Shown: piece after piece, positions 1 to 64,000 of the stretch
Position numbering within the stretch: the stretch's first letter is position 1
How the letters are laid out: each line of letters opens with the position of its first letter
From: an uncultured Syntrophobacterales bacterium
Lineage (GTDB): Bacteria > Desulfobacterota > Syntrophia > Syntrophales > UBA5619
Length of the DNA: 64,000 nucleotides
Direction: 5' to 3'
Assembly: GCA_903928915.1 (NCBI GenBank)
Contig: CAIYSL010000033.1
Coordinates: 62,001 to 126,000 of the forward strand
The notes under the pieces: generated by a model
Databases searched by the model: none
The model's input: the letters and a program-made list of their open reading frames with translations, nothing else
Told to the model about the DNA's origin: nothing
Program-made: the position numbers and the translations under genes

Positions 1-105
1 CCTTTCACCCCATCGAATAATGATACGGATTTCTCGCTGAATCCCCTCAGTTGTTCGCGTGCCGCATGCCGCGTTGCAGCCGATACGCCACGCCATCCGG
101 AGCTG

Positions 106-153
106 CCGGAGCGATCCCCGTGTTTCCGAGGGAGCGCTCCGGCGGTTTCTTTT
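106..153 (+). terminator. Possible intrinsic terminator, plus strand
   Basis: A 13-bp stem with one mismatch (arms 106-118 and 130-142, 11-nt loop) is followed by a T-rich run (TTTCTTTT, about 146-153). It would end a plus-strand transcript coming from left of the window, convergent with the dehydrogenase gene that follows. I see no gene in bases 1-161. Confidence 0.35.
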
Positions 154-161
154 CCCGGGCG

Positions 162-1145
162 TTACGGTTTTTTTGCCTGGAGCGCCTTCAGGTTGACCGG
201 ATACCGGGGCTCTTTCCCGCTGAGGACCAGGGCAACCTGCTGGGCGGCCTTCGTCTGAAGTTCGACCAGCGACTCTTCGGAATAAAAACTCGTGTGCGGC
301 GTCAGGATCACGTCGTCGCGCCCGAACAGGCGGGAATTCGCCGGCGGCGGCTCCTGCGGCAGCACGTCGAGGGCCGCACCCGCGATCAGCTTTTGGTCGA
401 GTGCATCGACGAGCGCCTCCACGTCCACCAGCTGTCCCCGCGCCGTGTTCACCAGCAGGGCGCTCGGCTTCATCTGGCGGAAGGCGTCCGCGTTGAACAT
501 GCGGTCGGTCTCCGGCGTCAGCGGGGCATGGACCGAGATGTAGTCGGATGTGCCGAGCAGCTCGGGCAGGCTGACCAGTTTGACGCCCAGCTTTGCCGCC
601 GCCGCCGGGGAGACGTAGGGATCGTAGGCTTGCACCTGCAACCCGAACGCCTGCGCCTTGGCCGCCACCAGGCGCGGAATTTTGCCAAGCCCGGCCAGCC
701 CCAGGACGCTCCCGCGCAACCGATGGATCGGGACGACGGCGGGCATCGACCATACGGCGGCGTGCGTCTTTTTGTTCGCAAAGGGGATCTTGCGGATCAG
801 GGAAAGCAGCAACGCCATGGCATGATCGGAAACCTCGTCCTCGCAGTACTCGGGCACGTTGGTGACGATGATGCCGGCCCGCGTTGCCGCGTCGATGTCC
901 ACACTGTCCACGCCGATGCCGAAACGCGCGATGATCTTGCAGCGCGTGAGTTGCTCGATGAGCGGAGCGGATACTTTTGCGTACGTGACGAGCAGCCCGT
1001 CCGCCTCACGGGCGATCGCCAGGATATCCTCCGGCGTGGTCCCTTTCGCCAGCTTGAGCTCCGCGTTTACCTCGGACAGTACCTGCGTGGCAGGATCGAG
1101 ATTCGGGAACGGTGAATCGGTAACAGCAACCAGTCTCTTCGTCAT
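162..1145 (-). CDS. D-isomer-specific 2-hydroxyacid dehydrogenase
   Basis: An NAD(P)-dependent oxidoreductase that interconverts a D-2-hydroxyacid and a 2-oxoacid in the cytoplasm. The 327-aa length is normal for the family. The Rossmann motif reads GLAGLGKI in mid-protein. The catalytic triad appears as Arg in NTARGQLVD, Glu in PQEPPP and His in TPHTSFYS, as in phosphoglycerate and C-terminal-binding-protein-like dehydrogenases. It is the last gene of the first transporter module, 69 bp after the M24 peptidase gene, with a strong hairpin in the gap, so it may be expressed less than the genes before it. The substrate cannot be read from sequence. A role in oxidising or reducing the acid imported by the neighbouring TTT transporter is inference. 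Confidence 0.85.
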   Translation of the reverse strand: MTKRLVAVTDSPFPNLDPATQVLSEVNAELKLAKGTTPEDILAIAREADGLLVTYAKVSAPLIEQLTRCKIIARFGIGVDSVDIDAATRAGIIVTNVPEYCEDEVSDHAMALLLSLIRKIPFANKKTHAAVWSMPAVVPIHRLRGSVLGLAGLGKIPRLVAAKAQAFGLQVQAYDPYVSPAAAAKLGVKLVSLPELLGTSDYISVHAPLTPETDRMFNADAFRQMKPSALLVNTARGQLVDVEALVDALDQKLIAGAALDVLPQEPPPANSRLFGRDDVILTPHTSFYSEESLVELQTKAAQQVALVLSGKEPRYPVNLKALQAKKP

Positions 1146-1174
1146 AGCTTCACCACTTCTGTAGTCAGTTTGGG

Positions 1175-1209
1175 GAAACCCTCGCCCCCGGCTCGGGGGC
1201 GAGGGTTTC
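1175..1209. terminator. Strong 16-bp hairpin between M24 and 2-hydroxyacid dehydrogenase genes
   Basis: Perfect 16-bp arms (1175-1190 and 1194-1209) around a 3-nt loop, lying just downstream of the M24 gene on the minus strand. There is no clear U-tract after the stem on either strand. It could be a terminator, an RNA-stabilising hairpin that graduates operon expression, or a dispersed palindromic element similar to the one at 35944-35997. Confidence 0.5.
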
Positions 1210-1214
1210 TTCCG

Positions 1215-2549
1215 CTAGGTTGTCGGATAGTACTCGCCGGGCAAACCGCAGACGATGATGTCCTTCGCGGGCATCCGATAGAAGGACTCCCAGACGCCGT
1301 TTGCGTTTATGAAACCGCAGTTCTCGATTTTCACGCCGTCCTTCGCCCACTTCGTCCCGTCCCAGGTCGCGCAACAGACCTCGACGGCGAAGGTATGGTT
1401 CTTCTTGATCTGGCCGCCGGGGAAGTTGCCGAAGATCTCGCCGGCGCCGAGGAGCGTGTAGCCGGGGTCGCCGGAACGCGTGCCGATGGGATGGCCACCG
1501 GAGCCGAAGTAGTAGCGGCCGGGCGCGGGGAATTTCTGCTCGCGGCCCCAGCCGCCCGGGAAATCGCCCAGCTTCAGCCATTCCGTCTGGACGTCCTTCG
1601 TGGTGATGCCTTCCTTGACGACGCTCTGCATGGCCATCAGGCCGTCATAGGCGGCTTTGTAGACTTCTTTCTGGAACTGGGTGGGCTTGTCTCCGCAGAG
1701 ATAGGTCCGGTAGTAGCAGGTGCGGTAGCCGTTGAAGCTCACGCCGTTGATATCGATGACGACAAAGTCCCCGGGGCGTACCCTGCGGTCGGTGGGCATG
1801 GCGGGCACGCCGTACCCGGACCGCTCGCCCGAGCACACGACGAAGCTCGGCCCTTCCAGCTCCTCGGCGCCGTGCTTGAAGCAGCTCTGGGCGGCGACGC
1901 CGGCGATCTCCAGCTCCGTCATGCCGGGGCGCAACGCACGGCAGACGTCCCAGTGGGCCGCCTCGGTGATGACGCCGGCCATCTGGAGGCAGAAGAGCTC
2001 GTCCTGAGTCTTCTCGGTGATGATGTCGACCATGCAGTTGTTGCCGTCGACGATCTTGATGCCGCCCTTCGTCAGCACATCCATCATGCTGGGGCTGACC
2101 ACATCGATGCCCACGGGCATGTCGGCGACGCCGTGCTTCTTCAGCAACGGCAGGATATCGTCGACGTTTCTCTGGAACGATTCGGCCATGAACGTGGGGT
2201 GTTCGGGACATCCGTTGCACAACTGGTAGGGCCGGGCCGACTTCAAGACGTAATGGTCCTTGAACCAGGGCATCCGCAGCTCTTCCCAGGCATTCGGATA
2301 CTTGTCGGTGTTCACGTAGGGGACCTCTTCGCCGAGGACCACGAGCACGTAGGTGCCGAGGCGGCGGCGGGCATACTGATGGAACGTGTAGTACCCCATG
2401 TACCGGTGATAGTCGTAATCGTAGAGGATCAGGGCCCCCAGGCCCCACTTCTTCATGCCTGCCTGGGCTTTTGCCCATCGTTCCTTCCGCATGCGCTCGG
2501 GGTTGTACGGGCGCTGCTCATAATCCACGTTGTACTGTCCGTACTGCAT
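1215..2549 (-). CDS. M24-family (creatinase/Xaa-Pro peptidase-like) protein with altered metal site
   Basis: A pita-bread-fold protein of the M24 family, 444 aa. The start is the second of two close ATGs: AAGGAGGT abuts the first ATG but lies 7 nt before the second. Metal-site positions: Asp266 is present, the second Asp position is Cys278 (GYRTCYYRT where GYxxDxTR is usual), and His353 (GGHPIG), Glu390 and Glu409 (VKIENCG) are present. The Asp-to-Cys change means it may be a non-metallo hydrolase like creatinase or a lyase-type member. Length and ligand spacing recall DMSP lyase DddP, but the ligands differ, so I do not assign that activity. It sits between GlcG-like and 2-hydroxyacid dehydrogenase genes in a TTT-transporter module, suggesting it acts on the imported compound. 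Confidence 0.75.
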   Translation of the reverse strand: MQYGQYNVDYEQRPYNPERMRKERWAKAQAGMKKWGLGALILYDYDYHRYMGYYTFHQYARRRLGTYVLVVLGEEVPYVNTDKYPNAWEELRMPWFKDHYVLKSARPYQLCNGCPEHPTFMAESFQRNVDDILPLLKKHGVADMPVGIDVVSPSMMDVLTKGGIKIVDGNNCMVDIITEKTQDELFCLQMAGVITEAAHWDVCRALRPGMTELEIAGVAAQSCFKHGAEELEGPSFVVCSGERSGYGVPAMPTDRRVRPGDFVVIDINGVSFNGYRTCYYRTYLCGDKPTQFQKEVYKAAYDGLMAMQSVVKEGITTKDVQTEWLKLGDFPGGWGREQKFPAPGRYYFGSGGHPIGTRSGDPGYTLLGAGEIFGNFPGGQIKKNHTFAVEVCCATWDGTKWAKDGVKIENCGFINANGVWESFYRMPAKDIIVCGLPGEYYPTT

Positions 2550-2704
2550 CTTCATACCTCCTTACTATCTGGAATAATTCGGTTAAATTGCCTTAGCCGT
2601 ACCCTAAACTTAAAGATGATATGGGAGGGGACCTCCTATGTCAAGCTATTTCTCCCCTTCGCCCTGCACAGGGCATACCGATACGTTCGGCCCCGCCTGC
2701 CCGC

Positions 2705-3139
2705 CTAATCGCCCGTATCCGGCGTCAGGTCCGCGGAACGTATCCCGTATACGGCGCAGACCTCGTCGTTGTCGGAGGTGTCGCCCGAGATGCCCACCGC
2801 CCCGAGGATTGCGCCCGCGCCGGACTTGATCAACACCCCCCCGGGGACAGGGACCATGTTGCCGCCGGACATGTCCGAAAGGGCCGCGTAGAAGCCGACC
2901 TGTTTCACGGCCCGCCGTGCGATCTCCCGGCCGCCGAACCCCATCCCCAGGGTCCCCCAGGCCTTTCCGCGGGCGATTTCGAAGCGCAGCAGGCTGGACC
3001 CGTCGTCGCGCTTCACGCATTTGATCTGCCCCCCGGCGTCGAGCACAACGACGGTCAACGGGCAGAACTTGAGTTCCCGCCCCTTTTCCAGGGCCTTGTC
3101 GGCGATGCGATCCGCCACCGCCAGCGTCAATTGCTCCAT
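2705..3139 (-). CDS. GlcG/HbpS family protein
   Basis: A small protein of 144 aa from the preferred start. AAAGGAGA lies 7 nt before the second ATG and only 2 nt before the upstream ATG at 3145. It has the family's typical pattern: VVVLDAGGQIKCVKR near the N-terminus, a central helix rich in small residues, and a glycine-rich PVPGGVLI...GAVGISG stretch. Relatives include haem-binding HbpS and GlcG of the glycolate locus; their biochemical role is poorly defined. Its place between the GntR regulator and the M24 gene links it to hydroxyacid catabolism in this operon. No signal peptide is visible. Confidence 0.85.
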   Translation of the reverse strand: MEQLTLAVADRIADKALEKGRELKFCPLTVVVLDAGGQIKCVKRDDGSSLLRFEIARGKAWGTLGMGFGGREIARRAVKQVGFYAALSDMSGGNMVPVPGGVLIKSGAGAILGAVGISGDTSDNDEVCAVYGIRSADLTPDTGD

Positions 3140-3172
3140 AGCCATTCTCCTTTCACCGCTCTGTTTGCGCAG

Positions 3173-3964
3173 CTACGCCTTGTTCCTCGCGCGCGTCCCC
3201 TCCCACTGCCGGAGCAAATCGAGGACGGTCCGCAATTCGCCGCCGTTGTCGCCGCTCCGCTGTTCCTTCTGCAACCTCCCCATGATGGCCAGCATCCGGC
3301 TCAGGTGCCTTCTCGTCACGGTGCCGGCATGGTCGGCATCCTGGTTCTTGATGTATTCGTAAATCTCCTCGTGCGCCGTCATCGACGCGGCTCGGTTGAC
3401 CTCCGCCTGGGCCACCACCTGGGTGTACCTCCGCACATACTCGTTCACGCACCCCATCATGTTCTGGAGAAACACGTTTCCCGAAGAGCGGGCGATCTGC
3501 ATGTGAAAATGGAAATCGAGCTCCCCGTACCGGTTCGGGTCGTCGAGCGCCGCCCTGCCCTCCGCAAGGATCTCCTCAAACCGCCGGAGATCCTCCGCGG
3601 ACCTCCTCCTGGCGCTCAACACCGCCGCTTCCCCTTCGATCAGCAGACGGGCCTCGAAAAAATCGACCACATCCTTGACGCTCTGGTTGACGAACAGCGG
3701 GATGAACACGTCTGCCAGCGTGGCGGCGTTTACCTCCCCGGCAACGATCGTCCCCTTGCCGTGGATCGTCTTGATGATGCCCAGTGCGCTCAGTCTGGCC
3801 AACGCCTCCCGGAGCGTAAAACGGCTGACCACGAGCTCATGCTGCAGCTGCCGCTCGCTCGGGAGTTTCTCGCCGGGCTTGAGCACGCCGTCCTCGATCT
3901 GTTTCTTAATATGGTTGACGACGGCATCCGCCGTGGATATCTTCGCTAATCGTATTTCTCCCAT
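3173..3964 (-). CDS. GntR-family transcriptional regulator, FCD (FadR) subfamily
   Basis: A DNA-binding regulator of 263 aa. The N-terminal winged helix (about residues 10-75) contains GEKLPSERQLQHEL and SRFTLREALARLSALGII. The C-terminal helical FCD domain carries the expected metal/ligand-binding set: Asp in LDFHFHMQIA, His in TAHEEI and His in RRHLSRM. FCD regulators usually respond to carboxylic acids and repress the neighbouring catabolic operon. It lies 27 bp after the TctA gene, inside the operon it probably controls. The best candidate operators are the TGGTN3ATGAG boxes inside the two cupin promoters (9018-9029 and 16645-16656), which resemble the TGGT half-site known for this family. 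That link is inference. Confidence 0.88.
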   Translation of the reverse strand: MGEIRLAKISTADAVVNHIKKQIEDGVLKPGEKLPSERQLQHELVVSRFTLREALARLSALGIIKTIHGKGTIVAGEVNAATLADVFIPLFVNQSVKDVVDFFEARLLIEGEAAVLSARRRSAEDLRRFEEILAEGRAALDDPNRYGELDFHFHMQIARSSGNVFLQNMMGCVNEYVRRYTQVVAQAEVNRAASMTAHEEIYEYIKNQDADHAGTVTRRHLSRMLAIMGRLQKEQRSGDNGGELRTVLDLLRQWEGTRARNKA

Positions 3965-3991
3965 ACCTTCATCCTTACACGCGGACGGTTC

Positions 3992-5491
3992 TCACGCCCC
4001 CTTGGCGCTCCGCTCTCCCTGCCGCTGTTTCAGGAGAGACAGCAGATTCATAACGAGCAGCACCGCAGCGGTCGCCAGACAGACGGCCGCAAGGGGCCGG
4101 GTGAAAAAGACCGAGAACCTGCCCTGGGACAGCAGCAGGGACTGTCGCATCGCGACCTCAAGGAGTGGCCCCAGAATAAAGGCCAGACACAGCGGCGCCG
4201 GATCGTATCCGAATTTCCTGAGCAGGTACCCCAGGACACCGAATCCCAGCATCAGTTTCAAATCCATCGTGGACAGGTTGATGGCGTAGACGCCGATGAT
4301 GCAGAACAGGACGATCATCGGAAAGACGATCCGATAGGGGACCTTCAGTACCTTGACCCACATCCCGATCAGCGGAAGGTTCAGGATGAGGAGCATGACG
4401 TTACCGATGTACATGGAGGCCACGATGCCCCAGAAGACCTCGGGATGCTCCGTGATCAGCATGGGACCCGGCCGGACCCCGTGGATCATCAGGGCCGCAA
4501 ACAGAAGGGCGACGGTGGCGTTCATCGGGATCCCCAAAGAAAGCAGGGGGATGAGTGCGCCTCCGGCAGCGGAATTATTGGCCGCTTCGGGTCCCGCTAC
4601 ACCGGCGATCTCCCCCGTTCCGAACCGTTCGGGGTGTTTGGATAGCCGCTTCTCCATGATGTAGGCCATAAAATTCGCGATGATCCCACCGCCCCCGGGA
4701 AGGATCCCCAGGAAGAAGCCCATCACCGACCCCCGGGCGATCGGCCATGCACTCTGCCTCCATTCCTCCCGGTTCGGCAGCAGATTGGTGATCCGCGTCT
4801 TGGTAAGGGTCCCGGCATCGCTTTTTTCCAGTTCGAGGAAGACCTCCGATAAACCGAACAGCCCCATCACCAGCGGGATAACGCCGACCCCGTCGCTGAG
4901 TTCGAGCACGCCGAAGGTGAATCGCGACGTCCCGTTGACGAGGTCGATGCCGACCCAGGAAAGGAGCATCCCCAGCAGCGCTGACATGAAGGCCTTGACC
5001 GGAGAGGTCCGGGAAAGGTACGTCGCGAGGGTGAGCCCCATCAGCACAAGCGCGAAAAATTCAGGAGGCCCGAATTTCAGCGCCAGCGTAGCGAGGGGGC
5101 CGGCAAGGAACATCAGGACGACCACGCTGAACGTGCCGGCGATGAACGAGGCAAACGCGGCAATGCCGAGTGCCGGTCCGGCCTTGCCGTTGAGGGCCAT
5201 CTGGTGGCCGTCGATGCAGGTCATCACGCTTGCCGGCTCACCGGGGATGGAGACCAGAATCGAGGTGGTCGAACCGCCGTACATCGATCCGTAATAGATC
5301 CCCGCCAGCATGATGATCGAACCGACGGGGGTGATCTGTAGGCTGATGGGCAGGAGAATAGCCATCGCGCCTGCCGGACCGATACCAGGGAGAACCCCCA
5401 TCAGCGTGCCGAGAAAAACCCCCACAAAACAGAAGAGGAGGTTCAGCGGGGCAACGGCTACCTGAAAACCGTACAGTATGTCCGTCCACAT
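3992..5491 (-). CDS. tctA: Tripartite tricarboxylate transporter large permease TctA (module 1)
   Basis: The large membrane subunit of a TTT carrier that moves a carboxylate across the inner membrane with ion coupling. It has about 499 aa and many hydrophobic segments. The family signature GVLPGIGPAGAMAILLP lies near the N-terminus, and a second glycine-rich half-repeat, FFLGILPGGGGIIANF, lies in the middle. I start at MWTDILYGFQ rather than the longer frame, whose extra 17 residues are hydrophilic and unlike TctA. It follows TctB closely and is co-transcribed with TctC upstream. The substrate is unknown. Confidence 0.9.
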   Translation of the reverse strand: MWTDILYGFQVAVAPLNLLFCFVGVFLGTLMGVLPGIGPAGAMAILLPISLQITPVGSIIMLAGIYYGSMYGGSTTSILVSIPGEPASVMTCIDGHQMALNGKAGPALGIAAFASFIAGTFSVVVLMFLAGPLATLALKFGPPEFFALVLMGLTLATYLSRTSPVKAFMSALLGMLLSWVGIDLVNGTSRFTFGVLELSDGVGVIPLVMGLFGLSEVFLELEKSDAGTLTKTRITNLLPNREEWRQSAWPIARGSVMGFFLGILPGGGGIIANFMAYIMEKRLSKHPERFGTGEIAGVAGPEAANNSAAGGALIPLLSLGIPMNATVALLFAALMIHGVRPGPMLITEHPEVFWGIVASMYIGNVMLLILNLPLIGMWVKVLKVPYRIVFPMIVLFCIIGVYAINLSTMDLKLMLGFGVLGYLLRKFGYDPAPLCLAFILGPLLEVAMRQSLLLSQGRFSVFFTRPLAAVCLATAAVLLVMNLLSLLKQRQGERSAKGA

Positions 5492-5576
5492 AGCTGCATC
5501 ATCCTGACGAGCGCGGCAGCGGTTCCCCGTTCCCCTCTGCAAGAGGCGGAAGGGGAACCGCGATACCGTTCACCAC

Positions 5577-6053
5577 CTAAAAGAAGGGGAGCAACCCCTT
5601 CGGCAGACTCAACTGCAACAGCTTCGAAAAAAACACATACGTCACCAGGGCCGCCCCAGCGGCTCCCCCCACGGCCCAGCCCCAGCTCCCCTTCCGGTAG
5701 ACCTGCAGCAGGAAGGTCAGGAGGAAAAAGGTACACAGGAGATACCCCACCGGCTCCAGCAGGACGATGTACAGAACATTCGCCCCGATGACGGCGGCAA
5801 CCCGCCACCGGCTGAGGTCCTGCGAGGCCGTCGTTTCCCCTTCCTGCCTCCGGGTCAGTAGCGCATGGAGAACCTGGAGTACCCCCAGGCCCCCCAGGAC
5901 GACCGCAGCTCCGAAGATCATGAACCCCGAACCCGGGCTGTTGGGCGTTCCCACTTCGAGGTCCAGCGCCTCGACGATCACCGCCCCGGAAAAGACCACC
6001 AGAAAAAGACTGGTCCACAGGTCGGCACCCTTTTTCGCGAGCCATCTGCCCAT
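5577..6053 (-). CDS. tctB: Tripartite tricarboxylate transporter small permease TctB (module 1)
   Basis: The small membrane subunit (158 aa) of the TTT carrier, with four hydrophobic segments and the usual GTPNSPGSGFMIFGAA-type motif after the first one. TctB is poorly conserved, so its place between TctC and TctA supports the call as much as its sequence does. GAGGAG lies 11 nt before the ATG. Confidence 0.82.
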   Translation of the reverse strand: MGRWLAKKGADLWTSLFLVVFSGAVIVEALDLEVGTPNSPGSGFMIFGAAVVLGGLGVLQVLHALLTRRQEGETTASQDLSRWRVAAVIGANVLYIVLLEPVGYLLCTFFLLTFLLQVYRKGSWGWAVGGAAGAALVTYVFFSKLLQLSLPKGLLPFF

Positions 6054-6095
6054 GGGGAACCGTTCTCCTCGTTGAACGACGATCGGGGTGCGAAC

Positions 6096-7106
6096 CTACT
6101 TCTTCTTGATGCCCAGGGCCTCGATCAGAACCCCGGTCTCCTTGTTGCCCTTCGCAAGCTGATCCTGGAGCGCCTTGCCGGTGACCGGCATGCCATCCTG
6201 GAAGATGAATTTCTCCTTGGCGAATTTCTGGAAAACGGGGGTCTTCCTGCCGGCGTCGAAGACATCGGCAAGCTTCTTCACGATGGGCTCCGGCAACCCC
6301 TTCGGTCCGGCGATCATCAGCCCCGGATAGCTCACGGTCGACTTCATGCCGAATTCCTTCGCCACCTCTTTCAAGGTCGGAATATCGGGAAACGCGCTCA
6401 GGCGCTTATCACCCTGCAGGACCGCCAGGGCGCGGAGCTTTCCCGCCTGCACCTGGGAAATGCAGGACTCGATCGCGATCCCGGCTGCCATCAGATGGCC
6501 GCCCAGGAGCGCGGCGATCTCCTTGGGCTCGCCGGCAAAGGGGACGTGGGTGATCTTCATTCCCGTTTCGCTCGCCATTCCCGCCATGGCCAGATGCGGT
6601 ACCTGACCGAACCCGGCATTCCCGAAGGTCAGTTTCTCCGGATTCTGCTTTGCGTAGACGAGCAGGTCTTTCATCGTCTTGAAGGGGCTGTCGGCCGGGA
6701 CCACGACGAAGTGGGTGAAGATCCCGTAGAAGATGATCGGCGTTAGTTCGGTAAGGGGATCGAACTTCAGCTTCATCATGTGGGGCCCCCGGACAAACGG
6801 GGCATCGGTTGCGGTAAAGAGGGTATACCCGTCCGGCTTCGCATTCACGACGACACTGGCGGCGACCATGTGGCTCGCCCCGGGTTTATTCTCCACCAGG
6901 ATGTCCTGCCCGAGGATCTTCTTCGTCCCGTCGGCGAGAACCCGCGACGCCACGTCGACCACTCCCCCGGGGTCCATCCCACACACCAGGGTCACGGGCT
7001 TCGTGGGATAGTCCTGGGCAAAGGCAGGCCCCGCGAAGACAACGAAGAAAACCCCCAAGAGACATGCCAGAACCTTCTGTGTGAAACCGTGCCGCTGTCT
7101 GTTCAT
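6096..7106 (-). CDS. tctC: TTT transporter periplasmic binding protein TctC/Bug family (module 1)
   Basis: A periplasmic solute-binding protein of 336 aa. A clear Sec signal peptide (LACLLGVFFVVFAGPAFAQ) is followed by the Bug-family opening DYPTKPVTLVCGMDPGGVVDV. The phrases NKPGASHMVAASVV and GNAGFGQVPHLAM are typical. Bug proteins usually bind a dicarboxylate, tricarboxylate or related organic acid, and the family cannot be resolved to a ligand by eye. GGAGG lies 8 nt before the start. It delivers substrate to the TctB/TctA pair encoded immediately after it. Confidence 0.92.
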   Translation of the reverse strand: MNRQRHGFTQKVLACLLGVFFVVFAGPAFAQDYPTKPVTLVCGMDPGGVVDVASRVLADGTKKILGQDILVENKPGASHMVAASVVVNAKPDGYTLFTATDAPFVRGPHMMKLKFDPLTELTPIIFYGIFTHFVVVPADSPFKTMKDLLVYAKQNPEKLTFGNAGFGQVPHLAMAGMASETGMKITHVPFAGEPKEIAALLGGHLMAAGIAIESCISQVQAGKLRALAVLQGDKRLSAFPDIPTLKEVAKEFGMKSTVSYPGLMIAGPKGLPEPIVKKLADVFDAGRKTPVFQKFAKEKFIFQDGMPVTGKALQDQLAKGNKETGVLIEALGIKKK

Positions 7107-7286
7107 CTCATCCTCCTTCTGTTTTCCCCTGTTTCATTGACGTATTCCCCTGTTCGTTCACACGATGGCGAAGCCCTGCGGGCCAATTGAGCGAGCATCT
7201 GCCTTCCGCCCGGGACGCATCGCCGCCCCCCCTTTCCGCGACCCGCAGCCGGGAGTCCGCCGGCCGGCGGGTCCGCATGCGCGGTG

Positions 7287-8351
7287 TCAGAACGCCCGCA
7301 GATACTGAGGCGGGACCGGAGCAGGTTGCTTCAGCGTCTGCGCCGCGTGCAGCGGCCAGTGGGGATCGCGCAGCATCTCGCGCCCCAGCAGGACCAGATC
7401 GGCGCGATCGTTCCGGATGATCTCATCGGCTTGGGCCGGCGCGGTGATCAGCCCGACCGTGGCCGTGCGGATCTCCGCCCCCCGCCGGACGGCCTCGGAG
7501 ATCGGCACCTGGTAGCCGGCGCCGACGGGCACCGCGGCATCGGCACTGTTGCCCCCTGCGGAGCAATCGATCAGGTCCACCCCCTCCGCCTTCAGCCGGC
7601 ACGCGAGCTGCACCGCCTCCTCCACGCACCAGCCGCCCTCGGCCCAGTCGGTCCCCGAGATGCGCACCGCAAGCGGCAGCCGCTCCGGCCAGACGGACCG
7701 CACGGCCCGGACCGTTTCGCGCAGGAACCGGACGCGGTTCTCGAAGCTGCCGCCGTATTCATCGGCGCGGCGGTTCGAAAGCGGCGAATAGAAGCTGTGG
7801 AGCAGATAGCCGTGCGCCCCATGGATTTCCAGCCATTCGAACCCGGCTGCCAGCGCGCGCGCCGCGGCGGCACGGAAGGCCTCTTGCAGTTCCCGGATCT
7901 CTTCTGCCGTGAGCTCGCGGGGCGTCTGGTGGGCGGCCGTAAAGGGGATCGGGCTCGGCCCCACGACCTGCCATCCCCGCGGCATGTGGGCGGCGATGGG
8001 CTTTCCGCCGTCCCAGGCGCGCTGGGTGCTTGCCTTGCGGCCCGCATGGGCGAGTTGGATGCCCGCCACCGCCCCCTGCCCCTTGAGGAAGCGCGTCACC
8101 CGCCGCAGGGGTTCGACGTGGCTGTCCGACCAGATCCCCAGGTCGTCGGGAGTGATCCTGCCGGCCGGCTCCACCGCAGTGGCCTCGGTGAGGATTAGCC
8201 CCGCGCCGCCGGCCGCCCGCGCACCCAGGTGGACGAGCTGCCAGTCGTTCGAGAAGCCGTCGGGATAGCTGTACTGGCACATCGGAGACAGGCCGATCCG
8301 GTTTCGCAGCGTCACCCCCTGAAGGGTCAGCGAATCAAACAAAGCGGGCAT
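7287..8351 (-). CDS. NADH:flavin oxidoreductase, Old Yellow Enzyme family (YqjM/XenA-like)
   Basis: An FMN-dependent ene-reductase of 354 aa that would reduce an activated C=C bond using NAD(P)H. Family features: the N-terminal SPMCQYSY with the flavin-tuning Cys of the YqjM class, HAGRKAS, the active-site segment EIHGAHGYLLHSFYSPLSN, and R(R)ADEYGGS with the substrate/FMN arginine. It lies between cupin and TctC genes, with a gap of about 180 bp before TctC that shows nothing beyond the TctC ribosome site. In this context it may saturate an imported unsaturated acid; that is inference. It could also be a 2,4-dienoyl-CoA-reductase relative, but it lacks the extra C-terminal domains. Confidence 0.9.
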   Translation of the reverse strand: MPALFDSLTLQGVTLRNRIGLSPMCQYSYPDGFSNDWQLVHLGARAAGGAGLILTEATAVEPAGRITPDDLGIWSDSHVEPLRRVTRFLKGQGAVAGIQLAHAGRKASTQRAWDGGKPIAAHMPRGWQVVGPSPIPFTAAHQTPRELTAEEIRELQEAFRAAAARALAAGFEWLEIHGAHGYLLHSFYSPLSNRRADEYGGSFENRVRFLRETVRAVRSVWPERLPLAVRISGTDWAEGGWCVEEAVQLACRLKAEGVDLIDCSAGGNSADAAVPVGAGYQVPISEAVRRGAEIRTATVGLITAPAQADEIIRNDRADLVLLGREMLRDPHWPLHAAQTLKQPAPVPPQYLRAF

Positions 8352-8479
8352 TCCGCAATCCTCCCTCTATAACCCTGTACCGTTTCCTGTCGGCGACTGC
8401 GTCGCCCCCGCTGGTGAGCAGCGGGTCCGCCGCGGGTGCGGGTGCAAACCGGCCCCCGCCGGGACCGCGGCGATGCCGG

Positions 8480-8917
8480 TTACTTCCCCTTTTTCCCGGG
8501 CTCGAACCCCTGCTCGTAATAGGGCCCCGGGTCATTCTGGTCGACGGCGACCCCGGCGATGCCCCAGGACATGTCCTTTATCGCCAGGAAGACCACGTCC
8601 TCATCGGTCGTGGCGACAGTTGCGTGGACGGCGTTCGCGGGGATGTGGATCAGCGTCCCCGGGGTGACGAGCTGCTCGACACCGTCGACTACGGCCTTGA
8701 GTTTCCCCTTGAGCAGATAGTTGAACTGCTCGTTGGGATGGGTATGCGGTTTCGCCCCCGTTCCCGCGGCCTTGTGCGCCAGGCTGACCTGGATGCGATC
8801 CCCCTGGACGAGGGGACCCTGGGCGGTGCTGTAGTTTCCCCCCACATTGACGGATTCTTCTTCGTCAAGGCGGTAGTAGTACTTCCTCGTTTTTTCCTGT
8901 CTTGTTTCCGAACTCAT
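8480..8917 (-). CDS. Small cupin-domain protein heading module 1
   Basis: A single-domain cupin of 145 aa. The start is ATG at 8917, behind GAGAGGAGAGGGG, rather than the longer frame. Metal-binding motif 1 is present (HTHPNEQFNYLLKG: two His and a Glu-position Gln/Glu pair), and motif 2 contains HIPANAVHA. Such proteins can be dioxygenases, isomerases or small-molecule sensors, and I cannot choose among them. It is the first gene after the promoter at 9009-9037. It resembles the cupin at 16195-16593 in order of motifs (HPNEQF against HPNEEQF; HIPxxxxH in both), suggesting equivalent roles in the two modules. Confidence 0.85.
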   Translation of the reverse strand: MSSETRQEKTRKYYYRLDEEESVNVGGNYSTAQGPLVQGDRIQVSLAHKAAGTGAKPHTHPNEQFNYLLKGKLKAVVDGVEQLVTPGTLIHIPANAVHATVATTDEDVVFLAIKDMSWGIAGVAVDQNDPGPYYEQGFEPGKKGK

Positions 8918-9008
8918 CCCCTCTCCTCTCTCTCCGGTTTCAGCCGCCCCTTCCGGCGACAACTGCACCGGTTGTCAGCCGTTCCTGCGCCGCCGATAAT
9001 TTGGATCA

Positions 9009-9037
9009 TTCATACTGCTCATCGTACCAGCTGTCAA
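9009..9037 (-). promoter_or_regulatory. Promoter of module 1 with TGGTN3ATGAG box
   Basis: On the minus strand: TTGACA (9032-9037), a 17-bp spacer, then TATGAA (9009-9014). The spacer contains TGGTACGATGAG (9018-9029). The promoter of module 2 has the same hexamers and spacing, and TGGTCTGATGAG at the same spacer position. An operator inside the spacer would repress. Confidence 0.65.
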
Positions 9038-9064
9038 CCCTTTTCACGTACCGGTCACGGGCCG

Positions 9065-10774
9065 CTACCACGCCCGCGGCGGTATGACGGGCAGTAGCAG
9101 GTACGAAGCCCTATCCCCCCCCGTATGGATGCTGTTCTGGGCGCCGGCGTTGTAATCGGCATGGTAGTGGGTGTAGGGGGCGCTGCCCACGCCGTCGCGC
9201 GGCTGGATGTCCAGCCGGAGCCGGTGTCCCTTCCTGAACACCATTGACGTCGGCCAGATCTCCACGTCGCAGGCGACCGGTTCGTCCGGATTCAGCCACC
9301 ACCGCTCGTCGTGCGCATGGTACGGCCGGTAGGGCAGCGAACGGGCGGGGTCGAGCTTGCGATGCGAGGCCCGAAGCCACCCCTTGGTCACGCAGGGGAC
9401 CGGCTGGCCGTGCTGCCCCACCTCGCAGACATCCGCCCCGTCGGGGGTAATGTTGCGGATCGTCACGAAGATATCCATGTCCTCCGAGGTGCTCGACACC
9501 CAGACCTTGAGCATCAACGGCCCGGTGACTTCCGTGTCCTCGGCCATCGGCGCCGTGACGAAGGAGACCCCGGTGCGGCCGGTGTTCCCGTGCGTCGTGG
9601 CGAGCGAGGACCCCGAGGCGACGCCCGCGGCGGTCGTGCCGCTCGCCGAGTAGCTCAGCCGCGTCTCGGCGCAATCCGGCGTTTCGGCGAGTTCCCCCTC
9701 CAGGCCCAAAACGTCCGCGGGCCGGCGATCGGTCCGCAGATGCAGCTTGGTCCATCGCGTCCGCGCCAGCGGCCACTCATGCTCGAAGCGGAAGGGGTAT
9801 CGCTCCGGGCTGCCGCCGGTGCGGATCTCCAGCTTCACCGGGGGCTCGTCCATGATCCCGGTGTCGATCCCTTTCAGCCAGTAATCGAACCAGCGCAGCT
9901 GATCCATCCTCCCCTCCTCGGAGTGGAAGGGGTGAAAATGGGTGCCCGTATGGATCCGGAGCTTCTTATGCCGGGAGGCGGCGTTCAAGAAGGCCTCGGT
10001 GTTGCCGCGCAGGTGCATCGAGAAGCCGCCCCAGTTGCCCACGCTGTACACCGGCACGGTGATCCTGTCCCAACGCGCGCTGTGCATACGCCAGTACTCG
10101 GAGTCAAGGTCGTTGCGCATGTAGTTCCACAGCATGTCGTTCTGGAAGGCGTCGGGGTTGTAGCTGCGCGGCCGGCCGAGCAGGTGGTGCGCGGTGTGGG
10201 TGAGCCACCAGTTGCCGATGAACCCCAGGGCGAAGATGCCGCCGTGGTAGGCCTGGTCGCGGTACTGGTCGGCCCGCCCTTCCCAGGGGATGATCGCCTT
10301 GAGCGACGGGGGCTGAAGGTTGGCGGCCCGCCATTGCGAGCTGGCATGGTAGGAGATGCCCAGCAGGCCGATGCTCCCCGAGCACCACGGCCGTTTGGCG
10401 GTCCACTCGATGGCGTCGTAAAAGTCAACCCCCTCCTGGTACGAGCTGGGCTCCGACCTGCCGGGCGATTTCCCCGTGCCGCGCGAGTCGACACGCACGC
10501 AGGCGTACCCGCGGGGGACCCACCACAGGGGGTTTGCCGTCTCCCAGTTCATGTAGGGATTGGCCTCCTCCTCCAGGTCCGGCGGCGGCACCCACAGCTT
10601 GTCCTTCTGATAGACGCTGATGTTCATGATCGCCGGGAACCGCTCCTCCCCGGCATCGGGGCGGAACAGGTCGGCGCTGAGGAGCGTGCCGTCCCGCATC
10701 GGGATCCGTACGTCCTTTTCCACGATCATCCGGTGGTCCCGCGGCTGCGAAACCGGAGCCCCCTGAGAACTCAT
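9065..10774 (-). CDS. CocE/NonD family alpha/beta-hydrolase (X-Pro dipeptidyl-peptidase-like)
   Basis: A serine hydrolase of 569 aa with the S15/CocE layout: an N-terminal alpha/beta-hydrolase core and a C-terminal jelly-roll (APMAEDTEVTGPLMLKVWVSS onward). The core has DSRGTGKSPG, a nucleophile elbow GISYHAS with Ser as the likely nucleophile, and a His-rich GTHFHPFHSEE near the catalytic His. Substrates of the family are esters or amides (cocaine, cephalosporin precursors, Xaa-Pro peptides). It overlaps the preceding malate/lactate dehydrogenase gene by 4 nt (ATGA), so translation is probably coupled. It is the last gene of module 2 and may hydrolyse the compound or ester that feeds it. No signal peptide is visible. 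Confidence 0.88.
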   Translation of the reverse strand: MSSQGAPVSQPRDHRMIVEKDVRIPMRDGTLLSADLFRPDAGEERFPAIMNISVYQKDKLWVPPPDLEEEANPYMNWETANPLWWVPRGYACVRVDSRGTGKSPGRSEPSSYQEGVDFYDAIEWTAKRPWCSGSIGLLGISYHASSQWRAANLQPPSLKAIIPWEGRADQYRDQAYHGGIFALGFIGNWWLTHTAHHLLGRPRSYNPDAFQNDMLWNYMRNDLDSEYWRMHSARWDRITVPVYSVGNWGGFSMHLRGNTEAFLNAASRHKKLRIHTGTHFHPFHSEEGRMDQLRWFDYWLKGIDTGIMDEPPVKLEIRTGGSPERYPFRFEHEWPLARTRWTKLHLRTDRRPADVLGLEGELAETPDCAETRLSYSASGTTAAGVASGSSLATTHGNTGRTGVSFVTAPMAEDTEVTGPLMLKVWVSSTSEDMDIFVTIRNITPDGADVCEVGQHGQPVPCVTKGWLRASHRKLDPARSLPYRPYHAHDERWWLNPDEPVACDVEIWPTSMVFRKGHRLRLDIQPRDGVGSAPYTHYHADYNAGAQNSIHTGGDRASYLLLPVIPPRAW

Positions 10775-11838
10775 CCTTCCCCCTCCCGTATCGAATGCGC
10801 GGCAGGAGCCGCCAGCGCCTCTGCATCGACCCCCAGCGTCGCACCTGCCGCGCAGACCGCCCGCCAGGTGTCCTCCGGGATCGGGATCCCGTCGCGTTCC
10901 CGCCGGGCGCGGCTGCGGGCCTCGGGCTCGCCGGGAATCAGCACCTCGGTAAAGCCCGCTGCCGGCGGGACGGCCTTGATCCGGCCGAGTGTCCTCTCCA
11001 GCGCCCGGCGATAATCCTCGGCCGGCCGAAAGGCGGCTGCATCGACGGCAAACAGGAAGATCCCGCTGCGGCTGGTCACGCCTGGGTAGGCGTCCGCGCC
11101 CGCCAGCGGTCCGCTCAAGAGCTCGGCGATGACCGCCAGCGCATACCCCTTGTGCCCGGCGAAGGGCAGCAGGAATCCGCCGTCGAAGAATGCCTGCGGA
11201 TCGACGGAGGGCCGGCCGCGGCTGTCGAGGATGGCATTGGGAGGGAGCTGCTCGTGCCGCGCCTTTGCCAGCTTGATCTTTCCCGCGGCGATGGCGGAGG
11301 TGGCAAAGTCGAGCGTGACCGGATCGCCGGCAGGGTTGGGCAGCGAAACGGAGAGGGGATTCGTTCCCAGGACCGGGGCCGCCCCCCCGTAGGGTGCGGT
11401 AGTGGGCTTGCTGACGGTTCCGATGGCCATGAACAGGGCCACGCCCCGCCGGGCCGCGCGCTCGGTGAATGCCGCCAGCCTGCCCGTATGGCCCGCCTGG
11501 ACGACCGAGACGACCGCTACCCGCTCCCGCTTTGCCTTCTCGGCGGCGAGGTCCGCCGCGAACAGCCCCGTTACCTGCCCGAAGGCCCAGTTTCCGCTCA
11601 CCAGCGCGCTGACGGCGGTCTCTTCGATCACGCGTGGACGGGCCGCGGGCACGATCTCCCCCTGCCGGACGCTCTGCACGTACTCCGGAATGCGGAGGAT
11701 GCCGTGGGAGTCGTGGCCGGCAAGGTGGTTGTCCACCAGGACGTCCGCCACCTGGCCGGCGAGGTCCTCCGGCGCTCCGGCAGCGCGAAAGATCGCCGCC
11801 GTCACCCGGTGCAGGATCTCCTTGCTCATCGTTGGCAT
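10771..11838 (-). CDS. Malate/L-lactate dehydrogenase family (LDH2) oxidoreductase
   Basis: An NAD(P)-dependent dehydrogenase of the non-Rossmann Ldh2/MDG2 family, 355 aa. Signatures: AGHDSHGILRIPEY near the N-terminus (catalytic His), GTNPLSVSLP for cofactor binding, and AGHKGYALAVIAELL. The family includes ureidoglycolate, sulfolactate, malate and 2,3-diketogulonate dehydrogenases, so the exact 2-hydroxyacid is unknown. GGAGG lies 8 nt before the first ATG. It follows the isopropylmalate-dehydrogenase-like gene and overlaps the CocE gene. Two different 2-hydroxyacid dehydrogenases behind one carboxylate transporter point to hydroxyacid catabolism. Confidence 0.9.
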   Translation of the reverse strand: MPTMSKEILHRVTAAIFRAAGAPEDLAGQVADVLVDNHLAGHDSHGILRIPEYVQSVRQGEIVPAARPRVIEETAVSALVSGNWAFGQVTGLFAADLAAEKAKRERVAVVSVVQAGHTGRLAAFTERAARRGVALFMAIGTVSKPTTAPYGGAAPVLGTNPLSVSLPNPAGDPVTLDFATSAIAAGKIKLAKARHEQLPPNAILDSRGRPSVDPQAFFDGGFLLPFAGHKGYALAVIAELLSGPLAGADAYPGVTSRSGIFLFAVDAAAFRPAEDYRRALERTLGRIKAVPPAAGFTEVLIPGEPEARSRARRERDGIPIPEDTWRAVCAAGATLGVDAEALAAPAAHSIREGEG

Positions 11839-11911
11839 CGCTCTCTCCTCCCCGCTGCGGCGCGTCTCCGGCTCACCCGATTCCCGGGCGCGCCGCGGGA
11901 GGCGCGCCGCA

Positions 11912-12970
11912 TCACCCGATCGCCGCCGCGACCGCCTCGCCCATCTCGGCGGTGCCGGCGCTGCCGCCCAGATCGCACGTGAGTGTCTTCTCCGCGGCGA
12001 TCACCCTGCTCATCGCGCCGTCGATCCGCCCGGCCGCCTCAGCCGCTTTCGGTTCCGCATGCTTCCGGGCGAGCCACTCGAACAGCATCTTTCCCGACAT
12101 GATCAGCGCGTAGGGGTTGGCAATCCCCCTGCCGGCGATGTCCGGCGCCGACCCGTGCGTCGCCTGCGCCATGGCCTGCCTCGCTCCCGCGCAGAGCCCC
12201 GGCGCCAGCCCCAGGCCGCCGACCAGCCCCGCACCCTCGTCGGTGAGTATGTCGCCGAACTGATTCGTGGTGACCAGCACGTCGAACTGCTGCGGGCTCA
12301 TCGCCAGTTTCATCGCCGCCGTATCGACCATCATCTCCTCGAAGGTCACGTCGGGATACTCGACCGCCACCCGCCGGCACTCTTCGGCGAACATGCCGCA
12401 GGTGAGCCGAAACACCGGCTCCTTGTGGACTGCGGTGACCTTCCTGCGGCTGCGCGTCCGGGCGATCTCGAAGGCCTCGCGGGCGACGCGGTTGGCGCCG
12501 CGCCGCGTGATCACCCGCGTCCCGATCGAGATATCATCGTTCGGTCGGAACTCCCCCGAACCGGCAGCCGCGATGATCGCCGACTGCATCCCCTCGGTGG
12601 TTTCCCGCACGAACAGGATGTCCACCTCCTTGTGCACCGACGGGATATTCGGGTACGACCGCACCGGCTTGATGCTGGCGTACAGCTCAAACCGCCTGCG
12701 TATCGGGGGATTGATCCAGTTCGGATCGTTCCGCGGGTAGGCGCTGTGGCCGATCGGCCCCATGATCCAGCCGTGGAGCTTCTGGAGCGCTTCTTCCGTG
12801 GGGGCGGGGAAGGTGTGACCGTGCCGCGCATGGCCGCTGCGGCCGATGGGCAGCTCGCGCCATTCCACGCCCAGCCCCACGGCCGCGGCCGCGGCCTTCA
12901 TCACCCGGACGCACTCGGCGACGACCTCTGGCCCGATATCGTCACCGGGCAGGATCCCGATTTTCAGCAC
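11912..12970 (-). CDS. Isocitrate/isopropylmalate/tartrate dehydrogenase family protein
   Basis: An NAD(P)- and metal-dependent beta-decarboxylating dehydrogenase of 352 aa. I chose the GTG start at 12970, with GGAGG 6 nt upstream, placing the mature N-terminus at LKIGILPGDDIGPEVV, where family members begin. The family signature NQFGDILTDEGAGLVGGLG, with the metal-binding Asp residues, is intact, and HGSAPDIAGRGIANP follows. The substrate loop (PRNDPNWINPPIRRRF) differs from the classical leuB loop, and no leucine-pathway genes lie nearby, so a tartrate/D-malate-type dehydrogenase serving the adjacent transporter is more likely than LeuB. That choice is inference. Confidence 0.85.
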   Translation of the reverse strand: MLKIGILPGDDIGPEVVAECVRVMKAAAAAVGLGVEWRELPIGRSGHARHGHTFPAPTEEALQKLHGWIMGPIGHSAYPRNDPNWINPPIRRRFELYASIKPVRSYPNIPSVHKEVDILFVRETTEGMQSAIIAAAGSGEFRPNDDISIGTRVITRRGANRVAREAFEIARTRSRRKVTAVHKEPVFRLTCGMFAEECRRVAVEYPDVTFEEMMVDTAAMKLAMSPQQFDVLVTTNQFGDILTDEGAGLVGGLGLAPGLCAGARQAMAQATHGSAPDIAGRGIANPYALIMSGKMLFEWLARKHAEPKAAEAAGRIDGAMSRVIAAEKTLTCDLGGSAGTAEMGEAVAAAIG

Positions 12971-13024
12971 GCTCAGCCTCCCTGCCCCGGCCGGCACGCC
13001 GGCCGGACCCGGTTCCCCGGGGAT

Positions 13025-13999
13025 TTACTCCATCACCACGCCGACCTCTTTGATCACCTTCGTCCACTTATCGTTTTCTTCCTTCATGAACTCGGCGAAT
13101 TCCGCGGGCGATTTGCTGGTCACCACCTCCGCACCGCTGTCCTGGAGGCGCTTGACCACCCCGGGATCGGCCATCACCTTCACAAAGACGGCGTGGAGCT
13201 TCTTGACGATCGCATCCGGCGTCCCCTTCGGGGCGTACACCCCCTGCCAGGAGCCGCTCTTCATCCCCTTGTAGCCGATCTCGGGGAAGTAAGGAACATC
13301 GGGGAGGGTCGGGATCCGATGGGGCGCCGCCACGGCGAGCACCTTCACCTTGCCCGCGTTGACATGCGTCATGATCGACGCGAGGGTGACAAAAGCGCAG
13401 TGAACCTCGCCACCCAAGAGGCCGATCGCCGCCGCGCCCGCGCCTCCCTTGTAGGGAATCTGGACCAGGTCGATCCCGGCGGCGCGCATGAACATCTCCA
13501 TTTCCAGCCGGCCGTTGCTCCCCGGGCCGGCGGTGCCGAAATTGAGCTTGCCCGGGCGGGCCTTCGCATACTCGATGAACTCCTTGACGTTCTTGACCGG
13601 AACCGACGGATGGACGGCCAGCGCCGTGGGTACGTCGACCACCTGGGTTACCGCGACGAAGTCGCGCACCGGGCTGACGTTGAATTTGGGGAAGAGGCCG
13701 GGGTTGATCGCCATGGTGCCGATGTTGCCGAGCAGAATGGTGTAGCCGTCGGCCGGGGCCTGCGCCGCCGCCGCCACGCCGATGTTGCCCGAGGCGCCGC
13801 TGCGGTTGTCCACGAGAATCGTCTGTCCGAGTTCCTTGCCCAGGACGGGCGACAGGATGCGGGCCACCACGTCGGAGGCCCCGCCGGGAGCGAACGGTAC
13901 GATCATCCGTACCGGTTTTGTCGGATAGTTCTGGGCGGAGGCCACGCCCGCTACCAGGAGAAGAACAACGATTGCTGCCACTGCCTTTACTGACTTCAT
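13025..13999 (-). CDS. tctC: TTT transporter periplasmic binding protein TctC/Bug family (module 2)
   Basis: A periplasmic binding protein of 324 aa. The start at MKSVKAVAAIVV gives a proper signal peptide ending ...GVASAQ, whereas the longer frame adds 38 polar residues. The mature protein opens NYPTKPVRMIVPFAPGGASDVVARIL, the Bug-family signature, and has DNRSGASGNIGVAAAAQAPADGYT. It sits after TctA rather than before TctB, a different order from module 1. The two binding proteins are only distantly alike, so the two transporters probably take different, though perhaps related, acids. Confidence 0.92.
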   Translation of the reverse strand: MKSVKAVAAIVVLLLVAGVASAQNYPTKPVRMIVPFAPGGASDVVARILSPVLGKELGQTILVDNRSGASGNIGVAAAAQAPADGYTILLGNIGTMAINPGLFPKFNVSPVRDFVAVTQVVDVPTALAVHPSVPVKNVKEFIEYAKARPGKLNFGTAGPGSNGRLEMEMFMRAAGIDLVQIPYKGGAGAAAIGLLGGEVHCAFVTLASIMTHVNAGKVKVLAVAAPHRIPTLPDVPYFPEIGYKGMKSGSWQGVYAPKGTPDAIVKKLHAVFVKVMADPGVVKRLQDSGAEVVTSKSPAEFAEFMKEENDKWTKVIKEVGVVME

Positions 14000-14116
14000 T
14001 ACACAGACTCTCCTTTCCCTGTCCCCTGCGGGACGCACTGGTACACTCCTTCGCCCCCTTCCGGTCCGTATGACTGCGGCCGCAGCGGGCGGTGACTGAT
14101 TCCCTCCGGCCAAACG

Positions 14117-15613
14117 CTACCCGGTGATGACTCCCCGCCGCTTTTTGAGGACCGGCAGTGCCATCACGACCAGGATCAGGACCGTGATGATCACGAACAC
14201 CAGGCTGAGGGGCCGGGTGAGGAACACCGTGGGGTCCCCGCGCGAGATCAGCATCGCCCGGCGCAGGTTCTCCTCCATCATCGGGCCCAGCACGAACCCC
14301 AGCATCAGCGGCACCGGGCTGCACTCGAGCTTCATCCACAGAAACCCGAGCAGGCCGAAGAAGGCCGTGAGGTAGAGCTCGAAGGGGCTGTTGTTCAGGC
14401 TGTAGATCCCGATGCAGGAGAACGTCATGATCGCCGGGAACAGCAGACGGTAGGGGACCTTGAGGAGGCTCACCCAGAGGCCGATCAGCGGCAGGTTGAG
14501 GATGACGAGCATCAGGTTCCCGATCCACATGCTCACGATCAGCCCCCAGAAGAGGTCGGGCCGCTGGGTCATCACCGTCGGGCCCGGGGCGATCCCGTGG
14601 ATCATCAGGGCCCCGAGCATCAGCGCCATCGTCCCGCTCGCGGGGATACCCAGCGTCAGCATGGGGATGAACTTGCACTGCGCATCGGCGTTGTTGGCGG
14701 CCTCGGGCCCGGCAACCCCTTCGATCGCACCGTTGCCGAAGCGCGACGGGTCCTTGGCCATCTTCTTCTCGACCATGTACGAGGAGAACGAGGCGATCGC
14801 CGGACCGGTCCCGGGCAGGACGCCGAAGAACGCCCCCAGCACGGTGCCCCGGACGATCGGGCCGGCGGACCGCTTCACCTGGTCCTTCGAGGGGAAGAGG
14901 CTTCCGACCTTGGAGGTGAAGACCGTCCGTTCCTCCGGGTCGCCCAGGTTGGAGACGATCTCGCCCAGGGCGAAGACGCCGATGGCGATCACCACAAACC
15001 CGATCCCGTCGGTCAGCTCGATGATGTCGAAGCTGAACCGCCGCCAGCCCGAATCCACGTCGGTGCCCACGCAGCCGATCAGCAGGCCCAAAAACACCAT
15101 CGCGAGCGACTTGACCATGTCGCCCGGGGCGAGGACCGCGGCGACGATCAGCCCCATCATCATCAACGAAAAATACTCGGGGGAGGCGAACTTCAGCGCC
15201 ATCTCGGCGATCGGCGGGCCGAACAAGGCGATGACCAGCGTGCAGACGGTGCCGGCGAAGAACGAGCCGATGGCCGCGATGGCCAGCGCCGGACCCGCCT
15301 TCCCCTGCCGGGCCATCTGGTAGCCGTCGATGCAGGTGATCACCGACGAGGTTTCGCCCGGGAGGTTGACCAGGATCGACGTGGTGGACCCGCCGTACTG
15401 GGCGCCGTAGTAGATGCCGGCCAGCATGATCAGCGCCCCGACCGGCGAAATGGTGAAGGTGATCGGCATCAGCATGGCGATCGTCGCCAGCGGTCCGATG
15501 CCGGGCAGGACGCCGATCAGGGTCCCCAGGAGGCACCCCAGGAAGCAGTAGAACAGGTTCTGCCACGACAACGCGACACTGAAGCCGAAAATCAGGTTAT
15601 GGAACAGATCCAT
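14117..15613 (-). CDS. tctA: Tripartite tricarboxylate transporter large permease TctA (module 2)
   Basis: The large TTT membrane subunit, 498 aa. The N-terminal signature GVLPGIGPLATIAMLMP and the repeat FFGVLPGTGPAIASFSS in the second half are both present, as are LVNLPGETSSVITCIDGYQMARQGKAGPALAIAAIG-type sequences shared with the module 1 protein. It starts 11 bp after TctB. The gap of about 117 bp to TctC contains the TctC ribosome site and no other clear signal. Confidence 0.92.
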   Translation of the reverse strand: MDLFHNLIFGFSVALSWQNLFYCFLGCLLGTLIGVLPGIGPLATIAMLMPITFTISPVGALIMLAGIYYGAQYGGSTTSILVNLPGETSSVITCIDGYQMARQGKAGPALAIAAIGSFFAGTVCTLVIALFGPPIAEMALKFASPEYFSLMMMGLIVAAVLAPGDMVKSLAMVFLGLLIGCVGTDVDSGWRRFSFDIIELTDGIGFVVIAIGVFALGEIVSNLGDPEERTVFTSKVGSLFPSKDQVKRSAGPIVRGTVLGAFFGVLPGTGPAIASFSSYMVEKKMAKDPSRFGNGAIEGVAGPEAANNADAQCKFIPMLTLGIPASGTMALMLGALMIHGIAPGPTVMTQRPDLFWGLIVSMWIGNLMLVILNLPLIGLWVSLLKVPYRLLFPAIMTFSCIGIYSLNNSPFELYLTAFFGLLGFLWMKLECSPVPLMLGFVLGPMMEENLRRAMLISRGDPTVFLTRPLSLVFVIITVLILVVMALPVLKKRRGVITG

Positions 15614-15624
15614 GGCGCGCTCCT

Positions 15625-16077
15625 TCAGAATCCCTTAAGCAAGGGGTAAGGGAGGCCGAGGCCCCAGATGAACATGGCTACCGACAGGAAACTCAAAAAG
15701 ATGGTCAACAGCAGGACTTCCTTTACCTTGAACTCCCGTCCCGATGCGGCCGACACGAAGATCAGGATGAACAGCGCCGGGATGAATCCCGCCACCTCCA
15801 TCGTGACGCCGAACAGCACCATGGACAGCGGCAGGATGATCAGGGCGCGGATCGACCAGTGCCCTTTGATCGCATCGCTGTTGCGCACCCCCCGAACCAT
15901 GACGTAGAGGCCGAAGGCGACGAGGATCCATCCCAGGACGCGCGGGAAGTATCCGGGCCCCATCCGCAGCGTGGTGCCGAAGGGGTAACTCTGGGCGATG
16001 AGGATCGCCCCGGCGCCGACCCCGGCGAACAGAAGCCCGGCCCAAAAATCCTTATTGTTGCCAAACCCCAGTTTCAT
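15625..16077 (-). CDS. tctB: Tripartite tricarboxylate transporter small permease TctB (module 2)
   Basis: The small TTT membrane subunit, 150 aa, with four hydrophobic segments and the TctB-like SYPFGTTLRMGPGYFPRVLGW after the first. I start at MKLGFGNNKDFWAG, with GGAG upstream, instead of the frame's GTG/ATG 16 codons earlier. It lies between the cupin and TctA in the module 2 operon. Confidence 0.85.
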   Translation of the reverse strand: MKLGFGNNKDFWAGLLFAGVGAGAILIAQSYPFGTTLRMGPGYFPRVLGWILVAFGLYVMVRGVRNSDAIKGHWSIRALIILPLSMVLFGVTMEVAGFIPALFILIFVSAASGREFKVKEVLLLTIFLSFLSVAMFIWGLGLPYPLLKGF

Positions 16078-16194
16078 CGACTGCTCCTTTCGCGCTGCCG
16101 CTCCGGCAACGCATGCCGTATTCATCCCCAGCGGGACGACGCGACACCGACCGGGGCGAGTCTCCGGTCTCCTGTTCCCCCCGCGTCGATCCGG

Positions 16195-16593
16195 TCACCC
16201 TTTTGTTCCCGGGTATTTCTTTTCAGCCTCCTCGGCGTTGTCCACCTTGTTGTAATCCTGGTTGAGGTCTCCGCTCCCGGCAGGGTACTTGACGGTAAAG
16301 AAAACGGCCGTACCGTCCACGGCCCGGCTCCGATGCTGGGTGAAACGCGGGATATGGACGAGATCGCCGCGCTCGACGATACGGTCTTCGTCTCCCAGGA
16401 TCATGTGCAGTTTGCCTTCGAGGACCAGCGTGAACTGCTCCTCGTTCGGGTGCATGTGCAGCGGGGGGCCCTCGCCCGCGGGCTTCGTGACGATACCGGC
16501 TTTCATGAATTCCCCCACGACCGTCTGGATGATCATGGCGGGATTGAGCGCGGGGTTGTCTTTCTTCAGCTCGGCGATGTGGTAGATGGGCAT
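16195..16593 (-). CDS. Small cupin-domain protein heading module 2
   Basis: A single-domain cupin of 132 aa. Motif 1 is LHMHPNEEQFTLVLEGKL, with two His and a Glu for metal binding; motif 2 is HIPRFTQHR. GGAGG lies 8 nt before the ATG. It is the first gene after the module 2 promoter and is the counterpart of the cupin that heads module 1. The reaction is unknown. A sensor, isomerase or decarboxylase role for a carboxylic acid intermediate is possible. Confidence 0.85.
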   Translation of the reverse strand: MPIYHIAELKKDNPALNPAMIIQTVVGEFMKAGIVTKPAGEGPPLHMHPNEEQFTLVLEGKLHMILGDEDRIVERGDLVHIPRFTQHRSRAVDGTAVFFTVKYPAGSGDLNQDYNKVDNAEEAEKKYPGTKG

Positions 16594-16635
16594 TGCGTGA
16601 CCTCCTCAGCGGGCAATGGACGATTTCGAGAGCCC

Positions 16636-16664
16636 TTCATAATACTCATCAGACCACCTGTCAA
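16636..16664 (-). promoter_or_regulatory. Promoter of module 2 with TGGTN3ATGAG box
   Basis: Minus strand: TTGACA (16659-16664), 17 bp, TATGAA (16636-16641), with TGGTCTGATGAG at 16645-16656 in the spacer. Eleven of the 17 spacer bases match the module 1 promoter at the same positions, in addition to identical hexamers. Beyond it, 16665-16901 contains no gene and only a weak 5-bp hairpin near 16870-16886. Confidence 0.65.
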
Positions 16665-16901
16665 ATGTTTTTTAACCGTTCGCAGCAGCGCCCGCGCGTC
16701 TCCGTTTTCGCCGGCACGCGGCCCAGGAGAAACCAGGAGAAAAGGCATGGGCCGGGCTGGATACCTGGGAGAAATCAGGGTATCGGGAGGAAGGAACTGC
16801 GGGGGGAGAAGCGCAAGAAGGGGGACCATCCGGAAGGGGAGGAGGGTGCCTGAACCTCCCGGGTGATCCCCCTGTTGTTGTCAGGGATTAACCGTTACCG
16901 A

Positions 16902-17408
16902 TTACCGCCCGGGGCAGTTGCCGCCCGGGCAGGTACCGGGACCGGCACCGGGACCGAAACCGCGCCCGCGGCCAAACCCGCCGCGGCCGGCGGCGTTCGT
17001 TTTCAGCTGCTCCTTCTGTTCCGGCGTCAGAATCTTCAGGCCCTCGAGACGGAACGAGGTATTGATCTCCTGCAGTTGATCCCGCAGGGTCCGCATCTCA
17101 TTCTGCGCCGCCTGGATCTTCGCCTGATCGGGAGTCGCCTCGAGCCAGAGCGCTCGCAGGGCGTCGCGCTTGGCCAGCATCTGCGTCCGGAGCGACTCTG
17201 TTGCCTTGAGCTGCTCGGCGCGCAGCGCCTCGAGCTGCGCCTTCTGGTCCGCGGTCAGGTTCAGACCGGGATACCCCAGGAACCCTGCGCAGGACCCGCC
17301 GCCGCACCCCGGCCCCCTCCCCCAGCCGAACCCGAAGGCCGAGCTGGCGATTGCTGCCACAAAGAGCAGCACCATCGCCGTCATAGTCCATTTCGTTGTC
17401 TTCTTCAT
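16902..17408 (-). CDS. ZraP/Spy/CpxP-like periplasmic metal-responsive protein
   Basis: A small periplasmic protein of 168 aa. It has a signal peptide (residues about 1-28, ...AIASSAFGFGW). A Cys/Gly-rich N-terminal segment, GPGCGGGSC, is typical of ZraP and may bind zinc. The helical LTxxQ core appears twice (LTADQKAQLEALRAEQL and LTPEQKEQLKTNAA), and a Gly/Arg-rich tail carries two more Cys. Proteins of this family act as periplasmic chaperones or zinc-linked repressors of a ZraSR two-component system, and here such a pair is encoded divergently. A consensus-like sigma-54 promoter lies 56 nt upstream. Confidence 0.85.
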   Translation of the reverse strand: MKKTTKWTMTAMVLLFVAAIASSAFGFGWGRGPGCGGGSCAGFLGYPGLNLTADQKAQLEALRAEQLKATESLRTQMLAKRDALRALWLEATPDQAKIQAAQNEMRTLRDQLQEINTSFRLEGLKILTPEQKEQLKTNAAGRGGFGRGRGFGPGAGPGTCPGGNCPGR

Positions 17409-17463
17409 CGTTCATTCTCCTTTGTTTGTGCTTTGGTAACATTCCTCTTTTGCCCTCTCCTTG

Positions 17464-17479
17464 AGCAATAGGCATGCCA
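17464..17479 (-). promoter_or_regulatory. Sigma-54 promoter of the zraP-like gene
   Basis: Minus strand TGGCATGCCTATTGCT matches the sigma-54 -24/-12 consensus (TGGCAYR-N4-TTGCW) at essentially every informative position, with the GG and GC 10 bp apart. It lies about 56 nt upstream of the ZraP-like start and faces it. The adjacent regulator carries the GAFTGA loop needed to activate sigma-54. Confidence 0.8.
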
Positions 17480-17566
17480 TCACCGGATAAAAACATCTAT
17501 CATCACGATATTAAATATATTTCGCCGGAAAGGGTAGAAGATGCTGCCACCTCTTGAAGAATGTTC

Positions 17567-17615
17567 TGGATGATAAGTATCCATCCGTGGTATCCAGTTG
17601 ATCAGTAAGTATCCA
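17567..17615. promoter_or_regulatory. Candidate upstream activator sites for the ZraR-like regulator
   Basis: TAAGTATCCA occurs twice (17574-17583 and 17606-17615), a further TATCCA lies at 17591-17596, and TGGAT (17567-17571) with ATCCA (17579-17583) forms an inverted pair. The cluster lies roughly 90-150 bp upstream of the sigma-54 promoter, the usual place for NtrC-family enhancer sites, and just before the kinase gene, so it could also allow autoregulation. Confidence 0.5.
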
Positions 17616-17674
17616 AATTGTCGTGCCTGAAGCTGACCGGTCCGGCCTTTGCCGGGCCGAACCGACGAGGGGCC

Positions 17675-19450
17675 ATGGAACAGCAGCAACCGGGAAGAAA
17701 AAAGAGGAAGCGGCTCTGGGCAGTGCTCCCCCCCTGGCTGATCATCGGCTCGGTGGCGATCATCGCACCGCTTTTCATCTTCACGGCGCTGCAAGACATC
17801 AATCGGCAGCGGGAGCAGACCTCCCGCCTCCTTGTGGAGAAAGGGGCCGCCCTCATCCGCTCCTTCGAGGCGGGCGCCCGTACCGGAATCGGGATGCGCT
17901 GGGGAGGGTTTCAGCTCCAGAAGCTCCTGATGGAAACGGCCCAGCAGCCCGATATTGATTACCTGATCGTCACCGATACGGAAGGAAGGATCGTCGCCGA
18001 CAGCGACCCCGCGCGAATCGGGTTGAACCACGGGCAGGAATTGGACCTGGCCGCGATTGCCCGCTCGCAGACCCTTGCCTGGAGACGGGTCCCCCACAGC
18101 GAGGGTGCCGACACCTTCGAGATATATCGGCGGTTCGCACCGACGGACCAAGCGCTCCCCGATTTTCCCGCCGATCCGGCGCCGTCCCGCGCCGCGTCCG
18201 CGGAGGGCGCCTCCGGGTTCGTGATCTTCGTCGGGCTGGACATGGGTCCGATCGTCGCCGCCCAGGAGGAGGACCGGCGCCACACCCTCTGGATGGCCCT
18301 CATCTTCCTGCTCGTCAGCTGCTCCGGAATCATCTCGCTTCTTTTGGCCCAGGGCTACCGGACCGCGCGAAGTTCCCTCTCCCGGATCAAGGCCTTTTCC
18401 GACAGCCTCGTGGAAAACATGCCCATCGGACTGATCGCCGTCGATCCCCGGGGACAATTGATCGCCTTCAATCAGACGGCCGAGGGGATCCTCGGCCGGA
18501 GCGCACCGGATGTGCTCGGGAAAAGGGCGGACGAGGTCCTTCCCGAGGGGCTCCGGGAGATCTTCCGCCGGCTTGTGGGTGAAGGACGGGCGAGCGAACG
18601 GGAGATCGACTTCACCGCTGCCGAAGGGCGGACGATCCCGCTGGAGGTGATCGCGACGGTGCTCCGCGAGGAGGACGACGCCTTCGTCGGCTACATTATC
18701 CTCTTCCGCGACATGACAGAGGTACGGCGCCTCAAGCAGGAGGTGGCACGGAGCCAGCGGCTCGCATCCCTGGGGAGCCTGGCAGCCGGAGTCGCCCACG
18801 AGATCCGCAACCCGCTCAGCTCGATCAAGGGGTTTGCCACCTATTTCCGGGAGCGGTACCGGGAAAACCCCGACGACCGCGAGACAGCGGAGACGATGAT
18901 CAGCGAGGTGGACCGGTTGAACCGCGTCATCACCCAGTTGCTCGAATTTGCCCGGCCGATGACGATGAAGCGCGCCCCCACCTCGCCTGCGGTGGTGATC
19001 CGCCATGTCCTCAGGACGATAGAGGGGCAGGCCGCTCAGAAGGGGATCCGCATCGAAACGGACATCCCGGCTGCTCCCGCCGAGATCCCGCTCGACGCCG
19101 ACCGGATGAGTCAGGTTCTGTTGAACCTCCTGCTCAACGCCGTCGCGGCTACGGACGCAGGGGGGACGATCAGGATTTCCCTGGCGCAGCAGGACGACCG
19201 GACGGTCCGGATCGCCATCGCCGACACGGGCGCCGGGATCCGGCGCGAGGACCTTCCCCGGGTGTTCGACCCATACTTTACGACCAAACCCTCCGGCACC
19301 GGCCTGGGGCTTCCCATCGTCCAGAAGATCGTCGAGGCCCACGACGGTGCGATACATATCGCGAGCGAGGTGGGAACGGGGACGACGGTGACGCTCCTTC
19401 TGCCGACCGCGGCCGGGGATGAAAGGCACAACAGAGGTGACGGAACATGA
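17675..19450 (+). CDS. Membrane sensor histidine kinase, ZraS-like (PAS, HisKA, HATPase)
   Basis: A two-component kinase of about 591 aa from the ATG after GACGAGGGGCC. A TTG start 19 codons earlier is less likely. Layout: first TM helix (LPPWLIIGSVAIIAPLFIF), periplasmic sensor region of about 180 aa, second TM helix (LIFLLVSCSGIISLLLA), PAS domain (VENMPIGLIAVDPRGQ), dimerisation/phosphoacceptor helix VAHEIRNPLSSIKG with His375, then an ATPase domain with LLNLLLNAV (N box), ADTGAGI and GTGLGLPI. It overlaps the response-regulator gene by 4 nt. Divergence from a ZraP-like gene argues for sensing zinc, lead or envelope stress. Confidence 0.92.
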   Translation: MEQQQPGRKKRKRLWAVLPPWLIIGSVAIIAPLFIFTALQDINRQREQTSRLLVEKGAALIRSFEAGARTGIGMRWGGFQLQKLLMETAQQPDIDYLIVTDTEGRIVADSDPARIGLNHGQELDLAAIARSQTLAWRRVPHSEGADTFEIYRRFAPTDQALPDFPADPAPSRAASAEGASGFVIFVGLDMGPIVAAQEEDRRHTLWMALIFLLVSCSGIISLLLAQGYRTARSSLSRIKAFSDSLVENMPIGLIAVDPRGQLIAFNQTAEGILGRSAPDVLGKRADEVLPEGLREIFRRLVGEGRASEREIDFTAAEGRTIPLEVIATVLREEDDAFVGYIILFRDMTEVRRLKQEVARSQRLASLGSLAAGVAHEIRNPLSSIKGFATYFRERYRENPDDRETAETMISEVDRLNRVITQLLEFARPMTMKRAPTSPAVVIRHVLRTIEGQAAQKGIRIETDIPAAPAEIPLDADRMSQVLLNLLLNAVAATDAGGTIRISLAQQDDRTVRIAIADTGAGIRREDLPRVFDPYFTTKPSGTGLGLPIVQKIVEAHDGAIHIASEVGTGTTVTLLLPTAAGDERHNRGDGT

Positions 19451-20868
19451 ACGAGGAGATCTCCCTTTTGGTCGTCGACGACGATACGGCGCACCGGACT
19501 ATGCTCCGGAAGCTCCTTTCCGGGTGGGGATACGCGATCACCGAGGCCGACGACGGCGCGACCGCCGTCGAGGCGGTCCGCAGGCACCCCTTCGACCTGA
19601 TCCTGATGGACATCCGCATGATTAAGGTCTCCGGCCTCACCGCCCTGGCCGAGATCAAGGCGTTCAACCCGGCGATCCCCGTGGTCATCATGACTGCGTA
19701 CGCCTCCGTGGAGACGGCCGTCGAGGCGCTGAAAAAGGGGGCCTACGACTATCTGACAAAGCCACTGGACTTCGACGAGCTCCGCCTGACCCTGGAGCGG
19801 GCAGTCGACCACAGCCATCTCCGCCGGGAAAACCGCCTCCTCAGGGCAAGCCTCGGCGACCGGTTCGACCGGCCGAACCTGATCGGACGTTCCGCCGCGA
19901 TGACGCGCCTCATCGAGACCGCATCGCAGGTCGCCCCCTCTGAGGCGACGGTCCTGATCAGCGGAGAGTCGGGGACGGGAAAAGAGATGATCGCCGGGCT
20001 GATCCACACCAACAGCCTCCGCAAGGAGGGCCCGTTCATCAGGTTGAACTGCGCGGCGATCGCCGAAACCCTCCTCGAATCGGAACTGTTCGGCCACGAG
20101 AAGGGGGCCTTTACCGGCGCGGACCGGCGGAAGGAGGGCAAGTTCCGCCAGGCCGACGGGGGAAGCCTCTTCCTGGACGAGGTGAGCGAGATGTCCGTGG
20201 GGATGCAGGTGAAACTCCTCCGGGTGCTCCAGGAGCGGGAGTTGACCCGGGTCGGCGGCGAGGAGGTGATCCGTGTCGACGTTCGCCTCATCGCCGCCAC
20301 GAACCGTGACCTCCTCCGGGAGGTCGCGGCCGGCCGTTTCCGGGAAGACCTCTTCTACCGGCTGAACGTGGTCACACTGTTCGTGCCGCCGCTCAGGGAG
20401 CGGCAGGAAGACATCCCCCTGCTCGCCCAAGAGTTTCTCGTCCGGTTCGCCGAAAAAAACCGCAAGCCGATCAAGGGGTTCACGCCTCAGGCGATGGACC
20501 GTCTCCTCAGACACCCCTGGCCGGGGAACGTCCGGGAGCTGATGAACGCGGTAGAGCGGGCGGTGGTCCTCTCCCGTGGGGAGTATCTCGACGAAACCGA
20601 GCTTTCCCTTCTCCCGGCGGCACAGGGGACTCCGCCCCTCCCCCCGGGTGGGGAAGCGGCGCGGCAACTGGTTTCCGCACAGGAAGCCACCGCGGCGAGG
20701 CCCGGCGCCCCCGCCTCCGCCGCCTCCCCCTCGCTCGAAGCGGTAGAACGGGAAACGATCCTCCGGACGCTGGAGGGGGCCGGGGGCAACAAGAGCGAGG
20801 CCGCCCGCCGTCTCGGCATCACCCGCCGGACCCTCCACCAGAAGCTCCGGAAATACGGAATGATGTGA
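19447..20868 (+). CDS. Sigma-54-dependent response regulator, NtrC/ZraR family
   Basis: A transcription activator of 473 aa. The receiver domain has the DD pair near the N-terminus and phosphoacceptor Asp55 in LILMDIRM. The AAA+ domain has Walker A GESGTGKE (about residue 173), GAFTGA for sigma-54 contact (about residue 219) and GGSLFLDEV. The C-terminal Fis-type helix-turn-helix reads NKSEAARRLGITRRTLHQKL. A Pro/Ala-rich linker separates the AAA+ and DNA-binding domains. It is translationally coupled to the kinase. Its probable target is the divergent ZraP-like gene through the sigma-54 promoter at 17464-17479. Confidence 0.95.
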   Translation: MNEEISLLVVDDDTAHRTMLRKLLSGWGYAITEADDGATAVEAVRRHPFDLILMDIRMIKVSGLTALAEIKAFNPAIPVVIMTAYASVETAVEALKKGAYDYLTKPLDFDELRLTLERAVDHSHLRRENRLLRASLGDRFDRPNLIGRSAAMTRLIETASQVAPSEATVLISGESGTGKEMIAGLIHTNSLRKEGPFIRLNCAAIAETLLESELFGHEKGAFTGADRRKEGKFRQADGGSLFLDEVSEMSVGMQVKLLRVLQERELTRVGGEEVIRVDVRLIAATNRDLLREVAAGRFREDLFYRLNVVTLFVPPLRERQEDIPLLAQEFLVRFAEKNRKPIKGFTPQAMDRLLRHPWPGNVRELMNAVERAVVLSRGEYLDETELSLLPAAQGTPPLPPGGEAARQLVSAQEATAARPGAPASAASPSLEAVERETILRTLEGAGGNKSEAARRLGITRRTLHQKLRKYGMM

Positions 20869-21084
20869 GCAAATACGCTGCGAAACCCCGGAAACGGGGG
20901 CAAAAAATCGCTTGACTTCTTTCACATAAATGTCCGAATATCGAAACGTATTCGGGGTTCACCCGCCGGCGCGAACCCCGCTCATGCCGGGCGAGCGCGG
21001 CTGCAACCTATCGTCATGCCTTGACAGCTGATCGCTCCTTGTTCCGCGCGGTCCGCCGGATCGCTGGTTCAGAGAGGACCTGAG

Positions 21085-22632
21085 ATGAATAAGCGCCCCT
21101 TCTCCCCCATTCTCCTGGCCTTCGTTGCCCTATTCCTCTGCACGTTACTGCCCCTTGCCGCCGTAGCCCAGCGATCGAACCTCCTGAAGGAGGGGATCGA
21201 GCAGTACAACAAGGAAAATTTCGAAGAGGCGATCGTGACCTTGACCCGTGCCAGGGAGGAGGCCCCTGCCTCGGCCGAGGCGGCGTTCTACCTCGGCATG
21301 GCGTACCGTCAGCTCAACGACATCCCCAGCGCCTACCGGCAGTTCGAGGCGGCGGTCGGCCTGAAGCCGCTCTCCGACAATGCCATCCTCGAGGTGATCG
21401 AAACGGCCACGCTCCTGGACAGGCTCGACGTGGCAAAGAAATGGATCGCCGTGGCCGAGGAGCACAGGGTCTACCCCGCCCGCGTGGCCTTCCTCAAGGG
21501 GGCGTCGCTGGCAAAGGAGGGGAAGCACGACGAGGCGATCACCGCCTACGAGCTCTCCAGGCGCCTCGACCCGACCTACGCGCAGTCTGCCGACTTCCAG
21601 ATCGGGATCTGCCTGATGAACCAGAAGAAGTACGAGCGGGCCCGGGACCTCTTCCAGGCGGCGGTAACCCGGGATCCCCTGTCCGACCTGGCCACCTACG
21701 CCCGCCGATACCAGGAGGCAGCGGAGCAGTGGCGCTTCATCCAGCGGCCGCTGCGGGTCACGATCGGGGTCACGGGACAGTACGACACCAACTACCGCAA
21801 CCTCGGGGACCCCTACGATCATGCCGTCTTCGGCTACAACGAGTATCTGGCGGAAACCGACAAGGCCAGCTTCGTCATGCAGAACGTCGTCCGCCTCGAC
21901 TACGTCCCCAACCTGCCGGCCCCTTTCGCCCTGACCGCGGGGTACGCGGCCCTCAACACGCTGCACCAGCGGTACGGTACCGACAACGACACCTTCGCCA
22001 ACTCCTTCACCCTGGCCCCCGGCATGAATTTCGAGGGCTTTGCCTTCAATCTCGTCGCCAACTACACCCACACCCTGAAGCGCGACCCCGGCTACCGCAG
22101 GTATTCCGAAGTTTCCAGCGTGGGCCCGCTATTCCGGTATCTGCTGCGCAAGGACCATATCCTCGAGGCGAACGTCTCCTATACGCGGAAGAACTTCTTC
22201 AAGCCGGTCTTTATCCCCGCGCAGGAGGACCAGTCCTCCCGCGGGCTGGAAAGCTCGCTCGGATGGATCTGGCTGTTCAGGGAAAACGCCTTCCTGAACC
22301 TGAAGCTCGGCTACAGCGTGGATGACGCCGAAGGGATCCACTACGACAACCAGGGGTACCGCGCCTCGGCCAGCCTGATCTATCCGCTGGCGGACGCCCT
22401 GCGGCTCCAGATCGGCAGCGAGCTGTACCTGCAGGACTACCGGAATGAGAATCTCGTTTACCGCAAGAACCGGAAGGACCGGAATTATACCGGGACGATC
22501 GGCGTGACCTGGTCGGCCTGGAAATACCTCGACGCCACCGCCCAGTACCTCTACCAGAACGTCTATTCCAACATCTACGCCTACGATTACCGGCGCCACA
22601 TGTTCTCCCTGGGGGTGGAGCTGAAGTTCTAG
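21085..22632 (+). CDS. TPR-domain outer-membrane beta-barrel protein
   Basis: A 515-aa envelope protein. The signal peptide (residues about 1-29, ending AAVAQ) is followed by four or five tetratricopeptide-like repeats to about residue 220 (e.g. AFYLGMAYRQLNDIPSAYRQF; DEAITAYELSRRLDPT). A C-terminal half of alternating aromatic/hydrophobic strands then ends in VELKF, with a terminal Phe typical of outer-membrane barrels. A TPR front with a barrel is the plan of Slam/type XI secretion translocons and of some polysaccharide exporters, but I cannot assign a family by eye. It is followed 37 bp later by the giant FecR-domain protein, an obvious candidate partner. The 216-bp gap upstream holds an 8-bp hairpin (20953-20980) and an isolated TTGACA near 21023. 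Confidence 0.8.
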   Translation: MNKRPFSPILLAFVALFLCTLLPLAAVAQRSNLLKEGIEQYNKENFEEAIVTLTRAREEAPASAEAAFYLGMAYRQLNDIPSAYRQFEAAVGLKPLSDNAILEVIETATLLDRLDVAKKWIAVAEEHRVYPARVAFLKGASLAKEGKHDEAITAYELSRRLDPTYAQSADFQIGICLMNQKKYERARDLFQAAVTRDPLSDLATYARRYQEAAEQWRFIQRPLRVTIGVTGQYDTNYRNLGDPYDHAVFGYNEYLAETDKASFVMQNVVRLDYVPNLPAPFALTAGYAALNTLHQRYGTDNDTFANSFTLAPGMNFEGFAFNLVANYTHTLKRDPGYRRYSEVSSVGPLFRYLLRKDHILEANVSYTRKNFFKPVFIPAQEDQSSRGLESSLGWIWLFRENAFLNLKLGYSVDDAEGIHYDNQGYRASASLIYPLADALRLQIGSELYLQDYRNENLVYRKNRKDRNYTGTIGVTWSAWKYLDATAQYLYQNVYSNIYAYDYRRHMFSLGVELKF

Positions 22633-22669
22633 AACTCGGCAGAACGACCTTGTCGTGAGGGGGTCAGCT

Positions 22670-25600
22670 ATGAAACGATCCGTGACGATCTTGTTAGCCT
22701 TGGCGGTGCTCGCGGCGCTGCCCTTTGCGGCCGTCGCCGCCCCGGTGGGGAAGATCACCGCGCTCGAGGGGAACGTGGACATCACCTCCGGCGAGCGGGC
22801 CGCCCGGGACGCGAGGCTGGGCGATGCCATCAGCGCCGGCGACATCCTCCGCGCCAAGAGCCGGTCCAAGGCCGAGGTCACCTTCCTGGACGGCAACATC
22901 CTCCGCCTGGCGGAGAGCACCCGGGTCCGGATCACCGACTACCAGGCCGGGGAGGGGAAGACCACCACGCTGGACCTGTTCCGCGGCAAGACCCAGAACA
23001 TCGTCTCCGGGCTGGCAAAGGGGGCCAAGTACGAGGTCCGCACCCCCACGGCGGTCTGCGGCGTGCGCGGGACCAATTTCTTCGCCTTTTTCCAGAACGG
23101 GGTGAGCGGATTCATCCCCACATTGGGAAGCATCTACGGCTACAACCGGGCAATGCCCGACGCGGTGCGGGTCGTGACGGTGGGCGCCTCGATCATGGTC
23201 CTGGCAGCCAACCAGCTGCCCTCGATCCAGCCGGTAACCTCCGGCGATCTGAACAAGCACGGCCAGGACACGACCCCGCAGGGCCCCCAGGGCGACGGAA
23301 AGAAGGACGAGGGGGCGCCGACGACGGCACCCACGACCACCGCGACGACGGCGGGCGACACACCCCCGCCTCCTCCGCCCCCGCCTCCGCCGCCTCCCCC
23401 GCCCCCACCGCCGCCGGTCACCACAACGGCGATGACGACCGTTTCGACGACCGTTTCGACGACGAGCACCACCACGTCGACCACGACCACGTCTTCATCA
23501 ACCACGACATCGGCGCCGACCACGGCGCCCACCACCGTACCCACGACCGTACCGACCACGGCGCCGACCACGGTGAGCACGACCGTGCCGACGACCGTTC
23601 CTACCACCTCCACGACGACGGTAAGCACGACCACCTCTACATCTACATCCACCTCTACGAGCTCATCCACCACCTCGTCGACCACGGTGATCACGACGAC
23701 GATATTGCCCACCACATCGGTGCCGACCACCACGGTGCAGCCGACCACCACGACGACGATCCCGCCGCTCGGCCAGATAGGCGGCCTCGCGGCCGGCCCG
23801 ATCGATGTCGGCACCGGCGCGGTGACGCTGACCGGAACGCTGACGAGTCCGACCGCACCGTCGCAGGGTCTGATGAGCAACATGGCCATGAGCGACGGGA
23901 GCACCTACACCGCCTTCGTTGCCGGCCTCGCCGGTTCCTGGCTCGGGCTGGTGGAGGGGATCTACCGCAAGCCGCAGGTGGGCGGCACGGGCTTTGACGA
24001 CGTCGGCCTGGTGTACGGATCGCTGACCGGCACGGTTTCGGGAAGCAGCCTCTCCGCATCCGGTACGGTCAACCGTACGGCCTTCCTGGGGACGATTCCC
24101 AGCGGCGCTACTCTGGAGACCTTCACGTTTCCGGTTTTCCGATTCAACACCATCGACAGCGACCTGTACACCTACGGACAGCAGACCAACGGGACGATTC
24201 AGGGATACACGACCACCGCCGGCGGCATCATCGGCGTCTGGGGGACGACGGACCACGGGACGTACAAGAACCCGGGCCACCCGACCCTGGCGGCACCCAA
24301 TTGGGCAGACTACGTTACGGGAGCGCGCATCATTCACGGGTTGAGCGGGGAGGGGCAGCTCACCCTGACGGACGACTCCCAGGGCCACACCTCTCTGACC
24401 GGGTCCATGAATTACATGGACACCCGCTATCTCGGCACGATTTCCCTCCATTACCTCGGGACGTACAACCTTTCGGGGTACAACCCGGACACGCGCACCT
24501 ATCCCTACAGCATCGCCGGAACGGGAAGTTGCCAGCTGGCGAGACTGGCCTTTACCGGCGAGGTCGGTAGCGGAACCCAGTATCTGTACGCCAACAACGC
24601 CGGCGTCTGGGCGGCCGCGGGCGGGTTCAGCGCCCTGCTCGGCGCGCTCGACCTCCCCTGGACCCAGGAGGTGGCCCTTATCTACCACGGCGGGGTAGCG
24701 CTCCCGGGCCAGGGATACGGCGGGGCAAATCTCCTCTGGAACGCACCGGTCGCCGGGTACGACGTCAGCAAGGGCACCTGGACCGCCGCCTACAACGGCA
24801 CCGGGGGATACGTCTACGGGTTCAGCGGCGGGCTGATCGCCGGCGCGTCGGGCGCAAAGACCGGCACACTGGCGCTGCTGTTCCTGGCGAGCGACCGCAG
24901 CGAGGCGGGGTGGCTGACCGGCCCGCTTGCGACTACGGACCCGTCGGTATGGATGGGTGACAGTGAATGGTTCCCGAACACGGGCCTGCCCCAGTTCGCG
25001 GGCCTGGCGCCGCAGGACACGGTCACCATCGGGACGGGCAGTCTGAGCGGGAAGCTGGGCGCCGCGTTCGGCGAGGTCGGGACGATGACCGGCAGCGTGC
25101 CGGGGAACGGCGGGATTGCCGCCCACTTTGTGCGGAACGGGACCGAGGCGCTCCCCTGGGGGATCTACAACCTCACGCTGGGCGGGACCTATACGCAGCG
25201 GCCGGCAGGGGTCGTCGCCTGGTCGGGCCGCGTCGGTGGCGCCAACTCCTTCCAGATCGGAGATTCGGGCGTCTGGATCGGACAGATCCTGAACGGAACC
25301 TGGTCGGCAACCGGCGAGCTCGGGGGCGAGGCGTCGGGCAACTACCTGACCGCTTACCAGTGGGGGGGCTTCTCGGGCCCCTATTACGGGATCAGCACCG
25401 CAACGGGCTCAAACGGCAGTTGGATCGGACAGAGCGTGGGGACCTACGAGGGGGTGTGGCTGGCCCTCAACGGAAACGTCTTCGGCAGCCTCAAGTATTA
25501 CTCCGGCGGCGGCGCTCTTGTACACGGAGGGGGAACCTCCGGCCTGATCGGCGGGGTGGGCAACCCCTTCCTGGGAGGTCTGCCGGTCAACCTGATGGGC

Positions 25601-27811
25601 AGTTATTCCCCTGACGGCGCGCTGTACCGGGAGCCGTCGCTGATGTACGGATCGGGCTGGTACGTCGCGGGCAACATCGGCATCAACACGCCGGCCGACA
25701 CGACCGACGACGGTACGTACAACGGCTACATCGTCGGCCTCTGGAACGGCGGGAGCATCGAGCAGGCAAAGATCGCCAGCCTCTACACCAGGACCGGGGG
25801 GAAGGCGGGCTACCTCTTCGCCAACCTGACGGGCAGTTACTACGGCGAAATCGAGATGTGGAAGGCCTCGGGGAACCTTTCCGTCACCGAGGTCATCGCG
25901 AGCGGAAACGCGACCAACAGCACCAGCGGTGCCGACCTCGTCCACGGCGGTTTTTGGGGAAAGGCGATGGCGGCGGGCGGGACCTACAGCTTCGCGGCGG
26001 ACGTAGTGGAAGGCGCCCTGCTGGGGCTCCGGGACCAGAACCCCGGCTGGGGGATCTGGAATATGGGGTTGGGCGGCACCTACACCGGCACCCCGACCTC
26101 GCCCTTCACGGCCAGGGTCGGCAGCGGGTCGTTCCAGTTGGGCAGCGTCGGTTTAGACGGATACTGGATCGGCGACCTCAACGTTACCTGGAGCGGCAAC
26201 CGGCTGTCCGCCGCCCTGACCAACAGCCGGTTCCTCACCGACCGCTTCACCGGTGAACTGGTCACCGGTCCCCAGGGCGGCATCATGGGTTCCTACGGTA
26301 ATCTCGTCGCGGGCACCGGCACCTGGGAGGCGGCAGGGGTGGGGATATACGAGAACGTCCGACCCCTGACGATCAGCAACGCGCTCACCCTGTCGGGCGG
26401 GCTCCCCATCCTGACCGGACTGATGGGTGTCAGCAACTTGGGCGGCGCCCCCAACGACCTCTGGACGGCCAAGACGGGCGATCTGTGGCTCATGGGAAAC
26501 TACTACGACGGAGGGGCACCCGGGTCGACTCTTCATACGGGGAGCGTTTCCAGCACCGGTGCGGGTTACTTCTCGTCAATCGGCGGCGCATACCGGGGGA
26601 CCCTGCTTCTTGCCGAGGATGACCAGAACAGCCTCTCGGGGGGGCTGAGGGGCCTGTACATCAAGGGCGGCGCCGCAGGGCTGCTGTTCAGCGACGCCTT
26701 TGCAGGCATGGTCTTTCCTTCCCTCGACATGTGGAGGAGTGACAGCGGCACGCTCAATGCCTATGAAATGGGGGCCACCACCGTCACGGAGCCGGAAATC
26801 GGCGACGCAGCCAAGGTGAAGACCGCCCAGATCAACGGCATCCCGGAAAAGCCGGTCTTCACGCGGGTCCCGACGAGCGCCGACTCATTCCTCGTCGCCC
26901 AGGAACAGACGACCACCACGCGGATCCTGGACCAGACCTGGGGGATCTGGAACAGCGCCCTGTCGGGGACCTATGTGAGCACGACACCGCTGGAGTGGGT
27001 TTCGGTGCGCCAACAGGGGGCCTCGGCCCATGGCGGGACAGGGGGCAGCGAGTATCTGCACTACACGCTGGGACCGGCGGTGAACGGCATCTCCACGGGG
27101 ATCGTCGCCGGAGCCCGGGTGGTGCTGAACGACCCGACACCGCCCGCCGGGATCACGGCCCCGGGTTCCTACACCGTGGTGACCGGCGGCGAGGTCAAGG
27201 GGCTGTTCAACCCCGGCGACTTCACCTGGAAGACCCTCTCCCAGGGCAGCTTCATGGAGACCAAGGCGTTCGTCGACAAGGTCGCGGCCATGAACGATAC
27301 GGACCGGGCGAATTTCATGAAGGCCACGAAGATCCCCGCCTTCCAGGTCGGAATTACGGACCTCCGGGGGAGCGGCGCCGTCACCGGCGGCACCATCGAC
27401 CTGGGGAGTCAGGCGGATGCGACAAAGGGGATCCTCGGCGCCGCCTTCTTCGCCGCCACCGCAGGCGGAGCACCCCAGATCTGGGCATCGGGAAACACCA
27501 CCGGCGCCTTCACGGGCGCCCCTACCGGCGGGAGCGTCGCCCTTTCGGGCTACGCGCCCGGCGGCACCGCGGCGACCAACGGAATCACGGCGAACTTCGC
27601 CGTCGGCACCTGGGGGGCGACGGTAGGGTCGACCTGGGCCGCGCAGATAACCAATGGCAACGTGCCTTCCGGAACAGCCGGGTTCCCGGCGGCAGGCACC
27701 CAGTTCCAGGGAGGAGCGGCCGGAAGGATCAGCACCGTGCCCAACGGGGTCTCGGGCGCCTTCTCCGGGACGGCGGCAGGAATCGCGCACGGCGTCGGGA
27801 CGGTCCAGTAG
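22670..27811 (+). CDS. Giant FecR-domain surface protein with Pro/Thr linker and long repeats
   Basis: About 1,713 aa from ATG at 22670 (GAGGGGG upstream; a GTG five codons earlier is less likely). The signal peptide (…LPFAAVAA) is followed by a FecR domain (about residues 25-150) with the hallmark EVRTPTAVCGVRGTNF. Then comes a low-complexity segment of about 18 consecutive Pro and about 130 mainly Thr/Ser/Pro/Val residues, and about 1,350 residues rich in Gly, Thr, Tyr and Trp with long repeats marked by WGIWN...L.GTY. It has no transmembrane helix after the signal and almost no cysteine. Such proteins are probably secreted or cell-surface; the function is unknown. Pairing with the preceding TPR-barrel protein suggests a transport or anchoring relationship. 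Confidence 0.8.
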   Translation: MKRSVTILLALAVLAALPFAAVAAPVGKITALEGNVDITSGERAARDARLGDAISAGDILRAKSRSKAEVTFLDGNILRLAESTRVRITDYQAGEGKTTTLDLFRGKTQNIVSGLAKGAKYEVRTPTAVCGVRGTNFFAFFQNGVSGFIPTLGSIYGYNRAMPDAVRVVTVGASIMVLAANQLPSIQPVTSGDLNKHGQDTTPQGPQGDGKKDEGAPTTAPTTTATTAGDTPPPPPPPPPPPPPPPPPPVTTTAMTTVSTTVSTTSTTTSTTTTSSSTTTSAPTTAPTTVPTTVPTTAPTTVSTTVPTTVPTTSTTTVSTTTSTSTSTSTSSSTTSSTTVITTTILPTTSVPTTTVQPTTTTTIPPLGQIGGLAAGPIDVGTGAVTLTGTLTSPTAPSQGLMSNMAMSDGSTYTAFVAGLAGSWLGLVEGIYRKPQVGGTGFDDVGLVYGSLTGTVSGSSLSASGTVNRTAFLGTIPSGATLETFTFPVFRFNTIDSDLYTYGQQTNGTIQGYTTTAGGIIGVWGTTDHGTYKNPGHPTLAAPNWADYVTGARIIHGLSGEGQLTLTDDSQGHTSLTGSMNYMDTRYLGTISLHYLGTYNLSGYNPDTRTYPYSIAGTGSCQLARLAFTGEVGSGTQYLYANNAGVWAAAGGFSALLGALDLPWTQEVALIYHGGVALPGQGYGGANLLWNAPVAGYDVSKGTWTAAYNGTGGYVYGFSGGLIAGASGAKTGTLALLFLASDRSEAGWLTGPLATTDPSVWMGDSEWFPNTGLPQFAGLAPQDTVTIGTGSLSGKLGAAFGEVGTMTGSVPGNGGIAAHFVRNGTEALPWGIYNLTLGGTYTQRPAGVVAWSGRVGGANSFQIGDSGVWIGQILNGTWSATGELGGEASGNYLTAYQWGGFSGPYYGISTATGSNGSWIGQSVGTYEGVWLALNGNVFGSLKYYSGGGALVHGGGTSGLIGGVGNPFLGGLPVNLMGSYSPDGALYREPSLMYGSGWYVAGNIGINTPADTTDDGTYNGYIVGLWNGGSIEQAKIASLYTRTGGKAGYLFANLTGSYYGEIEMWKASGNLSVTEVIASGNATNSTSGADLVHGGFWGKAMAAGGTYSFAADVVEGALLGLRDQNPGWGIWNMGLGGTYTGTPTSPFTARVGSGSFQLGSVGLDGYWIGDLNVTWSGNRLSAALTNSRFLTDRFTGELVTGPQGGIMGSYGNLVAGTGTWEAAGVGIYENVRPLTISNALTLSGGLPILTGLMGVSNLGGAPNDLWTAKTGDLWLMGNYYDGGAPGSTLHTGSVSSTGAGYFSSIGGAYRGTLLLAEDDQNSLSGGLRGLYIKGGAAGLLFSDAFAGMVFPSLDMWRSDSGTLNAYEMGATTVTEPEIGDAAKVKTAQINGIPEKPVFTRVPTSADSFLVAQEQTTTTRILDQTWGIWNSALSGTYVSTTPLEWVSVRQQGASAHGGTGGSEYLHYTLGPAVNGISTGIVAGARVVLNDPTPPAGITAPGSYTVVTGGEVKGLFNPGDFTWKTLSQGSFMETKAFVDKVAAMNDTDRANFMKATKIPAFQVGITDLRGSGAVTGGTIDLGSQADATKGILGAAFFAATAGGAPQIWASGNTTGAFTGAPTGGSVALSGYAPGGTAATNGITANFAVGTWGATVGSTWAAQITNGNVPSGTAGFPAAGTQFQGGAAGRISTVPNGVSGAFSGTAAGIAHGVGTVQ
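23318..23766 (+). repeat. Low-complexity Pro/Thr-rich coding tract
   Basis: A run of CCN codons (about 23362-23415) encodes about 18 prolines, followed by many near-repeats of ACG ACC GTN and similar, encoding TTVPTT, TTAPTT and TSTST units. Codons vary between units, so selection appears to act on the protein (an extended, stiff linker) rather than on a pure slippage repeat, but length change by recombination is plausible. Confidence 0.85.
25157..26938 (+). repeat. Two consecutive 891-bp (297-aa) repeat units in the FecR-domain protein
   Basis: TGGGGGATC, the start of the WGI(W/Y)N motif, occurs at 25157, 26048 and 26939, exactly 891 bp apart both times. Downstream blocks align too: LGGTYT then a RVG...SFQ(I/L)G...G.WIG segment. 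A related TGGGGGACG (GVWGTTDHGTY) lies at 24239, 918 bp before the first. The units are diverged, indicating old internal duplication. Confidence 0.75.
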
Positions 27812-27853
27812 ATCCGTTCCCGCCCCGCATCCATCGCATGGCGCACTCGTCGG

Positions 27854-27885
27854 GCGCAGGGTCCCCGGACCCTGCGCCTCTTCAT
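27854..27885 (+). terminator. Terminator after the FecR-domain gene
   Basis: Perfect 11-bp arms GCGCAGGGTCC / GGACCCTGCGC (27854-27864 and 27867-27877) are followed by a short U-rich stretch (CTCTTCATT). A second GC-rich hairpin (TTCCCGCC...GGCGGGAA) follows directly. Confidence 0.65.
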
Positions 27886-27995
27886 TCCCGCCTCTCCCCG
27901 CAGGGCAGGGGCGGGAACACAAAAAACAGCGGTTTCAAAAATGCCGCCGTCGTGGTAAAGCCATCTCCACAATCCCCGAGAAAGGATCCGTACCC

Positions 27996-28448
27996 GTGTC
28001 GCTGGTGGGAAAAAACATCGACGCCTTCTGCAGCCGCTGTGGGTTCACCCTTGCCCACGTCGTCCTGTACGAGGTAGGAGGGGCCGTGCAGGGGGTGCAG
28101 TGCAAGACCTGCGGGGCCCAGCACCGCTACCGCGGGGCGAGGACCGGCGTGAGCCGGGACATCGCTGCGGAGCGCCGCCGCAGCCGGGAGGCGCCCCGGC
28201 CACGACCGCCGGTCCGGCCTTCAGACTCGCGGGTCTGGCAGCAGCGCAGCGCCGCTGCCCCGCCTGACGCGGTCGTCTGGGATTACCGGCTCACGGAACG
28301 CTATGAAACGGGGGATATACTCAACCACCCCCAGTTCGGCAGGGGGTTCGTGGAGGCCGCCACCGCAGACCGCATGGAGGTCATATTCCGGGAGGGGCGG
28401 AAGACGCTGGCGATGAACCGCCAGCCCACACCGGGAGAGCCCGGGTGA
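27996..28448 (+). CDS. Small zinc-ribbon protein with CarD/UvrD-tail-like C-terminus
   Basis: An unassigned 150-aa protein. I chose the GTG start with AAAGGA upstream, because the long frame before it has no start signal and overlaps a terminator. An N-terminal zinc ribbon is formed by FCSRCG and CKTCGAQH. The middle is Arg/Pro-rich and probably disordered. The C-terminal part (about residues 105-143: YETGDILNHPQFGRGFVE...MEVIFREGRKTLAMNR) has the SH3-like pattern seen at the tail of UvrD-type helicases and in many small delta-proteobacterial proteins. It may bind nucleic acid or RNA polymerase; that is inference. Confidence 0.65.
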   Translation: MSLVGKNIDAFCSRCGFTLAHVVLYEVGGAVQGVQCKTCGAQHRYRGARTGVSRDIAAERRRSREAPRPRPPVRPSDSRVWQQRSAAAPPDAVVWDYRLTERYETGDILNHPQFGRGFVEAATADRMEVIFREGRKTLAMNRQPTPGEPG

Positions 28449-28572
28449 CGGGGCGTCAGGAAACCGCGCGAATGGACAGGACCGCCTGCGGAAGGCACAT
28501 ACGGGACCGGGGGGCGTCGTCCGCGGGAGAGGCGCGCGGACCCCGGGCGGACCGCCTCCGGGAGGCCGCCAG

Positions 28573-29757
28573 ATGACGGCGTCCCTTGTTTCGCGAAAGG
28601 GCCAACTCTTCCTGCTCGGGTTTCTGACGAGCATCTTCCTCGTCAATTTCCTCTCCCGGGTCGTCATGGCCCCGCTGATGCCGGTGGTCGAGCAGGACCT
28701 CGGCCTCGGCCACACGGCGGCGGGGGTCCTGTTCATGATGATGGCCCTGGGCTACGCGACGGGGCTGATCGGATCGGGGGTTCTGTCGGCGCGGATCGGC
28801 CACCGCCGGACGGTCGCGCTGGCCGCGGTGGCCTGCGGCTCGGCCCTGTTTCTAATCGCCGCGAGCCACACCCTCTGGACGATCCGTCTGGGGCTTTTTC
28901 TGATCGGCGCCTCGACGGGGATCTACCTTCCCTCGGGAATAACGACGATCACCGCCTCGTTCCCCCCCGCCCGCTGGGGCAGGGCGCTTTCCGTCCACGA
29001 GCTCGCCCCTTCCCTTTCCTTTTTTTCCGCCCCGCTGATCGCCGAGGCCCTCCTGCTGTGGTACCCCTGGCAGGGGGTCGTGGTCCTGATCGGCGGCGTC
29101 TCGGTGCTGCTGGGGCTGTCCTTCTTCCGGATCTCCCCGGCGGGCGGCCTGAAGGGGGAGGCGCCCTCGCTGGGCGCCATCCGGCTGCTGTTTGGCAGGC
29201 CGGCCGTCTGGATTATGGGCATCCTGTTCAGCCTCGCCATTACCGCGAGCGTCGGAGTCTACAGCATGCTCCCGCTGTACCTGGTGACCGAACGGGGGAT
29301 CGACCGGAGTCTGGCGAACACGCTTCTGGGCCTCTCCCGGCTCCCCGTCCTCCCGGTGGCGCTCGTCTCCGGCTGGATTTCGGACCGCTTCGGCCCGAAG
29401 CGGACGATCGCGGCGGTCCTCCTGTTCAACGGCCTGACGACGATCCTGCTGGGGGCGCTCCCGGGGCGCTGGGTCATCGTGACGGTCATCCTCCAGCCGC
29501 TACTGACGGTCTGTTTCTTCCCGGCGGGGTTCACCGTCCTGTCCCGGATTGTCCCGCCGCAGATGCGGAACCTCTCCGTGTCGCTGGCGATCTTCATCGC
29601 CTACGTGACCGGCGGCGGCCTCTTCCCGATCGCCATCGGGGCGTTCGGTGATGCGGGGATGTTCGGCCTCGCCTTCATCCTCACCGGCGGGCTCACCATC
29701 CTGGCGCTTCCCCTGCTTACCCGCCTCGACCTGGCGGAGATAAGGGAAAGCGGCTGA
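28573..29757 (+). CDS. Major facilitator superfamily transporter
   Basis: An inner-membrane transporter of 394 aa with about 12 hydrophobic helices in two halves. The MFS motif-A-like loops SARIGHRR (first half) and SDRFGPKR (second half) are both present. GGAGG lies 8 nt upstream of the ATG. Substrate and direction are unknown. It is followed 20 bp later by a 5'-nucleotidase-like gene, so the pair may form an operon, for example for uptake of a nucleoside or other product released outside the cytoplasm; that is inference. Confidence 0.9.
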   Translation: MTASLVSRKGQLFLLGFLTSIFLVNFLSRVVMAPLMPVVEQDLGLGHTAAGVLFMMMALGYATGLIGSGVLSARIGHRRTVALAAVACGSALFLIAASHTLWTIRLGLFLIGASTGIYLPSGITTITASFPPARWGRALSVHELAPSLSFFSAPLIAEALLLWYPWQGVVVLIGGVSVLLGLSFFRISPAGGLKGEAPSLGAIRLLFGRPAVWIMGILFSLAITASVGVYSMLPLYLVTERGIDRSLANTLLGLSRLPVLPVALVSGWISDRFGPKRTIAAVLLFNGLTTILLGALPGRWVIVTVILQPLLTVCFFPAGFTVLSRIVPPQMRNLSVSLAIFIAYVTGGGLFPIAIGAFGDAGMFGLAFILTGGLTILALPLLTRLDLAEIRESG

Positions 29758-29777
29758 ACCGTTCAAGGAGGCGTGGC

Positions 29778-31763
29778 ATGCAGCACCGTTTCTGTGTACC
29801 GAAGGCGATCCTGACGATAGTCATCATTCTGCTGATCGCGGCGGGGGGCCCCCCGGCCGCAGTCGGCGCCGGCACTCCCCCGGCCGGCGAGCGGCTCGTG
29901 GTCCTGTTCACCCACGACCTGCACTCCTATTTTCTGCCCCAGGCCGTGCTTTCCTCCGGCGGCCCGCCCGTCGAACAGGGCGGATACGCCAGGCTGATGA
30001 CCTTGATCCGGGAGGAGCGCAGCCGCGAAGGCGACCGGACGCTCCTTGTCGACGCGGGCGACTTCAGCATGGGCACCCTCTTCCATACGGCCTTCATGAC
30101 CGAGGCGGCGGAGTTGCGGCTGATGGCGGCGATGGGGTACGACGCGATGACCCTCGGGAACCACGACTTCGATTTCCACCCGGCCGGGCTGGCGAAGGCG
30201 CTCCGGGCGGCCCGCGCCGCGGAGCAGCGGCTCCCGCTGCTGGTCGCCTCCAATGTCCTGTTCAGCCCCGACGGCAGGGGGGACGCCGACCTTCGCGGGG
30301 CCTTTCGGGAGTACCCCGTCGCACCCTACGCCGTGGTCGAGCGGCGGGGCATCCGGATCGGGCTGTTCGGCATCATCGGCAGGGACGCCCAGACCGACAC
30401 CCCCTTCGCCAAACCGGTGGCCTTCGCCGACCACGTGGAGACGAGCAAGCGGATGGCGGCTCTGCTCCGGGAGCAGGAGAAGGTCGACCTGATCGTCTGC
30501 CTGTCCCACACCGGCACCTCGCCGGTGAAGAAGCACTCCGAGGATGAACTCCTCGCCCGCGCGGTCCCCGATATCGACGTGATCATCAGCGGCCACACCC
30601 ACACCGTCCTGCCCGCGCCGATCGTCATCGGCAAGACGATCATCGTCGCGGCGGGCAGCTACGGGGCCTTCCTCGGCCGGTTGACCCTCGCCTATGCAAA
30701 GGGAAGCGGGGCAACCCCCGCAGGGTACGAGCTGATCCCCGTTACCGCTCAGACCCCGGACGACCCGTCCCTGGCCCGGCGGATCGCCGGGTTCAAGCGG
30801 GACATCGACCACGGATACCTGGCCGCCACCGGCTACCGCTTCGACCAGATCGTCGCCGAGAGCGGCTTCGACATGGAGACCCTGGAATACGCCTACACTA
30901 ACCCCGGGGAGACGGGGATCGGAGACCTGATCACCGACGCCTTCCGATATGCCATCCGCAGGGCCGAAGGGGCGCGGTACGAGCATGTCCACGTGACGGT
31001 GCAGCCGCTCGGTCACATCCGGGGCTCGCTCCTGAAGGGGCCGATCAGCGCGGACGCACTCTTCCGCGTCCTCTCCCTCGGTCTGGGGAGCGACGGCATG
31101 CCCGGCTACCCCCTGGTCGCCTACTACGTCACCGGGCGGGACCTGAAGGACCTCCTGGAGGTGGAAACCACCGTGGCGGAGCTCAAACAGGACGCCCACC
31201 TCCAGTTCTCCGGGGTGAAGTTCTCCTACAACCCCCGCCGGGTCCCCTTCGACCGCGTGACCGCGGTTGCCGTCCAGGATAGCGCCGGGCAATTCGCCGC
31301 GCTCGACCCGGAGAAGCTGTACCGGGTCGGCCTGAATTACTACACCGCGCAGATGGTGGATTACGTGCGGAAGGCTTCGCATGGGCTGCTTGCGGTGCAG
31401 CCGCGGGATCGCACCGGCCGCCCCGTAACCGATGCAAAGGAGGGGATCGTCATCGACGCCGACCTCCTGACGCCGGGGATCCAGGAGATCAAGGAATGGG
31501 TAGCCCTGGCCGCATACCTGAAGAGCTTTCCCGACCGCGACGGCAACGGGGTCCCGGACCTGCCCGCCCGCTACCGGCAGCCCGCAGGGAGGTTTTCCGC
31601 GGCCCCCTCCTGGAACCCGGTCGCCCTCGTTGGCGGCGGGAACGCGATCACCTACGGGGCGATGGGAATCGGCCTTTTGATCGTTGTCCTGACGGCGGGG
31701 CTGGTTTTCTTGGCTGTTCGGCTGGTTCGAAGGAAGCTGACCGACCGATCGTCTGCGTTCTAA
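29778..31763 (+). CDS. Membrane-anchored 5'-nucleotidase/2',3'-cyclic phosphodiesterase (UshA family)
   Basis: A metallophosphoesterase of 661 aa, exported by an N-terminal signal and apparently kept at the membrane by a C-terminal helix (YGAMGIGLLIVVLTAGLVF) with a basic tail. Metal-site motifs in order: FTHDLH (residues 45-49), DAGDF (92-96), GNHDFD (127-132) and SGHTHTVLP. The C-terminal 5'-nucleotidase domain (GETGIGDLITDAFRYA) is intact. It would cleave nucleotides or related phosphoesters in the periplasm. AAGGAGG precedes the start. Its stop codon overlaps that of the convergent ThDP-enzyme gene by 4 nt. The C-terminal anchor is uncommon in UshA itself. Confidence 0.88.
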   Translation: MQHRFCVPKAILTIVIILLIAAGGPPAAVGAGTPPAGERLVVLFTHDLHSYFLPQAVLSSGGPPVEQGGYARLMTLIREERSREGDRTLLVDAGDFSMGTLFHTAFMTEAAELRLMAAMGYDAMTLGNHDFDFHPAGLAKALRAARAAEQRLPLLVASNVLFSPDGRGDADLRGAFREYPVAPYAVVERRGIRIGLFGIIGRDAQTDTPFAKPVAFADHVETSKRMAALLREQEKVDLIVCLSHTGTSPVKKHSEDELLARAVPDIDVIISGHTHTVLPAPIVIGKTIIVAAGSYGAFLGRLTLAYAKGSGATPAGYELIPVTAQTPDDPSLARRIAGFKRDIDHGYLAATGYRFDQIVAESGFDMETLEYAYTNPGETGIGDLITDAFRYAIRRAEGARYEHVHVTVQPLGHIRGSLLKGPISADALFRVLSLGLGSDGMPGYPLVAYYVTGRDLKDLLEVETTVAELKQDAHLQFSGVKFSYNPRRVPFDRVTAVAVQDSAGQFAALDPEKLYRVGLNYYTAQMVDYVRKASHGLLAVQPRDRTGRPVTDAKEGIVIDADLLTPGIQEIKEWVALAAYLKSFPDRDGNGVPDLPARYRQPAGRFSAAPSWNPVALVGGGNAITYGAMGIGLLIVVLTAGLVFLAVRLVRRKLTDRSSAF

Positions 31764-33460
31764 CTCCCGGCGCAGTAGCCGCCGAGGTTGGCCAGGGCGA
31801 CGCTTCCCGGGCTGATCACGGCGGGGTCGACCATCACGTTGACGCAGGCGGTCTTGCCCGAGGCAAAGGCCGCCTCCAGGGCCGGCCGGATCTCCTCGGG
31901 CCGCTCGACCGCCAGGCCGAATCCCCCCAGGGCCTCGACCAGGCGGTGGTACTCCACGCGGCCGAGCCAGGTACCGTCGGGGATGCTGTGCCCCATGCGC
32001 AGCGTCTGGCTGTGGGCGATCATCCCCCAGCTCTGGTCGTTGGCGATGACCGCCACGATGGGAAGGCCCCGGCGGATCGCCGTGTGGAACTCCAGGAAGT
32101 TGAACCCCACCGACCCGTCGCCGGTGATGAGCAGCACCCGGCTGGCGGGATGGCGGAGCTGGGCGGCGTTGGCAAAGGGGAGCCCCACTGCCAGGCAGCC
32201 GTACAGCCCGGAATCGAGGTACCGGCCCCCCTTTCTCACGGTCCGGGTCATTCCCATCCAGACCTGGGTGTCCCCGCCATCGGCCACGACCACGTCGTCA
32301 TCGCGGTCCATGAAGGCATCCACCTCGCGGCTGAGGCGGAGCGGATGGATCGGAACGGCGCCGCTCTCCCACAGGGGCTGTGTCGGCGCCTTGCCGTCCC
32401 GGTCGGCCTTTCGGACGGTCTCCACCCACCCCGCGAACCGGCCGCGGAGCTCCGCGCCGATCCCCTCGGCGTCGATCCGGGAGTTCATCTCCTCGAGCAG
32501 CCCCCGGACGTCGCCGGCGATCCCCAGGTCCACGGAGCGGTTCCTGCCGATCTCCTCGGCCTCGATGTCCGCCTGGATGAACCGGGCATCCTTCCGGAAG
32601 ATGTCCCCGAACAGATAGAAGAGGCTGAGCCGGCTCCCGAGGAACAGGACCAGGTCGGCGCTCGCCAGGGTGAAGAAGGCCGCGCCCGGGCGGATCGCCA
32701 GCGACGAGGCGAAACAGAGCGGGTGGGTGTCCGGGATGCTTCCGCGGCCGGAGCCGCCGGTGAAGACGGGAACGCCGGCGCGCTCGACGAACCCTGCGAG
32801 CGCTTCCCCCCCATCGGCGTACCATACGCCGCTGCCGGCGATAACGACCGGCGCCTGGGCCTGCCGGAGCATCGCCAGAGCCTCCGCGGCCCCTGCGAGA
32901 TCCCGGGGTCGGGACTCCACACGGCTCCGGAGCCGTTTCACCCCGGCCGGGTCGGCCGCGGCGTTCAGGACGTCGCAGGGGAGCTCCAGGTAGACCGGAC
33001 CGGGCCGGCCGGAGGCGGCGGTCCGAAAGGCGAGGTCGACGAACTCGGGGATCCGTTCGGCCACGGGGCAGACCCACCCCTTCTTGACCATCGGCGCGAT
33101 CACGGGAAGCTGGCTCATGTCCTGGAGGTCGAGCTTCTCGACGCTTGCCAGCCCCACGCAGCCCGCGATCAGCACCACCGGGGCGTTGGACAGCCGGGCG
33201 TTGGCGATCCCCGAGAGGGCGTTGGTGAACCCCGGCCCGGCCGTGACCATGGCGACCGCAGGCTTCCGGGTCATCCGCGCCCAGGCCTCGGCCATGAACA
33301 CGGCGGCCTGCTCGTGCCGGGTGTCGAACAGTCTGACCGGCGATCCTTCGAGGTACTGGTAGATCGGCGTGATGTGCCCTCCACTCAGGGTAAACACGTA
33401 CTCGACGCCCCGCTCGATCAGTGCCTCTGCCGCCAGCCTGCCGCCGATGATCTTCTCCAT
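31760..33460 (-). CDS. Thiamine-diphosphate enzyme, acetolactate synthase/2-hydroxyacyl-CoA lyase-like
   Basis: A ThDP-dependent enzyme of 566 aa. The N-terminal PYR domain contains the catalytic Glu in RHEQAAVFMAEAWAR, a central domain follows, and the C-terminal PP domain has the ThDP/Mg motif GDGSVGFNFLEFHTA...VIANDQSWGM. It lacks a neighbouring regulatory subunit, so it is probably not the biosynthetic acetolactate synthase. ILVBL/HACL- and oxalyl-CoA-decarboxylase-like members cleave 2-hydroxyacyl-CoAs or 2-oxo compounds. It lies near two SDRs and a hydroxyacyl-CoA dehydratase activase, which fits acyl-CoA chemistry, but the reaction is not determined. Confidence 0.82.
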   Translation of the reverse strand: MEKIIGGRLAAEALIERGVEYVFTLSGGHITPIYQYLEGSPVRLFDTRHEQAAVFMAEAWARMTRKPAVAMVTAGPGFTNALSGIANARLSNAPVVLIAGCVGLASVEKLDLQDMSQLPVIAPMVKKGWVCPVAERIPEFVDLAFRTAASGRPGPVYLELPCDVLNAAADPAGVKRLRSRVESRPRDLAGAAEALAMLRQAQAPVVIAGSGVWYADGGEALAGFVERAGVPVFTGGSGRGSIPDTHPLCFASSLAIRPGAAFFTLASADLVLFLGSRLSLFYLFGDIFRKDARFIQADIEAEEIGRNRSVDLGIAGDVRGLLEEMNSRIDAEGIGAELRGRFAGWVETVRKADRDGKAPTQPLWESGAVPIHPLRLSREVDAFMDRDDDVVVADGGDTQVWMGMTRTVRKGGRYLDSGLYGCLAVGLPFANAAQLRHPASRVLLITGDGSVGFNFLEFHTAIRRGLPIVAVIANDQSWGMIAHSQTLRMGHSIPDGTWLGRVEYHRLVEALGGFGLAVERPEEIRPALEAAFASGKTACVNVMVDPAVISPGSVALANLGGYCAGS

Positions 33461-33509
33461 CTTGTCTCACCCCCACCCTTCCCTCCCCCTGAAAGGGAGG
33501 GATACCTAA

Positions 33510-34346
33510 TCACAATTCCATGCACTGCCCGCCGTCAAGGTTGAAGGCCTGCCCGGTGATGTACCGCGAATCAGACGAAACGAGGAATGCGACGAGCCGG
33601 CCCGCATCCTCCGGGGCGCCGATCCGGCCGAGGGGAATCGACTTACACATCTCCGCCTCCCGCTCCTCGACCGTGCTGCCGAAGAAGGCCGCCTCCAGAC
33701 CGAAACGCCAGCTCTCCAGGTCGGTCTTGATCTGTCCCGGGCAGATGGCGTTCACCCGGATGCGATGGGGGGCGAGCTCGCGGGCCATCGTCTTGGTCAA
33801 CATGATCACCCCGGCCTTGGCCGCGGCGTAGGCGCTGTTGAACAGCGGGGGGACCTTCCCCGCCCGCGAGGCGGTGTTGACGATCGCGCCCGGCTCCCCC
33901 AGCATCAGCGGCAATACCGCCCGGCTGACGCGAAACACGGAAAACAGGCAGACGTCCACCGTCCTGATCCAGGCATCCTCTTCGTAGGAGATGATGTCGG
34001 CCGGGACGCCGAAGGATGCGCCAGCGTTGTTCACGAGGATATGGATATGGCCGCACCGCTCCCGGAGGGCCGCCGCCATCGCCGCCACCGAAGCGGACTC
34101 GGTGACGTCCGCTTCGCAGGCCCAGGCCTGTACGCGAAACCGTCTGCCGAGGTCGGCGGCGATCGCTTCCATCTCCTGGCGCGTCCCGGTCGGGACAGGA
34201 CCTGCGGCACCGGACGACCGGCCAAGATCGACGATCGCCACGTTGCAGCCCAGCGCGGCCAGCCGCTCGGCCACGGCGTATCCGATGCCGCTTCTTTTTC
34301 CGGCCCCGGTGACGAGCGCCGTTTTCCCCTTCAGGTCCTCATCCAT
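33510..34346 (-). CDS. SDR-family oxidoreductase
   Basis: A short-chain dehydrogenase of 278 aa. Features: the cofactor motif TGAGKRSGIGYAVAERL, NNAGASFG, a catalytic Ser-equivalent in NTASRAG, YAAAKAGVIMLTK with Tyr and Lys, and the C-terminal YITGQAFNLDGGQCMEL. The segment between the first two strands is longer than usual. The gap of 49 bp to the ThDP-enzyme gene downstream contains a small hairpin (TCCCTCC...GGGAGGGA). It follows the activase gene by 3 bp, so the SDR, activase, SDR and ThDP genes are probably one transcription unit. Confidence 0.9.
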   Translation of the reverse strand: MDEDLKGKTALVTGAGKRSGIGYAVAERLAALGCNVAIVDLGRSSGAAGPVPTGTRQEMEAIAADLGRRFRVQAWACEADVTESASVAAMAAALRERCGHIHILVNNAGASFGVPADIISYEEDAWIRTVDVCLFSVFRVSRAVLPLMLGEPGAIVNTASRAGKVPPLFNSAYAAAKAGVIMLTKTMARELAPHRIRVNAICPGQIKTDLESWRFGLEAAFFGSTVEEREAEMCKSIPLGRIGAPEDAGRLVAFLVSSDSRYITGQAFNLDGGQCMEL

Positions 34347-34349
34347 CGC

Positions 34350-35126
34350 TCACTTCTCCCCCTCCCGGGCGATGGCTGCCGCGCCGATCGCGCCGGTAAC
34401 CTGGGCGTGGGGCGAGACGACGACCGGCATCCCGAGGACCTGCTCGAGCGACCGGACGACGCCGATATTCCGGGCCACCCCTCCCGTCATCATCACCGGC
34501 GCGGTCAGCCCGATCCGGCTTGCCATCGCCGAGACCCGGGTGGCGATGGCCTCGTGGATACCGGCGATGATGTTTTCCCGGGTCTCTCCTTTGGCGATCA
34601 GCGAGATCACCTCCGACTCGGCAAAGACCGTGCAGAGGCTGCTGATCTTTGCCGGCCGCTCGGCGCTGAGCGACAGCGCGCCGAATTCGTCGAGGTCCGC
34701 TTCCAGGGCGCGCGCCATCACCTCGAGGAACCGGCCCGTTCCGGCGGCGCACTTGTCGTTCATCGCGAAATTCGTAACCCGGCCACTTTCATCCATCACC
34801 ACGGCCTTGCTGTCCTGCCCGCCGATGTCGATGAGCGACCGGACGGAGGGGTCGAGGCAGCGCGCCCCGGCGGCGTGGCACATGATCTCCGTGACCGCCC
34901 GATCGGCGATCGCCACGCTCTTGCGGCCGTAGCCCGTGGCCACGATCCGGACGATCTGGCTGCGGTCCACCTCCAGTTCCCCGAGGAGTTCATCGAAGAC
35001 GCGGCGTCCCGCCGCCTCGGCATTGTACCCGGTAAAGATCACCCGCGTCCCCAGGACCCTGCCGTCGTCCAGGACCGCGGCCTTGGCGGTGATGGAGCCG
35101 ATGTCGATCCCGGCCGTACAGCTCAT
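34350..35126 (-). CDS. 2-hydroxyacyl-CoA dehydratase activase (HgdC/BadF/BcrA family)
   Basis: An ATP-dependent electron donor of 258 aa. The ASKHA-fold ATPase motifs AGIDIGSITAKAAVLDDG and DIGGQDSKAV are present. Cys126 (CAAGTGRFLEVMA) and Cys165 (SSLCTVFAESEV) are the ligands that bridge a [4Fe-4S] cluster in the homodimer. Known members drive one-electron reduction of 2-hydroxyacyl-CoA dehydratases or benzoyl-CoA reductase in anaerobes and are oxygen-sensitive. No dehydratase (HgdA/B) subunits are encoded within this window. Start and stop overlap the flanking SDR genes closely (4-nt overlap with the upstream SDR gene). Confidence 0.9.
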   Translation of the reverse strand: MSCTAGIDIGSITAKAAVLDDGRVLGTRVIFTGYNAEAAGRRVFDELLGELEVDRSQIVRIVATGYGRKSVAIADRAVTEIMCHAAGARCLDPSVRSLIDIGGQDSKAVVMDESGRVTNFAMNDKCAAGTGRFLEVMARALEADLDEFGALSLSAERPAKISSLCTVFAESEVISLIAKGETRENIIAGIHEAIATRVSAMASRIGLTAPVMMTGGVARNIGVVRSLEQVLGMPVVVSPHAQVTGAIGAAAIAREGEK

Positions 35127-35887
35127 ACGACTGATGCCCCGCCGTCGACCATGATCGTCTGGCCGGTGATGTAGTCGCTCTGGCCGGAGGCGAGAAACAG
35201 GCAGATCGGGACCAGGTCGGCCGTCTCGGCGATGCGGCCCGCCGGGATGGTCTTCACGATCTGCTCGCAGATCGCCGGCGTGGACCAGAAGGGTTTGCTG
35301 AAATCGGTCCGCACCACGCCGGGGGCGATGGCGTTGACCTGGATGTTGCACGAGGCGAGCTCGGCGGCGAGGACCTGGGTGAGCATCTCCAGCCCGGCCT
35401 TGGCGATCCCGTAGATCCCCATCCCCGGCGAGGCCTTGGCAGCGGCGAGCGACGAAATGCTGACGATCTTCCCCTGTTTCTTCTCCCGCATGATCCGGGC
35501 GGCCGCGCGCGAGCAGAGGAAGGCGCCGGTCAGGTTTCCCTCGATGATCTTGTTCCAGGCCGCGAGTTCCGCGTCGACCACCGAGGCCGTCAGCAGGTTC
35601 ATCCCCACGTTGTTGATCAGGATGTCCAGACCGCCGAAGCGCTCGATGGCCGCAGCGAAGAGCGCATCCACATCCCCCTCGCGGGCGACGTGACAAGCCA
35701 GGGCATGCAGCCGCGCGCCTCCGCCGAGCCGGTCAACCGCGGCGGTGAGGTTCTCCTGCTTCCGGCCGCAGATGACGACCCTCGCACCCTGGGCGAGCAG
35801 GTTGCGTGCCAGCTCCAGACCGATTCCCCTGCTTCCCCCCGTCACGACGACAACCTTATCCTCGAGACCATAGGCAATGCTGTGCAT
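35123..35887 (-). CDS. SDR-family oxidoreductase
   Basis: A short-chain dehydrogenase of 254 aa starting at MHSIAYGLEDKVV (GGAGGGGAG just upstream); the longer frame runs into the palindrome behind it and is rejected. Motifs: TGGSRGIGLELARNL, NNVGMNL, ISSLAAAKASPG with the catalytic Ser, YGIAKAGLEML with Tyr and Lys, and YITGQTIMVDGGAS. A typical NAD(P)H-dependent 3-oxoacyl or alcohol dehydrogenase; the substrate is unknown. Likely first gene of the operon with the activase. Confidence 0.9.
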   Translation of the reverse strand: MHSIAYGLEDKVVVVTGGSRGIGLELARNLLAQGARVVICGRKQENLTAAVDRLGGGARLHALACHVAREGDVDALFAAAIERFGGLDILINNVGMNLLTASVVDAELAAWNKIIEGNLTGAFLCSRAAARIMREKKQGKIVSISSLAAAKASPGMGIYGIAKAGLEMLTQVLAAELASCNIQVNAIAPGVVRTDFSKPFWSTPAICEQIVKTIPAGRIAETADLVPICLFLASGQSDYITGQTIMVDGGASVV

Positions 35888-35943
35888 CGCTCCCCTCCCA
35901 GACGGATCTCTTCCCTCGTTGTAGAACGCCCCTCCCTGCATCC

Positions 35944-35997
35944 CCTCCCCACCCTGTATCCCTCCCCCGCGCGGGGGAGGGATACAGGGTGGGGAGG
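35944..35997. repeat. 54-bp perfect palindrome between pfkA and SDR gene
   Basis: Two 27-nt arms are exact reverse complements with no spacer (centre between 35970 and 35971). It lies 20 bp past the pfkA stop, so in RNA it would fold into a very stable hairpin and could terminate pfkA, though no U-tract follows. Smaller GC-rich hairpins of similar flavour lie at 1175-1209, 27883-27915 and 33483-33504, suggesting a dispersed family. Confidence 0.85.
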
Positions 35998-36016
35998 CAA
36001 GGGCGGGGTGCACCCG

Positions 36017-37111
36017 TCACTCGTCGCCGAAGCTGATCCCCATGTCACGGGCCGTGAGGATCGAATCGGAGTCCGTGGGAACCGATTTCATCCTCTCCAC
36101 GGCCTCCTGGATCGGCACGGGGACCATGTTCGGTGGATGATTTGCCACCATCACGTTGCGTTTGCCTTCCGCGATGAACCGGACGGCCGCGGCGCCGAAG
36201 CGCAGGGCGAGCAGACGGTCGAAGGTCGTGGGCGAACCGCCGCGCTGGAGGTGGCCCAGCACCAGGGTGCGGGTGTCCTTCCCGGTCCGCTTGCTGATCT
36301 CCCGGCCCACCCATTCGCCCATCCCCCCCAGGACCACCTCCTGGCGGCCTTCCTCGCGCCCTTTGTGGATCACCTCGCCGCCTTCAGTCGTCGCCCCTTC
36401 GGCGACGACGACGATGCCGTAGCGCTTCCCGTGGAGCTCGTTTTCCATGATCTTGCTACAGACGCTGTCTATCTTGAAGGGGATCTCGGGGATCAGGATT
36501 ACGTCTGCCGACCCGGAGATACCGCTGTTGAGGGCTATCCAGCCGGCGCAGCGCCCCATCAGCTCCACCACCATCACCCGCTCGTGGGCGCTGGCGGTGG
36601 AATGGAGTTTGTCGATCGCCTCGGTCGAGGTGGTCACTGCGGTATCGAATCCGAAGGTGATCATCGTGCTGGCCAGGTCGTTGTCGATCGTCTTGGGCAC
36701 CCCGATGACGGGCATCCCCATCTGGGCGAAGCGGTCGGCCAGCCTGAGCGAGCCGTCTCCGCCCACGGCGATCAGGACGTCCAGCCCGAGGCGCTTGAAG
36801 TTGGTGAGGATCTTCGCCGAGACGTCGCGGAACTCCACGTCGCCGACGGCGTTCTTGACGGGCATGTGGAAGGGGTCGCCCTTGTTGGTGGTGCCGAGAA
36901 TCGTGCCCCCCAGCGAGACGATCCCCGCGACCTTTTCGGGGGTCAGCCGGGTGATCTCGTCCGTGTCGAGGAGGCCCGCGTACCCGGTGTGGATGCCGTA
37001 CACCTCCCAGCCGCGGCGTTCGGCAGCCATCGTCACCGCATAGATGACTGCGTTTAGCCCGGGTGCATCTCCACCGCCGGTATTGATCGCTATCTTCTTC
37101 CGCTCATTCAT
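36017..37111 (-). CDS. pfkA: 6-phosphofructokinase
   Basis: A glycolytic kinase of 364 aa that phosphorylates fructose 6-phosphate. The phosphate-donor loop reads GGDGS (Gly at the position where PPi-dependent enzymes have Asp), favouring ATP. The following PKTIDND carries Lys where classical ATP enzymes have Gly. This Gly/Lys combination is known in ATP-dependent members of the PPi-like lineage, such as trypanosomal PFK. MGRCAGWIAL and LGHLQRGGSPTTFDR bind the sugar phosphate. A strong promoter lies 73 nt upstream. The gene appears to be transcribed alone, ending at the palindrome. Confidence 0.93.
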   Translation of the reverse strand: MNERKKIAINTGGGDAPGLNAVIYAVTMAAERRGWEVYGIHTGYAGLLDTDEITRLTPEKVAGIVSLGGTILGTTNKGDPFHMPVKNAVGDVEFRDVSAKILTNFKRLGLDVLIAVGGDGSLRLADRFAQMGMPVIGVPKTIDNDLASTMITFGFDTAVTTSTEAIDKLHSTASAHERVMVVELMGRCAGWIALNSGISGSADVILIPEIPFKIDSVCSKIMENELHGKRYGIVVVAEGATTEGGEVIHKGREEGRQEVVLGGMGEWVGREISKRTGKDTRTLVLGHLQRGGSPTTFDRLLALRFGAAAVRFIAEGKRNVMVANHPPNMVPVPIQEAVERMKSVPTDSDSILTARDMGISFGDE

Positions 37112-37183
37112 GGCAGATTCCCTCCCCCCTGCGTCGCCCAGCGACTCCCTGCGGGAGTACCAAACCGGATAGAATATTGGCGG

Positions 37184-37212
37184 ATTATAATGGGCTGGCG
37201 GCCGGGCGTCAA
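37184..37212 (-). promoter_or_regulatory. Strong sigma-70 promoter of pfkA
   Basis: Minus strand TTGACG (37207-37212), 17-bp spacer, perfect TATAAT (37184-37189), 73 nt before the pfkA ATG. A small hairpin (ACTCCC-TGC-GGGAGT, 37144-37158) lies in the leader. Confidence 0.8.
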
Positions 37213-37231
37213 GGCATATCGCCGCGCACCG

Positions 37232-37981
37232 TCACCGGCCCTTGGGCTGCAGCGGCGTCGGCTGGACCCAGTGGTTCTTATCCCCCTCGTAGAACCACTT
37301 GTCGGGAAAGCCGCGATGGCGGATGAAGTTCGGATTTTCGGCCCAGCGGATCAGGTCCTCGTAGGCCTGGTGGATCTGCCGGAACATCTGGGCATCGCCT
37401 CCGAGGTCGGGGTGGTGGATCATCACCTGTCGCCGGTAGGCGTCCCGGATGATCTTCCGCAGCTCAGGGGAGTTGAGGTTTGATTTTTCCAGGTTCAGGT
37501 AGACCAGGGAGGCCGACGTGACGGACGGCGTGTGGATGACCGGTGGCTTCACCGACTGGGGCGGCACGTGGTTCCGGACCGCCATCTCCAGGACGTGGAG
37601 TGTAGCGTAATACCGCCTCTTCGTCCGCCGCTGTTCGGCCCACCAGGTCTCGCCCAGGATATCGGCCATCCGGCCGAAATCCTCCCCCGGCGTCTTTCCC
37701 GGAGTGCGGGGGAAGAAGAAGCTGTGGATCTCCTTGTAGCCGCTGGGCAGGACGTCCATGACCACCAGGAGGTCCGAAAAGTAGAAGGTGGCGTATCGCG
37801 TGTTGAGCGCCTGGAGAAGGCCGCAGCGCATGTCGAGCCGCTGCCGGAGTCGCTGCCGGCAGTCGATCGAGCAGTACCTGCGCCGGCCGATGTGCTCCGT
37901 CGTTCCACAGGAGAGGCAACGGTTCGGCTCTTTCCCGCCGGCTACGGGCACGAGCATCCCGTTTATGGCTTCCTTCATCAT
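37232..37981 (-). CDS. J-domain protein with N-terminal zinc-finger-like motif
   Basis: About 249 aa from the MMKEAINGML start (a start 37 codons upstream is possible but gives a low-complexity extension). The N-terminal CLSCG...YCSIDC (C-x2-C-x12-C-x3-C) looks like a zinc site. A middle region of unknown fold carries SFFFPRTPGKTPGEDF. The C-terminal J domain (about residues 168-225) has the essential HPD in VMIHHPDLGGDAQMF and would stimulate a DnaK-type chaperone. The J domain at the C-terminus is the reverse of DnaJ. The client is unknown. It lies just upstream of the pfkA promoter. Confidence 0.75.
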   Translation of the reverse strand: MMKEAINGMLVPVAGGKEPNRCLSCGTTEHIGRRRYCSIDCRQRLRQRLDMRCGLLQALNTRYATFYFSDLLVVMDVLPSGYKEIHSFFFPRTPGKTPGEDFGRMADILGETWWAEQRRTKRRYYATLHVLEMAVRNHVPPQSVKPPVIHTPSVTSASLVYLNLEKSNLNSPELRKIIRDAYRRQVMIHHPDLGGDAQMFRQIHQAYEDLIRWAENPNFIRHRGFPDKWFYEGDKNHWVQPTPLQPKGR

Positions 37982-38169
37982 CTCACCCGCTCCGTGCGGC
38001 GCCCTGGTCCTGTCTGCCGGAAGCGCGTCAGCCCTGCCGGTCAGCTTACCGAAAAAGCGGGCGTATCCTATCACAACTGGCGGGAGATACAAGCATCGCT
38101 GAAGCCTTGAAGAACTGAGGGGATGGGTCTTGGTAAGGCAGGAAATGCGGGGAGAATTGTTGTGGAAGG

Positions 38170-38198
38170 AGGGGGGGCGGCAAGAACCGCCCTCCCCC
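38170..38198 (-). terminator. Hairpin ending the AtoE/AOR operon
   Basis: A GC-rich stem of at least 10 bp (38170-38180 with 38187-38198, one G-U pair, 6-nt loop CAAGAA) lies just downstream of the atoE stop on the minus strand. A U-tract is weak, so rho-independence is uncertain. Confidence 0.5.
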
Positions 38199-38221
38199 GT
38201 TCCCTAATGTACTGTCGCGCG

Positions 38222-39577
38222 TTAGAACACCTTGAACCCGATCAGCAGGGCAAAGGCGCTCAGGACGATACCGCTGTAAATAACGGTCATCGTGGTGTAG
38301 CCCATGATGTCCCGGGCCGACAGGCCCGCCAGCCCGAGAAGCGGGAGCGCCCAGAAGGGCTGGATCATGTTCGTCCACTGGTCCCCCCAGGCCACCATCA
38401 TGGCCGACCGGACCGGATCGATTCCCATCATCTTGGCCGCCTCCATCGTGATCGGCCCCTGGGCGGCCCACTGCCCGCCGCCGGAGGGGATGAACATGTT
38501 GATGATCCCGGCGGCCCAGAACTGAAACATGTAGAACGTCTCGGGCGACGAGATGACCACGAACCAGCCAGCGATGACTTTTGCCAGCCCCGTGCCGACC
38601 ATGATCCCCTGGATGCCGCCGTACAGCGGAAACTGCAGGGCGATCCCCCCGGCCCCCTTGATGGCCGTGTTCACCGCCTTGATGTAGTTGACCGGTTTGC
38701 CGTGGAGGATGACCCCGGTGATGAAGAATATGAAGATGACGATGTTGAGGTTCAGGTCAAACCCCTTGGTGGAGAAATGGAAGTACAGGTAGATGAGCCC
38801 CATCAGGCCGAAGATCATGTTGATCAGATAGCTGTGGTCGATCCGCTCCGCCAGGGTGGGGTTCTGCGGCAACGCTTCGTGCGGGCAGTCGCCGCAGAGC
38901 TCGGCGAGCTTGTCTTCCGGGATGGTCTGGATCTCGTCCTGCTTGGGGTGGATCAGGGCCATCAGGATCGGAATCGTGAAGGTCAGGATGACGGCCGGAA
39001 GGTAATTGAACGGCTGGAAGATGCTCTGAGAGACGGGCACCACGGCCCCGGTCATCTGCTCGATGAAGTTCTGAGGGAGCTTCGCCGTGGCGATGGCCAG
39101 GGGGATTGACCCCGAGAGCCCCTGGTGCCAGACCACATACCCGCTGTAGGCGGAGGCGATCAGGAAGGGGAAGTCGGCATTCCGGGTCCGCTTGGCGACC
39201 TGGAGCGCCAAAAGCCCGCCTACGATCAGGCCGAACCCCCAGTTGATCAAAGAGCAGATGCTGGTAACGAAGGCGACGATCATCCCCCCCTTGACCGGGG
39301 TGTTCCCAATCCCGGCAATCCACACCAGAATCCGGTTTATCGCCGGGGTCAAGGCCAGACAGTGGCCCGTGACCAGGATCAGGATCATCTGGAAGGCGAA
39401 GGCAACGATGCCGTAGACGCCGCCGCCCCAGGTCGTGATCAGCTTCGTGAACCCGGCTTGGGTGAAGATAAGGGCCAGGATGGCGGAAAGGAACGTGAGC
39501 AGGATCGCGAAGAGATAGGCATCGGGAAGGTAGTTTCGCATCAGGTGTGTGAAAAAAGAAGCCAAACGTTTCAACAT
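38222..39577 (-). CDS. atoE: Short-chain fatty acid transporter, AtoE family
   Basis: An inner-membrane carrier of 451 aa with about 11-12 hydrophobic helices. I start at MLKRLASFFTHLMRNYLPDAY, with AGGAGGAG upstream; the frame's extra 53 residues are polar. The family motifs LINWGFGLIVGG, GYVVWHQGLSGS and FIPSGGGQWAAQGP are present. AtoE relatives take up short-chain fatty acids such as acetoacetate or butyrate. It is the last gene of the AOR cluster, which suggests export or import of the acid made or used by the aldehyde oxidoreductase. The 262-bp gap before it holds only its ribosome site and a minor GC-rich hairpin. Confidence 0.9.
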   Translation of the reverse strand: MLKRLASFFTHLMRNYLPDAYLFAILLTFLSAILALIFTQAGFTKLITTWGGGVYGIVAFAFQMILILVTGHCLALTPAINRILVWIAGIGNTPVKGGMIVAFVTSICSLINWGFGLIVGGLLALQVAKRTRNADFPFLIASAYSGYVVWHQGLSGSIPLAIATAKLPQNFIEQMTGAVVPVSQSIFQPFNYLPAVILTFTIPILMALIHPKQDEIQTIPEDKLAELCGDCPHEALPQNPTLAERIDHSYLINMIFGLMGLIYLYFHFSTKGFDLNLNIVIFIFFITGVILHGKPVNYIKAVNTAIKGAGGIALQFPLYGGIQGIMVGTGLAKVIAGWFVVISSPETFYMFQFWAAGIINMFIPSGGGQWAAQGPITMEAAKMMGIDPVRSAMMVAWGDQWTNMIQPFWALPLLGLAGLSARDIMGYTTMTVIYSGIVLSAFALLIGFKVF

Positions 39578-39839
39578 GGGTTTCTCCTCCTTTTTGCGTG
39601 TCGTATCTCCCTGTCGGATGATTCGGCCGCAGGCTGCGCAACCGGCCGCCCGTGGCCCTCTGCCGCTGGTTCTGCTTCGTCCATCGCTCTCGGGGCCGGG
39701 GCCGCTCAGCTTCAGCCGCCGCTCTCCCGTATGCACCGGAGGTTCGTGAACCCTCTCCTCAGAGCCGTCGCGTTTCCGGAGGTCGAATGGTCAGTCGATC
39801 GGGGAAAATGGTGTCGCAAGACCCTGTCCGGGTCCTAAC

Positions 39840-40616
39840 CTAATGGGCGGTCCAGCCGCCGTCGATGTGCAGGATGTGGCCCGTGACCATGTCCGAAGCG
39901 GCGGAGGCCAGGTAGATCAGCGCCCCGGTCAGGTCGCCGGGTTTGCAGAGCCTGCCCAGGAGGATGTTGCCCATGACGTAGTCGTGGAAGGATTTCTCGC
40001 TCAGCATCGGACGGGTCATGGGCGTCTCGACGAAGGTCGGCGCCAGGGCGTTCACGCAGATGTTGTGTTTGCCCCATTCCAGGGCGAGGACGCGGGTGAG
40101 ATTGTTGACGGCCCCTTTGCTCGAACCGTAGGCCGCCCGTTTGATCAGGCCGACGCTGCCGGCCTGGGAGGAGACGTTGATGATCTTCCCCCGCTTCTGC
40201 CGGATCATCACCTTGCCGACGGACTGGGCGCAGAAGAAAACCCCCTTCAGGTTGACCGCCATGATCCGGTCCCAGGCCTCCTCGGTCACCTCCTCGGCCC
40301 ACTGGGGGATGTTCATCCCGGCGTTGTTGAGGAGGATATCGATCTTCCCGAAGCGCTCCAAGGCGGCGGCGGTCATCCGCTCGATCTCGGCGACGCGGCA
40401 CACGTCGGCGGTCACCACCAGGGCCGTCCTCCCCATTGCCTCGACCTGGCCGCCGACCTCTTCCAGTTCAGCCTTCGTCCGGCTGCAGAGCACCACGTCC
40501 GCCCCGTAGCGGGCAAGGTCCAGGGCCATGGAGCGGCCCATGCCCCTGCCGGCGCCGGTGACGACGGCCACCTTGCCGGTCAGGTCGAATTCGGGACAAG
40601 AAACCCTCTCCCCCAT
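39840..40616 (-). CDS. SDR-family oxidoreductase in AOR operon
   Basis: A classical short-chain dehydrogenase of 258 aa. TGAGRGMGRSMALDLA binds the cofactor; NNAGMNIPQW, the Ser of INVSSQAG, and YGSSKGAVNNL with Tyr/Lys form the active site; it ends VTGHILHIDGGWTAH. GAGGAGG lies 8 nt upstream of the start. It follows the aldehyde:ferredoxin oxidoreductase gene by 21 bp and so probably oxidises or reduces an alcohol or 3-hydroxyacyl intermediate in the same route. Confidence 0.9.
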   Translation of the reverse strand: MGERVSCPEFDLTGKVAVVTGAGRGMGRSMALDLARYGADVVLCSRTKAELEEVGGQVEAMGRTALVVTADVCRVAEIERMTAAALERFGKIDILLNNAGMNIPQWAEEVTEEAWDRIMAVNLKGVFFCAQSVGKVMIRQKRGKIINVSSQAGSVGLIKRAAYGSSKGAVNNLTRVLALEWGKHNICVNALAPTFVETPMTRPMLSEKSFHDYVMGNILLGRLCKPGDLTGALIYLASAASDMVTGHILHIDGGWTAH

Positions 40617-40637
40617 GGCCCCTCCTCGCAGTGCCCC

Positions 40638-42470
40638 TTACAGACCCAGCTGCCGGGTCTTTTCCGGCGTCGGCAGCCCCTCTTCGCTCCAGCCCCGGTA
40701 CTGGTAGTAGTCGGCCAGGAGCTGCCCCATCGGCGGCAGCTGGGTGGTGATCCCCTCGCCCGAGCGGTTGAGCGTGAGGAACCGCGGGGGGAGGAAATCG
40801 TCCTTCCGGCTGACCCCCAGGCGGGCGTTGAACAGCCTCTTGAGCGTGAAGATCCGCTCCCCCACCATCATCAGCTCTGCGATGTCGGCGTTGCGGCCGG
40901 TGATCATCCCGTACCAGTCGGCAATGTTCGTCGCCGTCACGGCCTTCCCCACCTGGGTGAACCGGCAGATGATCAGGGCGTCGCCCAGGCACTGGTAATT
41001 CTGCAGTTTGGCAGCCACCTCGGCCGTCTGCTCCCTTCGGTAGGAGGGGTGGGGCTGGTCGATGCCGAGCTCGGGCATGGACAGCGCCAGCTCGTAGGGG
41101 TGGCTCCAGCTCGCGTTGTGGCAGGCGCCGCGCGCCGCGGTCCCGTAGGAGACGGCCTGGGTCCAGAAGCGCCGCGGGTCATGGGCCGAGGGCTCCAGCC
41201 CCTTGACGTGGACGGCGAACTCCTCGGCGCCCCGTCCCAGAGTCTTGGCCATCCGCATCACCCCTTCGCCCATCAGCTCCCCGATCCCCTGCCGCAGACC
41301 GATCCTCCTGGTCATCTCCACCAGCGCCTCGCCGCTCCCCCAGCAGAGTTCTACCCCGTCGGTATCCGCGGTGGTGATCAGCCCCCGCTCGAAGGCCTCC
41401 ATGGCGAAGGCGATCACCGAGCCGGTGGACATGGTGTCGAGACCGAAGCGGTTGCACAGGTCGTTGGCCTTGCAGATGGCGGCCAGGTCGTCGACCAGGC
41501 ATTCGCCGCCCATCGTGCCGAGGGTCTCGTATTCAGGGCCTTCTCCCTCCAGGGGGCCGTACGGCCCCTCGTCGATGCGGATATGGCGGCCGCAGGCGAT
41601 CGGGCACTGCAGGCAGGCCGTCCTTCCCTTCAGGATCGTATCGTGCATCGTGGACCCGGTGATCTTGACGGCGCCGGCCCAGCGGCTCCCCCGCCAGTTC
41701 TGGAGGGGAAAGTTCCCTATTTTTTCGTAATTCTCCAGCCCGCCCGAGGTCCCGAATTTTCCGAAGGTCTCGGTCGCCTTCCGGACGTGGGGGAGGATTG
41801 ACTTCATCTGCTCCTTCAGCTCCTCCTCTCGGGCCTGCGGGACTTTTTGGGTCCCGTAGGCCACCATGGCCTTGAGGTTCTTCGAACCCATGACCGCGCC
41901 CAGGCCGCACCGGGCCGCCTGTCGGACGATGGTGCCCACGTGCGGCACCCCCGCGATCCGGACCATCCGTTCGCCCGCTGGCCCGATCACCGCGGCGCTG
42001 GCCTTGTCCGTGGTCTGCCCCTTGAGCCATTGGGCAGACTCCAGCGAGTCTTTACCCACGATGGGCGTTGCATCCCGGATCTCCACCTCCCCGTCGTGGA
42101 TCCAGAGGTAGACGGGCGAATCGGCCTTCCCGGTAACCACGATCCCGTCGTACCCGGCCTTCTTGAAGTGCACCGCCCAGGACCCCCCTACGTTCGACTC
42201 GCCCAGGAGCCCCGTGAGCGGCGAACGCGCCATCACGTGATGCCGGCTCGAAGAGGGGATTCGGCTGTCGGTGAAGGGGCCGGTCATGGCGGCAAGGACG
42301 TTCTCCGGCCCGAGCGGGTCGCAGGCGGGGGCTGTCTCGTCGTACAAGAGCCGCACCCCGATGCCGGCGCCGCCCACGTATTGCTCCAACAGGGAATCGT
42401 CCAGGTCCTGGACCTCGGCCTTGCGCCGGGTCAGGTCGACCCGGAGTATCTTTTTGTGGTAGGCGAACAT
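40638..42470 (-). CDS. Aldehyde:ferredoxin oxidoreductase (tungsten-cofactor AOR family)
   Basis: A 610-aa oxidoreductase that reversibly oxidises an aldehyde to a carboxylic acid with ferredoxin, using a bis-molybdopterin tungsten (or molybdenum) centre and one [4Fe-4S] cluster. The cluster motif is C-x2-C-x3-C at residues 286, 289 and 293 (ACLQCPIACGRH), with the fourth Cys in ARGACHNAS. The N-terminal HKKILRVDLTRRKAEVQDLD and GGAGIGVRLLYDE are typical. It is preceded by a MoaD-like gene, as in many AOR loci. Cytoplasmic and oxygen-sensitive. The aldehyde is unknown. The Fe-ADH encoded upstream could supply it. Confidence 0.93.
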   Translation of the reverse strand: MFAYHKKILRVDLTRRKAEVQDLDDSLLEQYVGGAGIGVRLLYDETAPACDPLGPENVLAAMTGPFTDSRIPSSSRHHVMARSPLTGLLGESNVGGSWAVHFKKAGYDGIVVTGKADSPVYLWIHDGEVEIRDATPIVGKDSLESAQWLKGQTTDKASAAVIGPAGERMVRIAGVPHVGTIVRQAARCGLGAVMGSKNLKAMVAYGTQKVPQAREEELKEQMKSILPHVRKATETFGKFGTSGGLENYEKIGNFPLQNWRGSRWAGAVKITGSTMHDTILKGRTACLQCPIACGRHIRIDEGPYGPLEGEGPEYETLGTMGGECLVDDLAAICKANDLCNRFGLDTMSTGSVIAFAMEAFERGLITTADTDGVELCWGSGEALVEMTRRIGLRQGIGELMGEGVMRMAKTLGRGAEEFAVHVKGLEPSAHDPRRFWTQAVSYGTAARGACHNASWSHPYELALSMPELGIDQPHPSYRREQTAEVAAKLQNYQCLGDALIICRFTQVGKAVTATNIADWYGMITGRNADIAELMMVGERIFTLKRLFNARLGVSRKDDFLPPRFLTLNRSGEGITTQLPPMGQLLADYYQYRGWSEEGLPTPEKTRQLGL

Positions 42471-42489
42471 GGGAACACCCTCTTTCCGG

Positions 42490-42753
42490 TCAGCCGCCCG
42501 TTGCCGGCAGCAGGACCTTTACTTCTTCATCGTCAGCAATCAAGTCGTCGAGCCGGAGGAGCCGGACCCGGTTGAAGAACATCACCTGCGCCCAGAGCTC
42601 CACATCGGTGACCGCATCGCCGTGGGGGATCATGGCGATCAGGTCGGGGGGAAATCGGCCGATCAACTGCCGGAGCGAAACGGGCTCGGTGAGCGCGATT
42701 TCCAGTTCGCTGCCCACTACTTTCCGAAACGGGTCAGAAAACACAAACCGCAT
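42490..42753 (-). CDS. MoaD/ThiS-family sulfur-carrier-like protein
   Basis: A small ubiquitin-fold protein of 87 aa ending in the functional di-glycine (…VKVLLPATGG). The VSLRQLIGRFPPDLIAMI and DDLIADDEEVKVLLP segments match MoaD-like beta-grasp proteins. These carry sulfur to molybdopterin, and dedicated copies accompany AOR enzymes. It starts 11 bp after the Fe-ADH gene and ends 19 bp before AOR. Confidence 0.85.
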   Translation of the reverse strand: MRFVFSDPFRKVVGSELEIALTEPVSLRQLIGRFPPDLIAMIPHGDAVTDVELWAQVMFFNRVRLLRLDDLIADDEEVKVLLPATGG

Positions 42754-42764
42754 CCCGTCCCCCG

Positions 42765-43925
42765 TTAGAAGGCCTTCGCGTACGCGGCCTCGGAATCCTT
42801 CGCCGTCATCCGGCGCGGGTTGTTGGCCATCAGGCGCGTGACGTTAATCGAGGCGGCCGCCATTTCGGGGATGGCCGACGGGGGGACGCCCAACTCGGTC
42901 AAGGTCAGCGGCATGTCGATATCCCGCATTAGGTTTTTCACCGCCGACACGGAACGAAACGCCGCCTCCACCGGCGCCAGGTGCTCCACCCGCTCGCCCA
43001 GGAGCCTGGCCACTTCCGCGAACTTGCAGACGTCGCCGGGGGCGTTGAACTCCATGACATGGGGCAGGAGGATTCCGTTGGCGATCCCGTGGGGGACGTT
43101 GAACTGGCCGCCGAGCGGATAGGCCAGGGCATGGACCGCCCCCACCCCGGCGTTGGCCAGGGAGATCCCCGCATACAGGCTCGCGATCGACATGTCGTAC
43201 CGCGCGTTCCGCCGGTCACCCCGGGCCACCGCGGTCCGGAGACTGTGGCCGATCAGCCGGATCGCCTCGCGGGCGTACATGTCGGTCAGCGGCGTGGCGT
43301 TCAGCGACGTGTAGGATTCGATGGCGTGGGTCAGGGCATCCATCCCGGTAAAAGAAGTCACCCGGGAGGGCATGGAGAGGGTCAGCTCCGGATCGACCAC
43401 CGCCGCGCGGGGCAGAATGTAGGGGCTGACGATCCCCTTCTTGAGTTTAGCCTCGGTGTCCGTCAGGATGGCGTTCGGGGTTACCTCGGCGCCGGTGCCG
43501 GCGGTGGTCGCCACCAGGAAGGTAGGGATCCCCTGCTTCTTCAGCAAGTTGACGCCGAAATAGTCGTTGATCCCGCCGGGGTTGGTGCAGAGGGCCGAGG
43601 TGACGGAGGCGATATCCATGGAGCTGCCGCCGCCCACGCCGACGATCAGGTCGTACCTGCCGGCCTTGGCCTTCTCGATGCACAGCTGGCAGCAGGCGAT
43701 GTCGGGATCGGGGATGACCTGATCGAACAGGTCCACGCCGATCTTGCGGTCGGTCAGGACCTTCTGGACCGTGGCGGCGATCCCCGAGGCGACGATCCCC
43801 TTGTCGGTCACCAGGAGCGCCTTCTTCGCTTCGAGGTTTTCCGCCTCTTCGCCCATCTTCGCGAGCGCGCCGAACCCGGCGAGGATGAGGTTCGGCGATT
43901 TGAACATGATCAACGTGCGGTCCAT
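42765..43925 (-). CDS. Iron-containing alcohol dehydrogenase
   Basis: A group III Fe-ADH of 386 aa starting at MDRTLIMFKSP (GAGGAGG upstream). NAD(P)-binding GGGSSMDIASV and ATTAGTGAEVTPNAI are followed by a C-terminal metal-binding signature with His residues in GMDALTHAIESY and VPHGIANGILLPHVMEF. It interconverts an alcohol and an aldehyde and is the natural partner of the downstream AOR. A TTGACA at 44000-44005 with a poor -10 lies in the 104-bp gap upstream, so an internal promoter is possible. Confidence 0.92.
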   Translation of the reverse strand: MDRTLIMFKSPNLILAGFGALAKMGEEAENLEAKKALLVTDKGIVASGIAATVQKVLTDRKIGVDLFDQVIPDPDIACCQLCIEKAKAGRYDLIVGVGGGSSMDIASVTSALCTNPGGINDYFGVNLLKKQGIPTFLVATTAGTGAEVTPNAILTDTEAKLKKGIVSPYILPRAAVVDPELTLSMPSRVTSFTGMDALTHAIESYTSLNATPLTDMYAREAIRLIGHSLRTAVARGDRRNARYDMSIASLYAGISLANAGVGAVHALAYPLGGQFNVPHGIANGILLPHVMEFNAPGDVCKFAEVARLLGERVEHLAPVEAAFRSVSAVKNLMRDIDMPLTLTELGVPPSAIPEMAAASINVTRLMANNPRRMTAKDSEAAYAKAF

Positions 43926-44029
43926 GGTATCCTCCTCAGTCGGGCCGCAACCGGTCATACGGTGGCGGATGGCTGTAGATATGCCACGACACCCTAGCCT
44001 GTCAACGAAAATGCGGCGCCCCGGTAGTA

Positions 44030-44731
44030 TCACTCTGCGAGGATGGCCACGGGACGCAGCGGCGAGCCCGTTCCCTTGCGGATCTTCAGCGGAAGTCCGA
44101 TGAAGGTGAACCGCTTGCCGATCAGCTTATCGAGATTGCAGAGGTTCTCCACGTGGGTGACGTTCCGTTCCCGGCAGACGCTGTGGCAGGGGTAGGACTT
44201 GTCGTACCACATGTCCGGGCTCGCCGAATCGACGCCGAAGTTCACGCACCCCTTGTCGATGATGTACTCCGTGGCCTCGCGGTCGAGGCCGGGGTAGTCG
44301 GTCATGTATTCGGGCTTCCCGTAGTAGCGGTCGTACTGCGCCGTGTAGAACAAGATCGTATCTCCCTGCTTAATGTCGAGCCCCCACCGCTTCAGCTCCG
44401 ACTCGATCTTTTTCCGGCCGAACTGGGTCTTCTGGGGGATGTCGCTCACGTCCAGACAGATCGCCGAGGTGATGCAGTTCTCCAGCGGGATCATGTCCAC
44501 CGAGGGGGCCCCGGGCGCCGGCGAGAGGTGGCTGACGGCGTCGATGTGGGTCGGCCCGTGGTCGCAGAACATGATCCCGCGGGTCTCGTAGGAAAACCCG
44601 GTCCCGAGCTGGCGCTTGCAGTCCTCGTGGGAGAGGTGCGTCCAGACGACCGTCTTCAAATGGCCGGGGTAGACGGGCATATCCTGGTAGATCTCCTGAC
44701 TGAGGTCGATAATCCTTCCGTTGAATTGCAT
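44030..44731 (-). CDS. Cyclase-family (kynurenine formamidase-like) metal hydrolase
   Basis: A hydrolase of about 233 aa. The start at MQFNGRIIDLSQ is supported by GGAGAGAGG; a GTG seven codons earlier is less likely. The metal-binding signature HGPTHIDAVSH (HxxTHxDxxxH) is intact, as is FGVDSASPDM. Family members hydrolyse N-formylkynurenine or related amides and lactones, or make cyclic antibiotics. The substrate here is open. It is the first gene of the run that continues with Fe-ADH, MoaD-like, AOR, SDR and AtoE, though the 104-bp gap after it may carry a separate promoter. Confidence 0.87.
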   Translation of the reverse strand: MQFNGRIIDLSQEIYQDMPVYPGHLKTVVWTHLSHEDCKRQLGTGFSYETRGIMFCDHGPTHIDAVSHLSPAPGAPSVDMIPLENCITSAICLDVSDIPQKTQFGRKKIESELKRWGLDIKQGDTILFYTAQYDRYYGKPEYMTDYPGLDREATEYIIDKGCVNFGVDSASPDMWYDKSYPCHSVCRERNVTHVENLCNLDKLIGKRFTFIGLPLKIRKGTGSPLRPVAILAE

Positions 44732-45125
44732 TTCCTCTCTCCTTTCGCTCACTCGTGCATCTTTCCCTATTATTCACGGGCATAACTGCCGCGGTGCCGG
44801 ACCGCGAACGGTCGCCGTGCGGGCCATTGTCCGCCCGCCGATCCTCCCCGGCGTACCGATCATCCCCGGAAGAGGCGCCAGAGTACCTTCTTCCATACTC
44901 ACCGGATCTTGTCAATGAAATGCGCGTCGTCCCGGACAGGCCCCCTCCGCTCCCCTCCGGGATTGCACCGCCGGCGGCGCGCCCGGAAAAAAGATTTTTA
45001 CCTTTCCCGATCTTTGTGTTAGTCATACGCCACGTGTCATGATCGTCACCCAAACCCCGGTCGACCCCGCCCCCACGCAACGGCACCGCGCCTGAATCAG
45101 CACATTGCCGCGGAGTCGGCCCCGA
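44732..45125. other. Divergent intergenic region between cyclase-family and CcdA-like genes
   Basis: There is no gene here. On the minus strand a TTGACA lies at 44911-44916, about 180 bp before the cyclase-family start, but no good -10 follows at 16-18 bp. The plus-strand side has a short T-rich segment (about 44993-45025) that could contain the CcdA-gene promoter without a clear consensus. Confidence 0.4.
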
Positions 45126-45854
45126 ATGGCAGGATGCATGGTGGATAATTTCATCGCCGGCCTCACCGGTTATCTGGAAGGATCGTTTCTTCTGGCCTAT
45201 CTTGCCGTGTACCTCGGGGGAGTCCTGGTCAGTTTCACCCCCTGCATCTACCCAGTGCTTCCCATCACGGTCGCGTTCATCGGCGCGCACGGCAGCGCGT
45301 CGCGCAGCCGGGGATTCCTCCTGTCGCTGATCTACGTCCTAGGTATGGCCGTCACCTACATGCTCCTCGGCGCCGTCGCGGCGCTATCGGGCAGACTCTT
45401 CGGCCAGATCCAGGCCAGCCCCTGGACCTCCTTATTCATCGGCAACCTCTGTATTCTGATGGGATTATCGATGCTGGGGGTGTTTACCCTGCCCATCCGT
45501 CTGCCCGAGTTCGTCCTGCGGGCGCAACCCCGGAAGAAGACGGCCGGGGCGGCGGGCAGTTTCCTCGTCGGGGCCGCCTCGGGACTCGTCATCGGCCCCT
45601 GCACAGCGCCGGCGCTCGCGGTGGTTCTGGGATACGCGGCGACGCGCGAGAACCTGACCTTCGCCGCCAGCCTGATGTTCGTCTTCGCCGTCGGGATGGG
45701 GACCCTGCTCATCCTCGCCGGCACATTTGTCGGACTCTTGGCCGGCATCCCCAAATCGGGGGCCTGGATGGTCCGGATCAGCCATGCCTTCGGTTGGATG
45801 CTGCTCGGGACGGGCGAGTATTTCCTGATCGCCGCCGGGATGCTCTGGGTGTGA
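45126..45854 (+). CDS. CcdA/DsbD-like thiol-disulfide membrane transporter
   Basis: An inner-membrane protein of about 240 aa with six hydrophobic helices. The conserved redox cysteines sit in SFTPCIYPVLPI (first helix) and IGPCTAPALAVVLG (fourth helix), the paired positions that pass reducing equivalents from cytoplasmic thioredoxin to the periplasm. The start could equally be ATG at 45138 or a TTG at 45105. It is followed 25 bp later by a TlpA-like thioredoxin, its likely partner in cytochrome c maturation or periplasmic disulfide reduction. Confidence 0.88.
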   Translation: MAGCMVDNFIAGLTGYLEGSFLLAYLAVYLGGVLVSFTPCIYPVLPITVAFIGAHGSASRSRGFLLSLIYVLGMAVTYMLLGAVAALSGRLFGQIQASPWTSLFIGNLCILMGLSMLGVFTLPIRLPEFVLRAQPRKKTAGAAGSFLVGAASGLVIGPCTAPALAVVLGYAATRENLTFAASLMFVFAVGMGTLLILAGTFVGLLAGIPKSGAWMVRISHAFGWMLLGTGEYFLIAAGMLWV

Positions 45855-45879
45855 GGGAATACCGAAAGGAGAAACACGC

Positions 45880-46518
45880 ATGACCCATTTCGATCATCGG
45901 GAAACGGCGGGGTGCCCCGCGCAACCCCACCTACACGCCGCGGAGGTGCCTGCCCGGCACGCAGATCCGGAGGGGCGGGGCAGCGTATCGAGCAGCGGCT
46001 TCTCGTCGCGGGTCAGGGGGATCGCCGCGGCGCTGGCAATCGCCTGCATCTTCACCCTCCCCTCCGCCAGCCGGGCCGCGGGCCAGAAATCCTTCGACAT
46101 CACAAAGCCGCCCGCGGAGGAGAAGGCGCCGGACTTCGTGCTGACGGACCTGAAGGGCCAGAAATTCAGACTGAGCGACCACCGGGGAAAGCGGCCGGTC
46201 CTGCTCATATTCAGCACAACCTGGTGTACCTTCTGCAAGGCCGAAATCCCCCATTTCAAGACCCTCCACACCACCTACGCCAAACAGGGGCTGGAGATCG
46301 TCAACATCGACATCCAGGAATCGAAGGAGAAGGTTGCCAAGTTCGCCGCCCAGAATCAACTTCCCTACCGCGTACTGTTGGACGAGAGCGGCGCCGTCAG
46401 TGGTGTGTACGAAATCCGGGGGGTCCCGACGATGGTACTCGTCGACAGGGACGGCATGATCGTCTGCCGCCAGTGCCGCAGTGTGGACTCCGTCCTGCCT
46501 TCGCTCATGAAGCAGTGA
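45880..46518 (+). CDS. TlpA/ResA-like periplasmic thioredoxin-fold protein
   Basis: A 212-aa protein with an unusually long polar N-terminus before a hydrophobic export/anchor helix (about residues 45-66, IAAALAIACIFTLP). The AhpC/TSA-thioredoxin domain follows, with active-site WCTFC and the cis-Pro in RGVPTMVLVD. It should act in the periplasm, reduced by the CcdA-like protein encoded before it. GGAG lies 11 nt before the chosen ATG. A start nearer the hydrophobic helix (for example GTG in VSSSGFSSRVRG) would give a normal signal length and is possible. Confidence 0.85.
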   Translation: MTHFDHRETAGCPAQPHLHAAEVPARHADPEGRGSVSSSGFSSRVRGIAAALAIACIFTLPSASRAAGQKSFDITKPPAEEKAPDFVLTDLKGQKFRLSDHRGKRPVLLIFSTTWCTFCKAEIPHFKTLHTTYAKQGLEIVNIDIQESKEKVAKFAAQNQLPYRVLLDESGAVSGVYEIRGVPTMVLVDRDGMIVCRQCRSVDSVLPSLMKQ

Positions 46519-46532
46519 GGTGATGCCTTCCC

Positions 46533-46868
46533 GTGGCTGCCCGATCACCGCATCCCCAAGATGACCCCTCCCGCCTCCAGAGCGAAAACCGCCACCTCCG
46601 GGAGACGGTGGCCGCTCTCCGGGAAGCGATGGACAGGATGCGCGGCGAGGAACAGGAACGCCGACAGCATGCCCTTGCCGCGGCGCGCGACGAGATCGCC
46701 CAGCTCAGGGGGACAGTCGCGGCCCTGCGCGAGAAGCTGGAGCAGCTCAAGGTCGAGGACGACCGAAGGCTTTGCGCCGTCGAACAAGCCGCACGGGACC
46801 AGGCAAGACAGCTCCAGGAGATGATCCTGAGGCTGCGGGAGCAGCTGGAGCGACATGAAAAAAGATAG
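46533..46868 (+). CDS. Small coiled-coil protein overlapping the cyclase gene
   Basis: A predicted 111-aa protein with a GTG start after GAGGTGATG. After about 15 residues it is a continuous heptad-like coiled coil rich in Leu, Glu and Arg (HLRETVAALREAMDRM; QLRGTVAALREKLEQLK), with the unit LR(E/G)TVAALRE(A/K) occurring twice. It has no signal or membrane helix. It overlaps the start of the adenylate-cyclase gene by 14 nt, so their translation is probably coupled, and it may bind or dimerise with the cyclase; that is inference. Confidence 0.7.
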   Translation: MAARSPHPQDDPSRLQSENRHLRETVAALREAMDRMRGEEQERRQHALAAARDEIAQLRGTVAALREKLEQLKVEDDRRLCAVEQAARDQARQLQEMILRLREQLERHEKR

Positions 46869-49137
46869 CCCTCCGAAAGAGCCGGCCCCGAAGCAGGTGC
46901 GGTACGCGAAGGCCGGCGAAGCGGAGATGCTGCTCGGCATCTCCCGGACGATCGCGGCGTTCGAAACCCTCGACGGGATCCTCACGGGCATGGTCGAGAT
47001 CACCGCCCGCGAACTCAATGCCGACAGGGCCACCATCTTCCTCAACGACCCCGAGGCGGGCGAACTCTACTCCCGCGTCGCCCAGGGCGATATCCACCGG
47101 GAGATCAGGATGCTGAACGACTCGGGCGTGGCCGGCCACGTATTCACTACCGGCAGCGGGGTGATCGTCCATGATGCCTACCGGGACCGGCGGTTCAACC
47201 GGGCAATCGACGAACGGACCGGCTACACCACCAGGTCGATCCTCTGCGTCCCCATCCGGACGACCAAGGGGGAGATCATCGGTGTGGCCCAGGCACTCAA
47301 CAAGCGGAAGGGCCGGTTCACGAAGGCCGACCTGCGGTTTCTCGAGTCGATGACGACGCAAGCATCCATCGCCCTGCAGAGCACCCAGTACGTGGAGCGG
47401 ATGAAGCAGTTCCGGCAAAAGGAGATGGAGTTCTTCGACATCGTCTCCGATATCACCGCCGAGATCGACCTCGGGGCGCTCCTCCAGAAGGTGATGTCCG
47501 AGGCAACGAGGATGCTGAACGCCGAGCGGGCAACGCTTTTTTTAAACGACGAGAAGACGGGCGAGCTCTTCTCCAAAGTCGGACTGGGATTGCAGGCGAC
47601 CGAGATCCGACTTCCCAACCACCTCGGGATCGCCGGTGCGGTTTTCACCTCCCGGCAGACGATCAACATCCCCTTCGCCTACGCCGATTTGCGGTTCAAC
47701 CCCTCCTTCGACCGGAAGACCGGGTTTTTCACCCGCTCGATCCTCTGCGTGCCCGTCGTCAACAAGGACGGAAAGATCATCGGGGTGACCCAGGTCCTGA
47801 ACAAGCGAAGCGGCCCCTTCACGGCTGAGGATGAGTCGCGGCTCAGGGCCTTCACCGCTCAGGTTTCCATCGCGCTCGAAAACGCCAAGCTGTTCGACGA
47901 CGTGCAGAACATGAAGAATTACAGCGAAAGCATGCTGGAGAGCATGTCCAACGGCGTACTCACCATCAACGAGGAAGGCATGATCCTCACCTGCAACACC
48001 GCGGGCCTGCGGATCTTACGGACGTCGCCCGGGGAGCTGCTTCGCCGCATGGCCGCTGACTTCTTCGCCGGCCCGAACGCCTGGATTAGCGAGAAAATCC
48101 TGAACGTGGAGGCTGCGGGAAAACCCGACATCATCATGGACGCGGAGGTGGCGACGGGGGAGAGCGCGACCTCGGTAAACCTGACGATCCTTCCGCTGGT
48201 CAGCACGGCGCAGAAGAGGCTGGGCTCGCTGCTGGTCTTCGACGACATCACCAGCGAAAAGCGGATGAAATCGACCATGTCCCGGTATATGGACCCCGGA
48301 CTTGCCGACCAGATCCTCGGCGGGTCGGAAGAAATCCTGGGCGGGACGAGCACGACGGCCACGGTCCTGTTTTCGGACATTCGGGGGTTTACTACCCTCA
48401 CCGAAGAGCTCGGGCCGCAGGGAACGGTATCGCTCCTCAACGAGTACTTCACGCTCATGGTGGACTGCATCCAGAAGGAAGGCGGGATGCTGGACAAGTT
48501 CATCGGGGATGCGATCATGGCCGCCTTCGGGGTCCCCATCCCGCACGACGACGACGAAGACCGGGCCGTGCGGACGGCGATCGCCATGATCCGGGCGCTC
48601 CAACTCTGGAACGCCCGGCGGGCCGCCGACGGGAAACGGCCGGTGGGCATGGGAATCGGGCTCAACACCGACACGGTCGTCTCCGGGAACATCGGCTCGC
48701 CGAAGCGGATGGATTACACCCTGATCGGCGACGGGGTCAACCTGGCCTCCCGCCTGGAGGGGCTCTGTAAGCAATACCACGCGTGCATCCTGATCAGCGA
48801 GAATACCCTTCGCCGGCTGAAAGGGACCTACCGGGTGCGCGAAGTCGACCGCGTCCGGGTAAAGGGAAAGACGCAGAGCGTAGGGGTGTACGAGGTCCTG
48901 GATTACCATACCGAGGCGAGTTACCCCAACCTGCCCGAGGGGATGAACCACTTCCGGGACGGGTTGGCCCGCTACCGAGGCCGGCAATGGGATCGGGCGG
49001 TGGCGATGTTCACCGAGACACTCAGGATCAACCCGCAGGACCAGCTCGCCCGGATGTACGTCGACCGGTGCGCCGAGTTCCGGGCGAATCCGCCCGGCGA
49101 CGACTGGGACGGCGGGTGGGTGATGCACACAAAATAG
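46855..49137 (+). CDS. Tandem GAF-PAS adenylate cyclase, CyaB1-like
   Basis: A soluble signalling enzyme of 760 aa. Order: GAF-A (about 30-175), GAF-B (about 195-345), PAS (about 360-480), class III cyclase (about 500-680) and a short C-terminal TPR-like part (ARYRGRQWDRAVAMFTETL). Metal ligands are Asp508 (LFSDIRGFT) and Asp552 (KFIGDAIMA), with Lys548 as expected for ATP. GAF-B has a complete NKFDE-type cyclic-nucleotide motif (Asn316, Lys317, Phe322, Asp326, Glu327); GAF-A has NK..F...D with Leu for the last Glu. This is the layout of cyanobacterial CyaB1/CyaB2, which are activated by cAMP itself. Positive feedback here is inference. Confidence 0.9.
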   Translation: MKKDSPPKEPAPKQVRYAKAGEAEMLLGISRTIAAFETLDGILTGMVEITARELNADRATIFLNDPEAGELYSRVAQGDIHREIRMLNDSGVAGHVFTTGSGVIVHDAYRDRRFNRAIDERTGYTTRSILCVPIRTTKGEIIGVAQALNKRKGRFTKADLRFLESMTTQASIALQSTQYVERMKQFRQKEMEFFDIVSDITAEIDLGALLQKVMSEATRMLNAERATLFLNDEKTGELFSKVGLGLQATEIRLPNHLGIAGAVFTSRQTINIPFAYADLRFNPSFDRKTGFFTRSILCVPVVNKDGKIIGVTQVLNKRSGPFTAEDESRLRAFTAQVSIALENAKLFDDVQNMKNYSESMLESMSNGVLTINEEGMILTCNTAGLRILRTSPGELLRRMAADFFAGPNAWISEKILNVEAAGKPDIIMDAEVATGESATSVNLTILPLVSTAQKRLGSLLVFDDITSEKRMKSTMSRYMDPGLADQILGGSEEILGGTSTTATVLFSDIRGFTTLTEELGPQGTVSLLNEYFTLMVDCIQKEGGMLDKFIGDAIMAAFGVPIPHDDDEDRAVRTAIAMIRALQLWNARRAADGKRPVGMGIGLNTDTVVSGNIGSPKRMDYTLIGDGVNLASRLEGLCKQYHACILISENTLRRLKGTYRVREVDRVRVKGKTQSVGVYEVLDYHTEASYPNLPEGMNHFRDGLARYRGRQWDRAVAMFTETLRINPQDQLARMYVDRCAEFRANPPGDDWDGGWVMHTK

Positions 49138-49149
49138 CAAGGAGGCAGC

Positions 49150-49443
49150 ATGAGCGTACTGATCCATTTTTCCCTGTTCCCCACCGACAAGGGGACGAGT
49201 GTCAGCCCCTACGTGGCACGGTCGCTGCGGATTATCCGGGAAAGCGGGCTTCCCTACAAGCTGGGGCCGATGAGCACGGCGCTCGAGGGGGAATGGGAAG
49301 AGGTAATGGCGGTGGTGGAGCGTTGCTTCCGGGAGCTGAAGAAGGACAGCAGCCGGATCTACATGACCCTCCAGATGGATTACCGCGCAGGGGCGGTAAA
49401 CCGCATCGAGGGCAAGATCAAATCGGTGGAGGAGAAGCTCTAG
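49150..49443 (+). CDS. MTH1187/YkoF-family thiamine-binding-like protein
   Basis: A small protein of 97 aa with the DUF77/MTH1187 pattern: an N-terminal strand VLIHFSLFPTDKGTSVSPYVARSL, the conserved GLPYKLGPMSTALEGEWEEV, and a C-terminal helix. Relatives bind thiamine or its pyrimidine moiety, but most are uncharacterised. AGGAGG precedes the start. It follows the cyclase gene by 12 bp, and its TAG stop overlaps the convergent gene's stop by 4 nt. Confidence 0.85.
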   Translation: MSVLIHFSLFPTDKGTSVSPYVARSLRIIRESGLPYKLGPMSTALEGEWEEVMAVVERCFRELKKDSSRIYMTLQMDYRAGAVNRIEGKIKSVEEKL

Positions 49444-49829
49444 AGGCCGACGATGCGGCGGATCTCCTCCGAACCGGCGGCCTGAGTCGCAAAGAAGAGC
49501 GTGACCACATCGAACAGGGTCCCGTAGAGGGTGTCCCGTTCGTCGCCGCTGAACTCGGTCGCCACCGGAATCGTTTCATCGGCCATAAGGGCAATCAGGG
49601 CGGCGATCCTCGTGCCCGGCAGATCCCAGCTCCGGGACTCACCGACCAGAAAGCGCATCGCCGCGTCCATGAAGGCGGGCATGCAGTCGTAGACCGCCTC
49701 GGGAAGCTCCCCGATCATGTCGCCGAGCTCCCGCTCGAGCTCGGGGATTTCCCTGGTCGTGAGATAATGATCGATCCACAGCCGGTAGGGCTTGTGCATC
49801 AGGTCGTCGAATCGTGCTTCGTCCACCAT
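49440..49829 (-). CDS. Conserved-looking hypothetical protein, mainly helical
   Basis: A 129-aa soluble protein that I do not recognise. It is acidic, predicted helical, with no cysteine motif, signal peptide or membrane segment. The start is supported only weakly. The frame is uninterrupted and is the sole candidate between the MTH1187-like gene and mutM. The 173-bp region after its start toward mutM holds no clear signal. Confidence 0.55.
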   Translation of the reverse strand: MVDEARFDDLMHKPYRLWIDHYLTTREIPELERELGDMIGELPEAVYDCMPAFMDAAMRFLVGESRSWDLPGTRIAALIALMADETIPVATEFSGDERDTLYGTLFDVVTLFFATQAAGSEEIRRIVGL

Positions 49830-50002
49830 CCGCTCCTTCCCAAAAGCTCGGCGGCCATTCCGAATACGCCCCTGTCGCAGGCTGTTGAACCGCCTCCAGA
49901 TGCACTGTTCCCGAATTCGACGAATCGTCTCCGCATAGCGGAGATCAGTTCAATTCGTCGTCATCGCCCTGCGGGAGTGCGCCTCCGGTCAGCAGCCTAC
50001 AG

Positions 50003-50782
50003 CTAGTGCTGGCAGGAGGGGCAGAACCACGTCCCCCGTCCACCCATCGTCATCCGCTCGATCGTGCCGCCGCAGCGGCGGCACAGCTCCCCGTGCCGCG
50101 CGTAGACCGCCAGGTTGTGCTGATTCGTCCCGCTCTTGCCAAAGAGGTCCCGCCAATCGGAGATGCTCGTCCCGCGGCACGCCACTGCCCGGCTCAGGAC
50201 GACTGCGGCGGCCTTCTCCACGCGCCGCCATTCGGCGGCGGTCAGGCTGCCCGCGGGCCGGCGGGGATCGACGGCCGCCCCGTACAGTATCTCGCAGGCG
50301 TAGATATTGCCGATTCCGGCGATCAGCCGCTGGTCCATCAGCAATGATTTCACCGGCAGCCGGCGTTTTCCCGCGATTGCGCGGAGGCGGGACGCCGGAA
50401 ACTGCTCCAGCGGATTCTCCAGTGGTGCCGGGGCGGAATCCGCCGGTCCGACGGAGAAGGTGGCGAATCGCCGCGGATCGATCAGGACAAGCCTGCCGTT
50501 GCCGACGGCGATCACCATCCGGGTGTAGCGGGGAACGGGCCCCTTCTCCTCCAGCCAGAGGAGACGGCCGGTCATGCGCAGATGGAGTTCAGCCGTCAGT
50601 CCGTGCTCCATCTCAATCCGGAGGTACTTGCCCCGGCGCCGCACAGACACAACCCGTCCTCCCGCCAGCGGCGGCACCGTCCCCAGGCGGGGGTCGACGA
50701 TGTCGACGCGACGGACCTTTCCACCGGGGAGAATCTCCTGTAACTGACGACAGAGCGTCTCGACTTCGGGCAGTTCCGGCAT
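50003..50782 (-). CDS. mutM: Formamidopyrimidine-DNA glycosylase (Fpg/MutM)
   Basis: A base-excision repair enzyme of 259 aa that removes 8-oxoguanine and FaPy lesions and nicks the abasic site. The catalytic N-terminus MPELPEVETL gives Pro2 and Glu3 after Met removal. DQRLIAGIGNIYACEILY forms the helix-two-turn-helix, and the C-terminal zinc finger has four Cys (CRRC...CPSC) with the lesion-recognition loop between. It ends CPSCQH, slightly short after the finger. It is divergent from a small gene across a 324-bp region with three palindromic operators. Confidence 0.95.
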   Translation of the reverse strand: MPELPEVETLCRQLQEILPGGKVRRVDIVDPRLGTVPPLAGGRVVSVRRRGKYLRIEMEHGLTAELHLRMTGRLLWLEEKGPVPRYTRMVIAVGNGRLVLIDPRRFATFSVGPADSAPAPLENPLEQFPASRLRAIAGKRRLPVKSLLMDQRLIAGIGNIYACEILYGAAVDPRRPAGSLTAAEWRRVEKAAAVVLSRAVACRGTSISDWRDLFGKSGTNQHNLAVYARHGELCRRCGGTIERMTMGGRGTWFCPSCQH

Positions 50783-50810
50783 CGGTAATCCTTTGCGGCG
50801 TGGGTGTTTT

Positions 50811-50839
50811 GTTTAAGCCGACCGGGAATCCCCTGTCAA
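50811..50839 (-). promoter_or_regulatory. Candidate mutM promoter
   Basis: Minus strand TTGACA (50834-50839), 17 bp, TTAAAC (50811-50816), 28 nt before the mutM ATG. The first GGAAC-N5-GTTCC palindrome begins 12 bp upstream of the -35 element. Confidence 0.5.
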
Positions 50840-50851
50840 GCGAAAACAACA

Positions 50852-50866
50852 GGAACATTATGTTCC
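50852..50866. promoter_or_regulatory. Operator-like palindrome 1, GGAAC-N5-GTTCC
   Basis: GGAAC-ATTAT-GTTCC, embedded in a 17-nt perfect odd palindrome (50851-50867), just upstream of the mutM -35 box. The first of three copies in this intergenic region. Confidence 0.7.
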
Positions 50867-50881
50867 TAAATGAAAATAATC

Positions 50882-50896
50882 GGAACTTGCAGTTCC
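50882..50896. promoter_or_regulatory. Operator-like palindrome 2, GGAAC-N5-GTTCC
   Basis: GGAAC-TTGCA-GTTCC, exactly 30 bp after copy 1 (about three helical turns, same DNA face). It overlaps the -35 hexamer of the plus-strand promoter at 50887-50914. Confidence 0.7.
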
Positions 50897-50914
50897 ATAT
50901 ACCATATATACAAT
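50887..50914 (+). promoter_or_regulatory. Candidate plus-strand promoter overlapped by operator 2
   Basis: TTGCAG (50887-50892), 16-bp spacer, TACAAT (50909-50914) in an AT-rich stretch that contrasts with the GC-rich surroundings. It would transcribe the small gene at 51107, leaving a leader of about 185 nt that contains operator copy 3 and a small hairpin (CCGGC-TTATT-GCCGG, 51007-51021). Confidence 0.45.
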
Positions 50915-50982
50915 AAATCAGCTAGTTACAAATATACTTGCCATATGATGCATGCATTCGACAGACTGCTAACCTGCGTATC

Positions 50983-50997
50983 GGAATAAATTGTTCC
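50983..50997. promoter_or_regulatory. Operator-like palindrome 3, GGAAT-N5-GTTCC
   Basis: GGAAT-AAATT-GTTCC, one base off the other two copies and with the same 5-bp spacing. It lies between the candidate promoter and the small gene. Confidence 0.6.
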
Positions 50998-51106
50998 CAT
51001 TGTTCACCGGCTTATTGCCGGGCGCTTCTCATATTAATCAATAATAACAGATAGTAACAAGTGTGGCATGGGGTTCTCATTGTACAGGCGCAAAGGGAAA
51101 CGCGTT

Positions 51107-51358
51107 ATGGCTCTCAAGAAGAAGTCTGTCACCCTGACGGGAATTGTCATCCCGGCGGACTGGAACGACGATCAAGAAGTGGTGGGCGCGGCCTTGGCCA
51201 CGGCCGACGAAAAGGAATACCGTATCGACGGCAACCGCAAAGGGAAGGAGCTGCTGGATCATCTCCAACTGCAAGTAGAGGTAACCGGCTCGCTCGGCGG
51301 GGACGAAAGAGGCAGGGAGGTCATTACCGTCAGGCGGTACATCGTCAAGAGTACATGA
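51107..51358 (+). CDS. Small hypothetical protein (OB-fold-like)
   Basis: An 83-aa protein I do not recognise. ATG at 51107 follows AAAGGGA, better than the frame's earlier start. After a basic MALKKKSV the sequence alternates strands and turns: VTLTGIVIPADW, EKEYRIDGN, HLQLQVEVTGSL and EVITVRRYIVKST. That pattern fits a small all-beta (OB-like) nucleic-acid- or ligand-binding fold, as inference only. It is divergent from mutM and followed by the kamA promoter and leader. Confidence 0.65.
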   Translation: MALKKKSVTLTGIVIPADWNDDQEVVGAALATADEKEYRIDGNRKGKELLDHLQLQVEVTGSLGGDERGREVITVRRYIVKST

Positions 51359-51391
51359 CGGTTAGGGGATGGGATGACACAAAATAATCCG

Positions 51392-51420
51392 TTGACAGTA
51401 CTGGACAAAAAGAGTACAGC
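51392..51420 (+). promoter_or_regulatory. Candidate kamA promoter
   Basis: TTGACA (51392-51397), 17-bp spacer, TACAGC (51415-51420). A perfect -35 with a moderate -10. Transcription from here would give a leader of about 185 nt before the aminomutase ATG. Confidence 0.5.
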
Positions 51421-51450
51421 GCGGCCCAATGCAACGGAGCTGAAGCGCAG

Positions 51451-51530
51451 ATCCTCTGTGCGGACAACAGAGAGGCAGCGCGGAGGCAGTGGTTGTTTCT
51501 CCGGAAAAGAGAGGATGAATCCTCTCTTTT
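51451..51530 (+). promoter_or_regulatory. Attenuator-like leader with intrinsic terminator upstream of kamA
   Basis: Terminator: 11-bp perfect stem AAAAGAGAGGA / TCCTCTCTTTT (51505-51515 and 51520-51530, TGAA loop), with the closing U-run in the 3' arm. Upstream, ATCCTCT (51451-51457) can pair with AGAGGAT (51510-51516), which would break the terminator, or CTCTGT (51454-51459) can instead pair with ACAGAG (51467-51472), which would free it. These pairings are mutually exclusive, as in attenuators and riboswitches. No known riboswitch consensus was recognised. Confidence 0.55.
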
Positions 51531-51612
51531 CGCGCGTTACGTGAGCGGTGTTCGGAGAAGCCGCCGGCCCGCGGGTGCGGGAAATTACTGACGGCGATCG
51601 AGGAGGCAGTGG

Positions 51613-52920
51613 ATGGAAAGTGAGCCACTTTTCGTGGAGGAGGCAGAACCTCCAGGTAGATTGACCGACGTTGTCGGTCTGAATCGGTACAGCGAACAGG
51701 TTTGTACGTCTCTGGACACCCTTTACGCGCCGGCCGCCGTTGCCCGCAGGCCGGCTTCCCGCCCGGCTGGTGTGGATGTCAGTCGGTCCCGGAGTTTCCG
51801 CAAGCGTTACTTCCCGGACGTTACCCTCAAGGATTGGCAGGATTGGCACTGGCAGCTCCGCAATCGCATCCGCGATGTGGCTACCCTGGGCCGGATGATC
51901 CGCCTTTCCGAGGATGAGCGTCACGCCATGAGCGGAGCAGCGGGCGCGATCCCGCTTGCGATCACCCCCTACTACGCCAGCCTCATCGATCCCTGGAACC
52001 CGAAGCAGGCCCTGCGGCGAACGGTCGTGCCGACGGTGCATGAACACTTCCGCGGCAGCGGCGAAGCGGATGATCCGCTCCATGAAGATGAGGACAGCCC
52101 CGTCCCCGGCATCGTCCACCGGTATCCGGACCGCGTTCTCTTCCTGGTGACCGGGATCTGCTCGACCTACTGCCGGTACTGCACCCGTTCGCGGATGGTG
52201 GGACACCACGGCAACCACTGCCTGGACACGGGGCAGTGGGAAAAGGGAATCGAGTACATCGCGGCGCATCCGGAGGTGCGGGACGTACTGCTGTCCGGCG
52301 GCGATCCGCTGACCATGGCCGACGAACAGATCGAGTGGCTGCTCGCCCGGCTGCGGATGATCCCGCATGTGGAGCTCATCAGGATCGGGACAAAGGCGCC
52401 GGCCGTGCTGCCGCAGCGGATCACCCCGGCGCTGGTGCGGATGCTCAGGCGCTACCACCCCCTGTGGATCAGCATCCATGCGGCCCACCCCGACGAGCTG
52501 ACGCCCGAGATGTCGCAGGCATGCAGGCGCCTCGCCGACGCGGGGATCCCCCTGGGAAGCCAGACGGTGCTGCTATCCGGGATCAACGACGATGTGGAGA
52601 CGATGCGTCGCCTCGTCCACGGCCTGCTGAAGATCCGGGTCAAGCCCTACTATCTGTACCAATGCGACCCGATCCCCGGCTCCTCCCACTTCCGGACCCC
52701 GGTGAGCACGGGGCTCGAAGTCATCCGGGGGCTCAGGGGATTTACCACCGGCTACGCCGTGCCGACCTATGTTGTCGACGCCCCCGGCGGCGGCGGAAAG
52801 ATCCCGCTCCTGCCTGAATACGTGGTAGGACAGGAGGACGGAGATCTCCTGCTGCGCAACTACGAGGGAGACATCTTTCGGTATCCGGACTGCCCCGCGA
52901 CGGAAAGTGTCATCCACTGA
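51613..52920 (+). CDS. kamA: Lysine 2,3-aminomutase (KamA family radical SAM enzyme)
   Basis: A 435-aa radical SAM/PLP enzyme converting L-lysine to beta-lysine. The Fe-S motif is C-x3-C-x2-C at residues 183, 187 and 190 (ICSTYCRYC). PLP Lys396 lies in APGGGGKIP. The two Asp that hold lysine in characterised enzymes are both present (Asp352 in YQCDPIPG, Asp389 in VVDAPG), favouring free lysine over the glutamate enzyme and over EpmB, which modifies EF-P. The spacing GGAGG-CAGTGG-ATG supports the start. No AblB-type acetyltransferase is adjacent; the next genes are two ATP-grasp ligases, though a hairpin lies between. Confidence 0.9.
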   Translation: MESEPLFVEEAEPPGRLTDVVGLNRYSEQVCTSLDTLYAPAAVARRPASRPAGVDVSRSRSFRKRYFPDVTLKDWQDWHWQLRNRIRDVATLGRMIRLSEDERHAMSGAAGAIPLAITPYYASLIDPWNPKQALRRTVVPTVHEHFRGSGEADDPLHEDEDSPVPGIVHRYPDRVLFLVTGICSTYCRYCTRSRMVGHHGNHCLDTGQWEKGIEYIAAHPEVRDVLLSGGDPLTMADEQIEWLLARLRMIPHVELIRIGTKAPAVLPQRITPALVRMLRRYHPLWISIHAAHPDELTPEMSQACRRLADAGIPLGSQTVLLSGINDDVETMRRLVHGLLKIRVKPYYLYQCDPIPGSSHFRTPVSTGLEVIRGLRGFTTGYAVPTYVVDAPGGGGKIPLLPEYVVGQEDGDLLLRNYEGDIFRYPDCPATESVIH

Positions 52921-52924
52921 GATC

Positions 52925-52954
52925 GCGCTCCCCGTTCGGGCACGCGGGGAGCGC
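52925..52954 (+). terminator. Hairpin after kamA
   Basis: Perfect 10-bp arms GCGCTCCCCG / CGGGGAGCGC (52925-52934 and 52945-52954) with a 10-nt loop, five bases past the kamA stop. Only CTCCTT follows, so termination may be partial and the ligase genes may still be co-transcribed. Confidence 0.55.
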
Positions 52955-52998
52955 CTCCTTGCCCGATGCATCCGTTGATTGGTGCACAGAGTAGAAGC

Positions 52999-53982
52999 AT
53001 GAACATCGGCATCACCTACGACCTTCGGGACGATTATCTCGCCGAGGGATACGGAGAAGAAGAGACAGCGGAATTCGATCACCCGAAGACGATCGCGGCG
53101 ATCGAGGAGACGCTGATCGCTCTCGGGTATACCACCGACCGGATCGGCCATATCCGCGCCCTGGCAAAGCGGCTCGTCGCCGGTGAGCGGTGGGACCTGG
53201 TCTTCAACATCGCCGAAGGGCTCCGCGGATTCGGCCGCGAGGCACAGGTGCCGGCGCTCCTGGACGCCTACGATATCCCCTATACCTTCTCCGATCCCCT
53301 GGTCCTGGCCCTCACCCTCCACAAGGGAATGACGAAACGGGTGATCCGCGACCTCGGGATCCCGACCCCCGCCTTCGCCCTCGTCGAGTCCCCCGCCGAG
53401 ATCGCGGGGATCCGCCTTCCCTTCCCGCTGTTCGCCAAACCCGTCGCCGAGGGAACCGGGAAAGGGGTGACCGCGGCTTCGAAGATAGCCGACCCGGCGG
53501 AACTGGAGCAGGTATGCCTGACCCTGCTGAGCGTATTCCGGCAGCCCGTCCTCGTGGAGACCTTTCTCCCAGGGAGGGAATTCACCGTCGGCATCATCGG
53601 GACCGGCGCCGAGGCCATCGCCCCGGGGGTGATGGAAGTCCACTTTCTGGAGACGGCGGAGCGGGAGGTATACTCCTACCTTAACAAAGAGGAGTGCGAC
53701 GAACGGATCTCCTACCGCCTGGCCCACGATCCGCTGGCGCGGCTGGCGGAAAGAACGGCCCTCGCAGCCTGGCGGGGGCTCGGCTGCCGCGACGGGGGAC
53801 GAATCGACCTGCGCACCGACGCCGCGGGGATCCCCCAGTTCATGGAGGTCAACCCGCTGGCGGGTCTTCGCCCCGGGCACTCCGACCTGCCGATCCTCTG
53901 CGAGCTGGCCGGGATGCCGTACCGCGAACTGATCGCCGGGATCATGCACTCCGCGCTCGAGCGCATCCGGGACGAGCGATGA
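52999..53982 (+). CDS. D-alanine-D-alanine-ligase-like ATP-grasp enzyme 1
   Basis: A 327-aa ATP-grasp ligase, started at MNIGITYDLRDDYLAEG. It has FPLFAKPVAEGTGKGV (ATP-binding Lys and glycine loop), VETFLPGREFTVGIIG, and the metal-binding EVNPLAGL near the C-terminus. The N-terminal pocket sequence (VFNIAEGLRGFGREAQVPALLDAYDIPYTFSDP in pieces) resembles Ddl, but the opening DLRDDYL is unlike Ddl's GGxSxE, so the first substrate is probably not D-Ala. It overlaps the second ligase by 4 nt. These enzymes join a carboxylate to an amine through an acyl phosphate. Confidence 0.85.
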   Translation: MNIGITYDLRDDYLAEGYGEEETAEFDHPKTIAAIEETLIALGYTTDRIGHIRALAKRLVAGERWDLVFNIAEGLRGFGREAQVPALLDAYDIPYTFSDPLVLALTLHKGMTKRVIRDLGIPTPAFALVESPAEIAGIRLPFPLFAKPVAEGTGKGVTAASKIADPAELEQVCLTLLSVFRQPVLVETFLPGREFTVGIIGTGAEAIAPGVMEVHFLETAEREVYSYLNKEECDERISYRLAHDPLARLAERTALAAWRGLGCRDGGRIDLRTDAAGIPQFMEVNPLAGLRPGHSDLPILCELAGMPYRELIAGIMHSALERIRDER

Positions 53983-54959
53983 AGATCGCCGTCATCCACG
54001 GGGAAGTGGCCGCGGGCGCGGCACGGGACGAGCTGGATGTTCTCACCCAGGTTGAGTGTGTCTCGAACGGCCTCGCCGGCCTCGGCCACGATCCTCTCAG
54101 CGTGCCCGTCTCGCTCGACCTGGCGCGGCTCGTCCGAACGATCGCCGAGATCCGCCCGGCGATCGCCTTCAACCTCGTCGAAACGCTCACGGGCCGGGGC
54201 AGTCTGATCCACCTCGTCCCGGCGGTTCTCGACACCCTGCGGCTGCCCTACACCGGTGCCGGGAGCGAGGCCATGCTCCTGACCTCGAACAAGGTCCTCG
54301 CCAAGAAATGGCTGGCTGCCTCCGGACTCCCCACCCCCCCCTGGGTTACCACCGCGTCACGGGACGAAGACTTTCCGATCGCGGGGCCCTGGGTCGTAAA
54401 ATCGGTATGGGAACACGCCTCCGTCGGTCTCGACGAGGACTCGGTCATACCGGAGGCAACCGGCGAAAGGCTGCGCGCGGAGATGACGGCGCGGCGGGAA
54501 GCACTGGGCGGCGCATGTCTGGCCGAGGCCTTCGTCGACGGCCGGGAGTTCAACCTCTCCCTGCTGGCGGGCGCGGAGGGTCCCGAGGTGCTTCCCCCGG
54601 CGGAGATCCGGTTCGATGCGTACCCGCCGGGCAAGATCCGCGTCGTCGGATATCGTTCCAAGTGGGAGGAGGGCTCCTTCGAGTTCAACAACACCCCCCG
54701 CTCCTTCGACTTCCCCGGTGAGGACGCGGCGCTGATCGCGCAGCTGCAAGAGCTGGCGCTCAACTGCTGGCGGTGCTTCAACCTCCGCGGGTACGCCCGG
54801 GTCGATTTCCGGATCGATCGGGCAGGACTCCCCTGGATCCTCGAGGTGAACGCGAACCCCTGCCTCTCGCCGGATGCGGGCTTCTCCGCGGCGACCGAGC
54901 GGGCCGGACTGCCGTTTGCGGAGGTGCTCCGGCGGATCATCCGCGACGTCCCCCCCTGA
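53979..54959 (+). CDS. D-alanine-D-alanine-ligase-like ATP-grasp enzyme 2
   Basis: A 326-aa ATP-grasp ligase, translationally coupled (ATGA) to the one before it. AFNLVETLTGRGSLIHLVPAVL and PYTGAGSEAM form the N-terminal lobe; GPWVVKSVWEHASVGL contains the ATP-binding Lys; AEAFVDGREFNLSLLAG follows; the metal ligands lie in ARVDFRID and LEVNANPCLS. Two different ligases in tandem suggest two successive amide bonds, or a heteromeric enzyme, rather than cell-wall D-Ala-D-Ala synthesis. No murein genes are near. Confidence 0.85.
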   Translation: MKIAVIHGEVAAGAARDELDVLTQVECVSNGLAGLGHDPLSVPVSLDLARLVRTIAEIRPAIAFNLVETLTGRGSLIHLVPAVLDTLRLPYTGAGSEAMLLTSNKVLAKKWLAASGLPTPPWVTTASRDEDFPIAGPWVVKSVWEHASVGLDEDSVIPEATGERLRAEMTARREALGGACLAEAFVDGREFNLSLLAGAEGPEVLPPAEIRFDAYPPGKIRVVGYRSKWEEGSFEFNNTPRSFDFPGEDAALIAQLQELALNCWRCFNLRGYARVDFRIDRAGLPWILEVNANPCLSPDAGFSAATERAGLPFAEVLRRIIRDVPP

Positions 54960-55019
54960 GAGGCAGGGGGCAGAGCCAACAACGCAGACAGCCGCATATA
55001 CGGTTCGAGGACCCTATAC

Positions 55020-55367
55020 GTGTTAAAGCCATTGATATTACTCACCCTGTCAAACGTGTTCATGACCTATGCCTGGTACGGACATCTCAAGAGCATGAAT
55101 GGACAGCCCCTCGTTCTGATCATACTGCTGAGCTGGGGGATCGCTTTTTTCGAGTATCTGCTCCAGGTGCCGGCCAACAGGATCGGCATCCACTACTTCA
55201 ACCTCGCCCAGTTGAAGGTCATCCAGGAAATCATCGCAATGGTCGTCTTCGCCGGCTTTGCCTTCTTCTACATGCGGATCCCGCTGAAGTTGGATTTCCT
55301 CTGGGCAGGGCTCTGCCTGGTCGGCGCGGCCTACTTCATGTTTCGGGGAGAGCTGCCCCATGCCTGA
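55020..55367 (+). CDS. DUF486 (DMT-like) small membrane protein
   Basis: A 115-aa integral membrane protein with four hydrophobic helices, GTG start. MLKPLILLTLSNVFMTYAWYGHLK and FFEYLLQVPANRIG are characteristic of the DUF486 family, distant relatives of small drug/metabolite transporters. The function is unknown. It overlaps the GNAT gene by 8 nt and follows the ATP-grasp pair by 60 bp, so it might export the ligase product; that is inference. Confidence 0.85.
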   Translation: MLKPLILLTLSNVFMTYAWYGHLKSMNGQPLVLIILLSWGIAFFEYLLQVPANRIGIHYFNLAQLKVIQEIIAMVVFAGFAFFYMRIPLKLDFLWAGLCLVGAAYFMFRGELPHA

Positions 55368-55860
55368 ACCGAGCGGAATCGTTTACCGCCGGGACCTGCT
55401 CCCCGGTGACCGGGAAGCGGTGGGCAGGGTCGTGCGCGCGACGGGGTTCTTCTCCGCGGAGGAGGCCGCAATAGCCCAGGAACTCGTCGACGAGAGGATG
55501 GCACGAGGCGAGGCGAGCGGTTACTCCTTCCTGTTTGCCGAAGCCGAGGGGAACCTCCTGGGGTACACCTGCTTCGGCCCGATCGCCGGTTCGGTCCACA
55601 GCTTCGACCTCTACTGGATCGCTGTGCTTCCGGGTGCGCAGGGCAGGGGGCTCGGGAAGAACCTGATGGCCGAGTCGGAACGGATCATGGCGGTCTGCGG
55701 GGCCAGACGCGTCTACGCGGACACCTCTGCCCGCCCGCAGTACGAACCGACCCGTGCCTTCTACCGTTCCTGCGGGTATACGCAGGAGGCGCTGCTCGTC
55801 GACTTCTACGCCCCGGGCGACGGGAAGGCGATCTTCGTAAAGATTCTCCCCGCGGCTTGA
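55360..55860 (+). CDS. GNAT-family N-acetyltransferase
   Basis: A 166-aa acetyl-CoA-dependent transferase. The acetyl-CoA-binding stretch is VLPGAQGRGLGKNLMAESERIM (R/QxxGxG/A variant), with YTCFGPIAGS before it and FYRSCGYTQEALLVDFY at the C-terminus. The acceptor is unknown. It is shorter than AblB, the beta-lysine acetyltransferase, and I cannot claim that role, although it lies in the run of genes after kamA. Confidence 0.88.
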   Translation: MPEPSGIVYRRDLLPGDREAVGRVVRATGFFSAEEAAIAQELVDERMARGEASGYSFLFAEAEGNLLGYTCFGPIAGSVHSFDLYWIAVLPGAQGRGLGKNLMAESERIMAVCGARRVYADTSARPQYEPTRAFYRSCGYTQEALLVDFYAPGDGKAIFVKILPAA

Positions 55861-55869
55861 CCTCTCCGT

Positions 55870-55901
55870 GCGGTGAAGCTCTCCGCGGGGAGCTTCACCG
55901 C
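55870..55901 (+). terminator. Hairpin after the GNAT gene
   Basis: Perfect 12-bp arms GCGGTGAAGCTC / GAGCTTCACCGC with an 8-nt loop, ten bases past the stop codon. No U-tract follows. The remaining 55902-56149 holds short inverted repeats (AATGGT...ACCATT near 56004-56022) and no gene. Confidence 0.5.
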
Positions 55902-56149
55902 GTACGAGCTGATACTATCGACCATTCGTTCGCTTACCCCATAGCACGGCTGCACGGAATGCACGTGCTACCGAATTCAGCCTTGCTTCTTATCATGAAA
56001 AATGGTAATTGAGACCATTACCTCAGGTCAGATGAGCATTGGTGTACTGCCCCCGGACCGCGGAGAGAAACCACTATCCTGCAATAATAATTTTACCAAT
56101 TATTCCAGTATATTGGATACTACAGTCCTGATGGAGGAAGAATCATCCG

Positions 56150-56770
56150 ATGAGATTCATTCCCAGAGAAGTGCGGTTCTTCGACCTCTTTGAAGAGCTG
56201 GCCGAAAAGATCGAGGCAGGCGGCAGGCTCTTCCTGGAGATGGCGGAGAGCGGCGTCTTCAGCGAGCCCCAGGTGACCAGGCTGAAGGAGATCGAACATG
56301 AGGCGGACGGCATCACCCACCGGACCTACGAGAAGATGCACACGACCTTCCTCACCCCCCTCGACCGTGAGGACATCCACAGCCTCATCAACAAGATGGA
56401 CAGCATCCTCGACATGACCGAGGCGACGGCCGCCCGGATCTTCCTGTACCGGGTGAAAAAACCGTCCGCGGAGCTGATCGAACAGGCCAGGGTGCTCAAC
56501 GAGTCGATCGGAAAGGTCAAGATAATCATCCATGCCCTCAGGGACATGAAAAACGCCCCGCTGATCCTCCAGACGAGCGTCGAGATCAACACCCTGGAGA
56601 ACGCCGGGGACGTGATCCTCCGGACGGCGATGGCGCACCTGTTCGAGAACGAACAGGATGTCCGCGAACTGATCAAGTGGAAGGAGATCTACGAGCGGAT
56701 CGAAGAGGCGATCGACGTCTGTGAAGACGTCTCCAACATCGTGGAAGGGATCGTCCTGAAAAATGGCTGA
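56150..56770 (+). CDS. DUF47/PhoU-like phosphate transport accessory protein
   Basis: A helical cytoplasmic protein of 206 aa. The family pattern FFDLFEELAEKIEAGG, KEIEHEADGITHRTYEKMHTTF and FLTPLDREDIHSLINKMD is complete, with the acidic E(x)xxD-type metal sites of PhoU. GGAGGAAG lies 13 nt upstream of the ATG. It overlaps the Pit transporter gene by 8 nt, the usual pairing, and probably restrains or supports that transporter. Confidence 0.92.
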   Translation: MRFIPREVRFFDLFEELAEKIEAGGRLFLEMAESGVFSEPQVTRLKEIEHEADGITHRTYEKMHTTFLTPLDREDIHSLINKMDSILDMTEATAARIFLYRVKKPSAELIEQARVLNESIGKVKIIIHALRDMKNAPLILQTSVEINTLENAGDVILRTAMAHLFENEQDVRELIKWKEIYERIEEAIDVCEDVSNIVEGIVLKNG

Positions 56771-57767
56771 CCTGGCTCTGGTCATTCTCCTCGTCCTGAT
56801 CGCGCTGGTATTCGACTTCATCAACGGCTTCCACGACGCCGCGAACTCCATCGCCACCGTCGTTTCGACCCGCGTCCTCAAGCCCCAGCACGCCGTCCTC
56901 TGGGCCGCATTCTTCAACTTCATCGCTGCCTTCTTCTTCGAGACCAAGGTCGCCTCCACCATCGGGAAGGGGGTCGTCGACCCCGGGGCGATCACCCTGG
57001 CGGTCGTGGCGGCCGGCCTTGGCGGGGCGATCGCCTGGAACCTCATCACCTGGTGGCTGGGGCTCCCCTCGTCTTCGTCGCACGCCCTGATCGGCGGGCT
57101 TGCCGGGGCCGCGGTGGTCCATGCCGGCTGGGGGATCCTGCAGGGGGCCGGGATCCTCAAGATTACGATTTTCATCGTCCTGTCGCCGCTGATCGGGTTC
57201 CTGTTGGGGTTTCTCTACACGGTCGCGGTGCATTGGGGCGTGCAGCGGAAGACCCCGACAAAGATCGATGGGCTCTTCCGGAGGCTCCAGCTTGTCTCCG
57301 CGGGGGCTTATTCGCTTGCCCACGGCCTGAACGACGCGCAAAAGACGATGGGGATCATCATGCTGATCCTCGTCTCGACCGGGCACATGACCACGGCCGA
57401 ACTGAGCCAGCACGCCCCCTGGTGGATCATCCTTTCCTGCCACGGCGCCATCGCCCTGGGGACGATGTTCGGCGGGTGGCGGATCGTCAAGACCATGGGG
57501 ATCCGCCTTACGAAGCTCGCCCCGATCGGAGGTTTCGCCGCCGAGACGGCGGGCGCCACCACGATCATCGGCGCCTCGCTCCTGGGCATCCCCGTCAGCA
57601 CCACCCACACGATCACCGGCGCCATCGTGGGGGTGGGCGCGACGCACCGCCTCACCGCGGTGCGCTGGGGTGTGGCGGGAACGATCATCTGGGCCTGGGT
57701 CCTGACGATCCCGCTCTCCGGTCTGATCGCCGCCACCATCTATGCCGTTTTGAGCATCGCCGCCTGA
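56763..57767 (+). CDS. pit: Low-affinity inorganic phosphate transporter, Pit family
   Basis: An inner-membrane transporter of 334 aa with about 9-10 helices. The Pit signature occurs in both halves: FDFINGFHDAANSIATVV near the N-terminus and SLAHGLNDAQKTMGII past the middle, each with the conserved GxxD/ND core. LPSSSSHALIGGLAG and VSTTHTITGAIVGVG are typical too. It exchanges metal-phosphate with protons. It ends 25 bp before the convergent AI-2E-family gene. Confidence 0.94.
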   Translation: MADLALVILLVLIALVFDFINGFHDAANSIATVVSTRVLKPQHAVLWAAFFNFIAAFFFETKVASTIGKGVVDPGAITLAVVAAGLGGAIAWNLITWWLGLPSSSSHALIGGLAGAAVVHAGWGILQGAGILKITIFIVLSPLIGFLLGFLYTVAVHWGVQRKTPTKIDGLFRRLQLVSAGAYSLAHGLNDAQKTMGIIMLILVSTGHMTTAELSQHAPWWIILSCHGAIALGTMFGGWRIVKTMGIRLTKLAPIGGFAAETAGATTIIGASLLGIPVSTTHTITGAIVGVGATHRLTAVRWGVAGTIIWAWVLTIPLSGLIAATIYAVLSIAA

Positions 57768-57791
57768 GGCCTCACCCGGGGTGTGCGCAGG

Positions 57792-58862
57792 TCATCCTCC
57801 TGCCCGCTGCTGGCCGGCGCCGTGCTCGTTCCGGAAGAACTCTCCGTGCATCGCCCAGATCGCCAGCAGCAGCGACGCGATGATCGGACCGATCACAAAC
57901 CCCGAAAAACCGAAGACGACGATCCCGCCCAGCGTGGACAGGAAGATCAGCAGGGGGTGCATCTCCACATCCTTTCCGATCAGGATGGGACGAAGCACGT
58001 TGTCAATCGTGCTAATCACGAAGATGCCGGTCGCAAGGATCAGCCCCCCCTCCCAGAGGTGCCCGGTGAGGAGCATGATGATCCCGGCAGGCGCCCAGAT
58101 GATGGAGCAGCCGACCACGGGAACGACCGCCATGATGATCATCAAGAGCCCCCAGATCAACGCCCCCTCCACGTTCGCGATGAAAAAAACGATCCCCCCC
58201 ACCGCCCCCTGGATGCCGCCGATGATCAGGGTTACCTTGAGGGTGGAGCGCGCCGTCACGAAAAACCGCTCGAAGAGCAGCTTCTCCCGGCCTTCCCCGA
58301 GGGGGAGGACCCGCATCGCCATCGCGAGGAATGTTCCCCCGTCCCGGATGAAGAAGAACAGCGTGTAGAGCATGATCGCGAACTGGACGAGAAACCCCAA
58401 GGTGTTCTGGGTCAATGCCTTCAGATTGACGAAGATGTAGTTCGTGATGCCCCGCGCGATTTCCGCCGTCTTCGTGATCAACAGCTCCTTGTTGACGTGG
58501 AACAGCTCGGCATAGGGATGGTTGGTGATCAGCCCGATCACGTCGTCGAATCTGGTGCCGAACTGATCGGTACCGGGCTTCAATGCGGCGTACAGCCGGA
58601 CCGACTCGTTGAAGACGAGCGTACCCACCACAGCCGCCGGCAGGAGGATGAGCAGTGCGATGACGACGAAAACGACAGCGGTGCTCAGGCTGGGCCGGTG
58701 CAGGCGGCGGTCGATCCGCCGGTACAGGGACTGAAAGATCCCGGCGATGACGGCGGCCCAGAAGATGGGGAAGAAGAAGGGCTTGAGCAGATACAGGAAC
58801 AGGAGCGTCACCGCTGCCAGGATCAGATAGAACGGCACATTGCTGTTTTTCCCCGTCGTCAT
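57792..58862 (-). CDS. AI-2E family (PerM/YdiK-type) membrane transporter
   Basis: A 356-aa inner-membrane protein with about eight hydrophobic helices in the AI-2E transporter pattern: an N-terminal pair, a soluble middle segment, and a C-terminal cluster including GLLMIIMAVVPVVGCSIIWAPAG and DNVLRPILIGKDVEMHPLLIF. Family members export diverse solutes or exchange ions, and most are not linked to autoinducer-2. Probably a single-gene unit, followed by the convergent Pit gene. Confidence 0.9.
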   Translation of the reverse strand: MTTGKNSNVPFYLILAAVTLLFLYLLKPFFFPIFWAAVIAGIFQSLYRRIDRRLHRPSLSTAVVFVVIALLILLPAAVVGTLVFNESVRLYAALKPGTDQFGTRFDDVIGLITNHPYAELFHVNKELLITKTAEIARGITNYIFVNLKALTQNTLGFLVQFAIMLYTLFFFIRDGGTFLAMAMRVLPLGEGREKLLFERFFVTARSTLKVTLIIGGIQGAVGGIVFFIANVEGALIWGLLMIIMAVVPVVGCSIIWAPAGIIMLLTGHLWEGGLILATGIFVISTIDNVLRPILIGKDVEMHPLLIFLSTLGGIVVFGFSGFVIGPIIASLLLAIWAMHGEFFRNEHGAGQQRAGG

Positions 58863-58929
58863 CGCTTCGGCTCCTCCTGGCCTTCATACCCTGAAACCGC
58901 CGGGCCGCCTCAGCCCCGCGGCCGGTTGC

Positions 58930-60612
58930 CTACGTCAGGGGCTCGTCGCCCCCGCGAAGGTACTGCTGGACCTTTCCCCGGATCGAATCGGGAAGCTTGA
59001 TCCCGATGGCGTTCAGGCGCGCTTCGTACTTCTGGAACGACCGCACCTGCTGGGAAGTGGTTACAAAGATCTTGAAATAGGCGCGAATACTCCCCTCCAG
59101 CTCCTGCCGGAAGTCCATGTCCTGGTTGAGGAGCTCCTCGAGCGGGGCGATGACCCGGTGATTGATGGGGCGGCCGAGCGCCCGATAGCTCACGAATCGC
59201 TGGGTCGTCTCGCACTCGTAATTCTTGTCGCGGATGCTCTTCTCCACCAGGTTCAAATCGACGCAGTCGAGGATTTCGGCCTTATACCGCGTTCCGAGAT
59301 TTTCCCTGATCATCGCTTCCGCGTTCCGGTAGCGTTCGCACTGTGCAAAACCGAACGTGCAGCTCGAATCGCATCTGCGGTACAGGACAAAATCGATGTC
59401 GGAACTCTCCTCGGAAAGCCCCACATTCACCGAGCCCACCACGTCCATGGCGATGTCGTCGCCGATCTTGTCCTCCATCAGGATCGCCACCTGCTCGAGC
59501 ATGTCCAGTCGCTCGTCCGTCTCCTGGGTTTGGAACATCTGGTAGAACTGCTTGAGCTCATTGTAGAGCTGGATTTCCGGAATGTGGGAATGCTTCACCG
59601 CTTTCGTGTCGAAATTCTCCCGTCGACGAAAGGCGCTGTACCGCTCCGGATCGCCGAGCCGCTCTGCCCAGCGGCCGTCGCACAGGACGTAGTCGGCGAT
59701 CGCGAAGATCCGCTGATCGACCAGTTTCTTCAGCGCCACGGTGCAGACCCGGTTGCCGTCCATCCCGATCTCATAGAAGAATCCGCCTTCGTACACCCTG
59801 GCGGTGATGTCCGTCACCTCGCCGAAATTGGACGGGTTGAGGAACAGAGTATCTTCCCTGGCCTGAAAACCGCAGGCCGCATGGATATGGCCGGAAAGAG
59901 CGAGGATGACGGGATTGGTTTCGCAAAAGGAGCGCAGTGCGGGTGAACCGGAGGGTCCGGTGGAGGGGACGCCGTCGTGGATGCCGTAGGGGGGCTGATG
60001 GGTCACGATGATGTCGGGTTTCACCGCCTTGAAAAAGGCGTACATCTCGTTGTGCCGTTCATCCATGCCGATTCCGCCGCGGTATTCCACGATGTACCGC
60101 TCGGGGATCCCGGCGGTCCAGACATCGGCCCCGCCGTAACCGGCGATGCGCATCTGGGCCAGCTGGCACCAGTGGAGGTGAAGGTCCTGCTCATGCAGCG
60201 AGGTGTACTTGAGGTCCATGTCGTAATTGCCGGGGATACAGAAGACACGCGCATCTTGCTTCAACGAGACGATGCTCTCCAGAACTTTGTATTTCTGCTG
60301 CATCACCCGCCGCGCCCGGATCGTATGGCGCCGGTAGGCCGATCCCTTCAGCCGGACCTCCTCCGCACAGTCAGGATCGTCGAGGAGTTCATCGACGAAA
60401 TCCTCGATGACCAGGCTGCGCTTGTTCATCCGGCTGCGCAACCCGTGGAAGTAGGTCTGGAGCTCGTGGTAACGGACGGCCATCCCCATGTTGTAGAAGG
60501 GGATATCGATCAGATCGCCGGCGATGACATAGGCGTCGGCGGCCGTTTCGTTCAGGAGCGTTTTGACCCGCTCGAAGGCGCCGTGGATATCGGCCGCGTA
60601 GATCAGCTTCAT
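58930..60612 (-). CDS. Metallophosphoesterase fused to a nucleotidyltransferase-like domain
   Basis: A 560-aa protein of unknown function. The N-terminal calcineurin-like phosphoesterase (about 1-290) has Asp8/His10 (ADIHG), Gly32-Asp33 (AGDLID), GNYD at 128-131 where GNHD is usual, His205 (VTHQPPYG) and GHIH at 241-244. The C-terminal part (about 345-530) contains a Pol-beta-type nucleotidyltransferase signature: VGSVNVGLS (Gly393-Ser394) followed by SSDIDFVL (Asp405, Asp407). A helical tail follows. No signal peptide is visible. Opposing transferase and hydrolase activities in one chain would suit reversible nucleotidylation, but this is inference. It is followed in the same direction by the AI-2E permease gene. 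Confidence 0.75.
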   Translation of the reverse strand: MKLIYAADIHGAFERVKTLLNETAADAYVIAGDLIDIPFYNMGMAVRYHELQTYFHGLRSRMNKRSLVIEDFVDELLDDPDCAEEVRLKGSAYRRHTIRARRVMQQKYKVLESIVSLKQDARVFCIPGNYDMDLKYTSLHEQDLHLHWCQLAQMRIAGYGGADVWTAGIPERYIVEYRGGIGMDERHNEMYAFFKAVKPDIIVTHQPPYGIHDGVPSTGPSGSPALRSFCETNPVILALSGHIHAACGFQAREDTLFLNPSNFGEVTDITARVYEGGFFYEIGMDGNRVCTVALKKLVDQRIFAIADYVLCDGRWAERLGDPERYSAFRRRENFDTKAVKHSHIPEIQLYNELKQFYQMFQTQETDERLDMLEQVAILMEDKIGDDIAMDVVGSVNVGLSEESSDIDFVLYRRCDSSCTFGFAQCERYRNAEAMIRENLGTRYKAEILDCVDLNLVEKSIRDKNYECETTQRFVSYRALGRPINHRVIAPLEELLNQDMDFRQELEGSIRAYFKIFVTTSQQVRSFQKYEARLNAIGIKLPDSIRGKVQQYLRGGDEPLT

Positions 60613-60619
60613 TCAGGAG

Positions 60620-60991
60620 TCACCGCCGGGCGGGGATGATCTCCACCCAGTAATCGTCGGGGTCGTTGATGAAATAAATCCCCATCTTTTCGTTTTCATA
60701 GCAGATGCAGCCCATCTTCGCATGGTGGGCATGGGCCGCGGCAAAATCGTCGACTATCAGGGCCAGGTGAAACTCGTTGTCCCCGAGGTTGTAGGGCTCC
60801 TTCCGGTCCCGAAGCCAGGTGAGCTCGAGCTGATGGCCGGTCTCCCCGTCGCCGAGGAAGACGAGGATAAAGCTCCCGTCGGCGGCCTCCTTCCTCCGCA
60901 CTTCCTTGAGTTGGAGCGCCTCCTGGTAGAAGCGAAGGCTCTTTTCCAGGTCGAGGACATTGAAATTGTTGTGCGCGAAACGAAATTTCAT
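60620..60991 (-). CDS. Lactoylglutathione lyase/glyoxalase-type VOC protein
   Basis: A 123-aa single VOC domain. The expected metal ligands are present: His7 (FAHNNFNVLDL), Glu in HQLELTW, His in EFHLALIV and Glu in YWVEIIP, in glyoxalase I order. It would isomerise the hemithioacetal of methylglyoxal and a thiol. It ends 7 bp before the phosphoesterase fusion gene and follows the MBL hydrolase by 22 bp. With that hydrolase (a glyoxalase II-like fold) it may form a methylglyoxal-detoxification pair. Confidence 0.9.
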   Translation of the reverse strand: MKFRFAHNNFNVLDLEKSLRFYQEALQLKEVRRKEAADGSFILVFLGDGETGHQLELTWLRDRKEPYNLGDNEFHLALIVDDFAAAHAHHAKMGCICYENEKMGIYFINDPDDYWVEIIPARR

Positions 60992-61013
60992 GTTTCTTCT
61001 CCTCTCGGTGGTA

Positions 61014-61718
61014 TCATTCGATTGTCATCAGGGACTGCCAGCGCTCCCACTCGGTCCGCCGCGGCAGGTCCCGCTTCTCCAGCAGGGCGACGATCCCCGG
61101 CTCGTTGAACCGGAGATAGGGGTTGATCCGCTTCTCATCGGCCAGCGTGGAGAAGACATGTTCCGGATCGTACCGCCCCCAAAAATCGTCGAGGTCCCGG
61201 TTGCCCGGCTCGAGGCGGCGCGCGAAGGCCAGGGAATCCCGGACATAGTCGTGGCCCGCGTAGACCAGCGTCTCGTCGGGAAGCTCCCTCAGCCTCTTGA
61301 GCGACCGGTAGAACCCCTCCTGGTCCCCGGAGAAGCAGTTCCCGATCGTCCCGTTGAAAAGGGTATCGCCGGCGATCAGGGCCCTGCCGGTGTAAAGACA
61401 GCGGGAATCTTCCGTATGGCCGGGTGTCGGGATGACCCGGATCGCAGCGCCGTCCAGCTCGATTGCCGCGTCCCCGGCGAGATCCGCTCCGGCGAGCAGG
61501 CAGGCGGCGTGCGAGGACGCCAGGAGCGTGCGGTTGCCGCTTGTATGGTCGGAATGGCCGTGGGTATTGGCCACGTACCGCAGGCTGAGGCGATGCTCCG
61601 CGAGAAACGCGAGGATCGCCTCCGCGGCCCCGCCGTCGACGGCCATCGCACTCGTGGCACCGAACACAAGGTAGCCGAGGTTGTCGGCGCCATAGCGAAA
61701 CTGTTTCACCCGCAGCAT
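61014..61718 (-). CDS. MBL-fold metallohydrolase (glyoxalase II-like)
   Basis: A 234-aa metallo-beta-lactamase-fold hydrolase starting at MLRVKQFRYGADNLGY (GGGGAGGGGG just upstream; the longer frame adds a Gly/Pro-rich leader). The metal motif THGHSDHTSGN (HxHxDH) is intact, followed by TPGHTEDSRCLY, ALIAGDTLF and YAGHDYVRDS. The last resembles glyoxalase II and persulfide dioxygenase relatives. It probably hydrolyses a thioester such as lactoyl-thiol. It is encoded directly before the glyoxalase-like gene. Confidence 0.88.
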   Translation of the reverse strand: MLRVKQFRYGADNLGYLVFGATSAMAVDGGAAEAILAFLAEHRLSLRYVANTHGHSDHTSGNRTLLASSHAACLLAGADLAGDAAIELDGAAIRVIPTPGHTEDSRCLYTGRALIAGDTLFNGTIGNCFSGDQEGFYRSLKRLRELPDETLVYAGHDYVRDSLAFARRLEPGNRDLDDFWGRYDPEHVFSTLADEKRINPYLRFNEPGIVALLEKRDLPRRTEWERWQSLMTIE

Positions 61719-61912
61719 GAACCCCCCTCCCCGGATAATCGGCCGGAAACCGCCCGGCGCAGATTCATTATTCAATCAATCGGAGGGCATGTCAAGCCCG
61801 GAGGGCTGATCCGTGCCCATGGGAAAAGAAAGCGGGGCGCCCTGCGCCCCGCTTCGCCGATTCTCGGTCCGTTCAGGTGAAATCGTCCCTGCCGGTTCGC
61901 TGCCCGCCTACT

Positions 61913-63067
61913 TCATGACCTGCGATTCCGGCCGGTGTACTCGAGGATGGAGACGATGATGGTGATCAGGAGGGCCTGCAGTACGGTCAGTATGCCGTCG
62001 ATCGGACGGGCGTTCCGCAGGATGATGGCGCTGATGCCGAGGGTGGCGCAGAGGACATAGATGAACCAGACCGTTTTCTGCCGATCGCCGAAAATCGCGA
62101 ACAGCCGGTGGTGGATATGGTCGGTGCCCACATAATCGATCCAGTCCTGAAAACTCTTCACCTTGCCGCTGACGATCCGCTCGACGGAGATGTAGGCCAT
62201 GTCATAGATCAGGACCCAGAAGATCAGGACCGGGGTGGCAAAGGAGACGATCGGGTTGTTGTCCGCCCAGTCGGCCTTGATGGCCAGGGCCGAGAGGACG
62301 AAACCGAAGAAGGTGCTCCCGGCATCGCCCAGGAAGATCGCAGCCTGCTTGTGAATCCGGAAGTTGAACGGGAGGAAGCCGAGACAGCTCCCCAGCATCG
62401 CGATGGCGATCCAGCCCATGAAGGGCTGATCGGTCTGGAATGCCACCAGCCCGAGAAACAGGGAGATGATCGCGCTCACCCCCGCGGCCAGGCCGTCCAT
62501 GCCGTCGATGAAGTTCATGGCGTTGGTCAGCCCTACGATCCAGACGATGGAGAGCAGGGCGTTGAGCCCATAACCCCACGCTGTATGCGAGGGGAAGAGG
62601 TTGAGGATGATGCCGGATCGGATCAGGAAGATGACAACCAAGACCTGGATGATCAGCTTGTACCGGGCCGGGATGCTCTTCCAGTCGTCGATCAGACCGA
62701 CGATCGCCACCACCGTTCCGCCCGCGATCAGCACCACGTCCCGTTCGTCGAGAATCATGTTGGCCAGCAGCCCGGAAATGAAGGAGATGATGATGGCCGC
62801 GCCGCCGAGCAGCGGGGTTACCCGGCCGTGGATCTTCCGGCCGCCCGGGGCGTCGACAATGCCCGTCGTGGCGGCGATGGTGCGCATGATCGGCGTGAGC
62901 AGCGCGGCGGTGGACAGGGCGAACAGCAGTATGTACAGCCAGCGGCCCAGCCGGGCGAAGAAGAGCTCGCGGATGAGGGGTATCAACAGCGAAAAAAACA
63001 GGACAAAGGATAATATCCAAAATACCCGCAGCGGGGAGATCGTCCGTACCTTTTCCTCGGGGGACAT
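61913..63067 (-). CDS. MraY/WecA-family undecaprenyl-phosphate sugar-1-phosphate transferase
   Basis: A polyprenyl-phosphate glycosyltransferase of 384 aa with about 11 membrane helices. Family motifs: KIHGRVTPLLGG, LIDDWKSIPARYK (Asp-Asp), NAMNFIDGMDGLAAGVS, FLGDAGSTFFGF and the sugar-recognition HIHHRLF (WecA-type HIHH rather than MraY). It transfers a UDP-HexNAc-phosphate to undecaprenyl phosphate at the inner membrane, initiating O-antigen or capsule synthesis. It begins 9 bp after the aminotransferase gene, so both belong to a polysaccharide locus extending beyond the window. The 61719-61912 gap shows no gene. Confidence 0.93.
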   Translation of the reverse strand: MSPEEKVRTISPLRVFWILSFVLFFSLLIPLIRELFFARLGRWLYILLFALSTAALLTPIMRTIAATTGIVDAPGGRKIHGRVTPLLGGAAIIISFISGLLANMILDERDVVLIAGGTVVAIVGLIDDWKSIPARYKLIIQVLVVIFLIRSGIILNLFPSHTAWGYGLNALLSIVWIVGLTNAMNFIDGMDGLAAGVSAIISLFLGLVAFQTDQPFMGWIAIAMLGSCLGFLPFNFRIHKQAAIFLGDAGSTFFGFVLSALAIKADWADNNPIVSFATPVLIFWVLIYDMAYISVERIVSGKVKSFQDWIDYVGTDHIHHRLFAIFGDRQKTVWFIYVLCATLGISAIILRNARPIDGILTVLQALLITIIVSILEYTGRNRRS

Positions 63068-63076
63068 TCGTTTACC

Positions 63077-64000
63077 TCATCTCAGGACAGTCTGCACATG
63101 CTGGACGATGGTTTGCACATCCCCGTCCTCCAGGGAGGGATACAGGGGGACGGACAGGGCCGTGCGAAACGCCTCTTCGCTCCGCGGATAGCCGGTAACC
63201 CCGAGGTAGCGATGGAGCGGTTTGAAGACCGGACGGCGATAGGCGATGCCGGCAGCCTGGCCGGCGGCGAGCAGTTCCTCGATCCGCTCGGTCCGGACCA
63301 CGTACCGGTAGGGGATGGACTCGCTCTCCCGAGGACAGACGGGCAGAGCCAAGCCGTATCCGCGGAAGGATTCATCGTACCGCCGGGCGATCGCCCGGCG
63401 GCGGGCGATGAATCCGGGGAGCTTCCGGAGTTGTACCGAACCCAGGGCCGCCTGCAGGTCCGTGAGTTTGTAGTTGTACCGCAGAGCGCCGTCCTCCTTG
63501 CCGTCATAATCGCGCAAATCTTTTACTTTATCAATGAGTCTGCGATCATTGCCCGCCACCATCCCCCCCTCGCCGGTACAGATCACCTTTGTCGCGTAGA
63601 AAGAAAAAACGGACAGCGCGCCGAGGCCGCCGGTCGGCGCCCCCTGCCGGCTGCTTCCCAGCGACTGGGCGCAGTCCTCGACAACGGGGATTCCCAAGGC
63701 AACGATCTCCGCGATATCCGCCGGAAGGCCGAACATGTGGGGGACGATCACGGCCCTCGTCTTCTTCGTCAGGCGCCGCTTCACGTCCCGGGGATCGATG
63801 TTGAAGGTCTCCCCGTTGATGTCGGCCAGTACAGGGGTTGCGCGTACGTAGCGGACCGCGTTCAGCAGTGCGGTGCAGACGAAGCTGGGGAGTACCACCT
63901 CATCGCCGGCCCCGATGTCCAGGGCCAGCAGGGCCAGGTGCAGGGCCGCCGTGCCGGAGCCGACCGCCGCGGCGTTTCTGACGCCGGCCAGCGAGGCCAC
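63077..64000 (-). CDS. DegT/DnrJ/EryC1/StrS-family sugar aminotransferase, 5'-truncated by window end
   Basis: At least 307 aa; the family is about 370-390 aa, so roughly the first 60-70 residues lie beyond the window. The PLP lysine is in FSFYATKVICTGEGG, the PLP-phosphate Asp in VVEDCAQSLGS, and GSGTAALHLALLAL is the usual N-terminal substrate/PLP segment. These enzymes aminate keto-sugar nucleotides (as PseC, WecE and relatives do) for surface glycans. Adjacent to the WecA-like transferase, probably one operon. Confidence 0.92.
   Translation of the reverse strand: MASLAGVRNAAAVGSGTAALHLALLALDIGAGDEVVLPSFVCTALLNAVRYVRATPVLADINGETFNIDPRDVKRRLTKKTRAVIVPHMFGLPADIAEIVALGIPVVEDCAQSLGSSRQGAPTGGLGALSVFSFYATKVICTGEGGMVAGNDRRLIDKVKDLRDYDGKEDGALRYNYKLTDLQAALGSVQLRKLPGFIARRRAIARRYDESFRGYGLALPVCPRESESIPYRYVVRTERIEELLAAGQAAGIAYRRPVFKPLHRYLGVTGYPRSEEAFRTALSVPLYPSLEDGDVQTIVQHVQTVLR

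Follow-up and report, generated by a model that had tools for sequence, protein, structure and literature searches.

In this work we have examined two adjoining genes within a window of 64 kb, by which we mean the whole stretch of DNA that was analysed, on contig C33. The genome has 4.34 Mb, and its nearest relatives carry the names Syntrophaceae or Syntrophales. The genes encode a TPR-barrel protein and, directly behind it, a giant exported protein with an N-terminal FecR domain. The reading that we prefer, and consider rather likely, is that the two form an outer-membrane display system of two partners which is related to type XI secretion (T11SS), with the C-terminal domain of the cargo leading export and its FecR domain serving as a periplasmic anchor. 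The barrel probably exports the giant surface protein, and the pair looks like a distant, undescribed relative of Slam/type XI secretion whose cargo is held within the envelope by a plug-like FecR domain. The locus contains the following features.

17618 to 20868, forward strand: sensor kinase and NtrC-type response regulator (NtrB/NtrC), directly upstream of the pair (open reading frames, relatives' loci)
21085 to 22632, forward strand: TPR-barrel gene, 515 aa (open reading frame, Pfam, AF2)
22670 to 27811, forward strand: FecR-domain cargo gene, 1713 aa (open reading frame, Pfam)
22670 to 22741, forward strand: Sec signal peptide of the cargo, aa 1-24, ending in AAVAA and without a lipobox Cys (sequence)
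22748 to 23284, forward strand: FecR domain, aa 27-205, candidate periplasmic anchor (PF04773, profile comparisons)
23285 to 23785, forward strand: low-complexity linker rich in Pro, Thr and Ser, about aa 206-372, including a run of 18 Pro (composition)
23786 to 27121, forward strand: variable passenger with three WGIW/WGIY modules (sequence, passenger comparison)
27122 to 27808, forward strand: conserved C-terminal domain, aa 1485-1713, a predicted all-beta barrel whose last strand carries FSGTAAG, candidate export signal (alignments, class search, AF2)

An earlier, sequence-only reading of this DNA had described a signal-bearing TPR domain joined to an outer-membrane barrel with a final Phe, and this description holds. 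The barrel protein consists of a signal peptide (aa 1-29, with a Sec-type N-terminus), a TPR domain (aa 32-219) with strong Pfam TPR matches and a barrel (aa 223-515) which ends in VELKF, i.e. in a C-terminal Phe; 57 of 60 barrel homologues end in either Phe or Tyr. Structure prediction, which had been proposed as a check, came out in favour of the barrel, since the AF2 model built with 60 homologues has TPR helices at residues 32-219 and 14 strands at 223-514 with a mean pLDDT of 92.9. The outer-membrane proteins of T11SS combine a DUF560 barrel with a TPR domain, and the C-terminus of their cargo is an eight-stranded barrel (PMC8406197, PMC12282271). They are defined by a plan, also predicted here, in which a periplasmic TPR domain precedes a barrel of 14 strands (PMC8406197), and this agreement is one reason for favouring T11SS-like display. 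Structure comparison of the barrel gave CymA (Z 22) and OmpG (Z 21), and a search of PDB sequences with the barrel profile gave no match. In Pfam searches the window barrel does not reach the cut-off of PF04575 (SlipAM/DUF560; 12 vs 22 bits) and narrowly passes that of PF10082 (BBP2_2; 23.9 vs 23.7 bits), the latter over its last 55 residues only.

The cargo gene starts with an ATG at 22670, 37 bp past the barrel stop, and a ribosome-binding-like GAGGGGG lies just 5' of it. Its FecR domain is over the PF04773 cut-off (40.1 vs 24 bits) and is the sole Pfam match of the protein, and residues 200-400 contain 39% Thr and 18% Pro, so that the short gap, the exported FecR protein of 1,713 aa and the Pro/Thr linker which had been noted earlier were all borne out. 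Nearly all homologues have a low-complexity linker after FecR, rich in Thr/Pro, Glu, Gly/Ser or Pro depending on the species, and because of these differences it seems that the disorder of the linker, and not its sequence, is conserved. Barrel and passenger are encoded by two genes, and Pfam gave no barrel family match in the cargo, which does not fit an autotransporter or inverse autotransporter; no RTX family match was found in the cargo either. The C-terminus had also been called repeat-rich, and this stood only in part: there are three degenerate WGIW/WGIY copies in the passenger, at residues 830, 1127 and 1424, but BLAST found no self-repeat in the cargo, and what is best conserved towards the C-terminus is a terminal domain of ~210 aa with a last strand such as FSGTAAGxxK. 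This domain stays conserved between homologues while the middle of the protein varies, which again argues for T11SS-like display. In the AF2 model (pLDDT 90.2) it is all-beta, with a hairpin at its N-terminus. Fold comparison of the domain gave weak matches, with a best Z of 5.4 and TbpB at Z 3.8-4.0 among unrelated barrels; Foldseek gave nothing under E 0.05, and neither a Pfam search nor a PDB sequence search with the domain produced a match. At locus L145 (G074:C213) a cargo-tail piece, GMFTGTAAGIVR, ends a single open reading frame among barrel fragments, an arrangement such as a deletion between the two genes, or a join made in assembly, would leave.

How constant is the association of the two genes? 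The FecR gene adjoins the barrel in all nine barrel-bearing genomes of the family. When GTDB contigs were scanned, 80 loci were found, distributed among Desulfobacterota (Syntrophales, Desulfobacterales, Geobacter/Geomonas), Nitrospirota and Omnitrophota, and 71 of these had at least 700 bp downstream and were testable. A FecR protein is encoded downstream of the barrel in 68 of the 71, within 300 bp in 56 and within 2.4 kb on the same strand in 12 more; of the three others, two are at contig ends and one (L170) has the cargo C-terminal domain upstream. The pairing is not a matter of chance, since it recurs so regularly, and the two-gene pair is conserved in many families, from at least three phyla; the survey of gene neighbourhoods suggested earlier was thus passed strongly. 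Among 155 genomes of the class, the barrel occurs in 34, the cargo C-terminal domain in 28 and both in 25 (Fisher p 2.9e-18, a value that is too small owing to the relatedness of the genomes). It is this co-occurrence, together with the position of FecR behind the barrel, that also leads us to favour T11SS-like display. In three genomes the domain was found without the barrel, as contig-end fragments; we had considered free-standing cargo genes elsewhere and rejected them, since the apparent orphans were such fragments. The same C-terminal domain is present in most of the long partners, and many intact partners have 540-2800 aa. In a minority of genomes the partners are short, FecR-only proteins without this domain, and the barrel may therefore have a role that involves no passenger, which speaks against T11SS-like display. 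One genome has tandem cargo genes, two behind one barrel. The Omnitrophota-type partners at L198, L213, L220, L223 and L227 have two tandem FecR domains. A plasmid search with the FecR end of the cargo gave no match.

The resemblance of the barrel to T11SS goes beyond its general plan. With hhalign, the window barrel family matched SlipAM-positive barrels at E 2.9e-23 over 272 columns, and at E 7.6e-42 when the TPR part was included, whereas the control, a comparison with BBP2-type barrels mostly from polysaccharide loci, gave E 2.6e-10 over only 93 columns. Because the SlipAM and the BBP2-type control barrels also match each other (E 1.4e-19), all three kinds belong to one superfamily. In the tree, the window family groups with the SlipAM barrels, and the Wza-locus barrels stand apart with a support of 100/100; the support for the window family as a single clade is low, at 34%. 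A PF04575 match at E<1e-3 is present in 17 of 60 barrel homologues, and some members of the window family, in other classes, exceed the SlipAM cut-off. By profile comparison, the barrel family is homologous to the Slam/DUF560 barrels of T11SS. Desulfobacterota also contain bridging loci, which encode, in this order, a SlipAM barrel (63.6 bits), a FecR protein with TbpB_B_D at its extreme C-terminus (35.5 vs 26 bits) and a CHASE2-cyclase. Profile homology, tree grouping and these bridging loci all speak for T11SS-like display. The cassette of SlipAM barrel, FecR/TbpB_B_D cargo and CHASE2 cyclase was seen at L268 (804-7167), L269, L299 and L300, and it looks like an undescribed T11SS cluster.

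The Slam/T11SS plan that had been read from the window is thus supported at the level of the family, but for the window pair itself the barrel is below the cut-off and the cargo domain is not TbpB_B_D by sequence. Pfam found no TbpB_B_D (PF01298) in the C-terminal domain of the window cargo, and hhalign found no similarity between this domain and the TbpB_B_D cargo of the phylum. Together with the low SlipAM score of the window barrel and the weak fold matches, this counts against T11SS-like display, and given the empty hhalign comparison we do not claim direct homology of the window cargo to T11SS cargo. BLAST between passengers of T11SS-type and window-type cargo gave no match. Nearly all T11SS-type FecR cargo (L268, L269, L275, L299, L300, L301, L297, L296) has a WGxW motif 150-185 residues before the C-terminus, which the WGIW motifs of the window passenger resemble at the level of the motif only.

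What, then, could a FecR domain do in such a protein? A profile of 56 FecR domains matched one chain in the PDB, 5ix9, deposited as 'Antifreeze protein' (E 2.9e-4), which we take to be the N-terminal region of the Marinomonas ice adhesin. The NCBIfam LapA retention module (NF033682) was matched by 52 of the 56 domains, below or near its cut-off (best E 4.4e-8), and the window FecR domain does not reach this cut-off (23.8 vs 50 bits). With hhalign, the FecR domains matched five LapA-type modules of the phylum at E 2.1e-6 over a 67-residue core. The FecR core therefore appears to resemble the retention modules of LapA-type adhesins, which act from the periplasm to keep adhesins at the outer membrane (PMC13090378), and the idea that the large protein could reach from the periplasm through the barrel to the surface gains support from this likeness to LapA/MpIBP modules. 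The linker after the window FecR domain contains no LapG cleavage site, a point against T11SS-like display; such a site is present in 5 of 66 homologues. In the window's own genome, FecR, TPR and barrel are fused in one chain of 1171 aa (L011:7233-10748, G000:C32), followed by a 700-aa homologue of CHASE2-cyclases. The fusion places FecR and TPR in one compartment, on the periplasmic TPR side, and along with the retention-module likeness and the tandem cargo genes it adds to the case for T11SS-like display.

The neighbours of the pair differ between relatives. In one close relative the orthologues of NtrB/NtrC lie 5' of the barrel; in another they adjoin the FecR gene. CHASE2-Guanylate_cyc genes are located near many pairs and beside most loci of the SlipAM version; there is none beside the window pair. 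In loci of Desulfobacterales, genes for a LuxR/VpsT-like regulator and a PilZ protein separate the barrel from FecR, and other loci have a Crp-like regulator or an SLT transglycosylase near the pair. As such neighbours are typical of the control of biofilm and surface attachment, we prefer an adhesin or matrix role. Neither a promoter scan nor Rfam yielded anything of use at the locus, and we found no description in the literature of FecR with CHASE2 or with surface secretion. The window also encodes a GAF-PAS-guanylate cyclase of 760 aa (46855-49137), and a 79% identical homologue lies immediately 5' of the barrel/FecR pair of another genome (L161:5488-7770). About 22 kb upstream of the pair there is a second FecR giant (G000:C33:56938-60603; L010:6938-10603) with a 72% identical FecR region; it has no barrel neighbour, sits between leuA/leuC-like genes and is broken at its 3' end by a frameshift or stops. 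A BBP2-type barrel followed by a FecR protein with TTVPTT repeats (L013:23-2632, G000:C89) lies beside a polysaccharide-export (Wza-like) gene and is a second pair of another kind.

Could the barrel instead be a polysaccharide or solute export porin of the BcsC/PelB/EpsL kind, with the FecR protein as a periplasmic or matrix partner and not as cargo? BcsC is the best full-length fold match of the barrel protein and PelB also scores high, which together with the marginal BBP2_2 match agrees with this possibility. So does the pairing of BBP2-type barrels with FecR proteins in polysaccharide loci, near the Wza-like gene of the same genome and again at L304, and this pairing also weighs against T11SS-like display. 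We nevertheless think such a porin improbable. PgaA-type porins have 16 strands (PMC8406197) vs the 14 of the AF2 model, no synthase genes were recognised beside the pair, the control profile match is limited to 93 columns, and the tree keeps the Wza-locus barrels apart from both the window family and the SlipAM barrels.

It may also be that the pair is an envelope sensor similar to FecA-FecR, in which barrel and surface passenger sense the outside and periplasmic FecR relays to a CHASE2-cyclase or a two-component kinase. The recurrent CHASE2 genes, the NtrB/NtrC genes upstream here and in a close relative and the short FecR-only partners would suit such a relay. Yet the window pair has no CHASE2 gene, the neighbours vary by taxon (VpsT-like, PilZ, Crp, SLT), and a sensor has no obvious need for a conserved C-terminal domain or for partners of up to 2800 aa, so we regard this function as unlikely; it would in any case be compatible with T11SS-like display. 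Co-transcription might be all that links the genes, the giant being periplasmic or exported by another route and the barrel doing something unrelated. The cargo paralogue of the same genome has no adjoining barrel, which agrees with this and also tells against T11SS-like display. But the near-universal pairing over several phyla, the co-occurrence, the FecR-TPR-barrel fusion and the bridge to T11SS pairs make a mere neighbourhood very unlikely. The candidate two-partner display with a Slam-like plan proposed in the sequence-only reading is upheld and strengthened by the analysis; judged from sequence, the pair would be a variant that works like type XI secretion, not a proven member of it.

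For T11SS-like display we envisage the following course of events. Sec would take both proteins into the periplasm, as suggested by the signal peptides seen, and the TPR-barrel would insert into the outer membrane with the TPR domain on the periplasmic side, as in the predicted fold. Next, the cargo's C-terminal barrel domain would be recognised and would leave through, or together with, the 14-stranded barrel, drawing the passenger out, a step modelled on co-conservation and on T11SS. The low-complexity linker would cross the envelope, and FecR would remain periplasmic, either bound to TPR or acting as a plug. The passenger, most likely an adhesin or matrix protein, would thereby be tethered at the surface in the manner that the profile similarity of FecR to LapA-type modules suggests. 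Output or control probably occurs by cyclic-nucleotide signalling, as CHASE2-cyclase, Crp-like, PilZ and VpsT-like neighbours in relatives would indicate. Tentatively, and with some doubt about the whole, we propose that a widespread FecR-anchored T11SS-like branch exists in at least Desulfobacterota, Nitrospirota and Omnitrophota. Its FecR domain, resembling a retention module, would plug the translocon or dock to it, a giant adhesin would be threaded through the outer membrane and cyclic nucleotides would exert control.

If the display reading is true, T11SS-like export extends well past Proteobacteria and handles very large, envelope-tethered cargo, and FecR domains acquire a concrete role outside sigma signalling. 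The combination of barrel, FecR and C-terminal domain would then be a predictive rule for surface proteins, one that could be applied to bacteria with mostly unknown adhesins, namely syntrophic, sulfate-reducing, metal-reducing and magnetotactic ones. The FecR-anchored branch, if real, would be a further mode of holding surface adhesins besides lipidation and TolC plugging.

Among known systems, T11SS (Slam/NilB/HrpB, DUF560/PF04575, with cargo of the TbpB/HphA type) shares with the window pair the TPR domain and 14-stranded barrel, the cargo next door, the conserved C-terminal beta domain on an otherwise variable cargo and profile homology over the full length of the outer-membrane protein. 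The window pair differs in a barrel under the PF04575 cut-off and in a cargo domain that is not PF01298 by sequence; its cargo is far larger, with an N-terminal FecR domain and linker, and its lineages fall outside the T11SS cargo survey of Proteobacteria, which contains no FecR or Desulfo term (PMC12282271). The export barrels of the BBP2_2/EpsL and BcsC/PelB kinds are likewise outer-membrane barrels, with TPR in BcsC/PelB, but the window barrel is unlike them in strand number, gene context and tree position. With FecR anti-sigma factors and signal transducers the window cargo has the PF04773 domain in common, whereas it is a giant with a signal peptide and no sigma factor gene adjoins it. 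It shares with LapA/MpIBP/DvhA (T1SS with LapG/LapD) a layout of an N-terminal beta domain, a disordered stretch and a giant passenger, with profile similarity in the FecR core; unlike these adhesins, it has a Sec signal peptide and its own TPR-barrel instead of TolC, and it is without a LapG site or an RTX match.

Follow-up and report, generated by a model that had tools for sequence, protein, structure and literature searches.

Genes and features of the locus

The window, i.e. the whole stretch of 64,000 nucleotides that was analyzed, is part of a draft genome of 4.34 Mb (G000; all other G and L labels denote compared genomes and loci). It contains three palindromes, which are followed on the plus strand by a presumed sigma-54 promoter and a presumed operon. 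The features are listed below in window coordinates; distances given for relatives are those observed before the orthologous operons.

50852..50866, no strand: candidate enhancer site 1 (UAS1), GGAACATTATGTTCC; exact match, in relatives 29-32 bp before site 2
50882..50896, no strand: candidate enhancer site 2 (UAS2), GGAACTTGCAGTTCC; exact match, in relatives 89-104 bp before site 3
50916..50928, plus strand: IHF-like sequence AATCAGCTAGTTA, one mismatch to WATCAANNNNTTR; offset as in relatives
50983..50997, no strand: candidate enhancer site 3 (UAS3), GGAATAAATTGTTCC; exact match, geometry kept in relatives
51064..51079, plus strand: presumed sigma-54 promoter TGGCATGGGGTTCTCA with a good -24 half and a degenerate -12 half; assigned via position and homology
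51107..51358, plus strand: small OB-fold protein of 83 aa, presumed first operon gene; AlphaFold mean pLDDT 84.6, best Foldseek matches are OB-fold domains
51613..52920, plus strand: KamA-family radical SAM protein (lysine 2,3-aminomutase-like); TIGR00238 with 362.4 bits, above cut-off; TIGR03820 with 490.5 bits, below the cut-off of 525.4
52966..53982, plus strand: ATP-grasp ligase 1 (D-Ala-D-Ala ligase-like), from family searches
53979..54959, plus strand: ATP-grasp ligase 2, from a family search and the loci of relatives
55360..55860, plus strand: GNAT-like acetyltransferase, presumed last operon gene; ORF by eye, same position in relatives by tblastn, Pfam GNAT for the counterpart in G056

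Occurrence of the palindromes

Exact matches to GGAAY-N5-RTTCC occur three times in the window and nowhere else in it, compared to a mean of 0.29 in dinucleotide-shuffled sequences; the maximum among the shuffles was two, and none out of 100 reached three. Their coordinates and the 30 bp between the starts of sites 1 and 2 are confirmed as given in the original prediction; the starts of sites 2 and 3 are 101 bp apart. If one mismatch is allowed the window contains nine matches against 9.13 expected, which is chance level, and the signal is therefore the exact cluster. This palindrome trio is real and far above chance.

In the draft genome the exact pattern was found at 16 places, compared to five for a reversed-pattern control. 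The original prediction had asked for a genome-wide search for the motif upstream of genes; this search yielded the window trio as the sole promoter cluster, and 11 out of the 13 places outside the window lie within mechanically called ORFs, the other two (L002, L089) outside ORFs. Extending the regulon within this genome was too noisy both with one mismatch (at least 488 places vs at least 293 for the control) and with 30-bp pairs allowing up to three mismatches. A pooled profile of 58 sites, which were preselected by the core motif, widens the motif to about AYCGGAACTNNNAGTTCCGRT.

Three-site geometry in related bacteria

An orthologue of the small gene is present in 18 out of the 41 genomes searched. 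Upstream of these orthologues the arms GGAAY and RTTCC are kept while the central five bases vary, and spacings of 30 and 100-103 bp are kept as well. The distance from site 2 to site 3 is either 89-93 or 99-104 bp, two classes that differ by approximately one helical turn. As a control the arms were permuted: with the real arms a triple, defined as at most one mismatch per site together with both spacings, occurs in 12 out of 80 kamA-operon loci, and with each of 29 permuted arms in 0 out of 80. By sequence comparison the three-site arrangement is common to many related anaerobic bacteria. The claim that the repeats are real regulator sites with a meaningful spacing is very probably correct.

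The promoter set outside the family of the window comprises 14 members, namely G037, G056 (twice), L160, L161, L164, L166, L182, L184, L188, L200, L201 (twice) and G061. The G061 locus (L077) has spacings of 29/89/69, which are outside the limits of the script, and was added by eye. The geometry scan gave no site pair for L018, L086, L157 and L178. Several named loci among L135-L148 are the same records as family genomes G001-G020; L188 corresponds to G050/L215 and L227 to part of L201, and L215 and L227 were excluded as extra promoters.

Two loci carry more than one such promoter. In L201 two three-site promoters (2963-3110 and 10925-11072), both with spacings of 31/102, precede kamA in one case and OB-fold genes in the other. 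In G056 an unrelated small gene without an assigned family has a second three-site promoter in front of it (L088:5422-6038; 30/101/70).

The presumed sigma-54 promoter

Outside the family the sigma-54 box starts 68-72 bp past the start of site 3 in 13 out of 14 promoters and at 80 bp in one; these promoters mostly possess good boxes, e.g. TGGCATATCTGTTGCT or TGGCACGGCAATTGCT. Within the family the box is found at 68-70 bp in 13 out of the 14 loci given. For the 14th, L018, which lacks a third site even at one mismatch, this distance was not scored; in L017 the box was placed at 70, a value of 34 being an artefact of the score cut of the scan. The -24 boxes of the family read TGGCAC, TGGCAT, TGGTAT or CGGCAC. 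In loci L006-L017 and L022 the -24 half is strongly kept, and all 13 scored have TTCC or TTTC, never TTGC, at -12.

The window promoter is the weakest of the set. Its -12 half reads TCTC, its box was not top-scoring in the scan, and its distance from the site-3 start is 81 bp instead of 68-72 bp as in most relatives, a shift of 11 bp, or about one turn, beyond 70. An altered RpoN as cause of the odd -12 half in the family was considered and rejected, because the draft genome has rpoN and its RpoN box is intact. A search of this genome for TGGCAC-N5-TTNCW (17 matches vs 14 for the control) was of no help with the -12 half of the family.

Judged by the general hallmarks of sigma-54 control, most promoters outside the family have good -24 GG and -12 GC elements; in the window this holds for the -24 half only. 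Palindromic activator sites approximately 70-250 bp upstream of the promoter are represented by the three sites with their fixed spacing, and the genome contains rpoN as well as a candidate cognate activator bearing the GAFTGA loop. As the spacing is nearly rigid with two classes, the natural variants (sites 2 and 3 near 92 or 101 bp apart, the box at about +70 or +80) make the helical phasing of the enhancer directly testable.

IHF-like sequences

A further hint towards the architecture arises from sequences resembling the IHF consensus, which we take to be WATCAANNNNTTR. The IHF-like sequence AATCAGCTAGTTA in the window is by itself within chance (13 out of 100 shuffles contain one as good), and the promoter-proximal IHF-like site of the window is a poor match. 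In 20 promoters outside the family, however, the consensus placed at a fixed position 19 bp before the -24 start has a mean of 1.45 mismatches, compared to 5.59 (sd 0.85) when all offsets are taken together; 13 out of 20 have at most one mismatch. A second, weaker position is found 35-36 bp past the start of site 2, with at most one mismatch in six out of 20 at each offset. Seven of the 20 promoters stem from a scan that already demanded the distance from site 3 to the box and are therefore uninformative on that distance. This pattern suggests that IHF probably has a role at two phased positions.

The candidate regulator

The candidate regulator is encoded on another contig of the same genome and was assigned by its linkage to the sites and its co-occurrence with them in relatives.

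G000, contig C73, 19403-20794, outside the window: orthologue of an NtrC-type sigma-54 activator (bEBP)

In G037, G056, G061, L160, L161, L166, L182, L184, L188 and L200 the bEBP gene immediately precedes the sites. In these other families the sites lie directly 3' of the bEBP gene and 5' of the OB-fold gene and/or the series kamA, ATP-grasp, ATP-grasp, GNAT. The gene order in G056 is bEBP, three sites, kamA, ATP-grasp, ATP-grasp, GNAT, and in G061 paired sites are flanked by the activator gene and by a small gene for a secreted OB-like protein. Counted over 66 loci outside the family, a triple occurs in six of the 10 that carry the bEBP in cis and in two of the 56 that do not (Fisher p 6e-5); in one of these two, L164, the contig begins just before site 1. 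Deviating spacings of the sites are seen in L157 and L178 despite the bEBP in cis, and in L199, likewise with the bEBP in cis, no triple occurs.

Co-occurrence points in the same direction. Over 41 genomes the small gene and the bEBP agree in 39: both are present in 16 and neither in 23, the small gene alone occurs in two (G003 and G018, where the bEBP was not detected), and the bEBP alone in none. Exact site pairs were found in 12 out of 19 bEBP-positive vs one out of 43 bEBP-negative genomes. As counts of genomes are not phylogenetically independent, the fairest figure is the one by family, with exact pairs in four out of five bEBP-positive and 0 out of 16 bEBP-negative families (p 8e-4).

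The orthologues of the G061 bEBP are a distinct group with 58-65% identity over the full length; the second copy in G061 has 56%, and the next bEBPs mostly have at most 46% over long alignments. The protein contains a Sigma54_activat domain with the GAFTGA loop, a Fis-type HTH (HTH_8) and a receiver-like domain (Response_reg, 36.8 bits). In the receiver-like domain Asp51 is invariant in 16 out of 16 sequences and the acidic pair is not conserved (alignment A3, which leaves out L079 and L188); at the usual Lys position of receivers, nearly all sequences have Tyr (TYP). With the acidic pair not conserved and this Tyr, it is possible that the bEBP is not regulated by phosphorylation in the ordinary way.

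Around the unlinked bEBP of the draft genome (L075) no exact site and no intergenic site with one mismatch was found. A gene for a CdaA-type diadenylate cyclase (Pfam DAC; L075:9835-11295, minus strand) is convergent with the bEBP there, and diadenylate-cyclase-like ORFs were also seen by eye beside the bEBP in L079, L081, L083 and L157.

Proposed mechanism and alternative explanations

Comparison of the loci reveals the sites with their constant geometry, a sigma-54 promoter in the relatives and the linkage and co-occurrence with the bEBP; from it we infer binding and activation, the part of IHF, a single operon transcript and its product. We hold it highly probable that the palindromes are upstream activating sites of one NtrC-type bEBP which drives a sigma-54-dependent lysine-modifying operon. 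Dimers of the bEBP on sites 1, 2 and 3 would assemble an active AAA+ oligomer. The intervening DNA would be bent, probably by IHF at the two phased positions; the activator would thereby meet the sigma-54 RNA polymerase near 51064, at the -24/-12 promoter, and open this promoter. The transcript would carry the OB-fold gene, kamA, the two ATP-grasp genes and the GNAT gene.

The original prediction took the palindromes for sites of a repressor or activator and considered a new damage or oxidative-stress regulon possible; that they control sigma-70 promoters of mutM and the small gene within such a regulon we regard as very improbable. The palindromes do not resemble an SOS or oxidative-stress box. 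The repeats are indeed intergenic beside mutM, and mutM also precedes the small gene in the family members L084 and L085. Outside the family, however, the same sites with the same spacing occur and no mutM was seen beside them (L076, L080, L077, L160-L201), and mutM was therefore rejected as a target. The proposed overlap of copy 2 with a plus-strand -35 and the position of copy 1 beside the mutM -35 could not be reproduced: a sigma-70-type scan of 50700-51150 gave a single weak match, on the minus strand at 51069-51041, and no match that overlaps copy 1 or copy 2. With a geometry locked to the sigma-54 box, such neighbours and no distribution of the exact sites over several promoters in the draft genome, the SOS or oxidative reading is not supported and was set aside as improbable. 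The idea that the palindromes are minus-strand RNA hairpins acting as terminators or attenuators has a practically negligible probability; on that strand copies 1 and 2 do have terminator-like scores, but the palindromes lie upstream of mutM, and what is conserved elsewhere are the distances between the sites and to the sigma-54 box.

A further alternative is that the same sigma-54 enhancer is bound here by another of the approximately 25 bEBPs of this genome, with the C73 orthologue having a different role. The C73 gene is unlinked to the sites in this genome, which contains 24 other bEBP-like matches. Yet in other genomes linkage to the sites and co-occurrence with them were found for its orthologue group only, and full-length orthologues within the family are 77-83% identical. 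We therefore consider this alternative unlikely and retain the C73 bEBP as the candidate activator.

A more far-reaching proposal is that an activator with a degenerate receiver, three sites, two phased IHF bends and one sigma-54 promoter form a rigid nucleoprotein structure controlling a beta-lysine peptide or polyamine-conjugate pathway. Its input might be c-di-AMP or the osmotic state, because the bEBP adjoins a diadenylate cyclase gene in the genome of the window and in several relatives. Taken as a whole this proposal is speculative and rather doubtful.

Relation to known systems

The type of mechanism, with a bEBP, sigma-54 and probable IHF, is classical. In Desulfovibrio vulgaris the sigma-54 regulons are small, with one bEBP per motif and the bEBP gene often beside its target, and the sites lie upstream of the sigma-54 promoter as proposed here (PMC4641369). 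As a difference, the main text of that paper mentions neither a GGAAC string nor any target of the aminomutase, lysine or ATP-grasp kind (PMC4641369). The PrsR regulon of PEP-CTERM systems is described with an upstream motif that is sometimes repeated and a sigma-54 box about 63 nt further on (PMC1569441). The PrsR model TIGR02915 is the best-scoring NCBIfam model for the G061 bEBP (357.9 bits, below the cut-off of 502.6), whereas motif 1 of PrsR ends in TTTACA and its target genes are others (PMC1569441). For Bacilli a lysine 2,3-aminomutase (COG1509) was predicted to be sigma-54 dependent and listed with amino-acid metabolism genes (PMC12316311). An aminomutase gene under predicted sigma-54 control is shared with the window, but the host group is different and the consulted part of that report describes no comparable enhancer (PMC12316311).

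No published account of the motif, the regulator or the regulon was found in the literature searched, including searches with motif strings and for Syntrophus sigma54 enhancer binding proteins. Within this literature and the readable text of PMC4641369, the combination of motif, regulator and operon and the rigid three-site architecture appear to be new. A motif, a regulator and a target are thereby proposed for a widespread kamA/ATP-grasp/GNAT operon.

Operon genes, product and regulon

The best PDB matches of the small protein are domains of RPA, LysRS, PriB and SSB with E of about 1e-3; no Pfam or NCBIfam family matched. The first ATP-grasp protein is up to 85% identical to its nearest named relatives, which are from Syntrophales or Syntrophaceae and other deltaproteobacterial MAGs. 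The operon of kamA, two ATP-grasp genes and GNAT, often with the OB-fold gene, is widespread in deltaproteobacterial MAGs and present in other phyla. As most kamA/ATP-grasp loci outside the family are without sites and without the bEBP, the operon does not need such control.

Lysine 2,3-aminomutase and an acetyltransferase are the products of the AblA/AblB genes for the osmolyte N-epsilon-acetyl-beta-lysine, and the operon of the window likewise pairs an aminomutase-like with an acetyltransferase-like gene, but adds two ATP-grasp ligases and the OB-fold protein (PMC3543383). With this precedent, our guess is that the product could be a beta-lysine-derived, acetylated or ligated small molecule, maybe a compatible solute or a conjugate. 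The regulon also suggests a metabolite derived from lysine, which it may be possible to identify.

Across the phylum, 395 genomes were scanned for site 3 combined with a sigma-54 box; 23 of them matched, and again OB-fold, kamA and ATP-grasp genes were found; several of the matches lie within coding ORFs and look like chance. Matches with extra upstream sites or conserved targets precede OB-fold genes in L225, L235, L236, L245, L247 and L249. Other targets are kamA (L227, and as second gene in L225), ATP-grasp (second gene in L245) and S-adenosylmethionine decarboxylase (L226). From these targets and the second promoter in G056 the regulon looks small and centred on the kamA/ATP-grasp operon.

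In G037 the region 3' of the three-site promoter (L076:4224-8613) contains genes for GNAT, for a decarboxylase of the Orn/Arg type and for an ATP-grasp ligase, as well as an ORF that by eye resembles AdoMet decarboxylase. The gene content of this cluster suggests a possible link to polyamines. In some kamA operons an extra gene with a histone-deacetylase-type domain is located between ATP-grasp and GNAT (L184:10017-11864).
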